Source of the DNA: Flavobacterium frigoris
Lineage (GTDB): Bacteria; Bacteroidota; Bacteroidia; Flavobacteriales; Flavobacteriaceae
Assembly: GCF_900111075.1 (NCBI RefSeq)
Contig: NZ_FOFZ01000015.1
Location: 1-64,000, forward strand
Reading direction: 5' to 3'
Length of the DNA stretch: 64,000 nucleotides
Within the stretch, counting starts at the first letter, position 1. The number at the start of each line of letters is the position of its first letter. Below are positions 1-64,000 of the stretch, piece after piece. Below the pieces are notes generated by a model. The model did no database searches. It was not told the origin of the DNA and saw only the letters and a program-made list of their open reading frames with translations. The position numbers and the translations under genes were made by a program.

Positions 1-396
1 AAAATTTCCACACACCCTCCAATTTTCGGCTCCCTTTAGGGCAGGGGAAAAACGAAAATTTCCACACACCCTCCAATTTTCGGCTCCCTTTAGGGCAGGG
101 GAAAACGAAAATCTTCACACACACCCTCCAATTTTCGGCTCCCTTTAGGTCAGGGGAAAAACGAAAATTTCCACACACCCTCCAATTTTCGGCTCCCTTT
201 AGGGTCGGGGGAAAACGAAAATCTCCGCACACCCTCTAATTTTCGACTCCCTTTAGGGCCGGGGAAAAACGAAAATTTCCACACACCCTCCAATTTTCGA
301 CTCCCTTTAGGGTCGGGGAAAAACGAAAATTTCCACACACCCCAATTTTCGGCTCCCTTTAGTCCCGACGCTTCAAGAGGGGAAAAACGAAAATGT
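1..396. repeat. Array 1: seven ~54-bp hairpin repeats
   Basis: Seven tandem copies of a ~54-bp unit. Each has a spacer ending CACACACCCTCC, a left arm AATTTTCG, a core CTCCCTTTAGGG(T/C)CGGGG plus A-tract, and a right arm CGAAAATT that is the exact reverse complement of the left arm. Cores lie near 28, 82, 138, 190, 246, 300 and 351. The core itself can fold (CCCT-TT-AGGG). The last unit (351-389) has the inner GGG replaced by about 16 bp of foreign sequence. The array starts at the window edge and may extend left. It shares its core, but not its arms, with the arrays at 20399 and 21139. Confidence 0.95.
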
Positions 397-479
397 GCAC
401 TTTTAATCGTTAGTCGATTTCCAACACTCAAGAACCCATAACCGATAACAGAAAACAGCTTACTACCAATATTGAGAAC

Positions 480-571
480 GGAACACGGATGACACGGATT
501 TAAACTGATGAAAACAGATCCCTACATAAGAAATCAGCGAAAATCCGCCCAATCCGTGTCATATGTGTTCC
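480..571. repeat. Imperfect inverted repeat, 21-bp arms
   Basis: The left arm GGAACACGGATGACACGGATT (480-500) matches the reverse complement of 551-571 except for two adjacent bases. About 50 bp separate the arms. It resembles dispersed palindromes common in intergenic DNA of Flavobacterium relatives (from memory, not searched). Confidence 0.8.
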
Positions 572-705
572 AATATTAAATAACTACTCCCCTTACCGAA
601 CATTCATAAAGGAAAAACCGAAGCCACTTTGTGCACTTTGCATAACCTTTGCTCCCTCTGCGGTTAAAGCATCTATCCCCGCAAAAACCCAACAAATAAA
701 ACACG

Positions 706-881
706 ATGGACTTCAAGTCCATAGATTTGGTTTAGCAGGCTAAAAGTCTGCAAGGCTAGATTGTGAAAAACCAGTAAAGTTTCGCCACTGATCCACTGAT
801 TAAAAATAATTTTTGAAAATCTGTGAATCTGTGGCGAAAAAACTTTTTTAGAAGCTAAAGCGAGATGCACTGAAAGTGCAT
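706..881. repeat. Cluster of three palindromes
   Basis: Three independent inverted repeats lie in 176 bp: ATGGACTT-c-AAGTCCAT (706-722, perfect), TTTCGCCACTGATCCACTGAT (780-800) facing 819-839 with about four mismatches, and ATGCACT-gaa-AGTGCAT (865-881, perfect). They share no sequence with each other, so this is an accumulation of different elements rather than one repeat family. Confidence 0.75.
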
Positions 882-1080
882 AGTTTTAAACTCTATTTGA
901 AACCAATAAAAGGTTCTGCAAAAAAGCAATATTTAAAAAGCTAATTGTCAGCTTAGTTTATCCCGACAGGAACGCTTTCAGGAGAATCGGGAAGTGATTT
1001 TTAAAATTGCGTTAGCTATTTTAAAATCGTATCGAAAACCGCTTACTACATCAAAATTATAAACCAATAGACTTAAAACT

Positions 1081-1105
1081 TTCCCCCTTCGGGGGCTAGG
1101 GGGAT
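1081..1105. repeat. Solitary core hairpin abutting the rfbC stop codon
   Basis: CCCCC-TTC-GGGGG-CTA-GGGGG at 1083-1103 has the same architecture as the array cores: an inner G/C hairpin followed by a pyrimidine and a second G-run. It ends 2 bp before the rfbC stop codon (1106-1108 on the minus strand), so in gene sense it is the first thing after the stop. It could act as a transcript-end hairpin. Confidence 0.7.
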
Positions 1106-1654
1106 TTAAAACTCCCAGTCAATCCCATCAAATCCTGGCAAAATCAAATCCTTCTCAGAAACAATAACTTCATTAGCATCCACTTGCCAATCAATATTTA
1201 GCGTAACATCATCATAACGGATCCCTCTCTCACTTTCCTTATGATACAACTGATCGACTTTATATAGTACCGACGCCGTTTCACTCAAAACAGAGAAACC
1301 GTGTGCAAACCCGTGAGGCACCATCAATTGTTTTTTATTCTCCGCACTTAGCACCACACTAAAATGTTGTCCGTAAGTAGCTGATTTTTTGCGCAAATCG
1401 ACTGCCACATCCAAAATTTCCCCTTGCAATACACGAACTAACTTAGCCTGAGCAAAAGGATTAATTTGCAAATGCAATCCACGAATCACGCCTCTTTTTG
1501 AAAAAGATTGATTGTCTTGTATGAAATCATACATAATTCCATTCTCATGGAACTTGGCTTGATTATAAGCTTCAAAAAAATAACCGCGTTCGTCTTGGAA
1601 TGCGGTTGGATTGATGATTACTAAATCTTTTATTGTAGTTTTTTCAATGGTCAT
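1106..1654 (-). CDS. rfbC: dTDP-4-dehydrorhamnose 3,5-epimerase
   Basis: RmlC/RfbC cupin of 182 aa, the usual length. It inverts C3 and C5 of dTDP-4-keto-6-deoxyglucose on the way to dTDP-L-rhamnose in the cytoplasm. Visible landmarks are the N-terminal DERGYFFE stretch (21-28), the family GLHLQ motif with catalytic His61, Lys71 in AKLVRV, PHGFAHGF (113-120) and Tyr131. It is the last gene of the polysaccharide operon, 9 bp after the SDR gene. RmlA, RmlB and RmlD are not in the window and must lie elsewhere if the pathway is complete. The start codon is ATG. Confidence 0.96.
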   Translation of the reverse strand: MTIEKTTIKDLVIINPTAFQDERGYFFEAYNQAKFHENGIMYDFIQDNQSFSKRGVIRGLHLQINPFAQAKLVRVLQGEILDVAVDLRKKSATYGQHFSVVLSAENKKQLMVPHGFAHGFSVLSETASVLYKVDQLYHKESERGIRYDDVTLNIDWQVDANEVIVSEKDLILPGFDGIDWEF

Positions 1655-1663
1655 TATATAATT

Positions 1664-2557
1664 TTATTTTTTAAAAGATTTAAAAGTTTTTAACAAACCT
1701 TCCTCTGCTGTTACTGGTAAAGGTTTACCAACAGCGGTTATGATTTTATCATTACTCACCACATAATTCTCAGTTAGTTTCTGCAAACGCTCCGAATTAA
1801 GGGGCAAATACAAATGATCTCCTAATTTAGCTACTCCTTTAATCCAAGAAGACGGAATATTCAAAACCCTACTTTTCTTTCCTAAACTTTGGCCCAACAA
1901 GCTAATCAACTCATTGGTCGAAAGTGATTGATCATCTGCAACGTTATATATGCCAGAACGAATAGTTTCGTTTTCAAGTAATTCTTTAATTACAAAACAC
2001 AAATTTTCGACACTTAAAAAAGAACGTTTATTTTGAAAATCACCCAACGGCCAAGGCAATCCTTTAGAAACTAATTGATATAATAAATTTAAATTTCCTT
2101 TATTACCGGGCCCGTGAATCATACAAGGTCTAAGAATATATATCCTTTTCCCTTCCGGTAAAGTTGTAGATAAGATATATTGCTCCGCTTTTCGTTTTGC
2201 AATTCCATAATGGGTTTTAGGATTGGGAACAGCAGCTTCAGTCAATATACCTTCCACTTCATCTGCTACAGCTTTAACAGTACTCATAAAAATAAAAACA
2301 GAAACTTCAGAGACTAAAAAAGCATCAAACAATTGCTTGGTCAATTCAAAATTAGCATCATAATAATCCTGTGGACTAGATACCTTCTTTAAATCATGTG
2401 CTTTACCTGCAAGATGAATGATAGCGTCCGCTTTTATATTAAATCGCTGATTGGCTATATAACGAATACTCATAGTTTCTATTTCGTGTGAATTCGTTAA
2501 ATAGTTTTGAAGATTCTTACCTACAAAACCTGTGGCTCCTGTGATGGTGGCTTTCAT
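1664..2557 (-). CDS. NAD-dependent SDR epimerase/reductase of nucleotide sugars
   Basis: An extended short-chain dehydrogenase of 297 aa. The Rossmann motif GATGFVG is at 7-13, and the catalytic Tyr117 and Lys121 sit in THYGIAK, with Ser92 upstream. The C-terminal half looks like the WbpV/QnlB-type reductases and 4-epimerases of O-antigen clusters, which act on UDP-HexNAc derivatives, but the exact substrate cannot be read from sequence. In related loci such a gene usually precedes a WecA/WbpL-type initiating transferase. Here rfbC follows instead. A transposase remnant and about 240 bp separate it from the upstream glycosyltransferase. Confidence 0.85.
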   Translation of the reverse strand: MKATITGATGFVGKNLQNYLTNSHEIETMSIRYIANQRFNIKADAIIHLAGKAHDLKKVSSPQDYYDANFELTKQLFDAFLVSEVSVFIFMSTVKAVADEVEGILTEAAVPNPKTHYGIAKRKAEQYILSTTLPEGKRIYILRPCMIHGPGNKGNLNLLYQLVSKGLPWPLGDFQNKRSFLSVENLCFVIKELLENETIRSGIYNVADDQSLSTNELISLLGQSLGKKSRVLNIPSSWIKGVAKLGDHLYLPLNSERLQKLTENYVVSNDKIITAVGKPLPVTAEEGLLKTFKSFKK

Positions 2558-2652
2558 GCTATATATATATCGTAATTAGTCACAAATTAATATTTTATAA
2601 GCTTGTTGACATCAAAAAAAATAAAAAAACTCTATTAATTGGTTGATTCAAG

Positions 2653-2766
2653 TTATAGATGCAACACTAGAACTTTAAATTCACTAAACTTTTCAATAGT
2701 GTTTAAGAAATTAGATTTTTTTCTAGGTCTATTATTTAATTTTTCAACAACCCACCTAATTAATTC
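2653..2766 (-). pseudogene. Remnant of an IS30-family transposase (C-terminus)
   Basis: The minus strand reads an open 37-codon stretch ending in TAA at 2653 and preceded by an in-frame TGA at 2767-2769. It contains WVVEKLNNRPRKK followed by NFLNTIEKF. KLNNRPRK is the signature near the C-terminus of IS30-type DDE transposases, where a TPNE-like segment follows. No catalytic domain, inverted repeat or start codon remains, so only a tail survives between the SDR and GT4 genes. Confidence 0.75.
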
Positions 2767-2794
2767 TCAAACTTATGTGAAAAAAAATATTAAT

Positions 2795-3952
2795 TTAGAT
2801 TAGCGCTTTAAAATCATTTATAAGTTTTAATTGCTCCTCAACAAAGAAAGAACGAGAATAAGTCTGCCGATTAATTAAACAATTTGAAGATAGTAAATCA
2901 AGTACATTTCCATTAATAAATAAATATTTCAATTTTTCAACAATTTTATCTACGTCATTTGATTTTGAGACGGACTTAATTAAATATCCATTAACATCAT
3001 TTCTCACCACATCCGAATTCCCTCTTTCATCTAACGTAACAACAGGTACTCCCATCGCCAAAGCCTCTACTATACAAACTGGTAATCCTTCTTTCTTGCT
3101 TGGAAACAAAAAAACATCTGTAATAGCTAAATACTTTTCTACTACTGACGTATAGCCTACATTAATGATATTTTTATTTATAACTAAATCAATCTCTTCT
3201 TCTTCTGTGAGTCCTGTTGTATGTATCGGGTCTCTACCTCCAATTAGAAGTAAAATTACTTCACCAGGAAATTCCTCTACCAATTTTAAAAAACTATGAT
3301 AAACCAAATCAAATCCTTTGAACTCAACAAACCTCCCCGTATAAGTTATTACAAACTTACCCTCGATATTTAAATCTTTTTTTAAATTTGATTTATCTAA
3401 TTCCATAAATCTATTCCTATCAAATTTTATTATATCACAACCAACTCCACAAGAATTATACTTAAATGTGTTTTGCGTGAACATAGCGCTTACCAATTCA
3501 TAATCTTTATTATTGATTAAAAACCTTTTATCAAGCCTCATAAAACAGTATAATTCTACAATTGTAAACATAGCCTTCTTAATACCGCTACTGGCATTCA
3601 TTCCCAACCCATGAAATGCCCCCCAATACTCAATATTTCTTTTTCTAAAAAAAATTGAGGGAAAAACTCCTGTCGTAAAATGTGCATAAATCAAATTTGG
3701 ACTTACTCTTTTAACTATTTTTCTAATTGCAGATGCAGTTTTCATCAATTTTACAATTGAAGTTGATCTTGGTATATCTACAGTATGAAAAGCCAAATTA
3801 TATTTAGTATAATCAAACTTATCAACAATATTTATCACATTGGAACCAGAACAGATAATATGGATTTCATTTTCAGAACTTAGACTTACTGCAAGCTCAG
3901 CTAAGAAATTATTAAAACTCCCATAATCTGTAATAACAATTATAATTTTCAT
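2795..3952 (-). CDS. GT-B glycosyltransferase, family 4-like
   Basis: A cytoplasmic glycosyltransferase of 385 aa with a GT4 C-terminal domain. YTGRFVEFKGFD (204-215) contacts the donor phosphate, and the E-x7-E motif runs from Glu288 in KEGLP to Glu296 in IVEALAMGVPVV. It probably adds one sugar to the lipid-linked repeat unit; donor and acceptor are unknown. It lies 68 bp downstream of the beta-helix gene on the same strand. The gene is strongly AT-rich, like the other transferases in this cluster. Confidence 0.9.
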   Translation of the reverse strand: MKIIIVITDYGSFNNFLAELAVSLSSENEIHIICSGSNVINIVDKFDYTKYNLAFHTVDIPRSTSIVKLMKTASAIRKIVKRVSPNLIYAHFTTGVFPSIFFRKRNIEYWGAFHGLGMNASSGIKKAMFTIVELYCFMRLDKRFLINNKDYELVSAMFTQNTFKYNSCGVGCDIIKFDRNRFMELDKSNLKKDLNIEGKFVITYTGRFVEFKGFDLVYHSFLKLVEEFPGEVILLLIGGRDPIHTTGLTEEEEIDLVINKNIINVGYTSVVEKYLAITDVFLFPSKKEGLPVCIVEALAMGVPVVTLDERGNSDVVRNDVNGYLIKSVSKSNDVDKIVEKLKYLFINGNVLDLLSSNCLINRQTYSRSFFVEEQLKLINDFKALI

Positions 3953-4020
3953 GATATTTAATATCTAGTTTAAAAGTAGAGCTATAAGTTATAAATTAAG
4001 CCCCGAAAAAATCATTTATT

Positions 4021-5388
4021 TCATCTAATTTCTAACTTAACGCTATCACTTTTTATATCTGAAGCAAGTAATCCTTCAAATTTTGAGTCCTCAATTATAT
4101 ACGAATTATTAGGGTTAAGCGACAAAAAAGATATTTGCTTTCCGCCAAAATTAATAAACCTACACTGAAAAAATGAGGTGCTTCCATCTGCAAAAAAGAA
4201 GTTAGTATTATTCCCGTTTATAACAGAATTTTTAACATTGATTAAACCTACTGCACTCTGGTAAGCATTATGCCTACCATTAAAATCCAAAATTGATCGA
4301 TTTACATATATCTTGGCTGTGCTATTATAATTTAAAAATGCCAAGGCGTCTCCAGCATCGTTGCCATCGTTGTAAGCGACTTTTATGACGCAATTGTCCA
4401 AATACATTACTGTTTTATCATTAAGTACATTGGCAATTCCAAAATTAAAATCTTTCATGTTAACATTTACAATCTTAAATAATGTAGCGGCAGTTTCTTC
4501 AATATGCAAACATTTTGCATATCCTTCTATATCCAAATTCTTCAAATTAACATTATAAGGAAATAAAGAAAACTCAAAAGTTAATGCTGATCTACTTCTT
4601 TTATTTTTTTGCTTTTTCCCAATAAAAACACAATCTTCAATTGTAATAACAGCATTTTTATTTACCTTAGCGTGATATATTGCATCACCAAAAGCGTCGA
4701 AATCACTACCATTTACAAAAGCTGTATCCCCTCTTCCTCCTACATTAATAAACTTGCAATTTAAAATTTTACTAGCAGACACTTCATGAATTCTTAAGCC
4801 ATAACCTTGTATATTCCTAAATTCACAGTTCTTAAGTTTAACACTTTGCGCAATAAGTTGAGCTCCAATATAAATTGTTTGTTTGTAGGATAAAAATCGC
4901 TCTAGGTGTTTTACATTGGCTCCATCAAAAATTAATCCTGATATATCTATTGATGTGTTGTTAAGTTCTTCCAGATTTTCAAAACTATCTATTGAATTCA
5001 TTTTTCTTCCAATAGATAAAAATACATTTTCTGTAAATGCAGTTAATTTGTAAGCTGAGCTACTATTAATAATTTCAGGCATAATTACAGCCTGATTTGA
5101 GATTATTTTAATTTTATCATGGCTTGACAAACTAACTCTTATGGTCTTATTTAATCTATAATTAGTACTTGTCCGTGGAACATATAGCGTTTTATTATTT
5201 TTTACACAGTAAACAATTGCTTTTTGAAAGGCATCTGAATCATCAGTAACACCATCACCCATTGCTCCAAAAAACATAACAGAAATAGTATTTTTACCGA
5301 CCTTTATATTCTTAACTTCATTTCTGTTAGATATAGAAAAAAAGGATAAAACACTGCATAAAATTATACTTAAAAACTTTATTTTCAT
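4021..5388 (-). CDS. Secreted right-handed beta-helix protein (pectate-lyase-like fold)
   Basis: 455 aa with an N-terminal signal peptide (hydrophobic 3-19). FGAMGDGVTDDSDAFQKAI (about 40-58) is the hallmark start of the pectate-lyase-3/GH28-like beta-helix. Repeated short strands with Asn/Ile ladders (about 150-440) continue the solenoid. Proteins of this kind in polysaccharide loci are thought to cleave, epimerise or bind the polymer in the periplasm or outside. I see no catalytic triad that I can assign. Its start codon overlaps the stop of the upstream GT2 gene by 4 bp, so the two are translationally coupled. Confidence 0.85.
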   Translation of the reverse strand: MKIKFLSIILCSVLSFFSISNRNEVKNIKVGKNTISVMFFGAMGDGVTDDSDAFQKAIVYCVKNNKTLYVPRTSTNYRLNKTIRVSLSSHDKIKIISNQAVIMPEIINSSSAYKLTAFTENVFLSIGRKMNSIDSFENLEELNNTSIDISGLIFDGANVKHLERFLSYKQTIYIGAQLIAQSVKLKNCEFRNIQGYGLRIHEVSASKILNCKFINVGGRGDTAFVNGSDFDAFGDAIYHAKVNKNAVITIEDCVFIGKKQKNKRSRSALTFEFSLFPYNVNLKNLDIEGYAKCLHIEETAATLFKIVNVNMKDFNFGIANVLNDKTVMYLDNCVIKVAYNDGNDAGDALAFLNYNSTAKIYVNRSILDFNGRHNAYQSAVGLINVKNSVINGNNTNFFFADGSTSFFQCRFINFGGKQISFLSLNPNNSYIIEDSKFEGLLASDIKSDSVKLEIR

Positions 5389-6167
5389 TTTTTTATTAAT
5401 AAAGTTAAAATATTTCTTCTAATATATTTAAGCTTTTCAAATTGTTTCAACGTGACATACTTTCTAAAATTTACTTGTCTTTTTTGATAAAGTGAATCAA
5501 AGCATTTTATAACCCCTAGGTGCATTGCTCTTAAATTTGAAGACAATCCTTTATCACCAAATGGCTTTTTAAATTCCACGTTTCGAGCACCTATGTAATC
5601 TAACAAATAAACTTTGTTATTGTAAGCTATATTTAACCATAAATAATAATCCTCAGAATATCGCATACTTACATTAAATCCTCCACTGTCATAAAAACAG
5701 TCTTTATTTAAAATAACACATGGTGTCAAAAAATAGTTTTTCCAAAGCAGTTGTTCAAATGAAACAACTCCACTAAATTTAGTATATCCTGAAGAATACT
5801 TGGTTGCAACCATTTTATAATCATCATTGTTCTCCAAAAACTTTTTCGAAATCAATATATGATCTTGAAACCATTCATCATCACTATCCAAAAAAGCGAC
5901 ATGATTACTAGTAGCCAACATAGCTCCTTTATTTCTAGCGATAGATGGCCCAGCGTTTTTTTGCGCTTTAAGTATACAATTAATATTTAAGTTTGAATTT
6001 TTAAAAATTTTATTAATAATCGATATAGAGGCATCATCGCTTCCATCATCTATAACTATAATTTCATTTACAGATTTTGATTGAGAAAATACAGAACGAA
6101 GGCAAGCCTCAATTGTTTTCTCTGCATTATAACATGGAATAATTACAGAGATGGTTAAAGAATTCAT
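5385..6167 (-). CDS. GT2 family glycosyltransferase
   Basis: GT-A fold, 260 aa. ISVIIPCYNAEKTIEACL (6-23) opens the nucleotide-binding domain, IDDGSDD (39-45) follows, and the metal-binding DSDD is at 94-97 in AFLDSDDEWF. A C-terminal membrane span is not apparent, so it is probably peripheral on the inner membrane. The sugar is unknown. It overlaps both neighbours by 4 bp (6164-6167 and 5385-5388), which indicates tight operon coupling. Confidence 0.93.
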   Translation of the reverse strand: MNSLTISVIIPCYNAEKTIEACLRSVFSQSKSVNEIIVIDDGSDDASISIINKIFKNSNLNINCILKAQKNAGPSIARNKGAMLATSNHVAFLDSDDEWFQDHILISKKFLENNDDYKMVATKYSSGYTKFSGVVSFEQLLWKNYFLTPCVILNKDCFYDSGGFNVSMRYSEDYYLWLNIAYNNKVYLLDYIGARNVEFKKPFGDKGLSSNLRAMHLGVIKCFDSLYQKRQVNFRKYVTLKQFEKLKYIRRNILTLLIKK

Positions 6168-7336
6168 ATTATACTTTTGAGGTTAAGAGCTAGATTTTTT
6201 ATATCGTTATTCGCTTTAAACTGAACCATATTATTGTTGAAAATTTCAAGATCTTTTTTATACTCCCCATTTTTCAGATTCATAATTACAATTTCTAATT
6301 CTTCCATAGTATCGCATAAAAAACCCATTGCTCCGTAGCTATCAAATAGCCAGTTAAAATAATCATTCTTGATTGAGATTACGGGGACACCCAATCTTAT
6401 AGCTTCAAATATTGCACCACTGGCGCATAACTGATAAGCTGTATTATCGTAGAAGAAAATAATGTAATCCAATTTTGAAATTTCAAATTCAAACTCTTTT
6501 TGAGAAACAAAAGAGTTTGAATAAAATTTTTTAACTAAATCAGTCTCATATTGATGAAGCTCTGGCAGTACCTTTCCTATGGTCACAAAGCTAATTTTAC
6601 TTTTTAATATGTCCTCTTTGAAATAATTTGCCAACGAATAAATATAATTTGAATTTTTTGACAACATTTGTGTTCCTATAGCACCTATTATTAAACATTC
6701 ACTATTATTAACAGTTATGAGATCTTTTTCAACAAAGAAATTGTAAGGGTGTAAAATTGAATAAGTTCTTTTTAAAATCCGCTGTCCAATTTTATCACTT
6801 AAACTTTTTTTAATATTATCTCCTAAAACAATGTACTTAGTTTGCTTTGTACTTAAGTTCATACCAAGCCTTAAAACAAGACCAAATATAATTTCAATTA
6901 TACGTTTATTTTTAACTTTTAAATACTCAAGCTCCCCATGTAATATGATTAAATGCTTTCTATCTCTTTGAAATAACAGAAGAAAATTTAAAAAAAAATG
7001 ACCCGTTGGAAACAAACAAGTCCATATGTACAATTCATTGCCAAGAGACTTTCCTTTACGTAGCGATTTAATAATTTGCAAACTTTCTCCAATTATTCTT
7101 AAACCCCAATTATACTTTTTCTCATTATAATATTTTTCATAAGACAAAAATTCTAAATTACTACACTCACTATGTGGTAGACTCTTCTTTAAAGCAGCAA
7201 TATGCTTAGCCTCTGCTCGGAAAACTATTCTCTTAGAGGGATGTAACATGGAAACCATTTGAACAAAACAGCTATTTACCTGAAGGTGGGCTTCTCCGTT
7301 ATGAACCACTTCGCTAATCATTATTATCTCTTTCAT
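6164..7336 (-). CDS. Probable GT-B glycosyltransferase
   Basis: 390 aa, divergent. The C-terminal part, with YQLCASGAIFEAIRLGVPVI (about 300-320), resembles the donor-binding region of GT-B enzymes (a Glu ahead of RLGVPVIS). The N-terminal half is not recognisable to me. Its position between a GT2 and the polymerase gene, with an overlap on each side, supports a transferase role in repeat-unit assembly. An alternative is a sugar-modifying transferase with the same fold. Acceptor and donor are unknown. Confidence 0.7.
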   Translation of the reverse strand: MKEIIMISEVVHNGEAHLQVNSCFVQMVSMLHPSKRIVFRAEAKHIAALKKSLPHSECSNLEFLSYEKYYNEKKYNWGLRIIGESLQIIKSLRKGKSLGNELYIWTCLFPTGHFFLNFLLLFQRDRKHLIILHGELEYLKVKNKRIIEIIFGLVLRLGMNLSTKQTKYIVLGDNIKKSLSDKIGQRILKRTYSILHPYNFFVEKDLITVNNSECLIIGAIGTQMLSKNSNYIYSLANYFKEDILKSKISFVTIGKVLPELHQYETDLVKKFYSNSFVSQKEFEFEISKLDYIIFFYDNTAYQLCASGAIFEAIRLGVPVISIKNDYFNWLFDSYGAMGFLCDTMEELEIVIMNLKNGEYKKDLEIFNNNMVQFKANNDIKNLALNLKSII

Positions 7337-8463
7337 TAAAAATTAGTTCTTTCTATTTTTTTATCAAAAATTGAATTGTAAGGAACGTATAAATCATAAT
7401 AAGAATTGACTAAAGCACTAAATCTTGCCCATGAAAAAAACATTACTATAATAAAAACAAACACCATCTTTTTTTTTGCAGTCTTAAAATAAAATAAAAC
7501 ATAGCTTATGAGAAAAATTTCAAATAAAAGGAAGGGAACCGCAGCTCTTGCAAATACAGCTAAGTCTTTTGCAAACAAAAAATATATAACATTTCCTATC
7601 ATATAGAGATTAAAATAGCCTTGAAAATAAAGGAACTTTCCTTCTGATCTATTTTTCACATATATAAATATAGGAAGTAATAAAAATCGTTTAGTAACCC
7701 CCAGTAGATACATAACAATAGGGTTGTTAGTCGTATTAAGAACTTCACTGTCTTCGTTTAAATAGTTATTTATTTTTGCACCAATAAAACCATCAAGGCC
7801 CAAAGCTTTTAAAAATAAATTTAAAATAAGTCCTCCTATACCCATTAAACCAAAAACAACACTAAATGCAATAAGATAATAAAATCTTTTATCGCTTACT
7901 TTACTCCAATAAAAATAATAAGCAAAAAAGAACAAAATTGACGAATAATGAATGCTTGTAGCTAAACCAACAAATAATATAAAAAACAATGGTTTTTGCT
8001 TTATTATAAATACCGTACTAAATAAAGTTAGTGATATAGCTAAGTTTTGACGAACAGCAAAAATATCAGCAAAGTAATAGCAATAGAAAAGTAAAACCAG
8101 TGTAAAAAAAAATTCTTTATGATATTTATAAAAGTAAGAAAACTTTAAGAAAATACATAAAAAGGAAAACACAGCTAAAAAAACAGTATAATTAGATGTG
8201 TACTCTCTTATAAAAGATAGCATTGTCACATATCCTGGTTCAAAATTGATCACATGTGCTTCCGAAAAATAAAAAAAAGTATCATAATAAGAATTCCAAT
8301 CCGTTCCTGTTTCCCATCTGAAACTGGCAAATGCCCACAAAATCATGAAAACAAATATACCTCCAGAAACCAAAAGGAGTTTTCTGTAAATTGATGGGGT
8401 ACGTATATAATCGCTAAAGCTGAGAGCTAATAAAAATAAAAATAAAATTATATAAGTAAGCAA
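7336..8463 (-). CDS. EpsG-family polysaccharide polymerase (Wzy role)
   Basis: A polytopic membrane protein of 375 aa with about ten hydrophobic segments. ETGTDWNSYYDTF (51-63) after the second segment is the EpsG-family signature seen in Wzy-like polymerases. It would join lipid-linked repeat units on the periplasmic face after Wzx flips them. It shares one base with the next gene and is followed in the operon by GTs. It is one of the most AT-rich genes in the window. No other polymerase candidate is present, which strengthens the assignment. Confidence 0.85.
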   Translation of the reverse strand: MLTYIILFLFLLALSFSDYIRTPSIYRKLLLVSGGIFVFMILWAFASFRWETGTDWNSYYDTFFYFSEAHVINFEPGYVTMLSFIREYTSNYTVFLAVFSFLCIFLKFSYFYKYHKEFFFTLVLLFYCYYFADIFAVRQNLAISLTLFSTVFIIKQKPLFFILFVGLATSIHYSSILFFFAYYFYWSKVSDKRFYYLIAFSVVFGLMGIGGLILNLFLKALGLDGFIGAKINNYLNEDSEVLNTTNNPIVMYLLGVTKRFLLLPIFIYVKNRSEGKFLYFQGYFNLYMIGNVIYFLFAKDLAVFARAAVPFLLFEIFLISYVLFYFKTAKKKMVFVFIIVMFFSWARFSALVNSYYDLYVPYNSIFDKKIERTNF

Positions 8464-8555
8464 TGGTAAAATTTATTAAGGTGCATTTTAAATTTGAATA
8501 CTATGTTTTTCAATTATATGCGTTTTAGATATGAGATTTTAGCCGTAATTAGTAT

Positions 8556-9446
8556 TTATCTCATTAATGAATATAGATATTGGCTTCGTTCTTTATATGA
8601 AATCCTTTTATCAAATAAAATAGGTACCCTGACAATAAAAAGAAGCAACCTAAAAATATAATAATTAACTTTCACAGAATTTTTTTTAAAGTATTTAAAC
8701 ATACCGTCATGATACATAATTCGTTTTTTTGCTGAAAAAGCAGCTTCAGAAACACTGGCTCCCTCTAAATGTATTATTTTTGGTCCTTTAATCAAAAACT
8801 GTTTTAATCCCAACTTGCTTATTTGCTTTTGTAAATCTGACTCTTCATAATACATAAAAAAAACGGGGTCAAAACCATCAATCTTCAGAAACAAATCTTT
8901 TAAAAGAAACAGATCAGCTCCTGTAATATAATCCACTTCAAAATAATCATCATATGCAAATTCTCTTTTTTCCCTTTTGTATGGTGATTTAAAAGTGTTA
9001 CACGAATAATTATTAACATACTCAAAAAGAATTCTTGATTTAGAAGGAAAACTTTCGGATGAATGATTACTCTTTCCTTCTTTATCTAACAAAACTCCTC
9101 CCAAACAACCAATATTCAAATTCTTATTACTCCTAAAGAAGTACAAAAGCTCAAACACAGCATTATTCAACAAAATAGTATCCGAGTTTAGAAGAAACAA
9201 AAATTCCCCTTTAGAATATTCAACCCCCAAATTATTAGCCTTACCAAAGCCCAAATTTGTTTTAGATTCTATAAGTACAACATTTGGAAAATTAGACTTT
9301 ATATACTCTGTAGAACCATCGATAGAAGCATTATCTACTATAATAACTTCAAAATTTATATCAAAAGTGTTTGCATACACTGATTTTACACAGTCCGCTA
9401 ACAATTGTTTTGTATTGTAATTAACTATTATAATTGATACATCCAT
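8556..9446 (-). CDS. GT2 family glycosyltransferase, rhamnosyltransferase-like
   Basis: 296 aa. VSIIIVNYNTKQLLADCV (3-20), VDNASIDGS (37-45) and the metal site LLNSDT (85-90) give the GT-A core. The acceptor-side segment ADLFLLKDLFLKIDGFD, with FFMYYEESDLQ after it (EESDL carries the likely base), matches the GT2 subgroup often annotated as rhamnosyltransferases. RmlC in the same operon fits a rhamnose donor but does not prove it. A 92-bp AT-rich gap separates it from the polymerase; the upstream neighbour is 2 bp away. Confidence 0.92.
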   Translation of the reverse strand: MDVSIIIVNYNTKQLLADCVKSVYANTFDINFEVIIVDNASIDGSTEYIKSNFPNVVLIESKTNLGFGKANNLGVEYSKGEFLFLLNSDTILLNNAVFELLYFFRSNKNLNIGCLGGVLLDKEGKSNHSSESFPSKSRILFEYVNNYSCNTFKSPYKREKREFAYDDYFEVDYITGADLFLLKDLFLKIDGFDPVFFMYYEESDLQKQISKLGLKQFLIKGPKIIHLEGASVSEAAFSAKKRIMYHDGMFKYFKKNSVKVNYYIFRLLLFIVRVPILFDKRISYKERSQYLYSLMR

Positions 9447-9448
9447 TT

Positions 9449-10582
9449 CTAATTTTTTAATTTAACGTGTATCAGGCTGTCGATGTTGCCACATATCTTT
9501 GTCCATGAAAAATTTTCATATGCAAAATTCTGAATTAGTTTACAATCATTAGATAATTTTTCTACATCCGATACTTTTTCTTTTAATATTCTAGACAACT
9601 CCATGAAATCTCCAATCGGAAAAATCCCTCCCAATCTACCATCATCTGTGACATCATACGCTGTATTTAAATCTGTAGAAATAATATTACAACCTGATTT
9701 GATAGCCTCAAGATAAACAAGAGGAAATCCTTCAGATCTTGAGGATAAAATAAAAATTTTAGCCGTGTTGTATCTCTCTTTTAAAATATTGCGATCTAAA
9801 ATTGCTCCAGTAAAAACAATTCTTTTTAAAAGACTTGGGTTAATTTTAAAAAAATTAGCAATATAACATTTAAATCTATCCTCAATTGGCCCTATAACTT
9901 CTAATTTCCAATTCTCATTATCCTTACAAAATTCTCTAAAACCTTCTAGCAGTACTTCATTATTTTTCTCAAACGTTCCTATGCGACCTACGGTGATGAT
10001 AATGTTTTCTTTATCATTAAACGATATATCATTTCTTACGCCATTATCATAAAAACCATTAGGAATATATTGAATTTTACCTCTAAAAATATTGTTTTCT
10101 TCGCAGTATACATGTAGGTTCTTACTTTCTAAACTCAATAAATCAATTTTCTTTAATAATACATTATGAAATATTTGTTTTACAAAGCTAAACTTCCAAG
10201 TCTTGATGGAATCATTTACATCCATCTTTAAATAAACTCTTGCTTTTTTGTTTCGAAAATTTAAGATTTTAAAAACACACAACAAAAACAATTGTTTAAC
10301 CGAAAAATGATAAACCTGCAAAATATCGTATTTCCTAAAATTAAAAAAAATAAAAACTAACGAATTTAAAAAATCACTTTTAAACCTCTTTCCAATAAAA
10401 ACTTGTTTTAATCCTTTAACATCAGTTTCCAAATATGAATATTTTCCATTATTATAACTCGCAATTGTGGAATCATACCCATAATCCTTGTAGAGCACAT
10501 AAGGAATCATACCCACATCTTTAATAAGGTGAATGTTTTCACATGGAGTAAAAATTGTTAAAAATCTGATTTTTTTATTCAT
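9449..10582 (-). CDS. GT4-like glycosyltransferase
   Basis: GT-B enzyme of 377 aa. VGRIGTFEKNNEVLLEGF in the C-terminal half and SSRSEGFPLVYLEAIKSG (E-x7-E) mark the donor site. I chose the ATG at 10582 (MNKKIRFLTIF) rather than one nine codons earlier, because it gives the usual short operon overlap (8 bp with the upstream GT2) and a normal start to the first beta strand. The substrate is unknown. Confidence 0.88.
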   Translation of the reverse strand: MNKKIRFLTIFTPCENIHLIKDVGMIPYVLYKDYGYDSTIASYNNGKYSYLETDVKGLKQVFIGKRFKSDFLNSLVFIFFNFRKYDILQVYHFSVKQLFLLCVFKILNFRNKKARVYLKMDVNDSIKTWKFSFVKQIFHNVLLKKIDLLSLESKNLHVYCEENNIFRGKIQYIPNGFYDNGVRNDISFNDKENIIITVGRIGTFEKNNEVLLEGFREFCKDNENWKLEVIGPIEDRFKCYIANFFKINPSLLKRIVFTGAILDRNILKERYNTAKIFILSSRSEGFPLVYLEAIKSGCNIISTDLNTAYDVTDDGRLGGIFPIGDFMELSRILKEKVSDVEKLSNDCKLIQNFAYENFSWTKICGNIDSLIHVKLKN

Positions 10583-11552
10583 TTGTACCCATATTAAGAT
10601 ATCTAGCATACAACTTAATCATTGGTGTATGACATATGATAACTTTGATAAAACCTTTAATTCCAGCATTAATTAAAAATTTAGAATGATATCTTGCTCT
10701 TTCAAAATGTCCGTCTCTAATAAAAATACTGGTTAAAAAATGATGGTGCAATTCCAGTAATCTTTTAGTATCAATAGTTTTAACAGGATATTTTTTAATA
10801 TAATATTTCTTTATATCTAAAACTGAATTTTCAAACTCTTCAGTTTTTCTAAAATCAGTTTTGTTATTACTTAGTGAACCCTCCGCAACTGTATAAGTTA
10901 TTGTTTCAGTAGAAATATACTTGAACTTTGTATGCTGAATCATTTCCAGCCACATTGGGTAATCTTCCATAAAAAAACCCAACGATTTAAATTTTTTAAA
11001 ATCTATATGTTTTTTAAAAATATCATTTCTAAAAAGTACAGTACCTGCCGAAATAAAATTACATACAATTAATCGTTCATAAGCATCTTCTTCAGGGTTA
11101 GAAATAATATTTGAATTAGAAAAAATTTCATTCCCACTTACTGGGTCAAATTTAACGATTCTATAATCCGTAAAAACTAAACCATAACTCTCATTATTCT
11201 CTAAAAACTTAACTTGCAATTGTAATTTATTTGAATTATGCCACCAATCATCTCCAGCACAAGTACTTATATACTTTCCATTACATAAAGCCAAACAATC
11301 AGAATAATTCTTAATCACACCTTTATTTGGTTCTTTAGCCATGAGACGGATAATATTAGGGTATTTCTCAGCATATTCTTCACAGATCAAACGTGTATTA
11401 TCAGTTGGAGAAGCATCTTCTCCTATAATAATTTCAAAAGAATAATCAGTTTGTTGCGATAAAATGCTATCAAGAGTGCGCCCAATTGTTTGTTCTTGAT
11501 TGTAACATAATACAATAACAGAAATTAAAGGAATTTCATTTTCAACAATCAT
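10575..11552 (-). CDS. GT2 family glycosyltransferase
   Basis: 325 aa. LISVIVLCYNQEQTIGRTL (9-27), GEDASPTDNT (44-53) and CAGDDWW (98-104, metal site) define the GT-A domain. A 90-residue C-terminal extension follows, without clear membrane spans. It is 3 bp from the flippase gene upstream and overlaps the GT4 gene downstream. It probably transfers one sugar of the repeat unit. The donor is unknown. Confidence 0.92.
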   Translation of the reverse strand: MIVENEIPLISVIVLCYNQEQTIGRTLDSILSQQTDYSFEIIIGEDASPTDNTRLICEEYAEKYPNIIRLMAKEPNKGVIKNYSDCLALCNGKYISTCAGDDWWHNSNKLQLQVKFLENNESYGLVFTDYRIVKFDPVSGNEIFSNSNIISNPEEDAYERLIVCNFISAGTVLFRNDIFKKHIDFKKFKSLGFFMEDYPMWLEMIQHTKFKYISTETITYTVAEGSLSNNKTDFRKTEEFENSVLDIKKYYIKKYPVKTIDTKRLLELHHHFLTSIFIRDGHFERARYHSKFLINAGIKGFIKVIICHTPMIKLYARYLNMGTNE

Positions 11553-11555
11553 AAA

Positions 11556-13046
11556 CTATCTATTTAACCTTTTACTTAAAAAATCATTCAGAACCATCTT
11601 AATTCCCAATCGCTTATCCAATTCAATATAAGAGTGCCAAACTGAAAATAATATAAATCCTGAACCTAACAAGTAAGAATAAGGTTTATCTACAAATTTC
11701 ACAACTCCAAAACAACTAATCGCTAATGAAAACTGAATTGCGAAGATCTTTAAAAAGGAAGTGTTAAATGAAAAATGATACTTTATTTTACTCAAAAGAA
11801 AAACTTGGGAAAAATAAATAAAGTAACCTACAAAAAATGAAATCCCTAAACCTGTTAATCCCCAAAAATAATATCCTGCTAAATCAAACATAAGCATATA
11901 TAAATTTCCACACAAATCATTCCAAAAGAATATTTTAGTAGCTCCTTTCGCCAATAATATAAAGCCTATAGCCCAAGCTGCTGCCTTGAAAAACGTGGCC
12001 ACTGCTAACCACAAAACCATATCTTCAATAGCAACAAACTTAGTAGAGTATAAAATAATAATTATAAGTTTGATAAAAACCAAGAACATCATAATGACAG
12101 GTCCTAAAATCAAAATTGAAATTTCAGCTTGTTGGTTAATCGTTTTTTTACATAACTCATTTGATTTTGCTACTGCCGAAAGTCTTGGAAAATAATCCGT
12201 AGCCATAGCTGTAAAAACTAAACCAACATAAGTATTGATTATAGCAAACCCCGCAGTAAACAATCCAACTTGATCAACACCCCCTCTGTTACTAATAAAC
12301 AACTGAATTATATAAGTAGCCGCTGTTACAAATAAACTACTAAGACTAATCATAAAACCCATTTTTAGCATATTTTTTCCTTCGGAAAAAGCTAATGATT
12401 TAGTCAAATTAACCCGACTAATTTGAACTTTTCTAGCAAAATACCACGAAATAGCAAACGAAACAAAAGATGCAATAATTAGAGCGGGGACAATACCATC
12501 AACCCCCAAACAGTAATACAAAGGGATTGTAACTAATAATCCCAAAACACTGCCTGAAAGACTTGCTTTTGCTAAATATTTTATTTTTCTCATTCCTTGT
12601 AGAACTACCAGCTGTCCTACATTAAGTTGATTGAATAATAAAGTAATAGAAATCAATACAAAAGACCATATATAATTACTAGTCCCAAAAGTGATCTGAC
12701 TCAGCCATGGTGAAAGTAACAAAACTATCAATGTACCTAAAGCCCCTGTCACCCAAACCCAACGTCTTAAAACGGTTATGACCAAAGCAACACGAGTTTC
12801 ATCTCCACTACTATTAGCTGCTGAAACATCTCTAACAGCAATAGTTCCCAATCCAAAATTTGTAATTCCGCCAATTAAACCTGTCGCTGAACTAAGCAAA
12901 CCAACAATTCCCATCCCTGCTGAACCAAGGAATACAGCTATAAATTTAGAACGTATAATCGAAATCAAAATAGTAAAAATTTGAACACCTCCAAATATGG
13001 ACGTGGCTTTAATTATATTACGATAAGAAGATTGGTTTTCACTCAT
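11556..13046 (-). CDS. Wzx-type O-antigen/polysaccharide flippase
   Basis: A MOP-superfamily membrane protein of 496 aa with about 12 hydrophobic segments. The N-terminal FGGVQIFTILISIIRSKFIA, followed by FLGSAGMGIVGLL, is typical of the O-antigen translocase (Polysaccharide_synt) family. It flips undecaprenyl-PP-linked repeat units to the periplasm. It pairs with the EpsG-like polymerase and the two chain-length or export proteins to make a Wzx/Wzy pathway. It lies 6 bp after the aminotransferase gene. Confidence 0.93.
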   Translation of the reverse strand: MSENQSSYRNIIKATSIFGGVQIFTILISIIRSKFIAVFLGSAGMGIVGLLSSATGLIGGITNFGLGTIAVRDVSAANSSGDETRVALVITVLRRWVWVTGALGTLIVLLLSPWLSQITFGTSNYIWSFVLISITLLFNQLNVGQLVVLQGMRKIKYLAKASLSGSVLGLLVTIPLYYCLGVDGIVPALIIASFVSFAISWYFARKVQISRVNLTKSLAFSEGKNMLKMGFMISLSSLFVTAATYIIQLFISNRGGVDQVGLFTAGFAIINTYVGLVFTAMATDYFPRLSAVAKSNELCKKTINQQAEISILILGPVIMMFLVFIKLIIIILYSTKFVAIEDMVLWLAVATFFKAAAWAIGFILLAKGATKIFFWNDLCGNLYMLMFDLAGYYFWGLTGLGISFFVGYFIYFSQVFLLSKIKYHFSFNTSFLKIFAIQFSLAISCFGVVKFVDKPYSYLLGSGFILFSVWHSYIELDKRLGIKMVLNDFLSKRLNR

Positions 13047-13052
13047 AGTTCT

Positions 13053-14165
13053 TTAAACAGTACCAGAAGAATAGTTGTTCAAGATTTCCACCACTTTCTC
13101 CACTTCTTTCTTACTCATAACTGGACTAATTGGTAAACTTAGTACCTCATTGTGCATTTGTTCAGTAATAGGTAATGAAAAATTATTAAAATCAACATAA
13201 CATTCCTGTAGATGGGGCGGGGTTGGATAATGAATTAGGGTTTGTACTCCATTTTCTGACAGATAATCTTGTAATTCTTTACGATTGTTGCTACGAATAA
13301 CAAAAAGGTGCCAAACATGTTCAGCAACTACATCTGCTTTCGGAAGTATTATTCTAGAATTTTTGATATTCTCAAGGTAATAAGCTCCAATTTTTTGGCG
13401 CTGTAAGGTTTCCTGATCTAAATAACGTAATTTGACGTTTAAAAATGCCGCCTGCATTTCATCCATACGGCTATTTAAACCTTGATATTGATTAACATAT
13501 TTTTGAGCGGAACCATAATTAGCCAATGTACGAACCACTTTTGCTAATTCAGCATCTTTTGTAGTTACTGCTCCAGAGTCTCCTAAAGCACCCAAATTCT
13601 TTCCTGGGTAAAAACTAAAACCAGCAGCATCACCTAGATTACCCGTTCGAATACCATTCCATCGAGCTCCTATTGCTTGAGCATTATCTTCAATTAGTTT
13701 TAAACTATGCTTACCAGCCAATATTTCTAATTCTTGATTCCAACAAACGCTACCATACAAGTGAACTACCATAATAGCTTTAGTCTTTGAAGTAATTTTG
13801 CTTTCAATCAAGTTCAAATCTAAATTATAAGTGTCAAAATCGGGCTCAACTAAAACTGGCGTTAACTGATTGTCTGTAATAGCTAAAATAGAAGCAATAT
13901 AGGTATTCGCTGGGACAATTATCTCATCGCCTGGTTTCATTACACCCAATTCAATATATGCTTTAAAAATAAGACGTAAAGCATCTAAACCGTTGGCAAC
14001 AGCTACTGCATTTCCTCCTTCTTGAAAAGACACCAAACCAGACTCAAATTGCTTTACATGATCTCCTAATAAATACCACCCACTATCAATAACTTCAGCG
14101 GCAACTTTTTTGAGTTCTTCTGCATATTGAGCATTGACTTTTTGTAAATCTAAAAATTTTATCAT
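13053..14165 (-). CDS. DegT/DnrJ/EryC1 sugar aminotransferase (FdtB/QdtB-like)
   Basis: A PLP-dependent aminotransferase of 370 aa. Lys189 in [13 protein letters not shown] is the Schiff-base lysine, and Asp160 in [11 protein letters not shown] contacts the cofactor. The family transfers an amino group from glutamate to a keto-sugar nucleotide. Next to two FdtA-type ketoisomerases and an acyltransferase, the likely product is a dTDP-3-amino-3,6-dideoxyhexose. It follows a 461-bp gene-free gap and is the first gene of the flippase/transferase block. Confidence 0.93.
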
Positions 14166-14626
14166 ACATTAAAATTCAATATAATTTTCTTTTATTATTT
14201 TCAAACAACTATATAAACAAATCGTCCATATATTTTTATTGCCTTAAATTTAATATTAGACGGTAAAGATATATAAACGACAATCATAATTTTAGCTCTT
14301 TCACAAATGGTAAAAATTTTAGCTACATACACTAATTGTAACGTATTTTTTGTTATTCATCTACCTTTACTGCCTGCAGATAAAGGTTTATAAATTTTAT
14401 TTACTAAACAGCAAAAACGAGCTAATTTTTAGCTTTTACTGTAATTGATTTGCAGTTTTCTGATGAACGATATACTATTAATTTCTATTTGACAACTTTA
14501 TATTTTAAGTATTTATGAGGAAAGCATGAAATCCATTGGCTAACTAATGTAGTGCTATTCTGTTACTACAGTAATAAAAACATCTAATTATTTTCATACT
14601 TAAAGTAAGCAAAATAAAAACCTTAA
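14166..14626. other. 461-bp gap inside the polysaccharide operon
   Basis: No gene or gene remnant is recognisable. There is a nested palindrome at 14364-14386: CCTTTA, then CTGC-CT-GCAG, then A and TAAAGG. It could be an RNA hairpin or a weak terminator between the amino-sugar module and the transferase block. I see no good TAnnTTTG promoter on the minus strand upstream of the aminotransferase, though the gap would be the natural place for one. Confidence 0.6.
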
Positions 14627-15304
14627 TTAATAAATCCCTCTATTAGAAATAGTATGCAAAATATTAAATTCTTCAACAATACTTTTAATTATTTCGCTTT
14701 TCGGCATAACATTATTTAGTACATATTCAATAATTTCATTTTCAAAATTTTCAAAACCATATTTTTTTATTGCATAGGTATTAACTGAAATGGCTTTGCC
14801 TGGTATGAACCTCGAAAAAGGTTTTACATTTTTAATTGCAGCCGCATTAGTAGCAACTATTGAATAATGGCCAATGACGCAATGTTGGTGCAAGGCAGCC
14901 CCCATCCCTATATTTGATCCCTTTAATAATTTTGATATACCGCCAACTACAACATTTGGTGCTAAAGTCACTTGATTTGAAATTCTTGCATCATGAGGAA
15001 TATGAGACCCATGCATAAAAAAACAATCATCCCCAATAACAGTTAGTTCCTCATAGCAAGGCTTCTGCACCGCAACATGCTCTCTAAAAATATTCCTGTT
15101 ACCGATGATAATTAATTTATCACTGCTATCATGCCTTGGATCTTTAGTATCTTCACCTGGAGTTCCAATCACGACATGAGGTCCAATCCAATTATCATCT
15201 CCAATTTCTAATGGTCCTATTAAAACGCTATAAGGTAAAATCTCATTATTATTTCCTATTTTGACATCACCCTCTATTATTACAGTTTTATGTATTTTAT
15301 TCAT
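14627..15304 (-). CDS. LpxA-like hexapeptide acyltransferase (amino-sugar N-acyltransferase candidate)
   Basis: 225 aa of left-handed beta-helix hexapeptides (about 3-160), including VIIEGDVKIGNNNEILPYSV, and a helical C-terminus. The whole-length match is to LpxA-type acyltransferases. It lies directly after the FdtA genes (4-bp overlap) and upstream of the aminotransferase, so I infer the QdtC/FdtC job of acylating the new amino group with acetyl-CoA or an acyl carrier. A true LpxA for lipid A is expected in the fab/lpx cluster, not here. Confidence 0.8.
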   Translation of the reverse strand: MNKIHKTVIIEGDVKIGNNNEILPYSVLIGPLEIGDDNWIGPHVVIGTPGEDTKDPRHDSSDKLIIIGNRNIFREHVAVQKPCYEELTVIGDDCFFMHGSHIPHDARISNQVTLAPNVVVGGISKLLKGSNIGMGAALHQHCVIGHYSIVATNAAAIKNVKPFSRFIPGKAISVNTYAIKKYGFENFENEIIEYVLNNVMPKSEIIKSIVEEFNILHTISNRGIY

Positions 15305-15708
15305 AGTTTAAAATTTTTAAATTCTTCATAATCTCTGATATAATCACTCTCCGAATAAGAATTCGATGCTAAAACTAAGCATATACTACCACTCGAAAAA
15401 CCTTTAATTTCCCTCCAGATACCAGGTTGAATATGTAATGCTTTTGAAGGATCATTCAAAAAAAACTCTTTTTTAGAAAGACCGTCGTCTAACACAAATG
15501 TAAAAGAACCACTGGCTGCAACTATATACTGTTGCAGTTCATAATGTCCATGCCCTCCTCTATCAGCCCCCATGGGAACATCATATAGATAATAAATCCT
15601 TTTAATATCAAAAGGAATGTTTTTACTATTTTCCAAAACAGTAATATTACCTGCATCAGTGTGCACTTTAGATAAATCTAATATCTTGCAATCAAAAACA
15701 CTATACAT
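15301..15708 (-). CDS. WxcM-like sugar 3,4-ketoisomerase, paralog 1
   Basis: A small cupin of 135 aa of the FdtA/QdtA family, which converts dTDP-4-keto-6-deoxyglucose to a 3-keto isomer. The active-site HxH is intact (His53-Gly-His55 in RGGHGHYELQQ). The IYYLYDVP and SGSFTFVLDDG segments are typical. It overlaps the acyltransferase by 4 bp and the second ketoisomerase by 8 bp. Galacto versus gluco stereochemistry cannot be told from sequence. Confidence 0.92.
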   Translation of the reverse strand: MYSVFDCKILDLSKVHTDAGNITVLENSKNIPFDIKRIYYLYDVPMGADRGGHGHYELQQYIVAASGSFTFVLDDGLSKKEFFLNDPSKALHIQPGIWREIKGFSSGSICLVLASNSYSESDYIRDYEEFKNFKL

Positions 15709-16102
15709 TTTTCAATATTTTAAATTCCTTAAAATCTCTGATGTAATCTTCCTTCGAAAAAGTCTCACTAGAAATATGCAATGATAAAGAATTAGTTGAA
15801 AAATTCTCAATATGTCTCCACGTTTGGGCTGGCAAATATAAACCGTAATAACTTCTATTTAAAGAAAATTTTTCAGTGCTACCGTCAGCATTTGTTACAA
15901 CAACATCAAAACTTCCGCTTATGGCTACAATTATTTCTTTTTGTTCATAATAAGCATGACCTCCTCTTATTTCACCTCCAGGCACATCATAAGTCCAAAA
16001 AACTCTTTGAATTTCAAATGGAATTTGGTTAGGAAACTGCATAAAAGTTAAGTTCCCTCTTGGATCTTGAATTTTTGGAAAATTTAAAATTACCGGCTTC
16101 AT
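15701..16102 (-). CDS. WxcM-like sugar 3,4-ketoisomerase, paralog 2 (HxY variant)
   Basis: A 133-aa cupin, clearly homologous to its 3' neighbour (VFWTYDVPGGEIRGGHAYYE against IYYLYDVPMGADRGGHGHYE). The second histidine of the active-site HxH is Tyr51 here (His49-Ala-Tyr51). It may be a partner subunit, a different isomerase specificity or a decayed copy; the intact frame argues against decay. It lies 25 bp after the wzz-like gene and overlaps paralog 1 by 8 bp. Confidence 0.88.
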   Translation of the reverse strand: MKPVILNFPKIQDPRGNLTFMQFPNQIPFEIQRVFWTYDVPGGEIRGGHAYYEQKEIIVAISGSFDVVVTNADGSTEKFSLNRSYYGLYLPAQTWRHIENFSTNSLSLHISSETFSKEDYIRDFKEFKILKNV

Positions 16103-16127
16103 ATTATCAAATATATAAGATAAAATA

Positions 16128-17204
16128 CTATTTAAGAATCAATTTAATCAACCTAATAAAAACCAAATAAACAACTATTAAAAGACCTGCTAATAATCCC
16201 CCAAATACAATTCCTTTCGCCTTCCCAAACTTTTCTTTTTTCAAAGGTAAAATAGGTCGATCAATCACTTGAATCAAAGGGGTTTCTTTACGCAACGTTA
16301 CTTTAGCCAGTTCCGTTTGTTTGACCAATTCAGCTAGTATGGTGGTATTCGCTTGTACATCTACCTGCCGGCGAGCCGATGGCGCACGACGTACATTCAT
16401 CGCGGGATTTAACCCAAAAGTATTATCATTAGCAACTGCTACCCCTGTAATGGCTCCATTCAATTCCCGGCGAATAGAATCGGTTTGACGTTCTAAAATA
16501 AGCATGTTCTCTCGCGACTTCTTGCTTTTAGTCTCAATATAAAAATCAGAAACTTTTTTAACTAAGGCTTCGGTAAAATATTTAGCAAACAATTCATCGG
16601 TAGAGGCTACATCAATCGATATAATAGCAATTTTCTTGTCTTTTTGACCAACAGTCAAACCATTTGTAGATAAACTACCATACATCACTCCTAAAATACT
16701 ATCTTGAACTCGAGTATAGTCCTTACGGTCTTCATTGGGTAAAAATTGAAGACTAGCAAAGTTGGGCTTGTCTTTCCAACTGTCTCGCCACCCATTATTT
16801 TGAATATACATCTCAGCCAAAGAAATTTTCTTCCCTTCATAGGTAACCGCAGTTAATAACGTTTGCTCCACCATCGAGCGGGATTTAAACAACTCAGTTA
16901 AATTAGATCCCGTGAAGATACTTCCTCCACCGCCACCTAAATCCAAACCAAAAGAACTTGCCAAACCCAACGCTCCGCCTAATCCACCGCCACCTTTTTC
17001 ATCTTCTAAAGCAAAAGACAAAGTTGCCGTATAAACCGGTTTTTTACTGTAAGAATACGCTAACCCCAGAGTAGCGCCAATAATTCCAGCTAGAACAATA
17101 ATTTTCCATTGAGAAATTAAGTAGGAGAACCATTCCTGTGCTTTCTCTATTAATTCCTTTAAGGATATTTCGTCGTTTACAGTATTTTGATGATCCGTGT
17201 TCAT
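16128..17204 (-). CDS. Wzz/GNVR-type chain-length determinant
   Basis: A 358-aa inner-membrane protein with transmembrane segments near 36-53 and 332-352 enclosing a periplasmic coiled-coil region, the standard Wzz topology. A Gly-rich loop (GGGGLGGALGLASSFGLDLG) follows the first beta strand. It has no kinase domain, unlike the Wzc at 28601. It should set polymer length with the Wzx/Wzy system, and it is 9 bp from the SLBB export gene. Confidence 0.9.
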   Translation of the reverse strand: MNTDHQNTVNDEISLKELIEKAQEWFSYLISQWKIIVLAGIIGATLGLAYSYSKKPVYTATLSFALEDEKGGGGLGGALGLASSFGLDLGGGGGSIFTGSNLTELFKSRSMVEQTLLTAVTYEGKKISLAEMYIQNNGWRDSWKDKPNFASLQFLPNEDRKDYTRVQDSILGVMYGSLSTNGLTVGQKDKKIAIISIDVASTDELFAKYFTEALVKKVSDFYIETKSKKSRENMLILERQTDSIRRELNGAITGVAVANDNTFGLNPAMNVRRAPSARRQVDVQANTTILAELVKQTELAKVTLRKETPLIQVIDRPILPLKKEKFGKAKGIVFGGLLAGLLIVVYLVFIRLIKLILK

Positions 17205-17213
17205 ATCTCTTTA

Positions 17214-19703
17214 TTATTTAAAAGCAGTAACAATTAATAAAGCAAGACTTGCAATAACACTTCCTATACTTACCACTTCACCAGTAGTCATTTTCTTGGT
17301 TACTGGTTTTTCGGGCACAATAATTTGGGAACCTGGTGTTACCTTTGGATAAGATTTAAAAAATAAAAACGAATGAGCTACAGCTGCTTTTCCATTAGGA
17401 TAAATAATATAGGCCTTTTTCTTCCAACCCTTAGCATCTACTCCCCCAACGGAACTCAGGTAATAACCAAAACCTCTTCCTTTTTCATAAGGAATCTCCG
17501 AAGTCAACAAGACATTTCCTGTCACCTTAACCCCCTCATTAAAAGCAGCCACTTCAATTTCGTCCCCTGGAAACAGGATGACATTGGTATTGTTATTTGG
17601 GTTTTTAACAATCGACTTCCAGTCGACCGGTATGGTAGCATACTTCACTACCTCATTCATCTTCTTAAAAGAACTATTTTGAATACTGTCCTTCACTCTA
17701 TTACTAATACTATCCCTAACCGCTACTGGTAACTTTTCTTTCTTTAGTACCCCTAAGTTCAAATCGACACTTTCAATTTCTTCAATTTCCTTGACTTTGA
17801 TCGGTCTTTTTATTTTCACCCCTGCTACATTAGCTAACGAGGTTAAACCGCCCGCTCTTTGCACCACATCATAAACCCTGTCTTTCTTTGTCGCCAAGAC
17901 GTATTTACCAGCATAATTTACCGCTCCACTGATGGTTACCATCTCAGGTTTCTCATAAAAAGCCATTTTACGAACATTGACCACGTCAAAGGGTTGCAAA
18001 GCAAAATTCTTTAGCTGCTCATTGTGTGCCGCATCAATCTCTAGATTAAACAGCTGAACCTTATTAGGATTCGCATCATCAATTTCTTCTGATACTATCA
18101 TTCTAGCTACTTCCACTCTTTTAGAAGCAGAACCAGTTAACCCCCCAGCTTGAATTAATAAATCGTTCAAGGTCAGTCCCTCATGATAATCATATACATC
18201 GGGATCTTTTACTTCTCCATCAATGGTGATCTTAAACTTTTCCACGAAATCTAAAACGGAATATACCGTCACCTTATCTTCTCTTCTTAAAGTAAGATCA
18301 GACTCTAAATCCCCTTGTAACGCTTTTGCCAAGTCGACATTGACTATTTCTGTTGTTAAATCTGATTTTAATCGAATGATACGCGCTCTATTGCTATACG
18401 CATCTTCTTTCAATCCATCCGCTTTTGCAATCAAATCAGAGACACGCATCCCTTCATAAAAAGAATAGGTATTAGGTCTAAATACAGCTCCGTCAATTTT
18501 GATACGATTCTCAAATCGGTTTAAAATTTTAGTCACCTTAAACACATCTCCAGACAAGGGCTGATACGTATTGAAATCGGAATCCTTTATATCCAGCACT
18601 CTAAATTCTTTCCCTGTTTTTTGTAATACATTTACCGCGGCCGTATAAGCAAAATCATTAAACCCAGAAGCAAACAACAATAAATCAGAGAAGGACTCTC
18701 CTTTTTTTATTTCAAAAATCCCTGGGCGTTTTACTTCCCCTTCAACCGTAACTCTTTGCGTATAAGCTGGAATTCTAATAACATCATTATCTTTTAGTCC
18801 TATATTGCTCGATTGGTCCCCCTTCACTAAAAAATCATAGATATCAACCGTTCGGTACACTTTGTTATTTCGAATCAATTCTATATTTCTATAACTACCA
18901 TTTTTACCAGGACCGCCCGCTAAAAACAGCGCATTATATACGGTTGCTAAAGACGAGATCGAATAATTTCCCGGTTGCTTACCTCCTATTATAGTTACTT
19001 TAATGGTTCGAATGCGACTCAAACTAACACTCACCTGAGATTGTCCAGAAGGTACCGTACTGTACACTCTTGAAATCGCCGCTTTTATTTTTTGAGTTGC
19101 CGATTCAATGGTCATTCCTGAAACGACTATTTCTCCAACATATTGAATACTTATTTTTCCTTCAATAGTAACAGGGGTGCTCGCATTAAATTCTTGAACA
19201 CCATATACACTTATTTGTAATTCATCCCCCGGTCCTAAGATATAATTTACAGGTGTAGCTAATTTTAAATTAGGTTCAAAATTTAAAGTAGGATTATCAA
19301 ATAGCTGAGACCCATAAATAAGTGAATTAATCGAATCCTTGACTTTGTTATTGATGATTTTTTCCTGCGCTCTTCCATATTCCTGTTCTTGGTCATTAGA
19401 CTCATTCCCATCCTTATCATATGGCTTTACAACCTCTTTTTTTGAAGTAGGCATCGCTAATCGTTCCTTTAATTTAGCAAATTCACTAGCAGGCATCCCT
19501 TTAGCCAAAGCCATCGGTCTTGCTTGATCTATAGTTACGTTATTACTTTGCAACTGCGCTTTTATTTTCGAAATATCACTATCTGACAAGTAATCTACTT
19601 TCAAGGTACTTAAATCAGTACTTTTTAACAAATCTTGTGCAGTGGCAGTTGATGATTGAAAAAGAGTAACAAGCAAGACGATTACTGTAATAATTTTTTT
19701 CAT
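17214..19703 (-). CDS. Multi-SLBB polysaccharide export protein (Wza-like)
   Basis: 829 aa. A signal peptide (MKKIITVIVLLVTLFQSSTA) precedes a linker, the Poly_export domain (YILGPGDELQISVYGVQEF) and at least five SLBB repeats, recognisable by KVTIIGGKQPGNYSI, RVTVEGEVKRPGIFEI, IKIDGAVFRPNTYSF, ITIDGEVKDPDVYDY and VTISGAVNYAGKYVL. A C-terminal hydrophobic segment (about 806-827) ends it. This is over twice the length of classical Wza. I start at the ATG at 19703; a TTG seven codons earlier would only lengthen the signal peptide. A TAnnTTTG-like box (19848-19855) lies upstream, without a clear -33. Confidence 0.92.
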   Translation of the reverse strand: MKKIITVIVLLVTLFQSSTATAQDLLKSTDLSTLKVDYLSDSDISKIKAQLQSNNVTIDQARPMALAKGMPASEFAKLKERLAMPTSKKEVVKPYDKDGNESNDQEQEYGRAQEKIINNKVKDSINSLIYGSQLFDNPTLNFEPNLKLATPVNYILGPGDELQISVYGVQEFNASTPVTIEGKISIQYVGEIVVSGMTIESATQKIKAAISRVYSTVPSGQSQVSVSLSRIRTIKVTIIGGKQPGNYSISSLATVYNALFLAGGPGKNGSYRNIELIRNNKVYRTVDIYDFLVKGDQSSNIGLKDNDVIRIPAYTQRVTVEGEVKRPGIFEIKKGESFSDLLLFASGFNDFAYTAAVNVLQKTGKEFRVLDIKDSDFNTYQPLSGDVFKVTKILNRFENRIKIDGAVFRPNTYSFYEGMRVSDLIAKADGLKEDAYSNRARIIRLKSDLTTEIVNVDLAKALQGDLESDLTLRREDKVTVYSVLDFVEKFKITIDGEVKDPDVYDYHEGLTLNDLLIQAGGLTGSASKRVEVARMIVSEEIDDANPNKVQLFNLEIDAAHNEQLKNFALQPFDVVNVRKMAFYEKPEMVTISGAVNYAGKYVLATKKDRVYDVVQRAGGLTSLANVAGVKIKRPIKVKEIEEIESVDLNLGVLKKEKLPVAVRDSISNRVKDSIQNSSFKKMNEVVKYATIPVDWKSIVKNPNNNTNVILFPGDEIEVAAFNEGVKVTGNVLLTSEIPYEKGRGFGYYLSSVGGVDAKGWKKKAYIIYPNGKAAVAHSFLFFKSYPKVTPGSQIIVPEKPVTKKMTTGEVVSIGSVIASLALLIVTAFK

Positions 19704-20398
19704 ATTCAATTTATTAGAATTCAAATCTAAAGAATAATTCGTTTTTTAAAGTGTTTTATTAGCAAAAAACGTACAAAACCGTTTGTTTTTACTACGGCTC
19801 CGCCCTAGCGACTCCCATAAGGGACGCACTAAATTTTTTTAAGGTTGCAAAAATAGATTAAATAAAAACAATTGCTGTCTTTTACTTAACATTTTATCGC
19901 TATGCTAAAAACACTATTTTAGTAGAATACAACAGGCAAACTAACCATTAAAAAATCAATGATACCTCCATTTTTATATGATAACGATAAAACATAAATT
20001 TGAAATATGGCTTAGTCTCATTTTTACGCTCTCCTTCGCTTTGACAAACCGCTATAAAAATAGTAACACCAATAGCACAATCAATCTTTTCGGCAAATAT
20101 AGCCACTATATAGCACTTAAAAAATTCCTCCTTTAAGTATTGAAAAGGCAAAGTCCCATAAAGCGCTAAAAAAGGCAACTAACTAACTATAAAGTAATCA
20201 GATACAGCACTAAAAAAACACACCCACAAAAATAAAATATCACCACATTTAGTGATATAAAAACCTATATTTTTCTAAGAGATTATCCCCGTCTTTTGGT
20301 CGTCTTACCCACTTACAATTTGATAACAGTGACCGCCTATCACTTTAAGTAGTAAAGAACAAATCCAGAGATTGTATTAGATACTCTTTAGTAGCGTC
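19704..20398. other. Gene-free region upstream of the SLBB export gene
   Basis: I see no supported gene. A TCCC-ATAA-GGGA hairpin lies near 19813, and minus-strand TAnnTTTG-like boxes occur at 19722-19729 and 19848-19855, both without a good TTTG at -33. A 76-codon minus-strand frame at 19948-20178 starts with TTG and shows no domain, so I do not call it. Confidence 0.5.
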
Positions 20399-20651
20399 CA
20401 AAAATCAGAGCCCTCCCTTTAAACCCAGGAAAAATAAATGATTTTTAAAATACTCTCCCTCCAAAAATCAGATGGCTCCCTTTAGGGTCGGGGAAAAACA
20501 AATGATTTTTCAAACACTCTCGCTCCAAAAATCATTTGACTCCCTTTAGGGTCGGGGAAAAGCAAATGATTTTTAAAATACTCTCCCTCCAAAAATCATT
20601 TGGCTCCCTTTAGGCCCAGGAAAAACAAATGATTTTTAAAATCTTCGAAAA
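20399..20651. repeat. Array 2: four ~63-bp hairpin repeats next to the DUF559 stop
   Basis: Four units with spacer ACTCTCCCTCC, left arm AAAAATCATTTG, core CTCCCTTTAGGGTCGGGG plus A-tract, and right arm CAAATGATTTTT. Arms are perfectly complementary in units 3 and 4; the first two units carry CAGA in place of CATT in the left arm, which breaks pairing. Two units have the core variant CCCTTTAGGCCCAGG or CCCTTTAAACCCAGG. The array ends within a few bases of the stop codon of the nuclease gene at 20652. Confidence 0.93.
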
Positions 20652-21041
20652 TCAGCCTTTACAACATTCTCTAATTTCATCCAACACACATTCTATCTCG
20701 GTGATTACTTGTTCATTTGTAAAACGAATAACCCTTAACCCTTGAAAATTCAAAAAATCAGTTCGTTTTTGATCTTTTTCAATTTGCTCTAAAGCCGAAT
20801 GATACGCGCCATCCACTTCAATGATAAGTTTATGTTGATGACAATAAAAATCTACAATATAGATACCAATTGGGTGCTGTCGTCTAAATTTTAATCCTTG
20901 AAATTGATTTGATTTTAATCGCTCCCATAAAGAGATTTCCGCTTCTGTCATAGTTATCCTTAAAGATTGAGCCTTCAAGAATCCACTAGCACAAGCTCCC
21001 TTCCACATACTATCATCATTTTGCAAATCATTCTTTTTCAT
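20652..21041 (-). CDS. DUF559 endonuclease-domain protein (Vsr-like)
   Basis: 129 aa. The DUF559 domain spans about 28-122: TEAEISLWERL (32-42), KFRRQHPIGIYIVDFYC (51-67), then LIIEVDGAYH (72-81) with Asp64, Glu75 and Asp77 as the candidate PD-(D/E)XK metal ligands, and GLRVIRFTNEQV (101-112). The family is related to the Vsr nicking endonuclease, but its cellular role is not established. It is a stand-alone gene in the polysaccharide locus, with a hairpin-repeat array directly after its stop, a second array upstream and an inverted copy 43 bp before its start. No methylase or toxin partner is visible. Confidence 0.9.
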   Translation of the reverse strand: MKKNDLQNDDSMWKGACASGFLKAQSLRITMTEAEISLWERLKSNQFQGLKFRRQHPIGIYIVDFYCHQHKLIIEVDGAYHSALEQIEKDQKRTDFLNFQGLRVIRFTNEQVITEIECVLDEIRECCKG

Positions 21042-21083
21042 ACCGCTTAATTTAATTCAGTCAAGCTTTTTTTATCATGCCGC

Positions 21084-21121
21084 TTTTCATTTTTTCCCCG
21101 CCCTAAAGGGTGAAATGAAAA
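21084..21121. repeat. Inverted single hairpin-repeat unit with its own arm sequence
   Basis: Read on the minus strand this has the same core (CCCTTTAGGGCGGGG), but the arms are TTTTCATTT (21084-21092) and AAATGAAAA (21113-21121), a third complementary pair unlike those of arrays 1-3. It lies 43 bp upstream of the DUF559 start codon and has the opposite orientation to both adjacent arrays. It may overlap the nuclease promoter or leader. Confidence 0.85.
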
Positions 21122-21138
21122 ACTTTGAACTTAAAAAC

Positions 21139-21503
21139 ACTCTCCCTCCAAAATCATTTGGCTCCCTTTAGGGCCGGGGAAAAACAAATGATTTCCTAAA
21201 ACACTCTCCCTCCAAAATCAGATGGCTCCCTTTAGGCCCAGGAAAAACAAATGATTTTTAAATTACTCTCCCTCCAAAAATCATTTGACTCCCTTTAGGG
21301 TCGGGGAAAAACAAATGATTTTTAAATTACTCTCCCTCCAAAAATCATTTGGCTCCCTTTAGGGTCGGGGAAAAACAAATGATTTCCTAAAACACTCTCC
21401 CTCCAAAAATCATTTGGCTCCCTTTAGGGTTGGGGAAAAACAAATGATTTTTAAAACACTTAACCAAATCTCCCTTTAAACCCAGGAAAAACAAATGATT
21501 TTT
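21139..21503. repeat. Array 3: six hairpin repeats between manC and the DUF559 gene
   Basis: Five good units and one decayed unit of the array-2 type (arms AAATCATTTG and CAAATGATTT, core CTCCCTTTAGGG(T/C)CGGGG). Right arms alternate between TGATTTTTAAA and TGATTTCCTAAA endings. The last unit has lost its left arm (AACCAAATCTCCCTTTAAACC) and runs directly into the manC stop codon at 21504. Unit-to-unit differences are scattered point changes, so the array is not freshly amplified. Confidence 0.93.
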
Positions 21504-22511
21504 CTAATCCAACAACCCTGGATTTTCCCTTTCCAGTTTATTATAAACACTTTTAACATCCTGTGACAATTCTTTTTTCAAAATTAAGTTTGCAGTATCC
21601 GTATAAACAAAAATAGTATCCTTAAGCCCTATGAAAGCAGTATAATTATTAGTCCCAATAACCATATTCCCATTTTTATCCACAGCATGACCTATGGTAA
21701 CTAAATAGTCATATACCGATTCAAAAGAACCCAAATCCGACCAACCAAATTTAGACGAAACAACTTTAATTTTTTTACTGCGTTCCATCACCGCATAATC
21801 AATACTTATAGAAGGAATTTCAAGTGACAAATCCAAAGCTAAATTTCCATTGATATTCGTATCCCAGGTTATTTTTGCTTTTTCATATACTTCAGGATGG
21901 AATGCTTTTAATTCTTCCAGTAACACTCCTGCTTTAAAACAGAACATACCGCTATTCCATAAAAAATTACCTTTCGCAATAAAATCGGTGGCGGTGACTT
22001 GGTTTGGTTTCTCTCGAAAAGAAAGAACAGTATCGCCCCTGCGTTCAATATATCCATATCCCGTTTCTGGCTTAGTGGGAACAATCCCAAAAGTGACAAT
22101 ATATCCTTTTGAAGCTTTTTCAACCGCTTCTTTTATTGCTTCTTCGTAGTGTTCCATTTCTTCAATAATATGATCTGATGGAGTCACAATTAGAATGTCT
22201 TCTGGATTTGAAGCAAAGGCTGCAAAAGCGATAGCGGCAGCAGTATTTCTTGGAGTAGATTCAATAATATCAATATACTCTGTATTCGATTTTTCTAGCA
22301 CTTTCCTGCTCAAATGGCAGTTGTCAATATTACCCACGACCATCACTTTATCCGCAATATTTCTATTTCGCTCGACAGTCATCTCAAACAAAGACTTTCC
22401 ATCAAAAATATCGAGATACTGCTTGGGCTGGCTTTTACGTGATAATGGCCACAACCTACTTCCTACTCCACCGGTAAGAATGACATGTGTAATTGAATTA
22501 TTATTTTCCAT
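21504..22511 (-). CDS. manC: Mannose-1-phosphate guanylyltransferase
   Basis: 335 aa. LTGGVGSRLWPLSR (12-25) and QPKQY (28-32, with the pyrophosphorylase lysine) are the GMP/GDP-mannose pyrophosphorylase signature; IIESTPRNTAAAIAFAA, VTPSDH and FGWSDLGSFESVYD follow. It makes GDP-mannose from mannose-1-P and GTP. Only the nucleotidyltransferase domain is present, without a C-terminal phosphomannose isomerase, as is common in Bacteroidota. GDP-mannose may feed the polymer directly or via GDP-fucose; no such genes are here. The stop codon touches repeat array 3. Confidence 0.95.
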   Translation of the reverse strand: MENNNSITHVILTGGVGSRLWPLSRKSQPKQYLDIFDGKSLFEMTVERNRNIADKVMVVGNIDNCHLSRKVLEKSNTEYIDIIESTPRNTAAAIAFAAFASNPEDILIVTPSDHIIEEMEHYEEAIKEAVEKASKGYIVTFGIVPTKPETGYGYIERRGDTVLSFREKPNQVTATDFIAKGNFLWNSGMFCFKAGVLLEELKAFHPEVYEKAKITWDTNINGNLALDLSLEIPSISIDYAVMERSKKIKVVSSKFGWSDLGSFESVYDYLVTIGHAVDKNGNMVIGTNNYTAFIGLKDTIFVYTDTANLILKKELSQDVKSVYNKLERENPGLLD

Positions 22512-22556
22512 ATAGTAATCTTAAGGGGATTTAAACCTTTATATTATTCTTTTTTA

Positions 22557-22745
22557 TTATTTGTCCGCTACTCCTTTACGGAGACTACTACTTCAAAAAC
22601 GATGGTCCCGCACATTGAAATAGAATTCAATTCCTTTCTCCTCACAATAACCGCGACCCGTAAAATCAGCCTCTTTATATTCATCACCGATAATACGCAC
22701 ATCTATTTTAATAGTTATCCTTTTACAAAGAAATGCTTTACACAC
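22557..22745 (-). pseudogene. Truncated cytidylyltransferase (glycerol-3-phosphate cytidylyltransferase-like) remnant
   Basis: On the minus strand a 50-codon frame reads IDVRIIGDEYKEADFTGRGY, CEEKGIEFYFN, then VRDHRF, a TGA at 22593-22595, and continues SSSLRKGVADK to a TAA at 22557. This matches the C-terminal half of TagD-like cytidylyltransferases, where an RDHxFSSSxLRK motif is expected, so TGA probably replaces a serine TCA. The N-terminal half with the HxGH site is missing, and the frame runs straight into the hairpin element at 22748. It is a dead gene. Confidence 0.8.
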
Positions 22746-22747
22746 AG

Positions 22748-22780
22748 CCTCCCTCTCCTTAAGAGAGAGCTGGGGTGAGG
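22748..22780. repeat. Solitary hairpin element abutting a stop codon and a truncated gene
   Basis: CCTCCCTCTCCTTAAGAGAG followed by AGCTGGGGTGAGG: an inner CTCTCCTTAAGAGAG hairpin, then a GGGG run. It has the same layout as the array cores. Its right end is 3 bp from the stop of the UDP-sugar dehydrogenase (22784), and its left end is the breakpoint of the cytidylyltransferase remnant. Confidence 0.8.
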
Positions 22781-22783
22781 AAT

Positions 22784-24067
22784 TTACAATCTCCCGTCTA
22801 CCGGATCTCCTAAAACGCCTTTCACATCATACAACACACTTTTTGTGTTCTGCAATTGTGAAAAATCCAAGTTCAAAAATGCGGCGTGTGCCACACCAAG
22901 AACGACCGCATCAAATTTTTGATGGGGTAAAACAGCAGTAGTAACCAAATTATATTCGTGATTCACCGCAGCTGGATTGGCTAAAGGATCATAAATAGTT
23001 ACTGTAATCCCATAATCGGTTAATGCGGCGATGACATCTACAATTTTAGTATTGCGAACATCGGGACAGTTCTCTTTGAAAGTAATACCAAGCATCAACA
23101 ACGTAGCCCCATTAACCGAAATTCCCTTTTTAATCATCAGCTTCACGATTTGAGAAGCAACATAGTCTCCCATACTGTCATTCAATCGCCTTCCCGCCAA
23201 GATAATTTCAGGATGATATCCTAATTCTTGTGCTTTCTGAGCTAAATAATAAGGATCAACTCCTATACAATGTCCTCCAACCAATCCCGGTTTAAAAGGC
23301 AAAAAATTCCATTTGGTTCCAGCCGCATCTAAAACGGCTTGCGTATCAATATTCATTAAGTTGAATATTTTTGCCAATTCATTTACAAAAGCAATATTAA
23401 TATCACGTTGTGAGTTCTCGATTACTTTGGCCGCTTCGGCTACCTTAATCGAAGGCGCCAGATAAGTACCAGCCGTAATCACGCTTTGATACAATTCGTT
23501 TATCTTTCGTCCTATTTCTGGAGTAGAACCAGAAGTGACTTTTAAAATTTTATCAACGGTATGTTCCTTATCTCCTGGATTAATTCGCTCAGGCGAATAA
23601 CCCGCAAAAAAATCAATGTTGAACTTTAAACCTGAAACTCTTTCCAAAACGGGTACACATTCCTCTTCCGTAACTCCGGGGTATACCGTGGATTCATAGA
23701 TAACAACATCTCCTTTTTTAAGAACCTTCCCTATCGTTTCAGATGATTTATACAAAGGGGTCAAATCAGGACGATTGTTTTTATCCACTGGCGTAGGAAC
23801 CGTTACAATGTAATAATTACAGTCGGCAATATCGACAATATGGTTTGTGCAATACAAACCGTTAGCATGCCCTTGCTTTTCAACTAATACTTTTTGCAAC
23901 GTTGCAGTATCAATTTCGAGAGTAGCATCAACACCTGATTTTAATTCTGCTACTCGAGACTCATTAATATCAAATCCCACTACAGCATGTTTTGTAGCAA
24001 ACAACCTAGCTAAGGGCAAACCAACGTAACCAAGACCTACAATTGCAATCTTCGAATTCAAGTCCAT
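22784..24067 (-). CDS. UDP-N-acetyl-hexosamine 6-dehydrogenase (TviB/WbpA type)
   Basis: 427 aa, UDP-glucose/GDP-mannose dehydrogenase superfamily. The NAD site GLGYVGLPLA is at 11-20, SPERINPGD at 158-166, the catalytic Cys267 in GGHCIGVDPYYLA, and TFKENCPDVRNTKI in the C-terminal domain. It oxidises C6 of UDP-GlcNAc or UDP-GalNAc twice to the uronic acid. With the TviC-like epimerase at 27592 it would give UDP-GalNAcA as in the Vi-antigen pathway. A TAnnTTTG-like box lies at 24169-24176, without a clear -33. Confidence 0.92.
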   Translation of the reverse strand: MDLNSKIAIVGLGYVGLPLARLFATKHAVVGFDINESRVAELKSGVDATLEIDTATLQKVLVEKQGHANGLYCTNHIVDIADCNYYIVTVPTPVDKNNRPDLTPLYKSSETIGKVLKKGDVVIYESTVYPGVTEEECVPVLERVSGLKFNIDFFAGYSPERINPGDKEHTVDKILKVTSGSTPEIGRKINELYQSVITAGTYLAPSIKVAEAAKVIENSQRDINIAFVNELAKIFNLMNIDTQAVLDAAGTKWNFLPFKPGLVGGHCIGVDPYYLAQKAQELGYHPEIILAGRRLNDSMGDYVASQIVKLMIKKGISVNGATLLMLGITFKENCPDVRNTKIVDVIAALTDYGITVTIYDPLANPAAVNHEYNLVTTAVLPHQKFDAVVLGVAHAAFLNLDFSQLQNTKSVLYDVKGVLGDPVDGRL

Positions 24068-24451
24068 ATATTAAAAATTAATTTCCATGTCGTTTATTCA
24101 TTAAAAAGCACAAATTCGCAAATCAAACCCGCAATAATGGGCTCAAATCATGTTTTTTTTAAAGAGCTCAAATATAGGTACAATAAGCCGATTTATTATG
24201 TTATAATTGTATATCAAACCACTAAAACAGTACTTTTAAAAAAAAATACAAACGTAAATAATTATATTTCAACATATAACGAGAATAATATTTATAGCTA
24301 TGAAAAAAAACACTCTAATTTATTTCAAAGAATAGTCTTACACAAATAATTCAGATTAAGAAAGCGAAACGTCCAAGTAGACGCTCACAAAAAAGGCTAA
24401 TCCACTTCCAACTAAATAAGAACCGCATCCAGATTCACTTGAAATAATGCA

Positions 24452-24497
24452 AAAGCCCCAAAATTCACAAAGTATAAATGGTGAATTTTGAGGCTTT
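24452..24497 (-). terminator. Hairpin terminator after the UpxY gene
   Basis: The arms AAAGCCCCAAAATTCAC (24452-24468) and GTGAATTTTGAGGCTTT (24481-24497) pair over 17 positions with one mismatch around a 12-nt loop. On the minus strand it is followed by TTTTGCATTATTTC. It lies about 220 bp after the UpxY stop and before the dehydrogenase, so UpxY-bearing polymerase may have to pass it. Confidence 0.65.
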
Positions 24498-24628
24498 AAC
24501 CATCTAAAATTTTAATTTTTTATAGTTAAAATCAAATGATTGAGGATGAAATCCTGTTTTATTTGTAGTAATTAAAAAGCAATTAATTTATACCAAACAC
24601 AAGTACAGTATAGTCCGAACTAATTTTT

Positions 24629-24683
24629 GTCACATCGAGCGGAGTCGAGATGCAATAGTGGTTCTCGACTCCGCTCGAACTGA
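24629..24683. repeat. GC-rich inverted repeat, dispersed-element type
   Basis: TCGAGCGGAGTCGAGA (24635-24650) and TCTCGACTCCGCTCGA (24663-24678) are a perfect 16-bp inverted repeat around a 12-nt loop, extended by GTCA and TGAC at the outer ends after a 2-nt mismatch. It stands out from AT-rich surroundings and sits 31 bp after the UpxY stop. Similar GTCA-xx-TCGAG palindromes are dispersed in many flavobacterial genomes (recollection). Confidence 0.85.
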
Positions 24684-24714
24684 CAATTGGGCTGTTTTAT
24701 AAATAGCATTGGTA

Positions 24715-25182
24715 TTACTTAATTTTCATTTTCAAAACGCATCCTAATGATTCCAATACCAGTACATAATGTGTTTTAGTAACTTCCTGAACAACGGCCT
24801 CTTGAGCAGAGAAAGGACCAGATTCTAAAGTGATTTTGTCTCCCACTTGTATAGCATCTATAGAAACATCATAAACATCAGGAGTTTCCAACCACTTTTT
24901 AATGGTAACAATCTCTTCATCACGAACAATCGCCGGCTTCCCCAACCAAAACAAATAACGAACCGCACCTGCAGACTGAAACACTAAATTCCTATCGGAC
25001 TCCGCTAATTGCACAAAAACATAGGAATTAAAAAGAGGAACAATTACCTTCTTCTTACGGTCTGACCATTGTCGTACCTGAGTAATCAGAGGACAATAGC
25101 ATTCTATTCCAATTTTCGTTAACTGCTCCGCCACTTTTTTCTCCCATTTGGGTTTTGTATAGACTACATACCAATTTTTCAT
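24715..25182 (-). CDS. UpxY-type NusG paralog (transcription antitermination)
   Basis: 155 aa. An NGN domain (WYVVYTKPKWEKKVAEQL at 3-20; FNSYVFVQL about 101-109 region) is joined to a C-terminal KOW-like domain (QVGDKITLESGPFSAQEAVV). It is shorter and more divergent than housekeeping NusG. In Bacteroides, UpxY proteins bind RNA polymerase at the leader of their own capsule operon and let it read the whole locus. Here the gene sits ahead of 24 kb of same-strand polysaccharide genes and has a 580-bp leader region, with a 7-bp hairpin (25197-25203 with 25210-25216) just before the start codon. Confidence 0.9.
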   Translation of the reverse strand: MKNWYVVYTKPKWEKKVAEQLTKIGIECYCPLITQVRQWSDRKKKVIVPLFNSYVFVQLAESDRNLVFQSAGAVRYLFWLGKPAIVRDEEIVTIKKWLETPDVYDVSIDAIQVGDKITLESGPFSAQEAVVQEVTKTHYVLVLESLGCVLKMKIK

Positions 25183-25762
25183 TTGCCTTGTGTTGAAATA
25201 ACATCTTGTTGTTATTCCTTTATTTTATATAAATATCTATTTGTTGTTCCCTAATTGTTTTTAATCTCGAATTACACAAACCCATGTATTATTAGAGCTA
25301 CTCGACTGACCCCATGACCGTTTTAATCGAAAAGTAGTAAAATAATATTTAAACAACTTTCAGTACCGATTGTATTTTTATTATACTAGTACGCTTTCAC
25401 TTCTTTAGCTCAATTATTTTTATTTTAAGCGGTATTCGCTAAAACTCCAATTTGTCATGATCAAAAAAGAAATACCGGAATGCGTAGTAATAAAAAGTAA
25501 AATACCTTGGCATAACCATCAAATATTCCTGTTTTTAAAATTATTTTTTTGGTAATAATTAATCTTCGATTTCACTGTCTGATCCCGATAGCTATTGGGC
25601 GTTTCGCGAAGTTTTTATAAAATAGCGAAAGCATTTTTATAAAAATATTTCGAGAACCACAACCGAAAACAAATTTTATCAGCCATCTAACTTGTACAAA
25701 TTTATTTAATAAACAAACTTCGCTTAGTCTCCCTCTCCTTTGGAGAGGGCCGGGGTGAGGAC
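25183..25762. other. Leader region of the UpxY gene with palindromic debris
   Basis: No gene. It contains the AATAACA/TGTTATT hairpin before the UpxY start, a CCCGATAGCTATTGGG palindrome near 25585, adjacent copies of a TTTTTATAAAA motif (about 25613-25646), and a hairpin element against the next stop codon (25729-25760). A recognisable TAnnTTTG promoter for UpxY was not found. Confidence 0.6.
25729..25760. repeat. Solitary hairpin element abutting the ugd stop codon
   Basis: CTCCCTCTCCTTTGGAGAGG followed by GCCGGGGTGAGG. The inner CCCTCTCC-TTT-GGAGAGGG hairpin is perfect, then comes CCGGGG. It ends 2 bp from the UDP-glucose dehydrogenase stop codon, in the same orientation as the elements at 1081 and 22748 relative to their genes. 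Short flanks AGTC and GACT could extend the pairing. Confidence 0.85.
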
Positions 25763-27154
25763 TTAAGAACCGATACCTTGATAAACAAATCCTATTTCCT
25801 TAAGAGCAGAACCATTCAATATATTTCTTCCGTCAAAAACAAAAGCAGGCTTTTGCATGGAATCATAAATTCGTTGCCAATCATATTGAACAAACTCATC
25901 CCATTCCGTAAGGACCGCTATTGCGTGTGCGCCTTCACAAGTTTCATAAGGATCTTCAAATGACAGAATGCTGTTGGCATTTTTTTCTGCCGTTCTGGTT
26001 TCTAAATAATCCAAATCAGCCAAAATTTTCTTTCTGGACACTTTAGGATCATAAACGGCAATTTTTGCGTTTTCATTTATTAGATCGTCCGCCACATAAA
26101 TAGCTGCAGATTCTCTAGTATCGTTGGTGTCTTTCTTGAAAGCCCAACCTAAGAAACATATTTTTTTATCAGAAACGGTATTATAAAGTGTTTGCACAAT
26201 AGTATTTGAGAAACGTCTTTTTTGATGATCGTTCATGATAATAACCTGCTCCCAATAATCAGCTACTTCGCTCAATCCATAGGATTTAGCAATGTAAACC
26301 AAATTCAAAATGTCTTTTTGGAAACAAGAGCCTCCAAATCCTACTGATGCCTTAAGGAATTTTGATCCTATTCTGCTGTCCATTCCTATCGCTTTTGCCA
26401 CCTCATTCACATCAGCACCCGTTTTTTCACAAAGCTCAGACATGGCATTGATAGAAGAGATTCTTTGCGCCAAAAATGCGTTAGCAGTCAACTTTGATAA
26501 CTCAGACGACCACAAATTAGTAGTTAATATTTTATCGGCTGCAACCCAATTGGCGTAAACAGCAACAAGAGCTTGTATCGCTTTTTGTCCGTCTTCAGTA
26601 GTATCTCCACCTATTAATATTCGATCCGGATTCAATAAATCCTGAACTGCTGTTCCTTCAGCAAGAAACTCTGGATTAGATAAAATTTGAAATTGTACGC
26701 CATTACCGGTATTGTCCAAAATACTTTTAATGGCTTCGGCAGTTCGTACCGGTAGCGTTGATTTCTCTACCACTATTTTATTATCCTTGGCTATTTTAGC
26801 AATTTGTCTGGCGCACAACTCGATGTATTTTAAATCCGCTGCCATACCTTTCCCTTTACCATACGTTTTAGTAGGCGTATTAACCGAGATAAAAATAATC
26901 TGAGCTTCATCGATTGCTTTTTCAACATGGGTAGAAAAGAATAAATTTCTGCCTCTGGCTTCTCCAACAATTTTATCTAATCCCGGTTCGTAAATAGGGA
27001 TATTATCTAAATTTTCGTCATTCCAAGCCGCAATTCGTTCTTCATTTAAGTCAACAACAGTAACCTGGATCTGCGGACATTTTTGTGCTATAACTGCCAT
27101 AGTAGGTCCACCTACGTATCCAGCCCCAATGCAACAAATTTTTGTAATTTTCAT
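25763..27154 (-). CDS. ugd: UDP-glucose 6-dehydrogenase
   Basis: 463 aa, the longer eukaryote-like class of [16 protein letters not shown] (8-20) is the NAD site, [11 protein letters not shown] (53-63) is class-typical, and Cys277 in [10 protein letters not shown] is the catalytic nucleophile. It converts UDP-glucose to UDP-glucuronate in the cytoplasm. It belongs to a different subfamily from the TviB-like enzyme at 22784, so the locus can make two kinds of uronic acid. A 437-bp palindromic gap separates it from the epimerase upstream. Confidence 0.96.
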
Positions 27155-27591
27155 TTCTTTAATTTTAATTCTTTATCATATTTTATTTTCGTAAAACACT
27201 AGTAGTGAATCGCTATCAAAAACAGCTCAATTCTAACTACTCAAAACCGAAACCCGCCCTTAAATTAATAACGTCAAAAAACGACGACAAAACGGAGTGG
27301 CAGCAGTCCGCGAGTTGAGCCTGAAAGGCGAACGGCTCGGGCTGCGGAACATAGTTTTGAGGTAGTTTTTAAGTTATGAATTTTCAGGTAGTGAAATCGA
27401 AGATTCATGAATACAAAAAAACAATATTAAAGCGTGAATAATTTTTTGTTACTTTTTTTATCAAGAAAAAAAGTAAAAACATAATTATTTCATTCAAATA
27501 TTGTCCCTGCTAATCACTCCAAACCTAAAAGTTACAATCCACTACTCATAACCCAAAACAAATCCTATGACAATCGACAACCACTAACCGC
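27155..27591. other. Gene-free gap with a MITE-like palindromic element
   Basis: No gene. It contains the long inverted-repeat element (27235-27367) and an A/T hairpin TACTTTTTTT-ATCAAG-AAAAAAAGTA (27450-27475) that could terminate transcripts from the epimerase gene ending at 27592. Confidence 0.6.
27235..27367. repeat. 133-bp element with terminal inverted repeats and a GC-rich folded core
   Basis: AACTACTCAAAAC (27235-27247) is repeated inverted as GTTTTGAGGTAGTT (27354-27367) with one extra base. The interior is far more GC-rich than the surroundings and folds further: GCAGTCCGCGAG (27303-27314) against CTCGGGCTGC (27336-27345), with GCC-TGAA-AGGC at the tip. No reading frame is apparent. 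It looks like a small non-autonomous element or a structured RNA. Confidence 0.7.
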
Positions 27592-28575
27592 CTACTTCAA
27601 ATTATTCCAGTACCAATCAATTGCTTCCTTCAACCCTTGCTGTAAGGAATATTGTGGATCGTAATCCAACAACTCTTTTGCTTTAGCGATACTCGCCAAA
27701 GAATGCGGTATATCTCCCGCTCTGTTTGGACCATTGACTACCTCCACGTGAGCTATTTCAGGGTCATATTTTGTTAAATATTCCTTCAAATAACGCACCA
27801 AATCATTCAATGTATTTCGATCTCCAAAGGCCGTATTGTAAACCGAATTTACCGCCGCTGGGTTTTCTGTAGTCAATGCTAATTCATTCATCTGAATGAC
27901 ATTATCAATATAAGTAAAATCACGGGAATAATTCCCATCACCGTTGATTGTAATCGGCTCATGATTCATCAATTGCATCACAAATTTCGGAATTACTGCA
28001 GCATAGGCCCCATTTGGATCCTGTTTCCGACCAAAAACATTAAAATAACGCAACCCAATTGTTTCCAAACCATAGGTTTTACTGAAAATTTCAGCATACA
28101 GTTCGTTCACATATTTTGTTATTGCATAAGGAGAAAGTGGTTTCCCTATCACATCCTCTACTTTTGGCAATCCAACTGAGTCTCCATAGGTAGAAGAGCT
28201 AGCGGCGTATATAAACCGTTTCACTTTGGCATCAGTAGACGCTACCAGCATATTCAAAAAACCAGACACATTTACATCATTCGTCGTAACCGGATCATTA
28301 ATGGAACGCGGCACAGATCCAAGTGCTGCCTGATGCAAGACATAATCCACCTCTTTAACTGCATTTTGACAATCAATAGCATTTCTAATATCTCCTTCAA
28401 TCAATCTAAAATTTGGATTATTAATAAAATCTTTTAAATTATGTCGGTGTCCCGTAGCAAAATTATCCAAGCATCTTACTTCATGTCCTTTGGATAAAAA
28501 ATATTCACAAAGATTAGAGCCAATGAATCCAGCTCCTCCAGTAATTAATATTCTACTTTTTGTTCCTTTTTTCAT
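27592..28575 (-). CDS. UDP-N-acetylglucosamine 4-epimerase (TviC/WbpP type)
   Basis: 327 aa extended SDR. GGAGFIGSNL (13-22) binds NAD; the catalytic Tyr150 and Lys154 are in SPYAITKY, and SSSTYGD is at 126-132. LGSVPRSINDP (85-95) and RYFNVFGRKQDPNGAYAAVI are characteristic of the WbpP/TviC/WbgU group, which interconverts UDP-GlcNAc(A) and UDP-GalNAc(A). With the TviB-like dehydrogenase it completes a UDP-GalNAcA route. It lies 25 bp after wzc. Confidence 0.93.
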   Translation of the reverse strand: MKKGTKSRILITGGAGFIGSNLCEYFLSKGHEVRCLDNFATGHRHNLKDFINNPNFRLIEGDIRNAIDCQNAVKEVDYVLHQAALGSVPRSINDPVTTNDVNVSGFLNMLVASTDAKVKRFIYAASSSTYGDSVGLPKVEDVIGKPLSPYAITKYVNELYAEIFSKTYGLETIGLRYFNVFGRKQDPNGAYAAVIPKFVMQLMNHEPITINGDGNYSRDFTYIDNVIQMNELALTTENPAAVNSVYNTAFGDRNTLNDLVRYLKEYLTKYDPEIAHVEVVNGPNRAGDIPHSLASIAKAKELLDYDPQYSLQQGLKEAIDWYWNNLK

Positions 28576-28600
28576 TTCTATTAATTTAAAAGTCTTACCA

Positions 28601-31063
28601 CTATTTTTTGCGCTTATTACGTATTTTTCTACTTACTGATTCAAATAAGTTCTTTGGTTTATCGTCATCAGTATATCCATTTGAATAATTCCCATAGCCG
28701 TAACCGTAGCCGTAACCATAGCCGGCACCATATTTAGCCTTGTTTTCAAAGCCATTTAAAATAATACTTGCATTATCAAGTTCCCCGCGTTTTACTCTAT
28801 TATTCAATAAAGTGATCATTTCCTTTTTGGAAAAATTCTGCCTTACAATATATAAAGTAACATCTGAATATTGGGATAATTCCAAAGCATCAGAAACTAA
28901 TCCCACGGGTGGCGTATCCAAAATGATATAATCGTAGATTTTCTTTAATTCTTCAATCAATTCTCCCATTCCATCACTAATAATTAATTCAGACGGATTA
29001 GGCGGGACAGGTCCAGAAAGAATAACATCAAGATAAGGAATGGAAGTATGGTTGATAATTTCATTAACACTTTTTTGCTTGATTAAATAATTGACGATTC
29101 CAACTTCATTGGACAAATTAAACTCCTCAAATAATTTGGGCTTTCTTAAATCACATCCTACAATAACTGTCTTTTTTTCGCTTAAAGCGAAAACAGTAGC
29201 AATATTAATGGAACAGAATGTCTTTCCTTCCCCACTGACAGATGATGTTATCATCAATGTCTTAGCGCCATCCACATTTTGCTTCTTATATAAATATTGA
29301 AGTGAAGAGCGTATTGCTCTAAAGGATTCCGACAATGCTGATTTGGGTCTGTCATAAACAGCCAACTCTGAATTCTCTCTATTTAAACCTACCACTCCAA
29401 TCAACGGAATTTGCGTTAGCTTTACAATATCATCCGTGTTTTGTATCGAATTATTAATAAAAAAAACGAAAAACACAAATAGCAATGGGAACAGTATTCC
29501 CAGAAATAGGGCCAAAACATAATTAGCGGACGTTCTTGGACCTATTTGTCCTCCGCCCACATCTTTCGCTGGATCGATAAAATGAATGTCAGACAAATTT
29601 GCTGCTTTTACAATATCAGCTTCACTTCTTTTTTGAAGAAAAGTACTGTAGATATTATCGCTTAAATCATACTTTCTCTTTATTTTAATCAATTCCTGCT
29701 GGTCATCCGGAAGCCTCTTAATCGTGCTTTCCGTTTGATTAATTTTATTGTTTACCAGTGCCAAATCATATTGTAAAGAAGATTTTGCAGACGCAATATT
29801 TTCTAACAATACATTTTTAATAGCCGCCATTTGATTGTCAAAGTCTTTAAATATCTTATCGCTTTTTACGGCATAAGCCATTTCTGCCCTCTGAGCCGAA
29901 AGCGAAATCAACTTGGAAACATTAGTAATCACATTAGGATCTTCTATTCCTGCTACTGACGGCGCTGGAAGTTTAGAGTAATCAACGCTGTTTTTTAAAT
30001 AAGACTTAAGAGTGTTATAATACGTGATTTTACGGGTTACTTCATCCCTCTTGACATCAAATTCGAGCATCTGATCAGAAAACTTAGCCCCTCCTTCTTC
30101 AATATCATAAATATTCTTGTCCTTTCTAAATGATTTTAGCTCATTTCCAGTTTCTTTCAACTGCGATTCCATTGCAATTAAAGTACTATCAATAAAAGCG
30201 ATCGTATTTGTAGCAAATTGATTTTTACTATCCAATTGTCTTTTGATGAGCATTTCTACGGTCGAATTCAGGTATTTAACCATTCTTGCCTTATTAGCCC
30301 CTTGCATTCCAAGTGTGATTATAGAACCTCCTTTATCATCTGAACGAACATCTATTCCTTTATACGCCGCAACTGTACTATTAAAATCACTGAATGAAAC
30401 AAAATATTCATTGCCTTTATAAAATCCCGGATTATCATTTATTTGTAATTTCCAATTTAAAAAAGGTAAAGATACTTTTTCACCCACTTTATATCGCTTA
30501 ACAAAATCCCCCGTTGCAACAGTGGTGTTACTGTACGAATTATCTCTATAAGTAATCAGCGAAGCATTTTGACTCTCAAATGGAATTCTTATTTCATAAA
30601 CACTTTCGCTCAAAAAAGTAATTCCAATAACACTTCCTACTAACTGCCCTTTTGATTTATCAATCTGAACATAAAAAGGAACTGCTCCATAAGCATCTTC
30701 GAGAGCATATTTCCCCTGAACTAAATAGTTAATATAGTATTGCAGTTTATCTACAACCAATTCGTTGTGAGATCTAGACTGTATTGTAGTCGAAATAGTT
30801 TGAACCTGATCAGAAGTACCTCCCCAATTAAAAACAAGACTGGTGTTTGAAGTAAATAACGGATTGCTTTCTTCCTTTACAGAAATAAGCGTTTCCATAC
30901 TATATACTTTCTCTTTCCGAATGTTCACCTGATAGGCGATCGTAAAGGTCATGATTAAGCTTAATAAAAACCACTTCCAGTAACTTCCAATTTTTATTAA
31001 AAACCCTTTAAAGTCAAAACTTACCTGGTTTTCAAAAATCGAAAAATCTTTTATATCTAACAT
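28601..31063 (-). CDS. wzc: Wzc-type polysaccharide co-polymerase and BY-kinase
   Basis: 820 aa. It has a Wzz domain with transmembrane segments near 28-46 and about 507-530, a long coiled-coil periplasmic part, then a cytoplasmic BY-kinase: Walker A in SSVSGEGKTFCSINIATVFA, Walker A' in VIVGCDLRKPKLF and Walker B in YIILDTPPVGLVSDA. The C-terminal tail (about 777-797) has eight tyrosines in a Gly-Tyr run, the expected autophosphorylation cluster. It controls capsule polymerisation with the Wza-like lipoprotein encoded 15 bp upstream. It is intact and full length. Confidence 0.95.
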   Translation of the reverse strand: MLDIKDFSIFENQVSFDFKGFLIKIGSYWKWFLLSLIMTFTIAYQVNIRKEKVYSMETLISVKEESNPLFTSNTSLVFNWGGTSDQVQTISTTIQSRSHNELVVDKLQYYINYLVQGKYALEDAYGAVPFYVQIDKSKGQLVGSVIGITFLSESVYEIRIPFESQNASLITYRDNSYSNTTVATGDFVKRYKVGEKVSLPFLNWKLQINDNPGFYKGNEYFVSFSDFNSTVAAYKGIDVRSDDKGGSIITLGMQGANKARMVKYLNSTVEMLIKRQLDSKNQFATNTIAFIDSTLIAMESQLKETGNELKSFRKDKNIYDIEEGGAKFSDQMLEFDVKRDEVTRKITYYNTLKSYLKNSVDYSKLPAPSVAGIEDPNVITNVSKLISLSAQRAEMAYAVKSDKIFKDFDNQMAAIKNVLLENIASAKSSLQYDLALVNNKINQTESTIKRLPDDQQELIKIKRKYDLSDNIYSTFLQKRSEADIVKAANLSDIHFIDPAKDVGGGQIGPRTSANYVLALFLGILFPLLFVFFVFFINNSIQNTDDIVKLTQIPLIGVVGLNRENSELAVYDRPKSALSESFRAIRSSLQYLYKKQNVDGAKTLMITSSVSGEGKTFCSINIATVFALSEKKTVIVGCDLRKPKLFEEFNLSNEVGIVNYLIKQKSVNEIINHTSIPYLDVILSGPVPPNPSELIISDGMGELIEELKKIYDYIILDTPPVGLVSDALELSQYSDVTLYIVRQNFSKKEMITLLNNRVKRGELDNASIILNGFENKAKYGAGYGYGYGYGYGNYSNGYTDDDKPKNLFESVSRKIRNKRKK

Positions 31064-31078
31064 TTTTGGATCTCTGTT

Positions 31079-31870
31079 TTAATTTTTAAATAGCAAGAAA
31101 AAGGTCGTTGTGGCCAAGGACAACAGTGTAACAAAAGTTCCCAACGATTCTATCCCCGTTTTTCCAGTTCCCCAAGTTTTTTGTTTGAGTGGTTTGATAT
31201 AAATATAATCATTAGGCTGTAAATAAAAATAAGGCGAGTTCATAACATTGATATCCGTAAGATCTAGATCATGCATTTGTACTCCCGTTGGTGACTTTCT
31301 GATAATTGTAACTGCTTTTCTATTTCCTGTTATAGTTATGTCTCCCGCATTTGCAATAGCCTCCATAATAGTCACGTTTTCCTGAAATAAAGTCTTGGTC
31401 CCCGTACTTCCTATTTCCCCATTAATGGTATACTTGAAACCTGCTAATTTTACAATAACAAAGATATTGGCTTCCTTATTAAAATATTCCGCTAACAATT
31501 GCTTCTCAATTTTAACTCGTATTTCATCCAAAGTAAAACCAATTACATTAATTTCTCCTAAAACTGGCATTCTTATATTTCCGTGATCATCAACCGTAAA
31601 ACCATCAAAATACAATCCAGATTCTGATTTACCGGTACCACCCTCGTTTGTAGTACTGAAAATAGCAACTAATTTTGGGTCAATGGCCTTGATACTAATA
31701 CTCAACACATCGCTGGTTTGCAATCTATATGGTTTTGCAACAATAGCAGAGATCCCTATTTCTGTTTCAGAATTACTCTTTTTTTGCAAATAAATTAAAT
31801 CATGAGTTGGAATACATGAACTAAATAACACGCTAATACTAAGTAACAAATAGAATATATGCTTGCTCAT
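31079..31870 (-). CDS. wza: Wza-like polysaccharide export lipoprotein
   Basis: 263 aa. A lipoprotein signal with lipobox ending at Cys19 (VLFSSC) precedes a Poly_export domain (RLQTSDVLSISIKAIDP), one SLBB repeat (FKYTINGEIGSTGTKTLFQ) and a C-terminal hydrophobic segment (about 241-261). It forms the outer-membrane side of the capsule exporter with Wzc. It is the first gene of the polysaccharide locus and has a clear promoter at 31888-31917. Confidence 0.94.
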   Translation of the reverse strand: MSKHIFYLLLSISVLFSSCIPTHDLIYLQKKSNSETEIGISAIVAKPYRLQTSDVLSISIKAIDPKLVAIFSTTNEGGTGKSESGLYFDGFTVDDHGNIRMPVLGEINVIGFTLDEIRVKIEKQLLAEYFNKEANIFVIVKLAGFKYTINGEIGSTGTKTLFQENVTIMEAIANAGDITITGNRKAVTIIRKSPTGVQMHDLDLTDINVMNSPYFYLQPNDYIYIKPLKQKTWGTGKTGIESLGTFVTLLSLATTTFFLLFKN

Positions 31871-31887
31871 TTTTTTATTTTATATAA

Positions 31888-31917
31888 CAAATATAGCTTT
31901 TCATTTACTATATCAAA
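31888..31917 (-). promoter_or_regulatory. Bacteroidota-type promoter of the capsule operon
   Basis: On the minus strand TTTG (31914-31917), 18 nt, then TATATTTG (31888-31895, fits TAnnTTTG). It lies 18 bp upstream of the wza ATG, so the leader is about 10 nt. Both boxes match the primary sigma consensus of this phylum. Confidence 0.75.
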
Positions 31918-31940
31918 AGTTTAGTTATTTATTGAGACCA

Positions 31941-32561
31941 TTAATTATTTTTGAAAGACTTTTCAAAGGGTACACGCTGCAATATACTCCTTCCTAAAGT
32001 AACTTCATCTGCATATTCTAATTCATCTCCTACTGCAATTCCGCGCGCAATTGTTGATATCACAATAGCAGCATCTGCTATCTGCTTGTAAATGTAAAAA
32101 TTAGTAGTATCGCCCTCCATTGTTGAGCTTAACGCAAAAATAACTTCGTTTATACTTCCAGATTTCACTTTTTCTACCAATGTTGCAATTCTCAACTGAC
32201 TAGGCCCTACTCCGTCAATAGGAGATATTTTACCTCCTAAAACATGATAAACCCCTCTAAATTGCCCTGTGTTTTCTATTGCCATAACATCTCGAATATC
32301 TTCAACAACACAAACAATTTGATGATTCCGGTTTTTATTGGCACAGATTTCACAAATCGTGCTGTCAGAAATATTGTGACAATTTGTACAATACTTAATA
32401 TCTTCTCGCATATTTACCAATGCTTGAGCCAAAAAACCAGTTTGCTCTTTGGGTTGCTTCAATAAATGCAACACCAAGCGCAAGGCACTTCTCTTTCCTA
32501 TTCCCGGCAATTGAGATATTTCATTAACCGCTTTCTCTATTAATTTTGAAGAAAATTCCAT
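31941..32561 (-). CDS. recR: Recombination mediator RecR
   Basis: 206 aa, standard length. The N-terminal helix-hairpin-helix ([12 protein letters not shown]), a C4 zinc finger (Cys58, Cys61, Cys70, Cys73) and a Toprim domain ([16 protein letters not shown]) are all present. With RecO (and RecF) it loads RecA on gapped DNA. It stands alone on the minus strand between the symporter (divergent) and the capsule promoter. A TAnnTTTG-like box at 32567-32574 sits against the start codon, which would give a nearly leaderless transcript. Confidence 0.97.
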
Positions 32562-32704
32562 AACTGCAAATGTAGCAAATTGTTTATTTGTTTAAATGCT
32601 TATTTGCTTAATCCCTACTATAAATTCACGCCCATTTAAATAAAAGAGAGATCAAATAAAGGATCAACTAAAAAATTGTATTTTGGCTTTTCAAAATCTA
32701 AAAA

Positions 32705-34213
32705 ATGACACCCTTCGCCATACTATCACTTATCGTTATCTACTTCGGAATATTATTCACTATTTCTCATTTCACCAGTAAAAAAGACAGTGGAAATGAT
32801 GCTTTCTTTAAAGCGAATAAAAACTCTAAGTGGTATTTAGTAGCTTTCGGGATGATCGGAACAGCGCTTTCTGGCGTGACTTTTATTTCGGTTCCGGGAG
32901 AAGTCGGAGCACCTAGTGGAGAACAATTCAAATACTTTCAGTTTGTTCTTGGAAATGCAATAGGGTTTATATTTATTGCCAAAGTACTCTTGCCTTTATA
33001 TTATCGAATGAACCTGACTTCTATTTATGGATATATAGAACGCCGCCTGGGAACTTATTCCTATAAGACTGCCGCTACGATTTTCTTAATTAGTAGAACC
33101 ATCGGATCAGCATTTAGATTGTATCTCGTTGTGATTGTATTACAACGTTTTGTGTTTGATTTTTATGGAATTCCCTTTGCCGCTACGGTATTAATTTCAT
33201 TAGCTTTAATATTTGCGTACACCTATCGAGGAGGCTTAAAAACTATTATCATCACTGATACACTACAAACATTTTTCTTAGTCACCTCTGTTTTTATGAC
33301 TATTTATTTTATTTGCCAAAGCTTAAACTTGAATATTATTGAAGCTTTTGAAGCCGTGAAAAATAGTAATTATTCTAAAGTATTTTTCTTCGAAGATTTT
33401 CTAACTAGTAAATTTCACTTTGTAAAACAAATCCTTGGCGGAATTTTCGTGACGATTGCTATGGTAGGATTAGATCAAGACTTAATGCAAAAAAATCTAA
33501 GTTGCGCGACCATTGGCGAAGCCCAAAAGAATATGTTTACCTTCACTGGAATATTTGTATTGATCAATATATTCTTTTTAAGCGTAGGTGCCTTACTTTA
33601 TATTTATGCTGCAAAAAACGGAATTGAAGTCCCTACTGATTTGGTTACCGGAAAACCAAGAACAGACTTGCTGTTTCCTGAAATTGCGTTTCATCACTTA
33701 ACGCTGATTCCTTCAGTCATATTCCTACTGGGCTTGACGGCAGCTACATTTGCAACAACAGACTCCGCCTTAACGGCGCTAACCACTTCCTTTTGTGTCG
33801 ACTTTCTGGGGATGGACAAAACTGAAAACAGGAATAAGCCCACTGCTGTAAGAGCAAGGCATTTCACTCATCTTGGCTTTTGCTTTCTAATGTTCTTAGT
33901 GATTGTATTCTTCAATTCTGTTAACGACAGTTCTGTAGTAGGAATGATTTTCAGGATTGCTTCTTATACCTACGGACCATTATTAGGATTGTATAGCTTC
34001 GGTCTATTTATGAACACAAAAACAGTTAAGGATCAATTTGTACCATTTATCTGTTTGTTATCTCCTGTACTAACTTTTTTACTTAGCGAAAATTCAAAAG
34101 TGTTATTTTTTGGATATGTATTCGATAACGAACTGATTATCATAAATGGACTAATCACTTTCATAGGACTGCTATTGATTAGCAAACCAACTTTAGAAGA
34201 AACTCGTTTCTAA
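32705..34213 (+). CDS. Sodium:solute symporter (SSS family)
   Basis: 502 aa inner-membrane protein with about 13 hydrophobic segments. GMIGTALSGVTFISVPGE near 55-72 is the conserved SSS region in the first core helix, and YTYRGGLKTIIITDTLQT near 172-190 is the family signature. The substrate is not predictable, though sugar or amino-acid derivatives are usual. It is a single-gene unit divergent from recR; a weak stem at 34228-34246 follows the stop. Confidence 0.92.
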   Translation: MTPFAILSLIVIYFGILFTISHFTSKKDSGNDAFFKANKNSKWYLVAFGMIGTALSGVTFISVPGEVGAPSGEQFKYFQFVLGNAIGFIFIAKVLLPLYYRMNLTSIYGYIERRLGTYSYKTAATIFLISRTIGSAFRLYLVVIVLQRFVFDFYGIPFAATVLISLALIFAYTYRGGLKTIIITDTLQTFFLVTSVFMTIYFICQSLNLNIIEAFEAVKNSNYSKVFFFEDFLTSKFHFVKQILGGIFVTIAMVGLDQDLMQKNLSCATIGEAQKNMFTFTGIFVLINIFFLSVGALLYIYAAKNGIEVPTDLVTGKPRTDLLFPEIAFHHLTLIPSVIFLLGLTAATFATTDSALTALTTSFCVDFLGMDKTENRNKPTAVRARHFTHLGFCFLMFLVIVFFNSVNDSSVVGMIFRIASYTYGPLLGLYSFGLFMNTKTVKDQFVPFICLLSPVLTFLLSENSKVLFFGYVFDNELIIINGLITFIGLLLISKPTLEETRF

Positions 34214-34343
34214 TTTTCAGACAAGGCTAGAAAGAAGCCTTTTGTAATTCCATCTCGTCCCTTGTTAAAACGAGACGAAATGAATACAATTTTATATTTT
34301 CCTAAAGCATTAAGATATTCAAAAATTATAAATAATTAGCTAT

Positions 34344-34709
34344 TTAATATCTATTTGTAGTCAACAAAACCAATGTGCAGGCTACTTCTGATTTTATGTT
34401 ATTCAGTTCCAAAAGTTGATACAATTCTGGGTTTTCAGTTCCTGGATTAAAAAGCACCCGTTTAGGCTTCGTTTCGACTATGTAATTATAATAATCTTTT
34501 TGACGCGCTGGGTTTAAATATAAGGTAATGGTATCTATGTTTTTTAAAGGAATCGCTTTAGTCTGAATTTTTATTCCAGCCACTTCTCCCGCATTTTGGC
34601 CAATAGCAAGAACAGAGTGTCCCTTATCAACAAGCATAGTAATTGCTTTGTATGCATATTTCTCCGGTTTTGCTGATGCGCCAAGAACTAAAGTTTTTTT
34701 ATTTTTCAT
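34344..34709 (-). CDS. CoA-binding domain protein
   Basis: 121 aa, the CoA-binding (succinyl-CoA synthetase alpha-like) Rossmann fold: TLVLGASAKPEKYAYKA (5-21), GHSVLAIG, then VLFNPGTENPELYQLL near the end. The start at 34709 (MKNKKTLVL) is chosen because an upstream ATG would add 52 residues of AT-rich, non-homologous sequence. The physiological role of these small proteins is not known. It is divergent from marC. Confidence 0.88.
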   Translation of the reverse strand: MKNKKTLVLGASAKPEKYAYKAITMLVDKGHSVLAIGQNAGEVAGIKIQTKAIPLKNIDTITLYLNPARQKDYYNYIVETKPKRVLFNPGTENPELYQLLELNNIKSEVACTLVLLTTNRY

Positions 34710-34883
34710 TATTTTATTATTTTTTTGTAAAAGTAGTAAATTACTATAGTCCGTTTTAATTAAAATTAATATCTTTCGATTTCTAATGCTATTATTTAGG
34801 ACTCTATTCTTTTTAATATAACATTTTTTTAATCCAAAAAACACTTTAATCCTCAATAGAACCAACTAATTTCGCAAAAAAAC

Positions 34884-35513
34884 ATGGAACTTTTTATTTA
34901 TTTATTTGCTGCCCTTTTTTCAGTTATAAACCCTATTGGTACAGTTCCCATTTTTGTTGGACTCACACAAGATGACGACAAAAAAGAACGCTCCCGTATT
35001 TCACTCTGGACGGCTATAAATGTTTTTGTGATTATGATTATCTCCTTTTTTTTAGGAGAATATGTATTGTCCTTTTTTGGAATTAGCATGGAAGCTTTAC
35101 GTATAGCAGGAGGTATTGTTATCGCTACTTCAGGGTTCTCATTACTGTCAGGCCAATTTAACAAAAAAAGAGGCGTAAGCAAGAAAGTAGAAAGTGATGC
35201 TCAAAAAAGAAATGACATTGCTTTAACTCCATTAGCTATCCCCATGCTTGCTGGACCGGGATCTATGTCCTTGTTAATTGCATTTTACAGTGAACATCAG
35301 GAAACATCCGAAATTATCATTTCCGTTTTGGCTATGGTAGCAGTTGCCATTTCCATTTTTATCGTCTTGAGAAGTGCACACTATCTGGCTAAAATACTTG
35401 GAGCGTCCGGAATCGTCGCTATTTCAAGAATTGTTGGATTTATAGTAATCGCGATAGGAGTCCAATACATTATCAGCTCTATTATAACAATAGTCAAAAC
35501 AAATTTGATGTAA
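34884..35513 (+). CDS. MarC family integral membrane protein
   Basis: 209 aa with six hydrophobic segments. The conserved NPIGTVPIF (16-24) and LAIPMLAGPGSMSLLI (about 117-132) motifs are those of the MarC/UPF0056 family, whose transport substrate is unclear. It is a monocistronic unit on the plus strand, ending in a strong bidirectional terminator shared with ctlX. Confidence 0.93.
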   Translation: MELFIYLFAALFSVINPIGTVPIFVGLTQDDDKKERSRISLWTAINVFVIMIISFFLGEYVLSFFGISMEALRIAGGIVIATSGFSLLSGQFNKKRGVSKKVESDAQKRNDIALTPLAIPMLAGPGSMSLLIAFYSEHQETSEIIISVLAMVAVAISIFIVLRSAHYLAKILGASGIVAISRIVGFIVIAIGVQYIISSIITIVKTNLM

Positions 35514-35534
35514 AAAAACAGATCGCTAAAATTC

Positions 35535-35574
35535 AAAAAAAAGACCTTCAAAAATATTTGAAGGTCTTTTTTTT
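35535..35574. terminator. Bidirectional terminator between marC and ctlX
   Basis: An 18-bp perfect stem (35535-35552 with 35557-35574; GACCTTCAAA/TTTGAAGGTC flanked by A and T tracts) with loop AATA. T-tracts follow on both strands. It serves the two converging genes and overlaps the first base of the ctlX stop codon. Confidence 0.95.
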
Positions 35575-36509
35575 TATGCTTTTGGTAAGAAAATTTCTGC
35601 CATCATACATCGGGCACTTCCACCGCCACAGGCTTCAATAGTATCTAAACTTGAACTAAGAATTGTAGCGTGTTTTTCTAACTGCTCTACTTGTTTTGGC
35701 TTTAAGCTTTGATGAGCAGCGGTACTCATCACTAAATATCTTTTATCATCTGCACCTCGCACTTCCAGCATGTTTCCAGCGAAATTATTGACTTGGTCTT
35801 CTGTAATTAAAACTACCTCTTTATTATCTTTTTTAAGATTGTCTAAAACCATTTTACGTTCTTTTTTATCATCAATGCTATCTGCACAAATAACTGCAAA
35901 AGTTTCTCCCAAACACATCATAACATTTGTATGATAAATTAATTTCCGTTCTCCATTTACCGTATGAAAGGCTTCGAACAGAACAGGTGCATAATCAAAA
36001 TCTTCACAGAACTCAATAAACAATTCTTCATCAGCCCGAGGAGACAAAGCGCAATAGGCTTTTTCATTTGCTCTATCAAGCAGCAAACTTCCTGTACCCT
36101 CTAAGAAAAACCCGTCTTCTTCTGCAGAAGTATAATCTACAATATTATCCATTTTGAATCCTTTGTCTTCTAACATATCCAAAATTTCCTCACGACGCTC
36201 CTGACGACGATTCACTGCAAACATTGGATATAATGCCACATCTCCATTTTCATGAAAGGAAATCCAGTTGTTTGGAAAAATACTGTCTGGAGTATCTGGA
36301 TTTAGTGTGTCATCAACTACGGTGACATCAACACCAACAGCTCTTAGTTTTTCTACAAAAGCATCAAATTCTTGTTGCGCTTTTGCATTTACTGTTGCCG
36401 GTAAAAGACCGTCTAATACTTTTTGATAATAATTATTTACTGCCGTTTGTTCGTTCATTCTAAACGCTACCGGACGAATCATCAATATAGAATTTGTAGT
36501 TTGTTTCAT
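35574..36509 (-). CDS. ctlX: Citrulline-utilisation hydrolase CtlX-type pentein
   Basis: 311 aa guanidine-group-modifying (pentein) enzyme. The substrate-binding TPDSIFPNNWISFH (71-85 region), EEDGFFLEGTGSLLLDR, and the C-terminal GGGSARCMMAEIFLP with nucleophile Cys301 are family landmarks. CtlX-type proteins are related to arginine deiminase and dimethylargininase; the precise substrate is uncertain. A second pentein gene lies 49 bp upstream in the same orientation, so the pair probably acts on related arginine derivatives. Confidence 0.88.
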   Translation of the reverse strand: MKQTTNSILMIRPVAFRMNEQTAVNNYYQKVLDGLLPATVNAKAQQEFDAFVEKLRAVGVDVTVVDDTLNPDTPDSIFPNNWISFHENGDVALYPMFAVNRRQERREEILDMLEDKGFKMDNIVDYTSAEEDGFFLEGTGSLLLDRANEKAYCALSPRADEELFIEFCEDFDYAPVLFEAFHTVNGERKLIYHTNVMMCLGETFAVICADSIDDKKERKMVLDNLKKDNKEVVLITEDQVNNFAGNMLEVRGADDKRYLVMSTAAHQSLKPKQVEQLEKHATILSSSLDTIEACGGGSARCMMAEIFLPKA

Positions 36510-36558
36510 TTTATTTTATATTTATATAACGATATATTACAATGCATCATTACTTGAA

Positions 36559-37473
36559 TTAATCTCTTATTAAAGGTAATGTCGAACAACGTAATAATCC
36601 TTCCTGTTTAGAAATCTCAGCATAAGGAATCTCTTCCACTGTAAAACCGTTAGATCGCAACCAATTATTCAATCTAGTGAAGTTTTTTTCAGAAACCACA
36701 ACATTGGAATCAATAGAAAACACATTAGAATTCATAGTGTACATCTCTTCCCTTGTAATATGAAATAAATTATCTTTTCCAAAAAGATCAACAAGATACA
36801 TATAGTCTGCTTCTTCACGGAACCCATTTTTATAGATAATTCCCATATTAGGGCCTACCGGTTGGAAACAGCAATCAAGATGTAAAGCATTATCCCTAGC
36901 TTCAATTTTTGATTTCACTAAATCAAATTCTTTAACGATTTTATTAGGAAACAAATCTTTAATGAATTGTACTCCCTCCTTATTTGTCCTTGCTGTAATA
37001 TATTCTTTATAATCACTTCCTTTATAGGTACCAATAAATATATGGTCGTCCCAAAGCATTACATCCCCACCTTCGATATGCACTTCATCAGGAGGACGAA
37101 CTACATTTTTAGGATCTATCTGATCAATCACATATTGAATAGCGTCAAGCTCTCTCTCGCGTTCCGGTAAAATATTCGATTTAATAAAAACACCGTCAAT
37201 TACAAACCCTATATCTCTTGTAAATATCTGATTGTAATCCGCAATTAATTCGGGGCGATAAATTGTGATATCATATTTTTTAAGCACTTTATTAAAAGCC
37301 TCCATCTCAGTCACCATATCTTTTTCAAGCGGATAGGTTCCTGCTACTATGTGCTCCAATGATTTTGGATCATATGCTTCTGCTATTGATGGAGTTTGAC
37401 CATTGCTAATTGCTGTTCCTAAAACTACTGCCCGCAATCTTGAAGTCTCATTCTTTACATTTAATTTTAACAT
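36559..37473 (-). CDS. Amidinotransferase/dimethylarginine dimethylaminohydrolase-like pentein
   Basis: 304 aa. FTRDIGFVIDGVFI, HIEGGDVMLWDD and NALHLDCCFQPV carry the Asp/His side of the catalytic set, and Cys296 in GLLRCSTLPL is the nucleophile. The fold covers arginine deiminase, DDAH and amidinotransferases; sequence alone favours the DDAH/ADI-like group. I start at the ATG at 37473; a TTG seven codons earlier overlaps the TATCTTTG box (37492-37499), which is probably part of its promoter. Confidence 0.85.
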   Translation of the reverse strand: MLKLNVKNETSRLRAVVLGTAISNGQTPSIAEAYDPKSLEHIVAGTYPLEKDMVTEMEAFNKVLKKYDITIYRPELIADYNQIFTRDIGFVIDGVFIKSNILPERERELDAIQYVIDQIDPKNVVRPPDEVHIEGGDVMLWDDHIFIGTYKGSDYKEYITARTNKEGVQFIKDLFPNKIVKEFDLVKSKIEARDNALHLDCCFQPVGPNMGIIYKNGFREEADYMYLVDLFGKDNLFHITREEMYTMNSNVFSIDSNVVVSEKNFTRLNNWLRSNGFTVEEIPYAEISKQEGLLRCSTLPLIRD

Positions 37474-37491
37474 ATAGTATTTTGATTTGGA

Positions 37492-37499
37492 CAAAGATA
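37492..37499 (-). promoter_or_regulatory. Candidate -7 promoter element
   Basis: TATCTTTG on the minus strand fits TAnnTTTG and lies 18 bp before the pentein start codon. The -33 position falls inside the gltA terminator and has no TTTG, so only half the signature is present. Confidence 0.45.
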
Positions 37500-37502
37500 A
37501 AA

Positions 37503-37532
37503 AAAAAGCTTCACTAGTGAGTGAAGCTTTTT
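37503..37532 (-). terminator. Terminator of gltA
   Basis: A 13-bp perfect stem AAAAAGCTTCACT / AGTGAAGCTTTTT with loop AGTG, followed by a T-tract on the minus strand. It starts 10 bp after the gltA stop codon. Confidence 0.95.
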
Positions 37533-37541
37533 AAAATTGAA

Positions 37542-38825
37542 TTATCGTTTATCTACTGTTTTAAAATCTCTCAAGGGAGATCCTGTATATATTTGCCTTG
37601 GCCTTCCAATAGGTTCTTTGTTTTCACGCATTTCTTTCCATTGTGCTATCCAACCTGGTAAACGTCCAATAGCGAACATCACGGTAAACATATCGGTAGG
37701 AATTCCTAATGCTCTATAAATAATTCCAGAATAGAAATCTACATTTGGATATAAGCTTCTTGATTTGAAATATTCATCCTCTAGAGCCAATGCTTCTAAC
37801 TTCTTTGCAATTGCAAGAATTGGATCATCAACACCTAAAGTTTCTAAAACTTCATCTGCCGCTTTTTTAATAATTTTAGCGCGTGGATCAAAGTTTTTAT
37901 ATACTCTATGACCAAAACCCATCAATCTAAAAGGATCATTTTTATCTTTGGCTTTAGCCATATACTTGTCAGTATCTCCTCCATTATTATGGATTTCTTC
38001 TAACATTTCAAGAACTGCTTGATTTGCTCCTCCGTGTAGAGGACCCCAAAGTGCTGAAACACCAGCTGATATTGACGCGAATAATCCAGCGTGAGATGAA
38101 CCAACCATTCTTACAGTAGATGTAGAACAATTTTGTTCATGATCTGCATGAAGAATAAACAATTTATTTAATGCATCAATAACAATTGGACTTGCTTTAT
38201 AAGGTCCTGTTGGTATTTCAAACATTAATTTCATGAAATTTTCGACATATCCTTTTGTGTTATCATAGTAATTTAAAGGATAACCCATGCTTTTTCTATA
38301 CGTCCAGGTTGCAATTACAAGGAATTTCCCCATAGTCTTACAAACAGCATGATACATTTCTTTTTCATTATCAACATTTACTGATTTTGGATTAAATGCT
38401 GTTAACGCACTTGTCAATGCAGCTAACACACCCATTGGATGCGCTGTTCTAGGAAAACCATCAATGATATTTTTCATCTCTTCATTGACTAACGTATGCT
38501 TTCTAATATCATCTTCAAACTGTTTCAACTGAACTGCAGTTGGCAACTCTCCAAAGATTAAAAGAAAAGATACTTCTAAAAAATCAGCTTTGTCGGCCAA
38601 ATCTTCTATCGAATATCCTCTGTAACGGAGTATTCCAAGTTCTCCATCTAAGAATGTAATTTTACTGGTACAAGAACCTGAATTTTTATACCCTGGGTCA
38701 AGAGTAATTACCCCAGTTAAATCTCGTAATTTGTTAATATCGATAGCTTCTTCGTTTTCGCTTCCTTCTACAACTGGAAACTCATACCTCTTACCATCAA
38801 TTTCTACTATAGCTGTTTTTGACAT
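37542..38825 (-). CDS. gltA: Citrate synthase
   Basis: 427 aa, the hexameric type II class found in Gram-negatives. LDPGYKNSGSCTS near the N-terminus, GSSHAGLFASISAGVSALWG (about 242-261), PLHGGANQAV with the catalytic His, FGHRVYKNFDPRA, and the late Asp in NVDFYSGIIY are all present. It condenses acetyl-CoA and oxaloacetate in the TCA cycle. It is monocistronic, with a TAGATTTG box at 38864-38871 and its own terminator. Confidence 0.97.
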   Translation of the reverse strand: MSKTAIVEIDGKRYEFPVVEGSENEEAIDINKLRDLTGVITLDPGYKNSGSCTSKITFLDGELGILRYRGYSIEDLADKADFLEVSFLLIFGELPTAVQLKQFEDDIRKHTLVNEEMKNIIDGFPRTAHPMGVLAALTSALTAFNPKSVNVDNEKEMYHAVCKTMGKFLVIATWTYRKSMGYPLNYYDNTKGYVENFMKLMFEIPTGPYKASPIVIDALNKLFILHADHEQNCSTSTVRMVGSSHAGLFASISAGVSALWGPLHGGANQAVLEMLEEIHNNGGDTDKYMAKAKDKNDPFRLMGFGHRVYKNFDPRAKIIKKAADEVLETLGVDDPILAIAKKLEALALEDEYFKSRSLYPNVDFYSGIIYRALGIPTDMFTVMFAIGRLPGWIAQWKEMRENKEPIGRPRQIYTGSPLRDFKTVDKR

Positions 38826-38863
38826 AATATTTTGAAAATAAAACTTTATATTTAATAATTTAC

Positions 38864-38871
38864 CAAATCTA
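38864..38871 (-). promoter_or_regulatory. Candidate -7 promoter element of gltA
   Basis: TAGATTTG (minus) fits TAnnTTTG 38 bp before the gltA ATG and after the enolase terminator. No TTTG is found at the -33 spacing, so this is only a partial match. Confidence 0.5.
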
Positions 38872-38926
38872 AGGATAATAACATTAAATAAAAAGCGAAA
38901 TTGATAATGTTATTGTTAAATAAAAC

Positions 38927-38961
38927 AAAAAAGCCATTCGAATAATTCGAATGGCTTTTTT
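38927..38961 (-). terminator. Terminator of eno
   Basis: 16-bp perfect arms (38927-38942 and 38946-38961) with core GCCATTCGAA / TTCGAATGGC, loop TAA, and A/T tracts on both sides. It lies 20 bp downstream of the enolase stop. Confidence 0.95.
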
Positions 38962-38980
38962 TAAACTATAATAACAAATC

Positions 38981-40618
<1,638 letters not shown>

Positions 40619-41719
40619 TTACCCTTTTATATTTTCAATAAATTGATCAAATAAATAAGAAGAGTCGTGAGGTCCCGGACTAGCTTCAGGATGATATTGA
40701 ACTGAAAAACAATTCTTATTCTTGATTCTCATTCCTGCCACTGTTCCGTCATTTAAATGAACATGTGTGATTTCAAAATCAGAATTGTTTTCCAATTCTT
40801 CTTTGTTAACTGCAAAACCATGATTCTGTGAGGTAATCTCACCCTTTCCAGAAATTAAGTTCTTTACCGGATGATTTATCCCTCTGTGTCCATTAAACAT
40901 TTTATAAGTGGAAATTCCATTAGCCAGCCCAATTACTTGGTGTCCTAAGCAAATACCAAATAATGGTCTATTGTTATCCAATATTTCTTTCGCTACTTGA
41001 ATAGCTCCTGAAAGAGGTTCGGGATCACCAGGACCATTAGACAAGAAAAAACCATCAGGACTAAAAGATGCTAAATCATTGTATGTTGAATCAAAAGGAA
41101 AAACTTTAATGTAACAATCTCTCTTAGCAAGGTTACGAAGGATATTTGTTTTAATACCTAAGTCTAATGCTGCAATTTTGTAGATAGCATTTTCATCACC
41201 ATAGTAATATGCCTCTTTAGTAGAAACTTTTGAAGCTAGTTCTAACCCTTTCATATCAGGAACATTTGCCAAAGACTTCTTTAAATCCTCTACAGAAGTA
41301 CCGTCAGTACAAATAACAGCATTCATCGCCCCATTATCTCTAATGTAACTTACAAGTGCTCTAGTATCCACATCTGAAATACAAATAAGGTTTTGTTTAA
41401 TGAAATACTCCTCTAAACTTTCTGAAGCATCGGCTCTGGAATAATTGAAACTAAAATTTTTACAAACTAAACCTGATATTTTTATACCATCAGATTCTAC
41501 CTCATTTTCATTTACTCCATAATTTCCAATATGAGCATTAGTGGCGACCATTATTTGTCCAAAATAAGAAGGATCCGTAAAAATTTCTTGATAACCGGTC
41601 ATTCCAGTATTAAAGCATACTTCTCCAAAAGTTGTTCCACTGATACCTATTGATTTTCCGTGAAAAATGGTTCCATCACTTAGTAAAAGTATGGCGCTTT
41701 GTCGTGTTGTATATTTCAT
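40619..41719 (-). CDS. carA: Carbamoyl-phosphate synthase small subunit
   Basis: 366 aa. The N-terminal CPSase small-chain domain (GTTFGEVCFNTGMTGYQE, 28-45) is followed by a class I glutamine amidotransferase domain with Cys257 in FGICLGHQVIGLA and the His/Glu pair in QYHPEASPGPHDS. It supplies ammonia to CarB for pyrimidine and arginine synthesis. carB is not adjacent, as is often so in this phylum. A good promoter lies upstream, after the ribosomal terminator. Confidence 0.97.
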   Translation of the reverse strand: MKYTTRQSAILLLSDGTIFHGKSIGISGTTFGEVCFNTGMTGYQEIFTDPSYFGQIMVATNAHIGNYGVNENEVESDGIKISGLVCKNFSFNYSRADASESLEEYFIKQNLICISDVDTRALVSYIRDNGAMNAVICTDGTSVEDLKKSLANVPDMKGLELASKVSTKEAYYYGDENAIYKIAALDLGIKTNILRNLAKRDCYIKVFPFDSTYNDLASFSPDGFFLSNGPGDPEPLSGAIQVAKEILDNNRPLFGICLGHQVIGLANGISTYKMFNGHRGINHPVKNLISGKGEITSQNHGFAVNKEELENNSDFEITHVHLNDGTVAGMRIKNKNCFSVQYHPEASPGPHDSSYLFDQFIENIKG

Positions 41720-41737
41720 GAGTAGTTAAATATTGTG

Positions 41738-41769
41738 CAAATTTAATCCATTAATACAATGGATGCAAA
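41738..41769 (-). promoter_or_regulatory. Bacteroidota-type promoter of carA
   Basis: On the minus strand TTTG (41766-41769), 20 nt, TAAATTTG (41738-41745). Both boxes match, and the ATG is 19 bp downstream of the -7 box. Confidence 0.75.
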
Positions 41770-41902
41770 CTTTTAAAATTTATTATAAAAGAAAAAACTA
41801 GCCTTTATGAGCGCTTTTACTTAATAGAACGTAACAAAACAAACAGAATAGCAGAAAAATCTAAAACTATACATTCATTTGTTCGAAAAAAAAACAAAAA
41901 AA

Positions 41903-41930
41903 AAGGATAAACTATTAATAGTTTATCCTT
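41903..41930 (-). terminator. Terminator of the ribosomal superoperon
   Basis: AAGGATAAACTAT-TA-ATAGTTTATCCTT is a perfect 13-bp stem with a 2-nt loop. On the minus strand it is followed by a nearly unbroken T-tract of about 18 nt. It lies 28 bp after the rplQ stop. Confidence 0.95.
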
Positions 41931-41958
41931 AAATTTTATTGAATGATTATCTTCATAA

Positions 41959-42447
41959 TTACTCAGCAGCGTCTGTAGTTGTATCAGCTTCAGCAACTGG
42001 AGCTTCAGTAGCTTCATCTGCTTTTTTAGCTTTTCCACCACGACGGCTTTTTGCTTTTTTAACTTCTTTTTTACCGCCATTGTAAAGCTCATTGAAATCT
42101 ACAAGTTCAATCATTGCCATATCAGCATTATCTCCCAAACGATTTCCAACTTTAATGATACGAGTGTATCCACCTGGACGATCTCCTACTTTAGCAGCTA
42201 CGTCTCTGAACAAGTCAGTTACCGCATATTTACTACGTAAGTAAGCGAAACAAATACGACGGTTATGAGTCGTATCAGTTTTTGATTTTGTTATTAAAGG
42301 CTCAACAAATTGTTTAAGCGCTTTCGCTTTAGCAACAGTAGTGTTAATACGTTTGTGCTCAATAAGAGAACATGCCATATTAGCTAACATAGATTTTCTA
42401 TGCGCTGTCTGTCTGCTTAAGTGGTTGAATTTTTTTCCGTGTCTCAT
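41959..42447 (-). CDS. rplQ: 50S ribosomal protein L17
   Basis: 162 aa. The conserved L17 core ([18 protein letters not shown] to about residue 120) is followed by a ~40-residue Lys/Ala/Glu/Thr-rich tail, longer than the 120-130 aa protein of most bacteria; the tail is probably disordered. It is the last gene of the alpha operon. A 63-bp gap to rpoA contains a nested hairpin that could be a leader. The terminator follows directly. Confidence 0.97.
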
Positions 42448-42461
42448 GACGTGTGTTTTTA

Positions 42462-42508
42462 TACTTTCATCTTGATACTATCCGTTTTGGAGATCAAAAT
42501 ATGAAGTA
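42462..42508 (-). ncRNA. Candidate nested hairpin leader of rplQ
   Basis: In the rpoA-rplQ gap, three nested stems can form: TACTTTCAT (42462-42470) with ATGAAGTA (42501-42508, one bulge), TTGAT with ATCAA (42472-42476/42493-42497), and TCC with GGA (42481-42483/42489-42491). The last part of rpoA is not involved. It could be an r-protein autoregulatory site; support is structural only. Confidence 0.4.
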
Positions 42509-42510
42509 AT

Positions 42511-43503
42511 TTATTCTTTATCTAGTTTGTATTTCGCTAAATCCATTCCGAAGTTCAAATTTTTAATAGCCACTAGTTCATCTAGTTCTGTTAAAGATTT
42601 TTTACCAAAATTACGGAATTTCATTAGGTCATTTTTATTGAACGATACTAAATCTCCAAGTGTATCAACTTCAGCCGCTTTCAAACAATTTAATGCTCTT
42701 ACAGATAAGTCCATATCAACAAGCTTAGTTTTAAGCAATTGTCTCATATGTAATGATTCCTCATCATACGATTCTGTTTGTGCGATCTCATCAGCCTCGA
42801 GTGTAATCCTTTCGTCAGAAAACAACATGAAATGGTGAATTAAAACTTTGGCTGCTTCAGTAAGCGCATCTTTTGGATTGATAGAACCATCAGTTTTTAT
42901 TTCAAAAACTAATTTTTCATAATCTGTTTTTTGCTCAACACGGAAATTTTCAATTGAATATTTTACGTTTTTTACCGGAGTAAAAATAGAATCCGTAAAA
43001 ATAGTTCCAATTGCAGCGTTCTGTTTTTTGTTCTCCTCTGCAGGAACATATCCTCTACCTTTTTCGATTGTTAAATCGAAGTTCAGTTTGATTTTTGGAT
43101 CTAGATTACAGATAACAAGTTCTGGATTCAAAACTTGGAAACCTGAAATGAATTTTTGAAAATCACCAGCTGTCAATTGATCCTTACCTGAAACAGAAAT
43201 AGTAACTGCCTCATTATCTATATCTTCAATTTGACGTTTGAAACGTACTTGTTTAAGATTAAGGATAATTTCGGTAACATCTTCAACAACTCCTGAGATA
43301 GTAGAAAACTCATGATCTACACCTTCTATACGAACGGATGTAATTGCATAACCTTCTAATGCTGAAAGCAAAACTCTTCTAAGTGCATTACCAACGGTCA
43401 ATCCGTAACCTGGTTCTAAAGGTCTGAACTCAAACTTACCTTCAAAATCGGTTGAATCGATCATGATAACTTTATCGGGCTTCTGAAAATTAAATATTGC
43501 CAT
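42511..43503 (-). CDS. rpoA: RNA polymerase alpha subunit
   Basis: 330 aa. The N-terminal dimerisation domain with [20 protein letters not shown] (about 32-51) and the C-terminal domain with [20 protein letters not shown] and [16 protein letters not shown] (the helix-hairpin-helix that contacts UP elements and activators) are complete. It lies 21 bp after rpsD in the usual alpha-operon order. Confidence 0.98.
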
Positions 43504-43524
43504 AAATTTCGACTAAGTCAATTA

Positions 43525-44130
43525 TTATTTGTTGTACAACTCTACGATTAATTGTTCTTTAATGTTTTCTGGGATTTGAAGTCTAGCCGGTACAGAAACG
43601 AAAGTACCTTCTTTAACGTCATTATTCCAAGTAATCCATTCATAAACATGACTTGAATTAGATAAAGAACGTTCGATAGCTTCTAATGATTTAGATTTTT
43701 CACGAACTCCTACTTTATCACCAGGTTTAAGGTGGTAAGAAGCAATGTTTACTACATCACCATTAACGGTAACGTGTCTGTGAGATACTAATTGTCTAGC
43801 GCCTCTTCGAGAAGGAGCAATACCCATTCTAAAGACAACGTTATCTAATCTTGCCTCACACAATTGTAAAAGAACTTCACCAGTAACACCTTTAGTAGCT
43901 GATGCTTTTTTAAATAAACCTCTGAATTGTTTTTCTAAAATTCCATAAGAATATTTAGCTTTTTGCTTCTCCATTAATTGGATTGCATATTCAGATTTTT
44001 TACCTCTTTTTTTAGCCATTCCGTGTTGCCCAGGTGGGTAACTTCTTCTTTCGAATGCTTTGTCATCTCCGAATATTGCTTCGCCAAATTTACGAGCAAT
44101 TCTAGTTTTTGGACCAGTATATCTTGCCAT
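43525..44130 (-). CDS. rpsD: 30S ribosomal protein S4
   Basis: 201 aa. [19 protein letters not shown] at the N-terminus and the S4 RNA-binding domain ([20 protein letters not shown], then [11 protein letters not shown]) are standard. No zinc cysteines are present (C-minus type). S4 nucleates 16S folding and is a translational repressor in several phyla. The 90-bp gap ahead of it, the largest in the alpha segment, contains a three-tier hairpin (44148-44200) that is a candidate S4 target. Confidence 0.98.
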
Positions 44131-44147
44131 TTCTAAAAATTTTATTA

Positions 44148-44200
44148 AGGTAGAGATTATGAATTCAGGTCATATCCTTCGATAATCGTTTATTCTACCT
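44148..44200 (-). ncRNA. Candidate S4 leader: three-tier hairpin before rpsD
   Basis: In the rpsK-rpsD gap the minus-strand RNA can pair AGGTAGA with TCTACCT (outer, 7 bp), GATTAT with ATAATC (middle, 6 bp) and AGG with CCT (inner), separated by a 6-nt bulge and a 3x6 internal loop. The structure ends 18 bp before the rpsD ATG. The ordered nesting in the only long gap of this segment suggests an r-protein regulatory RNA. I recall S4 leader candidates having been proposed for Bacteroidia, but cannot confirm this is the same motif. Confidence 0.6.
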
Positions 44201-44220
44201 AGTTATACTTAAATATATTA

Positions 44221-44604
44221 TTAAACTCTACGTCTTTTAGGAGGACGACATCCATTGTGAGGCATTGGAGTAACATCGATAATCTCAGTTACTTCGATTC
44301 CACCGTTATGTAAAGAACGAATCGCAGACTCACGTCCGTTTCCTGGTCCTTTTACATAAACTTTCACTTTTTTAAGTCCTGCTTCAATAGCTACTTTACT
44401 ACAATCTTCTGCTGCCATTTGGGCTGCGTATGGAGTGTTCTTTTTAGAACCTCTAAAACCCATTTTACCAGCTGAAGACCAAGAAATAACTTCACCTTTT
44501 TTGTTTGTCAAAGAAATAATGATGTTATTGAAGGTAGCAGAAATATGAGCTTCTCCCGTTGATTCAACGATAACTTTACGTTTTTTTGCAGTTGCTTTAG
44601 CCAT
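44221..44604 (-). CDS. rpsK: 30S ribosomal protein S11
   Basis: 127 aa. [20 protein letters not shown] (17-36) and the C-terminal [18 protein letters not shown] are typical and complete. It forms part of the 30S platform and the mRNA exit site. It lies 8 bp after rpsM; the 3' gap to rpsD holds the candidate leader. Confidence 0.98.
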
Positions 44605-44612
44605 ATTACTTA

Positions 44613-44987
44613 TTATTTAGTTGCTTTTTTCTTGTTGGCAACAGTTTTTCTTTTACCTTTTCTTGTTCTAGAGTTGTTTTTAGTTCTTTGTCCTCTTAAA
44701 GGAAGACCAGTTCTATGACGGATACCTCTGTAACAACCAATATCCATTAAACGTTTGATGTTCAAAGAAACCTCAGAACGCAATTCTCCTTCAATTTTGA
44801 ATTCTGATACAGCTTCACGAATCGCTCCGATCTCATCATCATTCCAATCTTGAACTTTTTTATCTTGGCTAACTTGAGCTTTTTCTAAAATCTCAATAGC
44901 TCTACTATTTCCTAATCCGAAGATATAGGTAAGTGCTATAACACCTCTCTTGTTTTTCGGGATATCTACCCCTGCAATTCTTGCCAT
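44613..44987 (-). CDS. rpsM: 30S ribosomal protein S13
   Basis: 124 aa. [20 protein letters not shown] opens it; [18 protein letters not shown] near the end is the signature, followed by a basic tail that reaches the P site. It sits in the 30S head and bridges to the 50S. It is 2 bp after rpmJ. Confidence 0.98.
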
Positions 44988-44989
44988 AA

Positions 44990-45106
44990 TTATCCTTGTC
45001 TTTGTTTAAATCTAGGATTCTTTTTGTTTATAACGTACAATATCCCTTTTCTACGCACAATCTTGCACTCGGGACTTCTCTTTTTTACTGATGCTCTAAC
45101 TTTCAT
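44990..45106 (-). CDS. rpmJ: 50S ribosomal protein L36
   Basis: A short gene of 38 codons, easily missed. It reads [20 protein letters not shown], then [18 protein letters not shown] and a TAA at 44990. Only one cysteine remains, so the zinc-binding C4 motif of the C-plus type is absent. It sits exactly where expected, between infA (12 bp) and rpsM (2 bp). It contacts 23S rRNA near the L16 region. Confidence 0.95.
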
Positions 45107-45118
45107 TGTGAATATCCT

Positions 45119-45334
45119 TTAATATCTATAAGTAATTCTTGCTTTTGACAAATCGTACGGGCTCATTTCTAGTTTCACTTTATCACCAGGTAATAATTTG
45201 ATATAATGCATACGCATCTTTCCAGATATATGAGCAATTACAATATGTCCATTTTCTAACTCTACACGGAACATCGCATTTGATAATGCTTCAATTATGG
45301 ATCCGTCTTGTTCTATTGCTGATTGTTTTGCCAT
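45119..45334 (-). CDS. infA: Translation initiation factor IF-1
   Basis: 71 aa, an OB-fold protein. [20 protein letters not shown] (11-30), [20 protein letters not shown] and [15 protein letters not shown] are diagnostic. It occupies the A site of the 30S during initiation. It is placed between secY (4 bp) and rpmJ, the common bacterial order. Confidence 0.98.
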
Positions 45335-45338
45335 AAGA

Positions 45339-46685
45339 TTAAGCTACTGCTTTTCTATTTTTTCCACTCTTCATTAAACCGTCATAATGTTTGTTTAACA
45401 AGTATGAATTAATTTGTTGAATTGTATCTATGGCAACACCAACCATAATTATTAATGAGGTACCCCCAAAAAACATTGCCCAAGATTGTTGAACATCCAT
45501 AAGACTTACAATAATCGCTGGGAACACAGCTATTAGAGCTAGAAATAAAGATCCTGGGAAAGTTATCAACGACATCACTTTGTCAAGAAAATCAGAAGTT
45601 TCTACACCTGGTCTAATACCTGGAATAAAACCTCCACTTCTTTTCAAATCATCTGACATCTTATTAGTAGGAACGGTGATTGCTGTATAAAAGAATGTGA
45701 ATACAACTATCAAAGTTGCAAAAACAAGGTTATACCAAAAACCGAACATATTACTAAAAGCGCCTACAACTGATTGTGATGCATCTGATTTAGACAACCC
45801 AGCTACAGCAGCAGGAATGAACATGATAGCTTGAGCAAAGATAATTGGCATAACTCCAGAAGCATTAAGTTTCAAAGGAATCCATTGTCTATTACCACCC
45901 ATCATATCTTGTTCAAAATCACCTGACGTTGTACGACGAGCGTACTGTACTGGTATCTTTCTAATTGCCATAGTTAATAAAACACAAGCAACAATAACTA
46001 AAAGCCAAATAATAATTTCGATAACCAATAACATTGGCCCACCGTTGTTATTCGTAACTCTAGTAGTAAACTCCTGTATAAATGCTTGAGGAAATCTAGC
46101 AAGTATACCTACCATAATTAAAAGCGAAATACCATTTCCAATTCCTTTATCAGTTATCTTTTCACCTAACCACATGGCAAATATCGTACCTGTAACTAAG
46201 ATAATCACTGAAGAAAATAAGAATTCAAAAGAATTAAACCCTAATAAAAATGCACTACTAGGTAAAGTTCTATATAGATTGTAGATGTAAGTTGGTCCTT
46301 GTACTAGTGTAATAACAATAGTCAACCAACGTGTTATCTGATTAATCTTTTTTCTACCACTCTCACCATCATTTTGAAGTTTTTGCAAATAAGGAATCGC
46401 AATTCCCATAAGCTGAACAACAATAGAAGCCGAAATGTAAGGCATAATTCCTAAAGCAAAAACTGACGCTTTAGAGAATGCTCCACCAGTAAACATATCT
46501 AGAATAGATCCAATACCACTTTTGGTTTGACCTGCTAAACTATTTAATTGAGTCGCATCGATTCCCGGAAGCGTAACATGTGCTCCGAAACGATATACTA
46601 AAAGCAGACCCAATGTAATTAGGATTCTGTTTTTTAGTTCCTCGATTTTCCAAACATTACTTATTGATTCAATAAATTTCTTCAT
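45339..46685 (-). CDS. secY: Preprotein translocase subunit SecY
   Basis: 448 aa with ten transmembrane segments, the pore of the Sec translocon. [20 protein letters not shown] near 20-39 is the first span and plug-proximal region; [14 protein letters not shown] and the large cytoplasmic loop ending ...[12 protein letters not shown] are conserved. It lies in the spc operon after rplO (13 bp). adk, which follows secY in many phyla, is absent here. Confidence 0.98.
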
Positions 46686-46698
46686 ATTAATTGAAAAA

Positions 46699-47151
46699 TT
46701 ACATTGTTACAGCTTCTCCTCCAGCAGCTTCAATAGCGGCTTTTGCAGTAGCAGTAAATTTGTGAGCAGTTACTTTTAATTTTGCTGTCAATTCTCCTCT
46801 TCCTAAAATCTTAACGATTTCATTCTTAGTAGCCAAACGGTTTGCAACATAAGTTGTCATATCGACAGCATCAGTTACAATACCATTATCAACTAATAAT
46901 TGAAGTGTATCAAGATTTACACCTTCGTACTCTTTACGATTGATGTTTGTAAAACCAAACTTAGGCACACGTCTTTGAAGAGGCATTTGCCCTCCTTCAA
47001 AACCAATCTTTTTAGAATACCCAGAACGAGATTTTTGTCCGTTGTGTCCTCTTGCCGAAGTACCACCTTTTCCAGAACCTTCTCCTCTACCTAGTCTCTT
47101 ATTTTGACTGTGTGTTGAACCCTCAGCTGGTTGTAAGTTACTTAAATTCAT
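46699..47151 (-). CDS. rplO: 50S ribosomal protein L15
   Basis: 150 aa. The basic, glycine-rich N-terminal extension (GRGEGSGKGGTSARGHNGQK, 23-42) penetrates 23S rRNA, and GFEGGQMPLQRRVPKFGF is the family signature. It is a late assembly protein of the 50S. It is 11 bp after rpmD. Confidence 0.98.
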   Translation of the reverse strand: MNLSNLQPAEGSTHSQNKRLGRGEGSGKGGTSARGHNGQKSRSGYSKKIGFEGGQMPLQRRVPKFGFTNINRKEYEGVNLDTLQLLVDNGIVTDAVDMTTYVANRLATKNEIVKILGRGELTAKLKVTAHKFTATAKAAIEAAGGEAVTM

Positions 47152-47162
47152 ACCAGTATTTG

Positions 47163-47345
47163 TTATTTAGCTTCTTCTACAGAAACTAAGTGTTTAACTT
47201 TGTTTATCATCCCAAGGATTGTAGGGTTTGAATCATGCTCTACAATTTGTCCCATTTTACGTAGACCTAAAGCTTCCAATCCTCTTTTTTGATCAAGTGG
47301 ACAGTTGATTTTACTTCTAACTTGTTTTACTAATAATTTAGCCAT
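47163..47345 (-). CDS. rpmD: 50S ribosomal protein L30
   Basis: 60 aa. LLVKQVRSKINCPLDQKRGL, then EALGLRKMGQIVEHDSNPTI, matches the ferredoxin-like L30 fold. It binds 23S domain II near the central protuberance. It lies between rpsE (12 bp) and rplO. Confidence 0.97.
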   Translation of the reverse strand: MAKLLVKQVRSKINCPLDQKRGLEALGLRKMGQIVEHDSNPTILGMINKVKHLVSVEEAK

Positions 47346-47357
47346 AATTTCCTTGAA

Positions 47358-47882
47358 TTAACCTTTAAAAACTTTTTCTAAAGAAACTCCTCTTTGTTTT
47401 GCAACACTATAAGCGCTTCTCATTTGTAACAACGCATCAAAAGTCGCCTTAACTACGTTGTGAGGATTTGATGATCCTTGAGATTTCGACAATACATCGT
47501 GAATCCCAACTGACTCAAGAACTGAACGAACAGCTCCACCTGCAATAACTCCTGTACCATGAGAGGCAGGAATTAAAAACACACGAGCTCCACCAAATTT
47601 ACCTTTTTGTTCGTGTGGTACTGATTTACCATTCAAAGGAATTTTTACTAGATTTTTCTTCGCATCTTCTACTGCTTTCGCAATTGCTTCAGAAACATCT
47701 TTAGACTTTCCTAATCCATGACCTACAACACCATTCTCATCACCTACAACTACAATAGCAGAAAAACCGAAAGCTCTACCACCTTTTGTAACTTTAGTAA
47801 CACGATTAACACTCACCAAACGATCTTTTAATTCAAGACCACTTGGTTTTACCAACTCTACATTCTTGTATTTATTAGACAT
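47358..47882 (-). CDS. rpsE: 30S ribosomal protein S5
   Basis: 174 aa. [20 protein letters not shown] (18-37) forms the S5 N-terminal dsRBD-like fold, and [20 protein letters not shown] the C-terminal domain. It contributes to decoding fidelity and mRNA unwinding at the entry tunnel. It is 6 bp after rplR. Confidence 0.98.
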
Positions 47883-47888
47883 AATATA

Positions 47889-48239
47889 TTAGAATTTAAG
47901 TCCAGCAGCTCTCGCGCCTTCTGCTAATGATTTAATACGACCGTGATACAAGTAACCTCCTCTATCGAATGTTACAACTTCTATCCCCGCTTTTAACGCT
48001 TTCTCTGCTACAAGTTTTCCAACTGCAATAGCAACTTCTACGTTAGTACCTTTTCCTATTTCTTTTTCTCTTGAAGAAGCAGCCAAAATAGTAACTCCGT
48101 TTACGTCATCAATAAGTTGAGCATAAATTTCTTTGTTACTTCTAAATACAGATAGTCTTGGATTTGTAGCAGAACCACTAATCGATTTTCTAATTCTGAA
48201 TCTAATTCTCTGTCTTCTTTCAGGTTTTGATAATGACAT
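47889..48239 (-). CDS. rplR: 50S ribosomal protein L18
   Basis: 116 aa. [20 protein letters not shown] (16-35) and the C-terminal [20 protein letters not shown] are standard. It binds 5S rRNA with L5 in the central protuberance. It lies 11 bp after rplF. Confidence 0.98.
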
Positions 48240-48250
48240 AATCTTATTTT

Positions 48251-48793
48251 TTAAGCTGATTTACCTGCTTTTCTTCTTAATACTTCACCTACAAATTTAA
48301 CTCCCTTTCCTTTGTACGGCTCAGGCTTACGAAAAGCTCTAATTTTTGCCGCAACTTGACCTAAAAGTTGTTTGTCAAACGATGTAAGCTTAACAATTGG
48401 GTTTTTACCTTTTTCAGATATAGTTTCTAGAGTTACTTCAGCAGCAACTTGCAAAACAATATTGTGAGAATATCCAAGAGCTAAATCTAATTTTTGTCCT
48501 TGATTTGAAGCTCTATAACCAACTCCTACCAATTCTAATGATTTTGTAAAACCTTCAGTTACACCAATAATCATGTTATTGATTAAAGATCTGTACAAAC
48601 CGTGTTTTGCTCTTTGGTCCTTGTGATCAGACGACCTGTCTACTTGAACTTGACCGTCTTCAACTGTAACAGTTACGTCCGAAAACTCCTGTGTCAGCTG
48701 ACCATTTTTTCCTTTTACTGTAATATTACCGTCTTTAACTTCTACAGTTACTCCAGCAGGGATTACAATTGGGCTTTTACCTATTCTTGACAT
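48251..48793 (-). CDS. rplF: 50S ribosomal protein L6
   Basis: 180 aa with two repeated alpha/beta domains. [20 protein letters not shown] starts it, and the C-terminal signature [20 protein letters not shown] is intact. It sits near the L7/L12 stalk base and sarcin-ricin loop. It lies 15 bp after rpsH. Confidence 0.98.
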
Positions 48794-48808
48794 CTTATAG
48801 TCTATTTA

Positions 48809-49207
48809 TTAGTATACGTAACAAATTACTTCACCACCAACATTCAATTGTTTTGCTTTTTTTCCTGTCATCAATCCTTTTGATGTAGAAACAATAGCAA
48901 TACCTAATCCGTTAAGGATTCTTGGAATGGTTGAAGAACTTGAATATTTACGTAAACCTGGTTTACTAATTCTTTGGATATCTTTTATTACTGACTCTTT
49001 AGTATCTTTATCATACTTCAAAGCAATTTTGATTGAACCCTGAACAGCGTTGTCTTCAAATTTGTAACTTAAGATATAACCTTGATCAAATAAGATCTTA
49101 GTGATTTCTTTTTTTAGATTAGATGCAGGAATTTCGACAACTTTGTGGTTTGCAGCCACAGCGTTTCTAACTCTTGTTAAATAATCTGCAATAGGATCTG
49201 TATACAT
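48809..49207 (-). CDS. rpsH: 30S ribosomal protein S8
   Basis: 132 aa. [20 protein letters not shown] and the C-terminal [20 protein letters not shown] are diagnostic. S8 binds helix 21 of 16S rRNA and represses the spc operon in enterobacteria. The 70-bp gap ahead of it is the longest in the spc segment and contains a small nested hairpin: GGTT/AACC (49228-49231 with 49251-49254) around CAGA/TCTG. That is a weak candidate for a regulatory site. Confidence 0.98.
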
Positions 49208-49277
49208 ATGTATAAATTTGCGGCTATGGTTTTCTTCAGATTTTCTGTCGAACCTTTAACCAATTAAAATTAATTTT

Positions 49278-49547
49278 CTACCAACTGGCTTTTTTAACAC
49301 CTGGGATCAATCCGTTATTTGCCATTTCACGGAATGTAACACGTGAAACACCAAATTGACGCATGTAACCTCTAGGTCTACCTGTTATTTTACATCTGTT
49401 GTGCAAACGAACAGGTGAAGCGTTTTTAGGTAATTTCTGCAAACCTACGAAATCTCCAGCCTCTAACAAAGCTTTTCTTTTCTCAGCATACTTAGCTACC
49501 GTTTTTTCTCTCTTCACCTCACGGGCTTTCATTGATTCTTTAGCCAT
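49278..49547 (-). CDS. rpsN: 30S ribosomal protein S14
   Basis: 89 aa, the long zinc-free type. [20 protein letters not shown] and [19 protein letters not shown] are characteristic; the four zinc cysteines of the short type are absent. It is a 30S head protein near the A-site tRNA. It is 3 bp after rplE. Confidence 0.98.
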
Positions 49548-49550
49548 ATC

Positions 49551-50102
49551 TTAATTCTTTTTAAAAGGTAATCCTAATTCAGCCAATAATGACTTTGCTT
49601 CTTTATCCGTTTTTGCAGTAGTTACAAAAGAGATATCCATACCTGATATTTTGTTTACTTTATCAATGTCAATTTCTGGGAAAATGATTTGTTCTAAAAC
49701 CCCAAGGTTATAGTTTCCTCTTCCGTCAAAACCTGTAGCTTTTATACCACTGAAATCTCTAACACGTGGCAAAGCAGAAGTAATAAGTCTATCTAAAAAC
49801 TCATACATTCTTTCTCCACGCAAAGTAACTTTAGCACCAATAGGCATTCCTTTTCTCAATTTGAAAGATGCAACATCTTTCTTTGAAATTGTAGATATTG
49901 CTTTTTGTCCAGTTATCTTTGTCAATTCATCAACTGCATAGTCAATCAATTTTTTATCAGAAACTGCTGCTCCAACTCCACGGCTCAAAACGATTTTTTC
50001 CAATTTAGGAACTTGCATTACGTTTGTGTATCCGTACTCCTCTTTAAGAGCAGATATTACTCTGTTCTTATATTCTTCTTTTAGTCTAGGTGTATACTCC
50101 AT
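49551..50102 (-). CDS. rplE: 50S ribosomal protein L5
   Basis: 183 aa. [20 protein letters not shown] and [20 protein letters not shown] match the L5 signature, and the C-terminal half ([15 protein letters not shown]) is complete. It binds 5S rRNA and contacts P-site tRNA. It is 2 bp after rplX. Confidence 0.98.
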
Positions 50103-50104
50103 TA

Positions 50105-50419
50105 CTATAGTACTTGATTAGATTTTTTTGAAAATCTTACTTTCTTATCTCCTTCAACTCTAATTCCAACTCTTGTTGCTTCCTTTGTTTTAGGATCAAT
50201 TAGAGAAAGATTAGAAATTTGAATAGCAGCTTCTTTTTTCACAATACCACCTTGAGGGCTTTTTGCACTTGGTTTCGTATGTTTTGAAACCATGTTTACA
50301 CCTTCAACAATCGCTTTGTTTTTCTCACGGTCAACACGCAATACTTTACCTTCAGAACCTTTATGGTCTCCAGCTATTACTCTTACAATGTCGCCTGTTT
50401 TTATTTTTAGCTTTATCAT
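50105..50419 (-). CDS. rplX: 50S ribosomal protein L24
   Basis: 104 aa with a KOW motif at the N-terminus ([20 protein letters not shown], 7-26). It is an assembly initiator for the 50S at the tunnel exit. It lies 11 bp after rplN. The C-terminal half ([17 protein letters not shown]) is normal. Confidence 0.98.
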
Positions 50420-50430
50420 CTTAAAACGAA

Positions 50431-50799
50431 TTAAAGCACTTCAGGTGCTAATGATACAATTTTCATGAATTGTTTTTCACGAAGTTCTCTTGCTACTGGT
50501 CCAAAAACACGAGTTCCTCTCATTTCCCCTGCAGCGTTCAAAAGAACACATGCATTGTCATCGAAACGGATATAAGAACCATCGGCTCTTCTCACTTCTT
50601 TTCTGGTACGTACAACAACTGCAGTTGAAACAGCTCCTTTTTTAACGCTTCCGTTAGGAGTTGTATCTTTGATAGAAACTACAATCTTGTCACCAACTGA
50701 AGCATACCTTCTTTTGGTACCTCCTAAAACACGGATAGTTAAAACTTCTTTAGCTCCTGTGTTATCTGCTACTTTTAGTCTTGATTCTTGTTGTACCAT
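50431..50799 (-). CDS. rplN: 50S ribosomal protein L14
   Basis: 122 aa, one of the most conserved proteins. [20 protein letters not shown] and the signature [19 protein letters not shown] are intact. It contacts 16S helix 14 in an intersubunit bridge. It is 2 bp after rpsQ. Confidence 0.98.
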
Positions 50800-50801
50800 A
50801 A

Positions 50802-51062
50802 TTATTTAGCTCTTTCTAGGATTTCAACTAACCTCCAACATTTAGTTTTACTTAAAGGACGCGTTTCGCTAATCCTTACAGTATCTCCAATGTTACAGTC
50901 GTTCGTTTCGTCGTGTGCATGATACTTTTTAGTTTTCAACACGAACTTACCGTATAACGGGTGTTTTACTCTACGTACTTCAGCAACAACAATAGATTTA
51001 TCCATTTTGTCCGAAGTTACAACACCAACTCTTTCTTTTCTTAAATTTCTTTTTTCTTCCAT
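50802..51062 (-). CDS. rpsQ: 30S ribosomal protein S17
   Basis: 86 aa OB-fold protein. [20 protein letters not shown] and the signature [20 protein letters not shown] are present. It binds 16S helices 7 and 11. It lies 11 bp after rpmC. Confidence 0.98.
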
Positions 51063-51073
51063 CTTTCAGCAGA

Positions 51074-51271
51074 TTACAGTTGTTGCAATTCTCTTTTAGT
51101 TAGCTCTGTCGCTAATCTCGCAACTGTTCTTCTTACACTTCTAATTTGAAGCGGGTTCTCAATTGGTGATATAGCATGAGCCATTTTTAGGTCAGCATAT
51201 GTTTTCTTAGTCAAACTAAGCTTCTCTTGCAACTCCGCTGCAGAAAGATCTTTTATTTCTGATTGTTTCAT
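51074..51271 (-). CDS. rpmC: 50S ribosomal protein L29
   Basis: 65 aa. I start at the ATG at 51271 (MKQSEIKDLSAAELQEKL), the conserved L29 beginning; an ATG 13 codons earlier would overlap rplP and has no homology. The two-helix hairpin ends in VRRTVARLATELTKREL. It sits at the tunnel exit near L23. It is 13 bp after rplP. Confidence 0.95.
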   Translation of the reverse strand: MKQSEIKDLSAAELQEKLSLTKKTYADLKMAHAISPIENPLQIRSVRRTVARLATELTKRELQQL

Positions 51272-51284
51272 AATATAATATAGA

Positions 51285-51710
51285 TTATGCTTCGAAATCT
51301 CTAGCAACAACGAACTTAGTTTTTACTGGGAGCTTTTGAGCTGCAAGACGTAACGCCTCTTTTGCAACTGACAAAGGAACTCCTCCAACTTCAAACATAA
51401 TTCTTCCGGGTTTAACAACGGCAGCCCAATACTCAACTGCACCTTTACCTTTACCCATACGTACCTCAAGAGGTTTCTTAGTAATTGGTTTGTCTGGAAA
51501 TATTTTGATCCATAATTGCCCCTCTCTTTTCATGAAACGAGTTGCAGCGATACGCGCAGCTTCAATTTGACGAGAAGTTAGAAACATTCCATCTTCATGT
51601 ACAGATTTAATACCAAACATTCCATTAGAAAGTTCATGCCCTCTTCCAGAGTTCCCTTTCATTTTACCTTTTTGTACCTTACGGTATTTTGTTCTTTTAG
51701 GCTGTAACAT
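51285..51710 (-). CDS. rplP: 50S ribosomal protein L16
   Basis: 141 aa. [20 protein letters not shown] and the two signatures [19 protein letters not shown] and [16 protein letters not shown] are complete. It organises the A site and the peptidyl-transferase centre. It is 18 bp after rpsC. Confidence 0.98.
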
Positions 51711-51728
51711 TTTTCTTTAATTTAAAAA

Positions 51729-52478
51729 TTACTTTCTTTTACGAGCGTCTGGTTTTCCACCTTTATTAAAGTTAGATTTTCCACGAGGAGAATCTCCACC
51801 TTTTCCGCCAGATTGTTTCTTGTCCATTCCAGCAAGCGGAGAAAGATCTCTCTTTCCGTAAACTTCACCTTTCATGATCCACACTTTGATACCCATTCTA
51901 CCATAAGTAGTATGCGCTTCAGCTAATGCATAATCAATATCGGCTCTGAAAGTTGATAAAGGAACTCTTCCTTCTTTGAAACCTTCTGAACGTGCCATCT
52001 CAGCACCATTCAAACGACCAGAAATCAAAACTTTGATACCTTCAGCGTTCATACGCATAGAAGCAGCAATAGCCATTTTGATTGCACGTCTGTAAGAAAT
52101 ACGGCTTTCGATTTGACGACAGATGCTTGTAGCAACTAGATACGCGTCAAGTTCAGGTCTTTTGATTTCAAAGATGTTGATTTGAACCTCTTTGTCAGTA
52201 ATTTTCTTAAGTTCTTCTTTTAACTTGTCTACCTCTTGTCCACCTTTTCCGATAATGATACCAGGTCTAGCAGTAGTGATAGTAACGGTTACAAGTTTCA
52301 AAGTTCTCTCGATGATTACTTTTGATACACTAGCTTTTGATAAACGAGCATGGATATACTTTCTGATTTTATGATCTTCGGCAAGTTTATCACCATAATC
52401 ATTTCCACCATACCAGTTTGAGTCCCATCCTCTGATGATACCAAGTCTATTTCCAATTGGATTTGTCTTTTGTCCCAT
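51729..52478 (-). CDS. rpsC: 30S ribosomal protein S3
   Basis: 249 aa. The KH domain ([20 protein letters not shown], about 74-93) and the C-terminal signature [16 protein letters not shown] are intact. A basic Gly/Lys-rich tail (about 215-249) extends it. It forms the mRNA entry site with S4 and S5. It is 6 bp after rplV. Confidence 0.98.
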
Positions 52479-52484
52479 CTTGTA

Positions 52485-52895
52485 TTAAATTGCTTGTGTG
52501 TTATTAATAGATCCTAACACGATTGTCACGTGGTTAGAACGTTTTCTTATTCTGTGTGCACGACCCTGTGGAGCTGGACGAAGTCTTTTCAACATCATTC
52601 CACCATCTACTGTAATCGTTTTAACAAATAAACCTGCTTCTTCCATATTAGCATCAGGGTTTTTTGCTTGCCAGTTGGCAATAACAGATAAAACCAATTT
52701 CTCTAATTTTCTTGAAGCTTCTTTAGAACTAAATCTTAAGATGTTTAATGCTCTCTCTACCTTCTGACCTCTTACCAAGTCCGCTACTAAGCGCATTTTT
52801 CTAGGTGAAGTAGGGCAGTTATTCAATTTTGCGAAAGCAATAGACTTATTAGCCTCTTTTCTCGCATCTGCTGTTTCTCTTTTACGAACTCCCAT
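52485..52895 (-). CDS. rplV: 50S ribosomal protein L22
   Basis: 136 aa, with an N-terminal extension of about 20 residues relative to E. coli L22. The core begins at [20 protein letters not shown], and the tunnel-lining beta hairpin [20 protein letters not shown] is intact. It is 6 bp after rpsS. Confidence 0.98.
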
Positions 52896-52901
52896 TGCTT
52901 C

Positions 52902-53180
52902 TTATTTTTTACCTTTATTTTTTGCTCCAGCATGACCTCTAAAAGATCTAGTTGGTGAAAACTCTCCTAATTTGTGACCTACCATGTTTTCTGTTACGTA
53001 AACTGGTACAAATTGACGACCGTTATGAACTGCGATAGTTTGTCCAACAAAGTCTGGAGTAATCATAGAAGCTCTAGACCATGTCTTTACAACTCCTTTA
53101 TTCCCACCTGCGATGTTTTCCTGAACTTTCTTGTCTAACTTATAATGAACGAAAGGTCCTTTTTTTAATGAACGTGCCAT
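52902..53180 (-). CDS. rpsS: 30S ribosomal protein S19
   Basis: 92 aa. [20 protein letters not shown] and the signature [20 protein letters not shown] are diagnostic. It is in the 30S head and contacts S13 and the A-site region. It is 7 bp after rplB. Confidence 0.98.
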
Positions 53181-53187
53181 ATCTTAA

Positions 53188-54012
53188 TTATTTCTTTCTA
53201 CGTTCTACGATATACTTGTTACTCGGGTTTTTCTTAGAACGAGTTCTATAACCTTTTGCTGGTATTCCATTTCTTGAACGTGGATGTCCACCAGAAGAAC
53301 GTCCTTCACCACCACCCATTGGGTGATCGACAGGGTTCATTGCAACAGGTCTTGTTCTAGGTCTTCTACCTAACCATCTTGTTCTACCTGCTTTACCAGA
53401 TACAACTAATTGGTGGTCTGAATTAGAAACAGCTCCAATCGTAGCAGCACAAGTCAACAAGATTAATCTTGTTTCTCCTGAAGGCATTTTGATTGTTGCA
53501 TATTTCCCGTCTCTTGCCATTAATTGAGCAAATGTTCCAGCAGAACGAGCAATTACTGCTCCTTGCCCTGGTCTTAACTCAATACAAGATATTACAGTTC
53601 CTAATGGAATTCTGCTTAACGGCAATGCATTACCAATTTCCGGTTGAGATTCTGGACCAGAAACTAATTTCTGACCTACTTTCAATCCGTTTTGAGCAAT
53701 AACATAAGTTTTCTCACCATCAGCATAAGCTAACAATGCGATAAATGCAGTACGATTTGGATCATATTCAATTGATTTTACTGTCGCAGGAATTCCTTCC
53801 TTTGTTCTTTTGAAATCAATGATACGATATCTCTGCTTGTGACCACCACCCGTATAACGCATGGTCATCTTTCCTTGACTATTTCTACCTCCAGAGTTTT
53901 TTATCGGCGCTATCAAAGAGCGTTCCGGCTTATCAGTTGTAATGGCGTCATAACCATTCACAACTCTAAATCGCTGACCTGGGGTAATAGGTTTTAATTT
54001 TCTTACTGACAT
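53188..54012 (-). CDS. rplB: 50S ribosomal protein L2
   Basis: 274 aa. The RNA-binding domain and the C-terminal signature region [20 protein letters not shown] (with the conserved His implicated in peptidyl transfer support) are present. It is needed for subunit association. It is 9 bp after rplW. Confidence 0.98.
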
Positions 54013-54021
54013 TTTTCTATC

Positions 54022-54312
54022 TTAGATATTGTTGTAAAAATCAATTGTTTCTCCGTCTTGTACTTGAACAATTGCTTTTTTAATTGCATTAGTCTTTCCA
54101 CTGATTAAACCACTTTTAGTGTATTTTGTAGTTCTATCCGGCCTTACGTTCATCGTGTTAACACTCAAAATAGTTACACCATAAGCAGCTTCAATAGCTT
54201 TCTTAATCTCAACTTTATTTGCTTTTTTGTTAACAACGAATCCGAAGCGGTTTAAAACTTCACTTTCTTTGGTTACTTTTTCCGTTACTATAGGTTTAAT
54301 TATGATACTCAT
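54022..54312 (-). CDS. rplW: 50S ribosomal protein L23
   Basis: 96 aa. IIIKPIVTEKVTKESEVLNR and NKVEIKKAIEAAYGVTILSV are standard. It is the docking site for trigger factor and SRP at the tunnel exit. It lies 6 bp after rplD. Confidence 0.97.
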   Translation of the reverse strand: MSIIIKPIVTEKVTKESEVLNRFGFVVNKKANKVEIKKAIEAAYGVTILSVNTMNVRPDRTTKYTKSGLISGKTNAIKKAIVQVQDGETIDFYNNI

Positions 54313-54318
54313 ATCCTA

Positions 54319-54948
54319 TTATTTACTTAAATTTTCTTCAATTATCTCCAAAGAGCTTTCTAAAAGAACTAGGTTATTAGCATTTAATATAGCATAAGTG
54401 CTTAATTCTAAGCTACTTACAACATTAGACGCCTTTAAATTACGTGACGACAAATATACATTTTTATTCGCATCGCCCAACACAAATAGAGATTTTTTAT
54501 TTTCTAACTCTAAAGCTTTCAAAACATTAATGAAATTTTTAGTGTTTGGTGTTTCAAAATTAAAGTCTTCAAGAACGATAATATTTGATTCTTTTGCTTT
54601 CATTGAGAACGCAGATTTTCTTGCTAAACGTTTCAAGCTTTTATTCAATTTAAATGAATAACTTCTTGGTCTAGGTCCAAAAACTGTTCCCCCACCTTTA
54701 AACAATGGATTCTTTGCACTACCCGCACGAGCAGTACCAGTTCCTTTTTGTTTTTTAATCTTACGTGTACTTCCCGCTACTTCAGCTCTTTCTTTTGCTT
54801 TGTGCGTTCCTTGTCTTTGATTAGCTAAATATTGCTTAACATCAAGGTATACTGCGTGATTATTTGGTTCAATTGCGAATACTGAATCAGAAAGTTCAAC
54901 CTTTCTTCCAGTATCTTTTCCGTTGAAATCTAATACTTTTACTTCCAT
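54319..54948 (-). CDS. rplD: 50S ribosomal protein L4
   Basis: 209 aa. The extended tunnel loop with RKIKKQKGTGTARAGSAKNP is present and unchanged in its macrolide-relevant part. L4 represses the S10 operon in enterobacteria. Its ATG shares one base with the rplC stop (TAATG), so the two are coupled. Confidence 0.97.
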   Translation of the reverse strand: MEVKVLDFNGKDTGRKVELSDSVFAIEPNNHAVYLDVKQYLANQRQGTHKAKERAEVAGSTRKIKKQKGTGTARAGSAKNPLFKGGGTVFGPRPRSYSFKLNKSLKRLARKSAFSMKAKESNIIVLEDFNFETPNTKNFINVLKALELENKKSLFVLGDANKNVYLSSRNLKASNVVSSLELSTYAILNANNLVLLESSLEIIEENLSK

Positions 54949-55565
54949 TACTTGTGAATGATTACATAAGAGTTGTTACATCCAGGAACACATCCTTTTA
55001 TAACAAGTAGGTTCTTTTCAGTAACTACTTTTAAAACTCTAAGGTTTTGAACGTTTACATTTTCTCCTCCCATTCTTCCAGCCATACGCATTCCTTTGAA
55101 TACTCTAGATGGATAAGAAGAAGCTCCTACAGAACCTGGCGCTCTTAAACGGTTATGTTGACCGTGAGTCGCTTGACCAACACCACCAAAACCGTGACGT
55201 TTTACAACCCCCTGAAAACCTTTACCTTTAGATACACCTTGTACATCTACAAATTCTCCTTCAACAAACATAGAAACATCTATAAGATCTCCTAGTTTTT
55301 GTTCTGTTGCAAAATTCTGGAATTCAACGACTTTTTTCTTAGCTACAGTTCCCGCTTTTTTAAAGTGACCTAAAGCCGCTTTTGTGGAATGTTTCTCGTT
55401 TTTGTCATCGAAACCTAGTTGCAACGCTTCGTACCCGTCAACACCAATGGTTCTGACTTGGGTAACAACACAAGGACCAGCTTCAATTACTGTACAAGGA
55501 ATATTCTTCCCGTTTTCATCGAAAATACTAGTCATGCCGATTTTTCTACCAATTAACCCAGACAT
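54948..55565 (-). CDS. rplC: 50S ribosomal protein L3
   Basis: 205 aa. [20 protein letters not shown] and the C-terminal [20 protein letters not shown] are diagnostic. It is an early assembly protein reaching the peptidyl-transferase centre. It heads the S10 segment here: a 153-bp gap with a clear promoter separates it from rpsJ, which lies on the str side. Confidence 0.98.
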
Positions 55566-55638
55566 AAATATTAATTATTAATTATTAAATATAAAAATAG
55601 AACACATCATTTAAGTGGAACTCATTTTTAAAGTGGTG

Positions 55639-55670
55639 CAAAAGTATAACTTATTTACACACAATCCAAA
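55639..55670 (-). promoter_or_regulatory. Internal promoter ahead of rplC
   Basis: On the minus strand TTTG (55667-55670), 20 nt, TACTTTTG (55639-55646, fits TAnnTTTG). The -7 box is 73 bp before the rplC ATG. It splits the superoperon into a str part (rpsL to rpsJ) and the rest. Confidence 0.75.
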
Positions 55671-55718
55671 AAAAATTTCCACTTAAACAAAGTGCCCTTT
55701 TTACTCTTAAGTAAATCC

Positions 55719-56024
55719 TTAAACTTTGATCTCTACTTCAACTCCACTAGGCAATTCTAATTTCATTAAAGCATCAATAGTTTTAGATGAAGATGAATAA
55801 ATATCAATCAATCTCTTGTATGACATTACTTCAAATTGCTCTCTCGCTTTCTTGTTAACGTGCGGAGAACGTAGTACTGTAAAAAGTTTTTTGTGAGTTG
55901 GTAATGGAATTGGTCCTGTTACTACTGCACCGGTACTCTTAACCGTTTTTACAATCTTCTCAGCAGACTTGTCTACCAACATGTGATCGTAAGATTTTAG
56001 TTTTATTCTGATTTTTTGACTCAT
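55719..56024 (-). CDS. rpsJ: 30S ribosomal protein S10
   Basis: 101 aa. [20 protein letters not shown] and the [20 protein letters not shown] signature are intact. It is also NusE in antitermination complexes. It is 11 bp after fusA, so it belongs to the str transcription unit, with a promoter for rplC placed after it. Confidence 0.98.
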
Positions 56025-56035
56025 TTTCTTAAAGA

Positions 56036-58192
56036 TTAAGCGTTTCCTTTTGCTTTTTTGATTACTGCTTCTGAAATATTAGAAGGCGTTTCCGCGTAAT
56101 GTGAAAATTCCATAGTAGATGTTGCTCTACCAGATGACAGTGTTCTTAATGTTGTAACATAACCAAACATCTCTGATAATGGCACATCAGCCTTAATAGT
56201 TTTAGCACCAGCTCTATCACCCATATCATTAACCTGACCTCTACGACGGTTGATATCACCTACGATATCTCCCATGTTTTCTTCTGGCGTAATAACTTCC
56301 ATTTTCATGATTGGTTCAAGAATAACAGCACCTGCAGCCTTAGCAACTTCTCTATACCCCATTCTTGCTGCTAACTCAAAAGAGAGTGCATCAGAATCGA
56401 CAGGGTGAAAAGATCCATCAGTTAAAGTTACTTTTAAACTATCCACTTGATAACCAGCCAAAGGACCCGTTTTCATAGCTTCTCTAAAACCTTTTTCTAC
56501 AGAAGGAATATATTCCTTAGGTACGTTACCACCTTTTACAGCGTTAACAAACTGTAAACCAACAGGTACTTTACCGTCAACTTCATCAGCCGGCTCAAGC
56601 TTAAATACGATATCACCGAATTTACCACGACCTCCTGATTGTTTTTTGTATGTTTCTCTATGAATTGCAGTTTTTGTAAAAGCTTCCTTGTATTCAACTT
56701 GAGGCTCACCTTGATTTACTTCAACTTTGAATTCACGACGCATTCTATCTACTAAGATATCTAAGTGAAGCTCACCCATACCAGAAATAATAGTTTGCCC
56801 TGAAGCCTCATCTGTTCTAACTGTAAACGTAGGATCTTCTTCAGCTAATTTAGCCAAAGCCATACCCATTTTATCTACGTCAGCCTTAGTTTTAGGCTCA
56901 ATTGCGATACCAATTACTGGCGCAGGGAATTTCATTGACTCAAGAATAATTGGGTGTTTCTCATCACACAATGTATCTCCAGTTTTGATATCCTTAAACC
57001 CTACTGCTGCTCCAATATCACCTGCTTCGATATAATCGATTGGGTTTTGCTTGTTAGCATGCATTTGGTATATTCTTGAGATTCTTTCTTTATTTCCTGA
57101 ACGAGTGTTCAAAACATAAGAACCTGCATCTAAACGTCCTGAATAAGCACGGAAGAAAGCCAAACGTCCTACGAAAGGATCTGTAGCAATCTTAAAAGCT
57201 AAAGCAGCGAATGGCTCTTTAACATCTGGCTTACGCAAAATTTTAGTTTGATCTTCTTCTAATAATTCAGCATCATCAGGATGAATCCCTTCGATACCAT
57301 CTTTATCCATTGGAGAAGGTAAGTATTTACAAACCGCATCCAACATAAATTGAACACCTTTGTTTTTAAAAGAAGAACCAGCAATCATCGGAATGATAGC
57401 CATGTCCATAACAGCTGCTCTTAATGCAATGTTGATTTCTTCCTCTGTAATAGAGTTTTCATCTTCCATGAATTTTTCAAGCAAAGTCTCATCATAATCA
57501 GCTACTGCTTCAATAAGAATCGATCTGTATTCTTTAACCTCTTCAAGCATATCTTCAGGAATAGGCACAATATCATAAGTTGCCCCTAAACCTTCCTCAT
57601 GCCATACAATAGCTTGGTTCTTTACCAAATCCACAACACCTCTGAAATCATTTTCTTCACCAATTGGTAAAGTGATTGCAACTGCGTTTGATTTCAACAT
57701 ATCTCTTACTTGTTGACATACCATCAAAAAGTTAGATCCTTGTCTATCCATTTTGTTTACAAAACCGATACGAGGAACTCTATATTGATCCGCAAGTCTC
57801 CAGTTAGTTTCTGATTGAGGCTCAACACCATCAACAGCACTAAACAAGAACACCAAACCATCCAATACACGCAATGAACGATTCACCTCTACAGTAAAAT
57901 CAACGTGTCCCGGAGTATCAATAATATTAAAGTGATAAGGCAAAGTTTCCGGTAAAGGCTTTCCTTGTGTAGTTGGAAAATTCCACTCACAAGTTGTAGC
58001 AGCAGAAGTAATTGTAATACCTCTTTCTTGCTCTTGAGCCATCCAGTCCATTGTTGCAGCACCATCGTGCACCTCACCAATTTTGTGTGATTTACCAGTA
58101 TAAAAAAGAATACGCTCTGTTGTTGTTGTTTTACCAGCATCAATGTGAGCAGCAATCCCTATATTTCTTGTATATTTTAAGTCTCTAGCCAT
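56036..58192 (-). CDS. fusA: Elongation factor G
   Basis: 718 aa. The G domain motifs are [20 protein letters not shown] (G1), DTPGHVDF (G3) and NKMD (G4); domains II-V follow, with [20 protein letters not shown] in domain IV/V. It drives translocation with GTP. The sequence is unbroken and full length. It is 10 bp after rpsG; tuf is not adjacent. Confidence 0.98.
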
Positions 58193-58202
58193 TTCTTATG
58201 AA

Positions 58203-58679
58203 TTAAAATCTAAAGTGAGAGAATGCTTTGTTAGCTTCTGCCATTTTGTGAGTATCCATTCTTTTCTTAACAGCAGCTCCTTCTTCTTTAGCCGCAGCTA
58301 AACATTCTGAAGCTAACCTTTGAGCCATAGACTTTTCATTTCTTCTTCTTGCATAAAGTATTAACCACTTCATTGCCATAGAAATTTTTCTGTCTGGTCT
58401 AATTTGCATTGGAATTTGAAATGTAGCTCCACCTACTCTACGACTACGTACTTCTACGTGAGGCATAACGTTTGCTAAAGCATCTTTCCAAATGTCTAAT
58501 GATGGTTTTTCTGCATCTTGCTTTTTTGATTCTATAATGTCAATTGCATCATAAAATACTTTAAAAGCTGTTGATTTCTTACCGTCCCACATTAAGTTGT
58601 TCACAAAACGCGTTACCAATTGGTCGTTAAACCTCGGATCTGGTAAAAGTGGTCTTTTCTTTGCCGCTCTTTTTCTCAT
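58203..58679 (-). CDS. rpsG: 30S ribosomal protein S7
   Basis: 158 aa. DPRFNDQLVTRFVNNLMWDG and the MPHVEVRSRRVGGATFQIPM signature are present. It nucleates the 30S head. In E. coli S7 represses its own synthesis at the rpsL-rpsG gap. Here that gap is 73 bp and has a small hairpin CACGA-AAAA-TCGCG (58715-58728, one G-U pair), a weak candidate for the same role. Confidence 0.98.
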   Translation of the reverse strand: MRKRAAKKRPLLPDPRFNDQLVTRFVNNLMWDGKKSTAFKVFYDAIDIIESKKQDAEKPSLDIWKDALANVMPHVEVRSRRVGGATFQIPMQIRPDRKISMAMKWLILYARRRNEKSMAQRLASECLAAAKEEGAAVKKRMDTHKMAEANKAFSHFRF

Positions 58680-58752
58680 GTCTTTTTTTTAATAAAATAC
58701 TACGCCTCTACCATCACGAAAAATCGCGTTGCTACAAGAATAACGTTTTAAA

Positions 58753-59136
58753 TTACTTTTTTGCTTCTTTTGGGCGTTTTGCTCCGTACTTAGATCTCCT
58801 TTGTGTTCTTCCTGCTACTCCTGACGTATCAAGTGCACCACGAACGATGTGATATCTAACTCCTGGTAAATCTTTTACCCTTCCACCCCTAACTAATACT
58901 ATCGAGTGCTCTTGTAAATTGTGTCCTTCACCAGGGATGTATGCATTTACTTCATTACCATTTGTCAAACGTACACGCGCTACTTTACGCATTGCAGAGT
59001 TTGGTTTTTTTGGTGTTGTAGTGTAAACACGCGTACAAACCCCTCTTCTTTGAGGACAAGAATCTAAAGCAACCGATTTACTCTTCTTAGTTATCTGAGT
59101 TCTTCCTGTTCTTACTAATTGTTGAATTGTTGGCAT
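58753..59136 (-). CDS. rpsL: 30S ribosomal protein S12
   Basis: 127 aa. I start at the ATG at 59136 ([20 protein letters not shown]), the universal S12 beginning; an ATG 28 codons earlier would extend upstream of the promoter. [19 protein letters not shown] and [17 protein letters not shown] are wild-type-like at the lysines linked to streptomycin resistance. It is the first gene of the superoperon. Confidence 0.97.
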
Positions 59137-59190
59137 AATTAATACTAAAAATTTATTATGTATATTTAATTCCCGCTTTTTACGGGGTTG

Positions 59191-59221
59191 CAAATGTATG
59201 AAATATTTTTCACTCCACAAA
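59191..59221 (-). promoter_or_regulatory. Promoter of the ribosomal superoperon
   Basis: On the minus strand TTTG (59218-59221), 19 nt, TACATTTG (59191-59198, fits TAnnTTTG). The spacing is ideal. The -7 box is 54 bp before the rpsL ATG, and a CCCG/CGGG stem can form at the start of the leader. Confidence 0.85.
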
Positions 59222-59349
59222 TCTTAATTCACTAATTTTTATTTTCAGTAAACATTTGCTATTTAACGGAATAAAGAATCCACTTAATCCGTTAACCCGA
59301 AGAAACAACATCGCCCCTTGATGACTATTTTAGCATCATCAATTAGCTG

Positions 59350-59380
59350 TTTGATTTTTATTACAAACATTCGATATTTG
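59350..59380 (+). promoter_or_regulatory. Promoter candidate of the Omp85-like gene
   Basis: TTTG (59350-59353), 19 nt, GATATTTG (59373-59380), one mismatch from TAnnTTTG. It ends 28 bp before the TTG start codon at 59409. Confidence 0.6.
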
Positions 59381-59408
59381 CAGTACTTTTATAAAAACTT
59401 AATTCTAA

Positions 59409-61118
59409 TTGAAATATTTCTTACTACATATCTTACTGCTTATCTTTAGCTTAAATTGCAATTCCCAAAATTTCGAATTACAATTAACAGGCAACACTAT
59501 GCGCGAGACCCAAATATTAGATTCTTTAAAATATACAATAAAACACCCAAACATACAATCTGTAGCCTCGGAAATAGAAACAACCTCTACTAAATTATCA
59601 GCACTAGGATATCTTCGAAATCAAATAATTAAACAGTATAAATTAAACGACTCGATCTATTTAGCAAAATTCCATTTAGGAATAAGAATCAAATCTATAC
59701 ACTTATATACAGGAAAAGAAAAAATCGTCGCCGAATTGCTCTCCTTAAAAACAATCAACGACAGCATTATCGTAACATATTCAGAAATAGCAGGTTTTTT
59801 AAAAAAAAACATTAACATTTTAGAAGAAAAAGGATATTCACTAGCCAAACTAAAACTAACAAATATGCAGCAAAAAGGAAATCTCCTTTTCGCAGAACTA
59901 CAACTCGTATCAGAAACCAAGAGAAAATTAAATGAAATTGTAATACAATATGCGAAAAATGAACAAAACAACAATTTTCCGAAAGGACATTTAATACAAC
60001 TCAATCGGAAATATAAAAATAAAACTTTCAACCAAGAAACAATAAGCAAAATACACAATGACTTTGCAAAATTTGGTTTTGTAAATCAAACAAAATACCC
60101 AGAAATACTATTTACAAAAGACACTACAAAAATCTTTGTCTATTTAGAAAAAAGAAAGTCAAATACTTTTGACGGCTTCATTGGATTCAACAATAATGAT
60201 AATAAAAAAATAACATTCAACGGCTACCTCGACCTAGCTTTAGAAAACACCCTAAAAATTGGCGAACAGTTTTCACTTTATTGGAAAAGCGATGGGAACA
60301 AACAAACAACATTTAACGCTTCAGTAGAATTGCCCTACTTATTTAAAAGTCCTATTGGACTAAAAGCACAATTAAACATTTTCAAACAAGATACTACTTT
60401 TCAAAACACCAAGACCGAAATCAACATAAGCTATTTTGTAAATTATACAACACGGCTCTATTTGGGGTACCAAACAACAACTTCAAGCGACATACAAAAT
60501 ATTAACAACACCATCATAAAAGATTACAAGAGTGCATTTGCAACCAGCAATTTGGAATATTCAAAATACGACTATGAAAACCCATTGTTTTTAAAAAAAT
60601 CAACTCTTCTTCTTAAAATGGGTATAGGAAAAAGAGAAACAACCAATCAGACAGAAATCACAGACCAATCAAACCAATTTTTTGCAGAACTACAAGCAAT
60701 GCATAACTTTTATATAAACAACAACAATAGCATTAACATAAAAACACAAAATTATTATTTAAATAGCTCCACCTATATTAACAATGAATTGTACCGCTTT
60801 GGAGGAATAAATACTATTAGAGGATTTGCAGAAAACAGCTTAGCAGCAAATTTCATGAATTCTATCCTTACAGAGTACCGCTATATGCTCTCCCCTACAC
60901 TTTATGCTCATACAATACTAGATTACTGCAGGTTACAAAGCCTTATCGAAGATAATAAGTTCAATAAAAACACAAATCTAGTTGGTATCGGAATTGGAAT
61001 TGGCCTTAAAACCACTACTGGCTTACTAAAAATAGCAATGGTAAATGGTAGTTCAGAAATCAAAAAAACACAGTTTTCCAACACAATCATCCATATAAGT
61101 TATAATGTTAAATTTTAA
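59409..61118 (+). CDS. Omp85-like outer membrane protein (TTG start)
   Basis: 569 aa. The TTG start is supported by a stop codon directly upstream and by the signal peptide it creates (MKYFLLHILLLIFSLNCNSQ); the next ATG would remove the signal. Residues about 30-230 look like POTRA-type alternation, though only weakly. From about 245 amphipathic beta strands continue to the end, which closes in SYNVKF with a terminal Phe. GGINTIRGFAENSLAA matches the VRGF/Y loop of Omp85 and TpsB barrels. It is shorter than BamA. A role in protein or lipid insertion, or secretion of a partner, is possible; no partner gene is adjacent. Confidence 0.75.
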   Translation: MKYFLLHILLLIFSLNCNSQNFELQLTGNTMRETQILDSLKYTIKHPNIQSVASEIETTSTKLSALGYLRNQIIKQYKLNDSIYLAKFHLGIRIKSIHLYTGKEKIVAELLSLKTINDSIIVTYSEIAGFLKKNINILEEKGYSLAKLKLTNMQQKGNLLFAELQLVSETKRKLNEIVIQYAKNEQNNNFPKGHLIQLNRKYKNKTFNQETISKIHNDFAKFGFVNQTKYPEILFTKDTTKIFVYLEKRKSNTFDGFIGFNNNDNKKITFNGYLDLALENTLKIGEQFSLYWKSDGNKQTTFNASVELPYLFKSPIGLKAQLNIFKQDTTFQNTKTEINISYFVNYTTRLYLGYQTTTSSDIQNINNTIIKDYKSAFATSNLEYSKYDYENPLFLKKSTLLLKMGIGKRETTNQTEITDQSNQFFAELQAMHNFYINNNNSINIKTQNYYLNSSTYINNELYRFGGINTIRGFAENSLAANFMNSILTEYRYMLSPTLYAHTILDYCRLQSLIEDNKFNKNTNLVGIGIGIGLKTTTGLLKIAMVNGSSEIKKTQFSNTIIHISYNVKF

Positions 61119-61201
61119 AATTCATAAAAAAAGGCTTTATTTTATTAGGAATGTTAACAAATTATTATGATTTTTGTGGAACTAATTCAAAATATTAAAA
61201 A

Positions 61202-64000
61202 ATGAAACTAAAGTTCAATGGAATCTTAGTACTACTTGTAGTACTGATGGCGCAACTAACTTTTGCGCAAGAGAGAGCTGTGACAGGAGTTGTTTCTGAC
61301 AATACAGGAATGCCTATACCAGGCGTAAGTGTATTAGTTAAAGGAACTAAATCTGGAACACAAACTGATTTTGATGGGAGGTACACCATCAAAGCATCGC
61401 CAAGTCAAGTACTACTTTTTAGCTACATTGGGATGAAATCTCAATCACTAGCAGCTACTTCATCACAAATCAATGTTAAAATGGTGGGTACTGCAGTAGA
61501 ACTTGAAGGAGTTGTAGTAACCGCTTTGGGTGTTACTAGAGAAAAGAAATCACTTGGATATTCTTCACAGAAACTTTCTGCCGAAGAAGTAAACACAACT
61601 CCCACATCAAACTTTCTAAACAATTTGACTGGTAAAGTTGCTGGTCTTGAAGTTAGAAGCAACTCAAATTTTGGTGGCTCTACAAACATTGTTTTAAGAG
61701 GAACAAAAAGTATAACTGGTAACAACCAAGCGTTGATTGTTATTGATGGAGTACCAGTAAATAATGCGAATTTAAATACATCAGATGCTCAATCAGGTAG
61801 AGATGGATTTGATTTTGGTAACTCAGCATCCGATATTGACCCAAATAATATTGAATCGATAAATGTTCTGAAGGGCGCAGCAGCGTCGGCATTATATGGT
61901 AGTGCAGCATCTAACGGTGCTATTATGATTACTACAAAAAAAGGGAAGAAAAACGCAGGATTGGGCGTGTCATTTAGCTCAACAGCTTCTGTAGGGACAT
62001 TTGACAAATCTACATTTGTTAAATATCAAAAACAATATGGGGGAGGAGGTTATACAGGTAATGATGACTTAATTGTAACAGACGTTAACGGAGATGGTAC
62101 AGATGATTTATTGGTACCAACAGGATATGATATATCTTATGGTAATGCTTTCGATCCAACTCTTCAAGTTTACAATTGGAATGCATTTGCTCCTGGTAAT
62201 GCAAATTTCGGAAAATCAACACCTTGGGTTGCCGCACAGAATGACCCAACAACTTTTTTCGAGAAATCGTTTAGTACGGTTAACAGCTTAAACTTAAGCG
62301 GTGGTGATGAAACCAGCACGTTTAACCTTAGTATCACGAACAATGAAGATAAAGGAATTTTACCAAATAGTAGTTTAAAGAGAAACATAATTAATGGTAA
62401 TTTTTCTAAGGATTTAAGTGATAAATTAACCGCAAGAGCTTTCTTTACGTTTACTGACCAGAATACAGTAGGAAGAAATAGCTTAGGATACGGAGACAAC
62501 TTTGTTGGTGGTTTTAGACAATGGTGGCAAACTAATGTTGATATTAAAGAGCAAAAACAAGAATATTTCAGAAATCGTGAAAACATTACTTGGAATATGA
62601 ACAATCCAAGTGGAGGTGATTTAACACCTTCCTATTGGAATAACCCATACTGGGACAGATACGAAAACTTTGAAAGTGATGTCAGACGTAGGATTTTAAC
62701 AGGTGTCAACTTAAGTTACGACGTTACAGATAACTTTAATTTATTAGCAAGAGCAACTATCGACAATTCGAATGACAGACAAGAACTTAGAAAAGCTGTA
62801 GGAAGTCATGCTGAAGAATTTGGAGTAAGTCAAAGTAGTGAAAAATCAGGATACTCATTATACACAAGAGCATTCCTTCAACAAACTTACGATTTCATTG
62901 CAACTTACGATTTCAAATTAGGGTCTAAAATTGGCGCGAAATTATTAGGAGGAGCAACTTTAATAAAAACTGGAGCTGATTCATTTAACGGGTCTACTAC
63001 TGGAGGATTAGTAAAACCTAGACTTTATACTTTAGCCAACTCAAATAACTTTGTAGCACCTATTGAGAGCGAAATTTACTCTGAGAAATCAGGAGTGTAC
63101 GCCCAAGCTTCATTTGATTATAATAAAACTTTATATCTAGAAGGATCATATCGCAGAGATCAATCGACTACACTTTATGTAGACAATAACTCATATGACT
63201 ATTATTCTGTAGGATCAAGTTTTATTTTTAGTGAAATATTGAACGCAGACTGGTTATCTTTAGGAAAATTAAGAATTAACTATGCTCAAGTTGGGAACGA
63301 TCCAGCAGCAGGAATATTAGGAGCAAGAATAAATAACGGTCTACTTTCAGGCAACCCTCTATTCCAAAATAGTAGTACCTTCGTAGATTTTAAAAATCTA
63401 AAACCTGAAAAACAAAAAAGTTGGGAAGCTGGTATAGAAGCTTCGGTTTTAAAAAACAGGTTAACTTTAGATCTATCTGTGTACAAATCTAATACAGAAA
63501 ATCAAATATTTAACGTACCTCAATCCCCATCAACAGGTTATAGCTTTTCTCAAGTAAATGCTGGAGAACTTGAAAACAAAGGAATTGAAATAGCTTTATC
63601 TGGTTCTCCAATTAAAACTAAAGATTTTCAGTGGCAAATAGGTGTAAACTGGTCTAAAAACAAAAACACAGTTGTATCTTTAAACCAAGGAAGAACAAAT
63701 CTTCAATTGGCTAGTTGGAATCAAAACGTATCACTTAACGCAACTGTTGGTGAACAATATGGAGCAATAAGAGGCCAAGGAATACTTCGTGACCCGAGTG
63801 GAAGCAAAGTTGTTGATACAGATGGTAATTACGTGATAGAAGAAGATCAAATAATTGGAAATATTCAAGCAGATTGGATTGGTGGTGTATCAAATAGATT
63901 AACATATAAAAACCTTTCTTTCAATTTCCTTATTGACGTCAAACAAGGAGGAAGTGTTTTCTCACTTGATCAAGCTTACGGACAGGATACTGGAGTTGGT
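61202..64000 (+). CDS. SusC/RagA-family TonB-dependent receptor (partial, runs off the window)
   Basis: 933 codons without a stop; the C-terminus lies beyond the window. A signal peptide (MKLKFNGILVLLVVLMAQLT) precedes a carboxypeptidase-regulatory-like domain (VTGVVSDNTGMPIPGVSVLV; DFDGRYTI), then a TonB plug with VVVTALGVTREKKSLGYS, LTGKVAGLEV and ALIVIDGVPVNN, and the start of the 22-strand barrel. Members import oligosaccharides or peptides with a SusD lipoprotein, which should follow. It lies 83 bp after the Omp85-like gene on the same strand. Confidence 0.95.
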   Translation, partial: MKLKFNGILVLLVVLMAQLTFAQERAVTGVVSDNTGMPIPGVSVLVKGTKSGTQTDFDGRYTIKASPSQVLLFSYIGMKSQSLAATSSQINVKMVGTAVELEGVVVTALGVTREKKSLGYSSQKLSAEEVNTTPTSNFLNNLTGKVAGLEVRSNSNFGGSTNIVLRGTKSITGNNQALIVIDGVPVNNANLNTSDAQSGRDGFDFGNSASDIDPNNIESINVLKGAAASALYGSAASNGAIMITTKKGKKNAGLGVSFSSTASVGTFDKSTFVKYQKQYGGGGYTGNDDLIVTDVNGDGTDDLLVPTGYDISYGNAFDPTLQVYNWNAFAPGNANFGKSTPWVAAQNDPTTFFEKSFSTVNSLNLSGGDETSTFNLSITNNEDKGILPNSSLKRNIINGNFSKDLSDKLTARAFFTFTDQNTVGRNSLGYGDNFVGGFRQWWQTNVDIKEQKQEYFRNRENITWNMNNPSGGDLTPSYWNNPYWDRYENFESDVRRRILTGVNLSYDVTDNFNLLARATIDNSNDRQELRKAVGSHAEEFGVSQSSEKSGYSLYTRAFLQQTYDFIATYDFKLGSKIGAKLLGGATLIKTGADSFNGSTTGGLVKPRLYTLANSNNFVAPIESEIYSEKSGVYAQASFDYNKTLYLEGSYRRDQSTTLYVDNNSYDYYSVGSSFIFSEILNADWLSLGKLRINYAQVGNDPAAGILGARINNGLLSGNPLFQNSSTFVDFKNLKPEKQKSWEAGIEASVLKNRLTLDLSVYKSNTENQIFNVPQSPSTGYSFSQVNAGELENKGIEIALSGSPIKTKDFQWQIGVNWSKNKNTVVSLNQGRTNLQLASWNQNVSLNATVGEQYGAIRGQGILRDPSGSKVVDTDGNYVIEEDQIIGNIQADWIGGVSNRLTYKNLSFNFLIDVKQGGSVFSLDQAYGQDTGVG

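Follow-up and report, generated by a model that had tools for sequence, protein, structure and literature searches.

The stretch of DNA analysed here (hereafter the window) spans 64,000 nucleotides of one contig (C33) of the Flavobacterium frigoris genome, an assembly of 4.05 Mb in 63 contigs. It contains three tandem arrays and one inverted unit, all sharing a common core, CTCCCTTTAGGG(Y)(C)GGGG, and differing in the arms that flank it. Array 1 (1..396, + strand) begins at the very start of the contig and repeats with a period of 54 bp; it comprises six CTCCCTTTAGG cores (at 30, 84, 139, 193, 247 and 301), a degenerate core at 353, and the arms AATTTTCG/CGAAAATT. The two remaining arrays, both on the + strand, with a 64-bp period and the arms AAATCATTTG/CAAATGATTT, enclose a gene on the − strand (20652..21041) encoding a protein of 129 amino acids from the DUF559 family (Pfam E 1.2e-37). 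Array 2 (20413..20642; cores at 20476, 20540 and 20604, degenerate core at 20413) is located downstream of this gene and has a mismatched left arm at 20476; array 3 (21134..21508; cores at 21162, 21226, 21289, 21353 and 21418, degenerate core at 21470) is located upstream and has a mismatched left arm at 21226. The inverted single unit (21082..21122, − strand; arms TTTTCATTT/AAATGAAAA, core CACCCTTTAGGGCGGGG) is oriented opposite to arrays 2 and 3. The three arm types, of array 1, of arrays 2 and 3, and of the inverted unit, are just as described in a sequence-only reading of this DNA, which placed them all at positions 1–396, a segment covering array 1 only. The DUF559 gene was not mentioned in that reading.

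The arrays are intergenic, and a search with the core pattern allowing up to three mismatches yielded 15 matches in the window as opposed to none in 100 shuffles. The core can be written as CTCCC-TTTA-GGG-YY-GGGG, i.e. with blocks of 5, 3 and 4 nt. The sequence-only reading considered it nearly fixed, which is true of the core overall and too strong for some copies: array 1 reads GGGCAGGGG, the units at 20604 and 21226 read GGCCCAGGA, and array 1 closes with a degenerate unit at 353. Imperfect arms, ATCAGATG/CAAATGAT, are seen in the units at 20476 and 21226, whose two arms belong to different families, as if recombined across the core. When folded as single-stranded DNA, a unit of array 1 is barely better than its shuffles (z −1.25, 26 of 200 shuffles being as good), and three other units give z values of −3.64, −2.23 and −2.58. 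The window further includes a solo hairpin of another type (1083..1106, + strand), CCCCCTTCGGGGGCTAGGGGG, consisting of a C-block, a G-block, CTA and a second G-block; ends like this one flank DUF559 genes in other genomes of the genus. Two solo triplex-type repeats are found on the + strand at 22746..22789 (CTCCCTCTCCTTAAGAGAGAGCTGGGGTGAGG) and 25726..25769 (CTCCCTCTCCTTTGGAGAGGGCCGGGGTGAGG). The only Rfam match in the window at the gathering threshold is an S4-Flavobacteria ribosomal protein leader (RF03141) at 44155-44187 on the − strand.

Counting exact matches only, the 11-mer CTCCCTTTAGG occurs in 42 copies genome-wide (41 forward and one reverse; the reversed control pattern gave 0), and all of them are confined to C31:31168-65654, which is the end of that contig, and C33:1-21435. 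Provided that the two contigs abut, the exact cores span about 56 kb, or 1.4% of the genome, which speaks against free dispersal. The end of C31 and the start of C33 both lie inside the same 54-bp array, and it was probably array 1 that broke the assembly (at window position 1 and C31:65654), between genes that appear rmlD-like and rmlC-like by eye.

The core is present in 11 genomes, namely the genome under study (G000) and others retrieved by a search for its relatives. As in the window, the core and a DUF559 gene occur at one place in G010, G030, G019 and G025, and a locus from G211 (L126) represents a sixth case. No DUF559 gene was found beside the core in six of the 11 core-bearing genomes (G003, G005, G007, G017, G036 and G052); such cores would be non-autonomous remains. 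Up to 10 tandem copies stand in a row in G030, and REPIN-like inverted pairs are seen as well. The DUF559 gene and the arrays sit at the same place in G010 (L068:7823-11508) and G030 (L069:7716-12648), between a gene that looks MBOAT-like by eye and the same downstream gene, so the insertion seems to be common to both. The core also occurs in two viral contigs.

The sequence-only reading pointed to a comparison of the flanks with shuffled ones, and to the alternative that most genomic cores lack complementary flanks. What the comparison revealed is the opposite: a stem score of at least 7 is reached by 101 of 124 core copies from the 11 genomes and by 2.0% of shuffled flanks (four of the eight G052 places were used, and G211 was left out and inspected afterwards). 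Among unique copies, 91 of 112 attain this score, compared with 12.6% when left flanks are matched with right flanks of another arm family. When arms differing at three or more of eight positions are assigned to separate families, 12 families emerge, whose own stems score 8–16 (mean 10.8); cross-pairing the same families lowers the mean to 4.9 and leaves 16.7% with a stem of at least 7. Covariation is evident in 32 distinct arm pairs, selected for a stem score of at least 7, counted by a script and varying in arm length: each of the eight positions exhibits three to four Watson-Crick types, and 95.7% of the cells pair, as opposed to a mean of 58.2% and a maximum of 68.4% in 500 trials with the right arms re-dealt. 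Arms containing G and C pair as well (ATCAGATG, CTTTTTCC, ATTTTCGG).

The notion that it is the fold rather than the arm sequence that is kept is supported by the number of pair types per position, by the excess of pairing over re-dealt arms and by the low cross-family scores. As a strict rule it does not hold, since 23 of the 124 copies fall below the threshold. Hybrids are among them, such as the units at C31:62323 and C31:63762, which combine an ATTTTC-type left arm with the right arm GTAAATGATT; this is what recombination across the core would make. In G211, whose DUF559 protein belongs to the same clade as that of the window, all four '+' units are armed with ATTTCTCCTTTT/AAAAGGAGAAAT, and the three '−' units scored all have no complementary arms. 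The hybrid arms and these arm-less units together mean that pairing is not absolute. The other possibility raised, that each new copy gains matching arms as it arises, is disfavoured by the single case examined: the units at C31:53014 and C31:58019 have identical arms, and the sequences outside them are alike at no more than 10 of 46 and 8 of 43 positions, i.e. at about the level of chance, so the arms were carried along with the unit.

The DUF559 protein encoded between arrays 2 and 3 is a predicted nuclease of the Vsr/EDxHD type and a candidate for the nuclease acting on the repeats. A structure model built from an alignment of 29 sequences reached a pLDDT of 87.8 (49.6 when a single sequence was used). 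Compared with PDB entries, with Foldseek used as an additional means of seeking structural matches, the model resembles the DUF559 crystal structure 3hrl (Z 16.0), the homing endonuclease I-Bth0305I (3r3p, Z 11.6) and Vsr (1cw0, Z 9.8). Residues invariant in the 29 sequences include E35, D64, E75, D77, H81, D90 and R93; of the conserved acidic and histidine residues, E75, D77 and H81 are the presumed catalytic ones. Another member of the family, YcjD, has been counted among the PD-(D/E)XK superfamily (PMC1189080). Cargo carried by phages or plasmids was considered and set aside: relatives of the protein are present in three of 50,697 phage records and 41 of 72,556 plasmid records, and the viral contigs with the core number two.

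For a broader view of DUF559 genes and their surroundings we assembled two sets of loci. DUF559 was detected in 170 of 296 Bacteroidota genomes, and the Bacteroidota set of 116 loci consists of 27 from the relatives search (30 minus the weak partial L097–L099) and the 89 best-scoring ones from the 296 genomes, taken by E-value and passing over one row with an inner stop (G350) and rows already present. The second set comprises the best 80 of at least 573 confirmed genome-contig matches, coming from Chloroflexota, Pseudomonadota, Thermodesulfobacteriota, Cyanobacteriota and other phyla, some of them Bacteroidota; 73 of the 80 have full 250-bp flanks. Six of the 116 Bacteroidota loci and none of the 80 genome-contig loci have the exact core CTCCCTTTAGGG no more than 500 bp from DUF559. 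All six fall into one supported clade of seven rows (99/90) in a maximum-likelihood tree, which was inferred from 107 columns and whose bootstrap had not settled. The seventh row (L170) has the close core variants CCCCCTTCAGGGGG and CCCCCTTTAGGGG at its ends. This locus (L170:424-1593), where DUF559 is in frame with the N-terminus of HisF and the hairpins CCCCCTTTAGGGGTCGGGG come near the window core, is the sister of the window DUF559 (94/75). Dealing six labels randomly over the 116 loci gives p 2.4e-9, a value in which neither relatedness nor the prior noticing of the six is taken into account. The association of core and clade, in six loci that come from one genus and were noticed before the tree was made, may reflect common descent. 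A plain form of the arrangement is found in G025 (L082), where a AATTTTCG hairpin in '−' orientation lies 116 bp upstream of the gene and a TTCTTTTTTC hairpin in '+' orientation 63 bp downstream; the array units in the window do not make up such a simple pair of inverted ends round the DUF559 gene.

Hairpins of a related design accompany DUF559 genes far beyond this clade. We defined a strict motif (a pyrimidine stem, a loop, a complementary G-block and a second G-run) and looked for it within 250 bp on either side of the domain. Both flanks carry this C/G/G hairpin in 68 of 113 Bacteroidota loci, 53 of 73 genome-contig loci and none of 30 HU control genes; at least one flank does so in 98 of 113, 66 of 73 and 0 of 30, respectively. 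Ends oriented '−' upstream and '+' downstream characterize 55 of 113 Bacteroidota loci, compared with three of 565 first-order Markov shuffles and with one to seven of the 112–114 loci in single far windows; the corresponding figures for the genome-contig set are 45 of 73 and, in far windows, 0 of 64. The far windows are mostly coding, so the HU genes (Bacteroidota loci only) and the in-frame class of DUF559 loci, dealt with below, provide fairer comparisons. Oriented ends on both sides occur in 32 of 45 in-frame and in only 23 of 68 freestanding Bacteroidota loci, and in 16 of 21 in-frame and 29 of 52 freestanding genome-contig loci. A motif-free inverted-repeat score exceeds the far-window maximum in 72 of 113 and 56 of 73 loci, respectively, and several loci missed by the motif display other palindromes on both sides when inspected by eye. 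Both ends were found in 94 of 196 elements, and the similarity between left and right ends is higher within an element (0.63) than across elements (0.42). The similarity of the proteins correlates with that of the end repeats (Mantel r 0.246, 0 of 1000 permutations), and common descent of whole elements suffices to account for both this correlation and the matching of the ends. In a narrow test of CGTC-tagged repeats (REP or Rickettsia type) as DUF559 ends, three 11-mers of the CGTC type gave no match within 300 bp of any of the 116 DUF559 loci and one in a far window.

In many cases the DUF559 domain is not a protein of its own. Its reading frame continues for more than 60 residues in 45 of the 116 Bacteroidota and 23 of the 80 genome-contig loci, and in 43 and 16 of these, respectively, it also extends more than 60 residues before the domain. 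All 16 frames run through Pfam, hand-chosen from the 68, hold other domains. The hosts are a UvrD-type helicase (AddA-like), leucyl-tRNA synthetase (twice), cobalamin methionine synthase (MetH), RecG, HsdM, two HsdR-type proteins, an Eco57I-type methylase, HisF and RimM (with DUF559 N-terminal), methylmalonyl-CoA mutase, an apparently HrpB-like helicase, methionyl-tRNA synthetase, PriA and a DUF1156 protein. In translation the hairpins become linkers, for instance PSPSGRVGEG and APPSGAGGA, and no splicing (Hint) domain is among the Pfam matches (E 1e-6) in these 16 frames, several of which are cut by the locus ends. One leucyl-tRNA synthetase frame (L104 and L090, G016:C58:27550-28752) houses two DUF559 insertions, each with its own flanking hairpins.

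The UvrD-type helicase offers a view of occupied and empty sites. Anchors bracketing the site, found in 11 of 27 loci and not in the locus of the F. frigoris genome itself (L036), whose helicase is likewise split by an insertion, are separated by 87 bp in seven insertion-free relatives and by 573–675 bp in the carriers G036, G007 and G029. The insertion ends read TTCCTCCCC...GGGGAGGGGAA, with the change falling between ...AAGTTCCT and AATGC...; owing to differences in a few codons, the exact base of the joint is not defined. The empty site of G019 (L286, G019:C1, ~673553-673939) measures 96 bp between the anchors, its nine extra bases forming a mini C/G hairpin (LSPNLAKGGG) that is perhaps the scar of a lost element. 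The in-frame DUF559 domains of MetH, leucyl-tRNA synthetase, the helicase, methylmalonyl-CoA mutase and RecG belong to one clade of 34 rows (100/96), four of which are freestanding, and the host labels change within it. Over all groups, 14 changes of host label are needed, the least possible being nine; we read these changes as putative movement between host genes, with the count possibly inflated by losses.

Repeats of the C/G/G design have been described before as intrastrand triplex motifs (TM) or PIT elements, and the E. coli representatives (TM_ECO, PMC4666352) share with the window core the succession of a C-block, a loop, a G-block, 2–3 nt and a second G-block. TM_ECO repeats are intergenic and variable between strains. 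One of the 23 copies, no. 9 of Table 1 (1,351,239-1,351,204), is placed 168 bp downstream of the DUF559 gene ycjD (1,351,407-1,351,760) and oriented like a right end. For 23 copies spread over 4.64 Mb, chance would put about 0.004 within 250 bp of a single gene of this kind. The window core differs in that its blocks of 5, 3 and 4 nt are shorter than the 9 nt of TM_ECO and the minimum of 6 used in that paper's search, and that its units have long variable arms and are tandem and local rather than dispersed; the solo repeats at 22746 and 25726 come much nearer to the block-length criterion. The authors of PMC4666352 report that they never found mobility-giving activities or a mobility gene near TM_ECO sites, the role for which DUF559 is proposed here.

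Among 5426 E. coli genomes, 3333 contain at least 80% of the ycjD region; in our family search no DUF559 match came from the E. coli control genome. One strain without ycjD (L276, NZ_CP172336.1) has genes for a TetR-type regulator and RND efflux on the fabI side; the one ycjD-less region examined thus contains other genes and no clean empty site. The alx-sstT locus of E. coli proved too rearranged to be read as a simple insertion. A TM doublet between hrpB and mrcB (L278, L280, L281 and L282) is missing, with a nearly clean site, from two of three aligned strains, which were chosen for their shorter matches; the third has lost only the inner part and retains one hairpin. Of five doublets examined in Table 1 of PMC4666352, four have their G-blocks pointing inward, opposite to the DUF559 ends, and nos. 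17/18 outward.

Other known systems invite comparison as well. Inteins are in-frame insertions in essential genes that splice themselves out; the DUF559 elements resemble them in inserting in frame into essential genes and differ in having no splicing domain in the Pfam matches of the 16 host frames. The palindromic elements of Rickettsia sit in frame inside protein genes. The in-frame DUF559 elements do the same and, unlike them, encode a nuclease, whereas the window arrays are intergenic. These Rickettsia elements are touched on in PMC3733652. The fold of the DUF559 model is like that of I-Bth0305I and Vsr (PDB 3r3p, 1cw0, 1vsr), and DUF559 genes are set apart by the hairpin repeats that flank them; the resemblance to homing endonucleases, with their recurring sites in conserved genes, amounts here to recurring and empty sites only. 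REP/REPIN repeats with their RAYT partners (REPtrons; PMC3733652, PMC6006769) are short palindromes forming inverted pairs with a family-specific partner gene flanked by its own repeats, all of which recalls the present case. They differ in the partner, which here is DUF559 with a Vsr/PD-(D/E)XK-type fold instead of an HUH Y1 transposase, and in the constant GTAG tag, which the units studied here do not have.

The explanation that we consider probable is that each repeat unit is the end hairpin of a small element, probably mobile, with its own DUF559 nuclease gene, and that the arrays are multiplied ends. Such an element would be built of an inverted left-end hairpin, the nuclease gene and a right-end hairpin, and the window core would be a short form of the general C-block/G-block/G-block end of DUF559 elements, with the arms supplying the stem that bears it. 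What the DUF559 protein recognises would most likely be the folded end, i.e. the core sequence plus any paired stem; by nicking or cutting there it might set off the copying or relocation of the element, probably while replication leaves the strand single. If only the pairing of the stem matters, the arms would drift by compensatory change and the core would be held by the nuclease; recognition of shape plus core would thus explain both the constant core and the covarying arms. Tandem arrays and solo units would be non-autonomous ends that slippage and recombination between cores have multiplied in the neighbourhood of the gene; recombination would also yield the units with hybrid arms. In related lineages whole elements do lie in frame within host genes. 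Hairpin cleavage, the single-stranded intermediate and movement driven by DUF559 are steps that we infer from the arrangement of the sequences. Counting against the explanation are the small share of freestanding Bacteroidota loci with both oriented ends, the arrangement of the window units, which is no simple inverted pair round the gene, the six core-bearing genomes where no DUF559 gene was found next to the core, the confinement of the exact cores to about 56 kb if C31 and C33 abut, the arm-less '−' units of G211, the four inward-facing doublets of E. coli and the repair role ascribed to a DUF559 protein of Caulobacter.

The main rival, which we regard as unlikely, sees DUF559 as a passenger or as a repair enzyme resembling Vsr, and holds that the repeats multiply by host slippage, template switching and recombination, with the gene caught between them. 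The local clustering of the cores would fit, tandem arrays and hybrid arms require no transposase, and in PMC12907096 a DUF559 protein of Caulobacter, named VsrA, is tied to the DNA damage response at unmethylated sites and to mismatch-type repair, not to mobility. Several findings count against this view, though they leave it some probability: the core goes with a single DUF559 clade, the two ends of an element match, hairpins flank DUF559 genes across phyla and none of 30 HU genes, one in-frame element has empty sites in relatives, and a single DUF559 clade recurs in several host genes. Stem covariation and the intergenic position among genes that look polysaccharide-like by eye could also mean that the units are RNA hairpins of polysaccharide clusters (terminators, attenuators or mRNA stabilisers), with covariation keeping an RNA stem. 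This appears improbable given that the long reading frames next to arrays 2 and 3 run on the other strand, that as many as 10 copies are strung together in G030, that relatives of the hairpins are translated inside proteins and that no Rfam match is found at the arrays at gathering thresholds. In addition, earlier work cited in PMC4666352, the paper on TM_ECO, found no promoter or terminator activity. An RNA leader or terminator was discarded as a candidate, the sole Rfam match of the window being unrelated to the arrays.

Still less probable is that the units are plain REP/REPIN elements mobilised by a Y1 (RAYT) transposase from another part of the genome. Inverted pairs of the REPIN kind do exist, and the genome has five Y1_Tnp matches, but these are on C22 (two), C16, C13 and C17 and none is on C31 or C33, home of all exact cores; moreover, no more than four of the 101 stemmed copies have GTAG (or CTAC on the other side) at a distance of up to 8 nt from the stem foot. 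Chance complementarity of AT-rich flanks, finally, can be given practically no weight: the arms are indeed AT-rich and flanks combined across families do sometimes pair (the 12.6% noted above), yet the observed 101 of 124 far exceeds the shuffled level and arms with G and C pair too. The tests with shuffled flanks, cross-family pairing and covariation together refute it.

Returning to the element with hairpin ends, we may ask how far it reaches beyond Flavobacterium. We are somewhat more inclined to doubt than to accept a wider proposal, and make it tentatively: DUF559 genes with paired C/G/G ends may constitute an unrecognised bacteria-wide class of mobile elements, in which a Vsr-fold nuclease would read folded, possibly triplex ends, and which could be the source of the TM/PIT repeats including those of E. 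coli. Members of this class would insert in frame and remain unspliced in leucyl-tRNA synthetase, MetH, RecG, PriA and methylmalonyl-CoA mutase, with the hairpin ends serving as linkers, and the arms in the window would illustrate the recognition of shape plus core. No link of DUF559 to repeats in general or to triplex repeats in particular was seen in the titles and abstract openings of the papers listed by searches of the open-licence PMC literature, and the link to triplex-type repeats across bacteria has a real chance of representing a new class of elements.

A nuclease family that lies between repeats, is paired with its own repeat type and occurs in frame in essential proteins makes the origin of triplex repeats directly testable. 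The covariation of the arms amounts to a natural mutagenesis experiment, telling apart what in the end is recognised by its sequence and what by its shape. If the proposal is true, it would add a second partnership of a nuclease with repeats beside REP/RAYT, provide a function for DUF559, a family still named as being 'of unknown function', and serve as a warning that an inserted nuclease is hidden in some of the bacterial proteins annotated so far.
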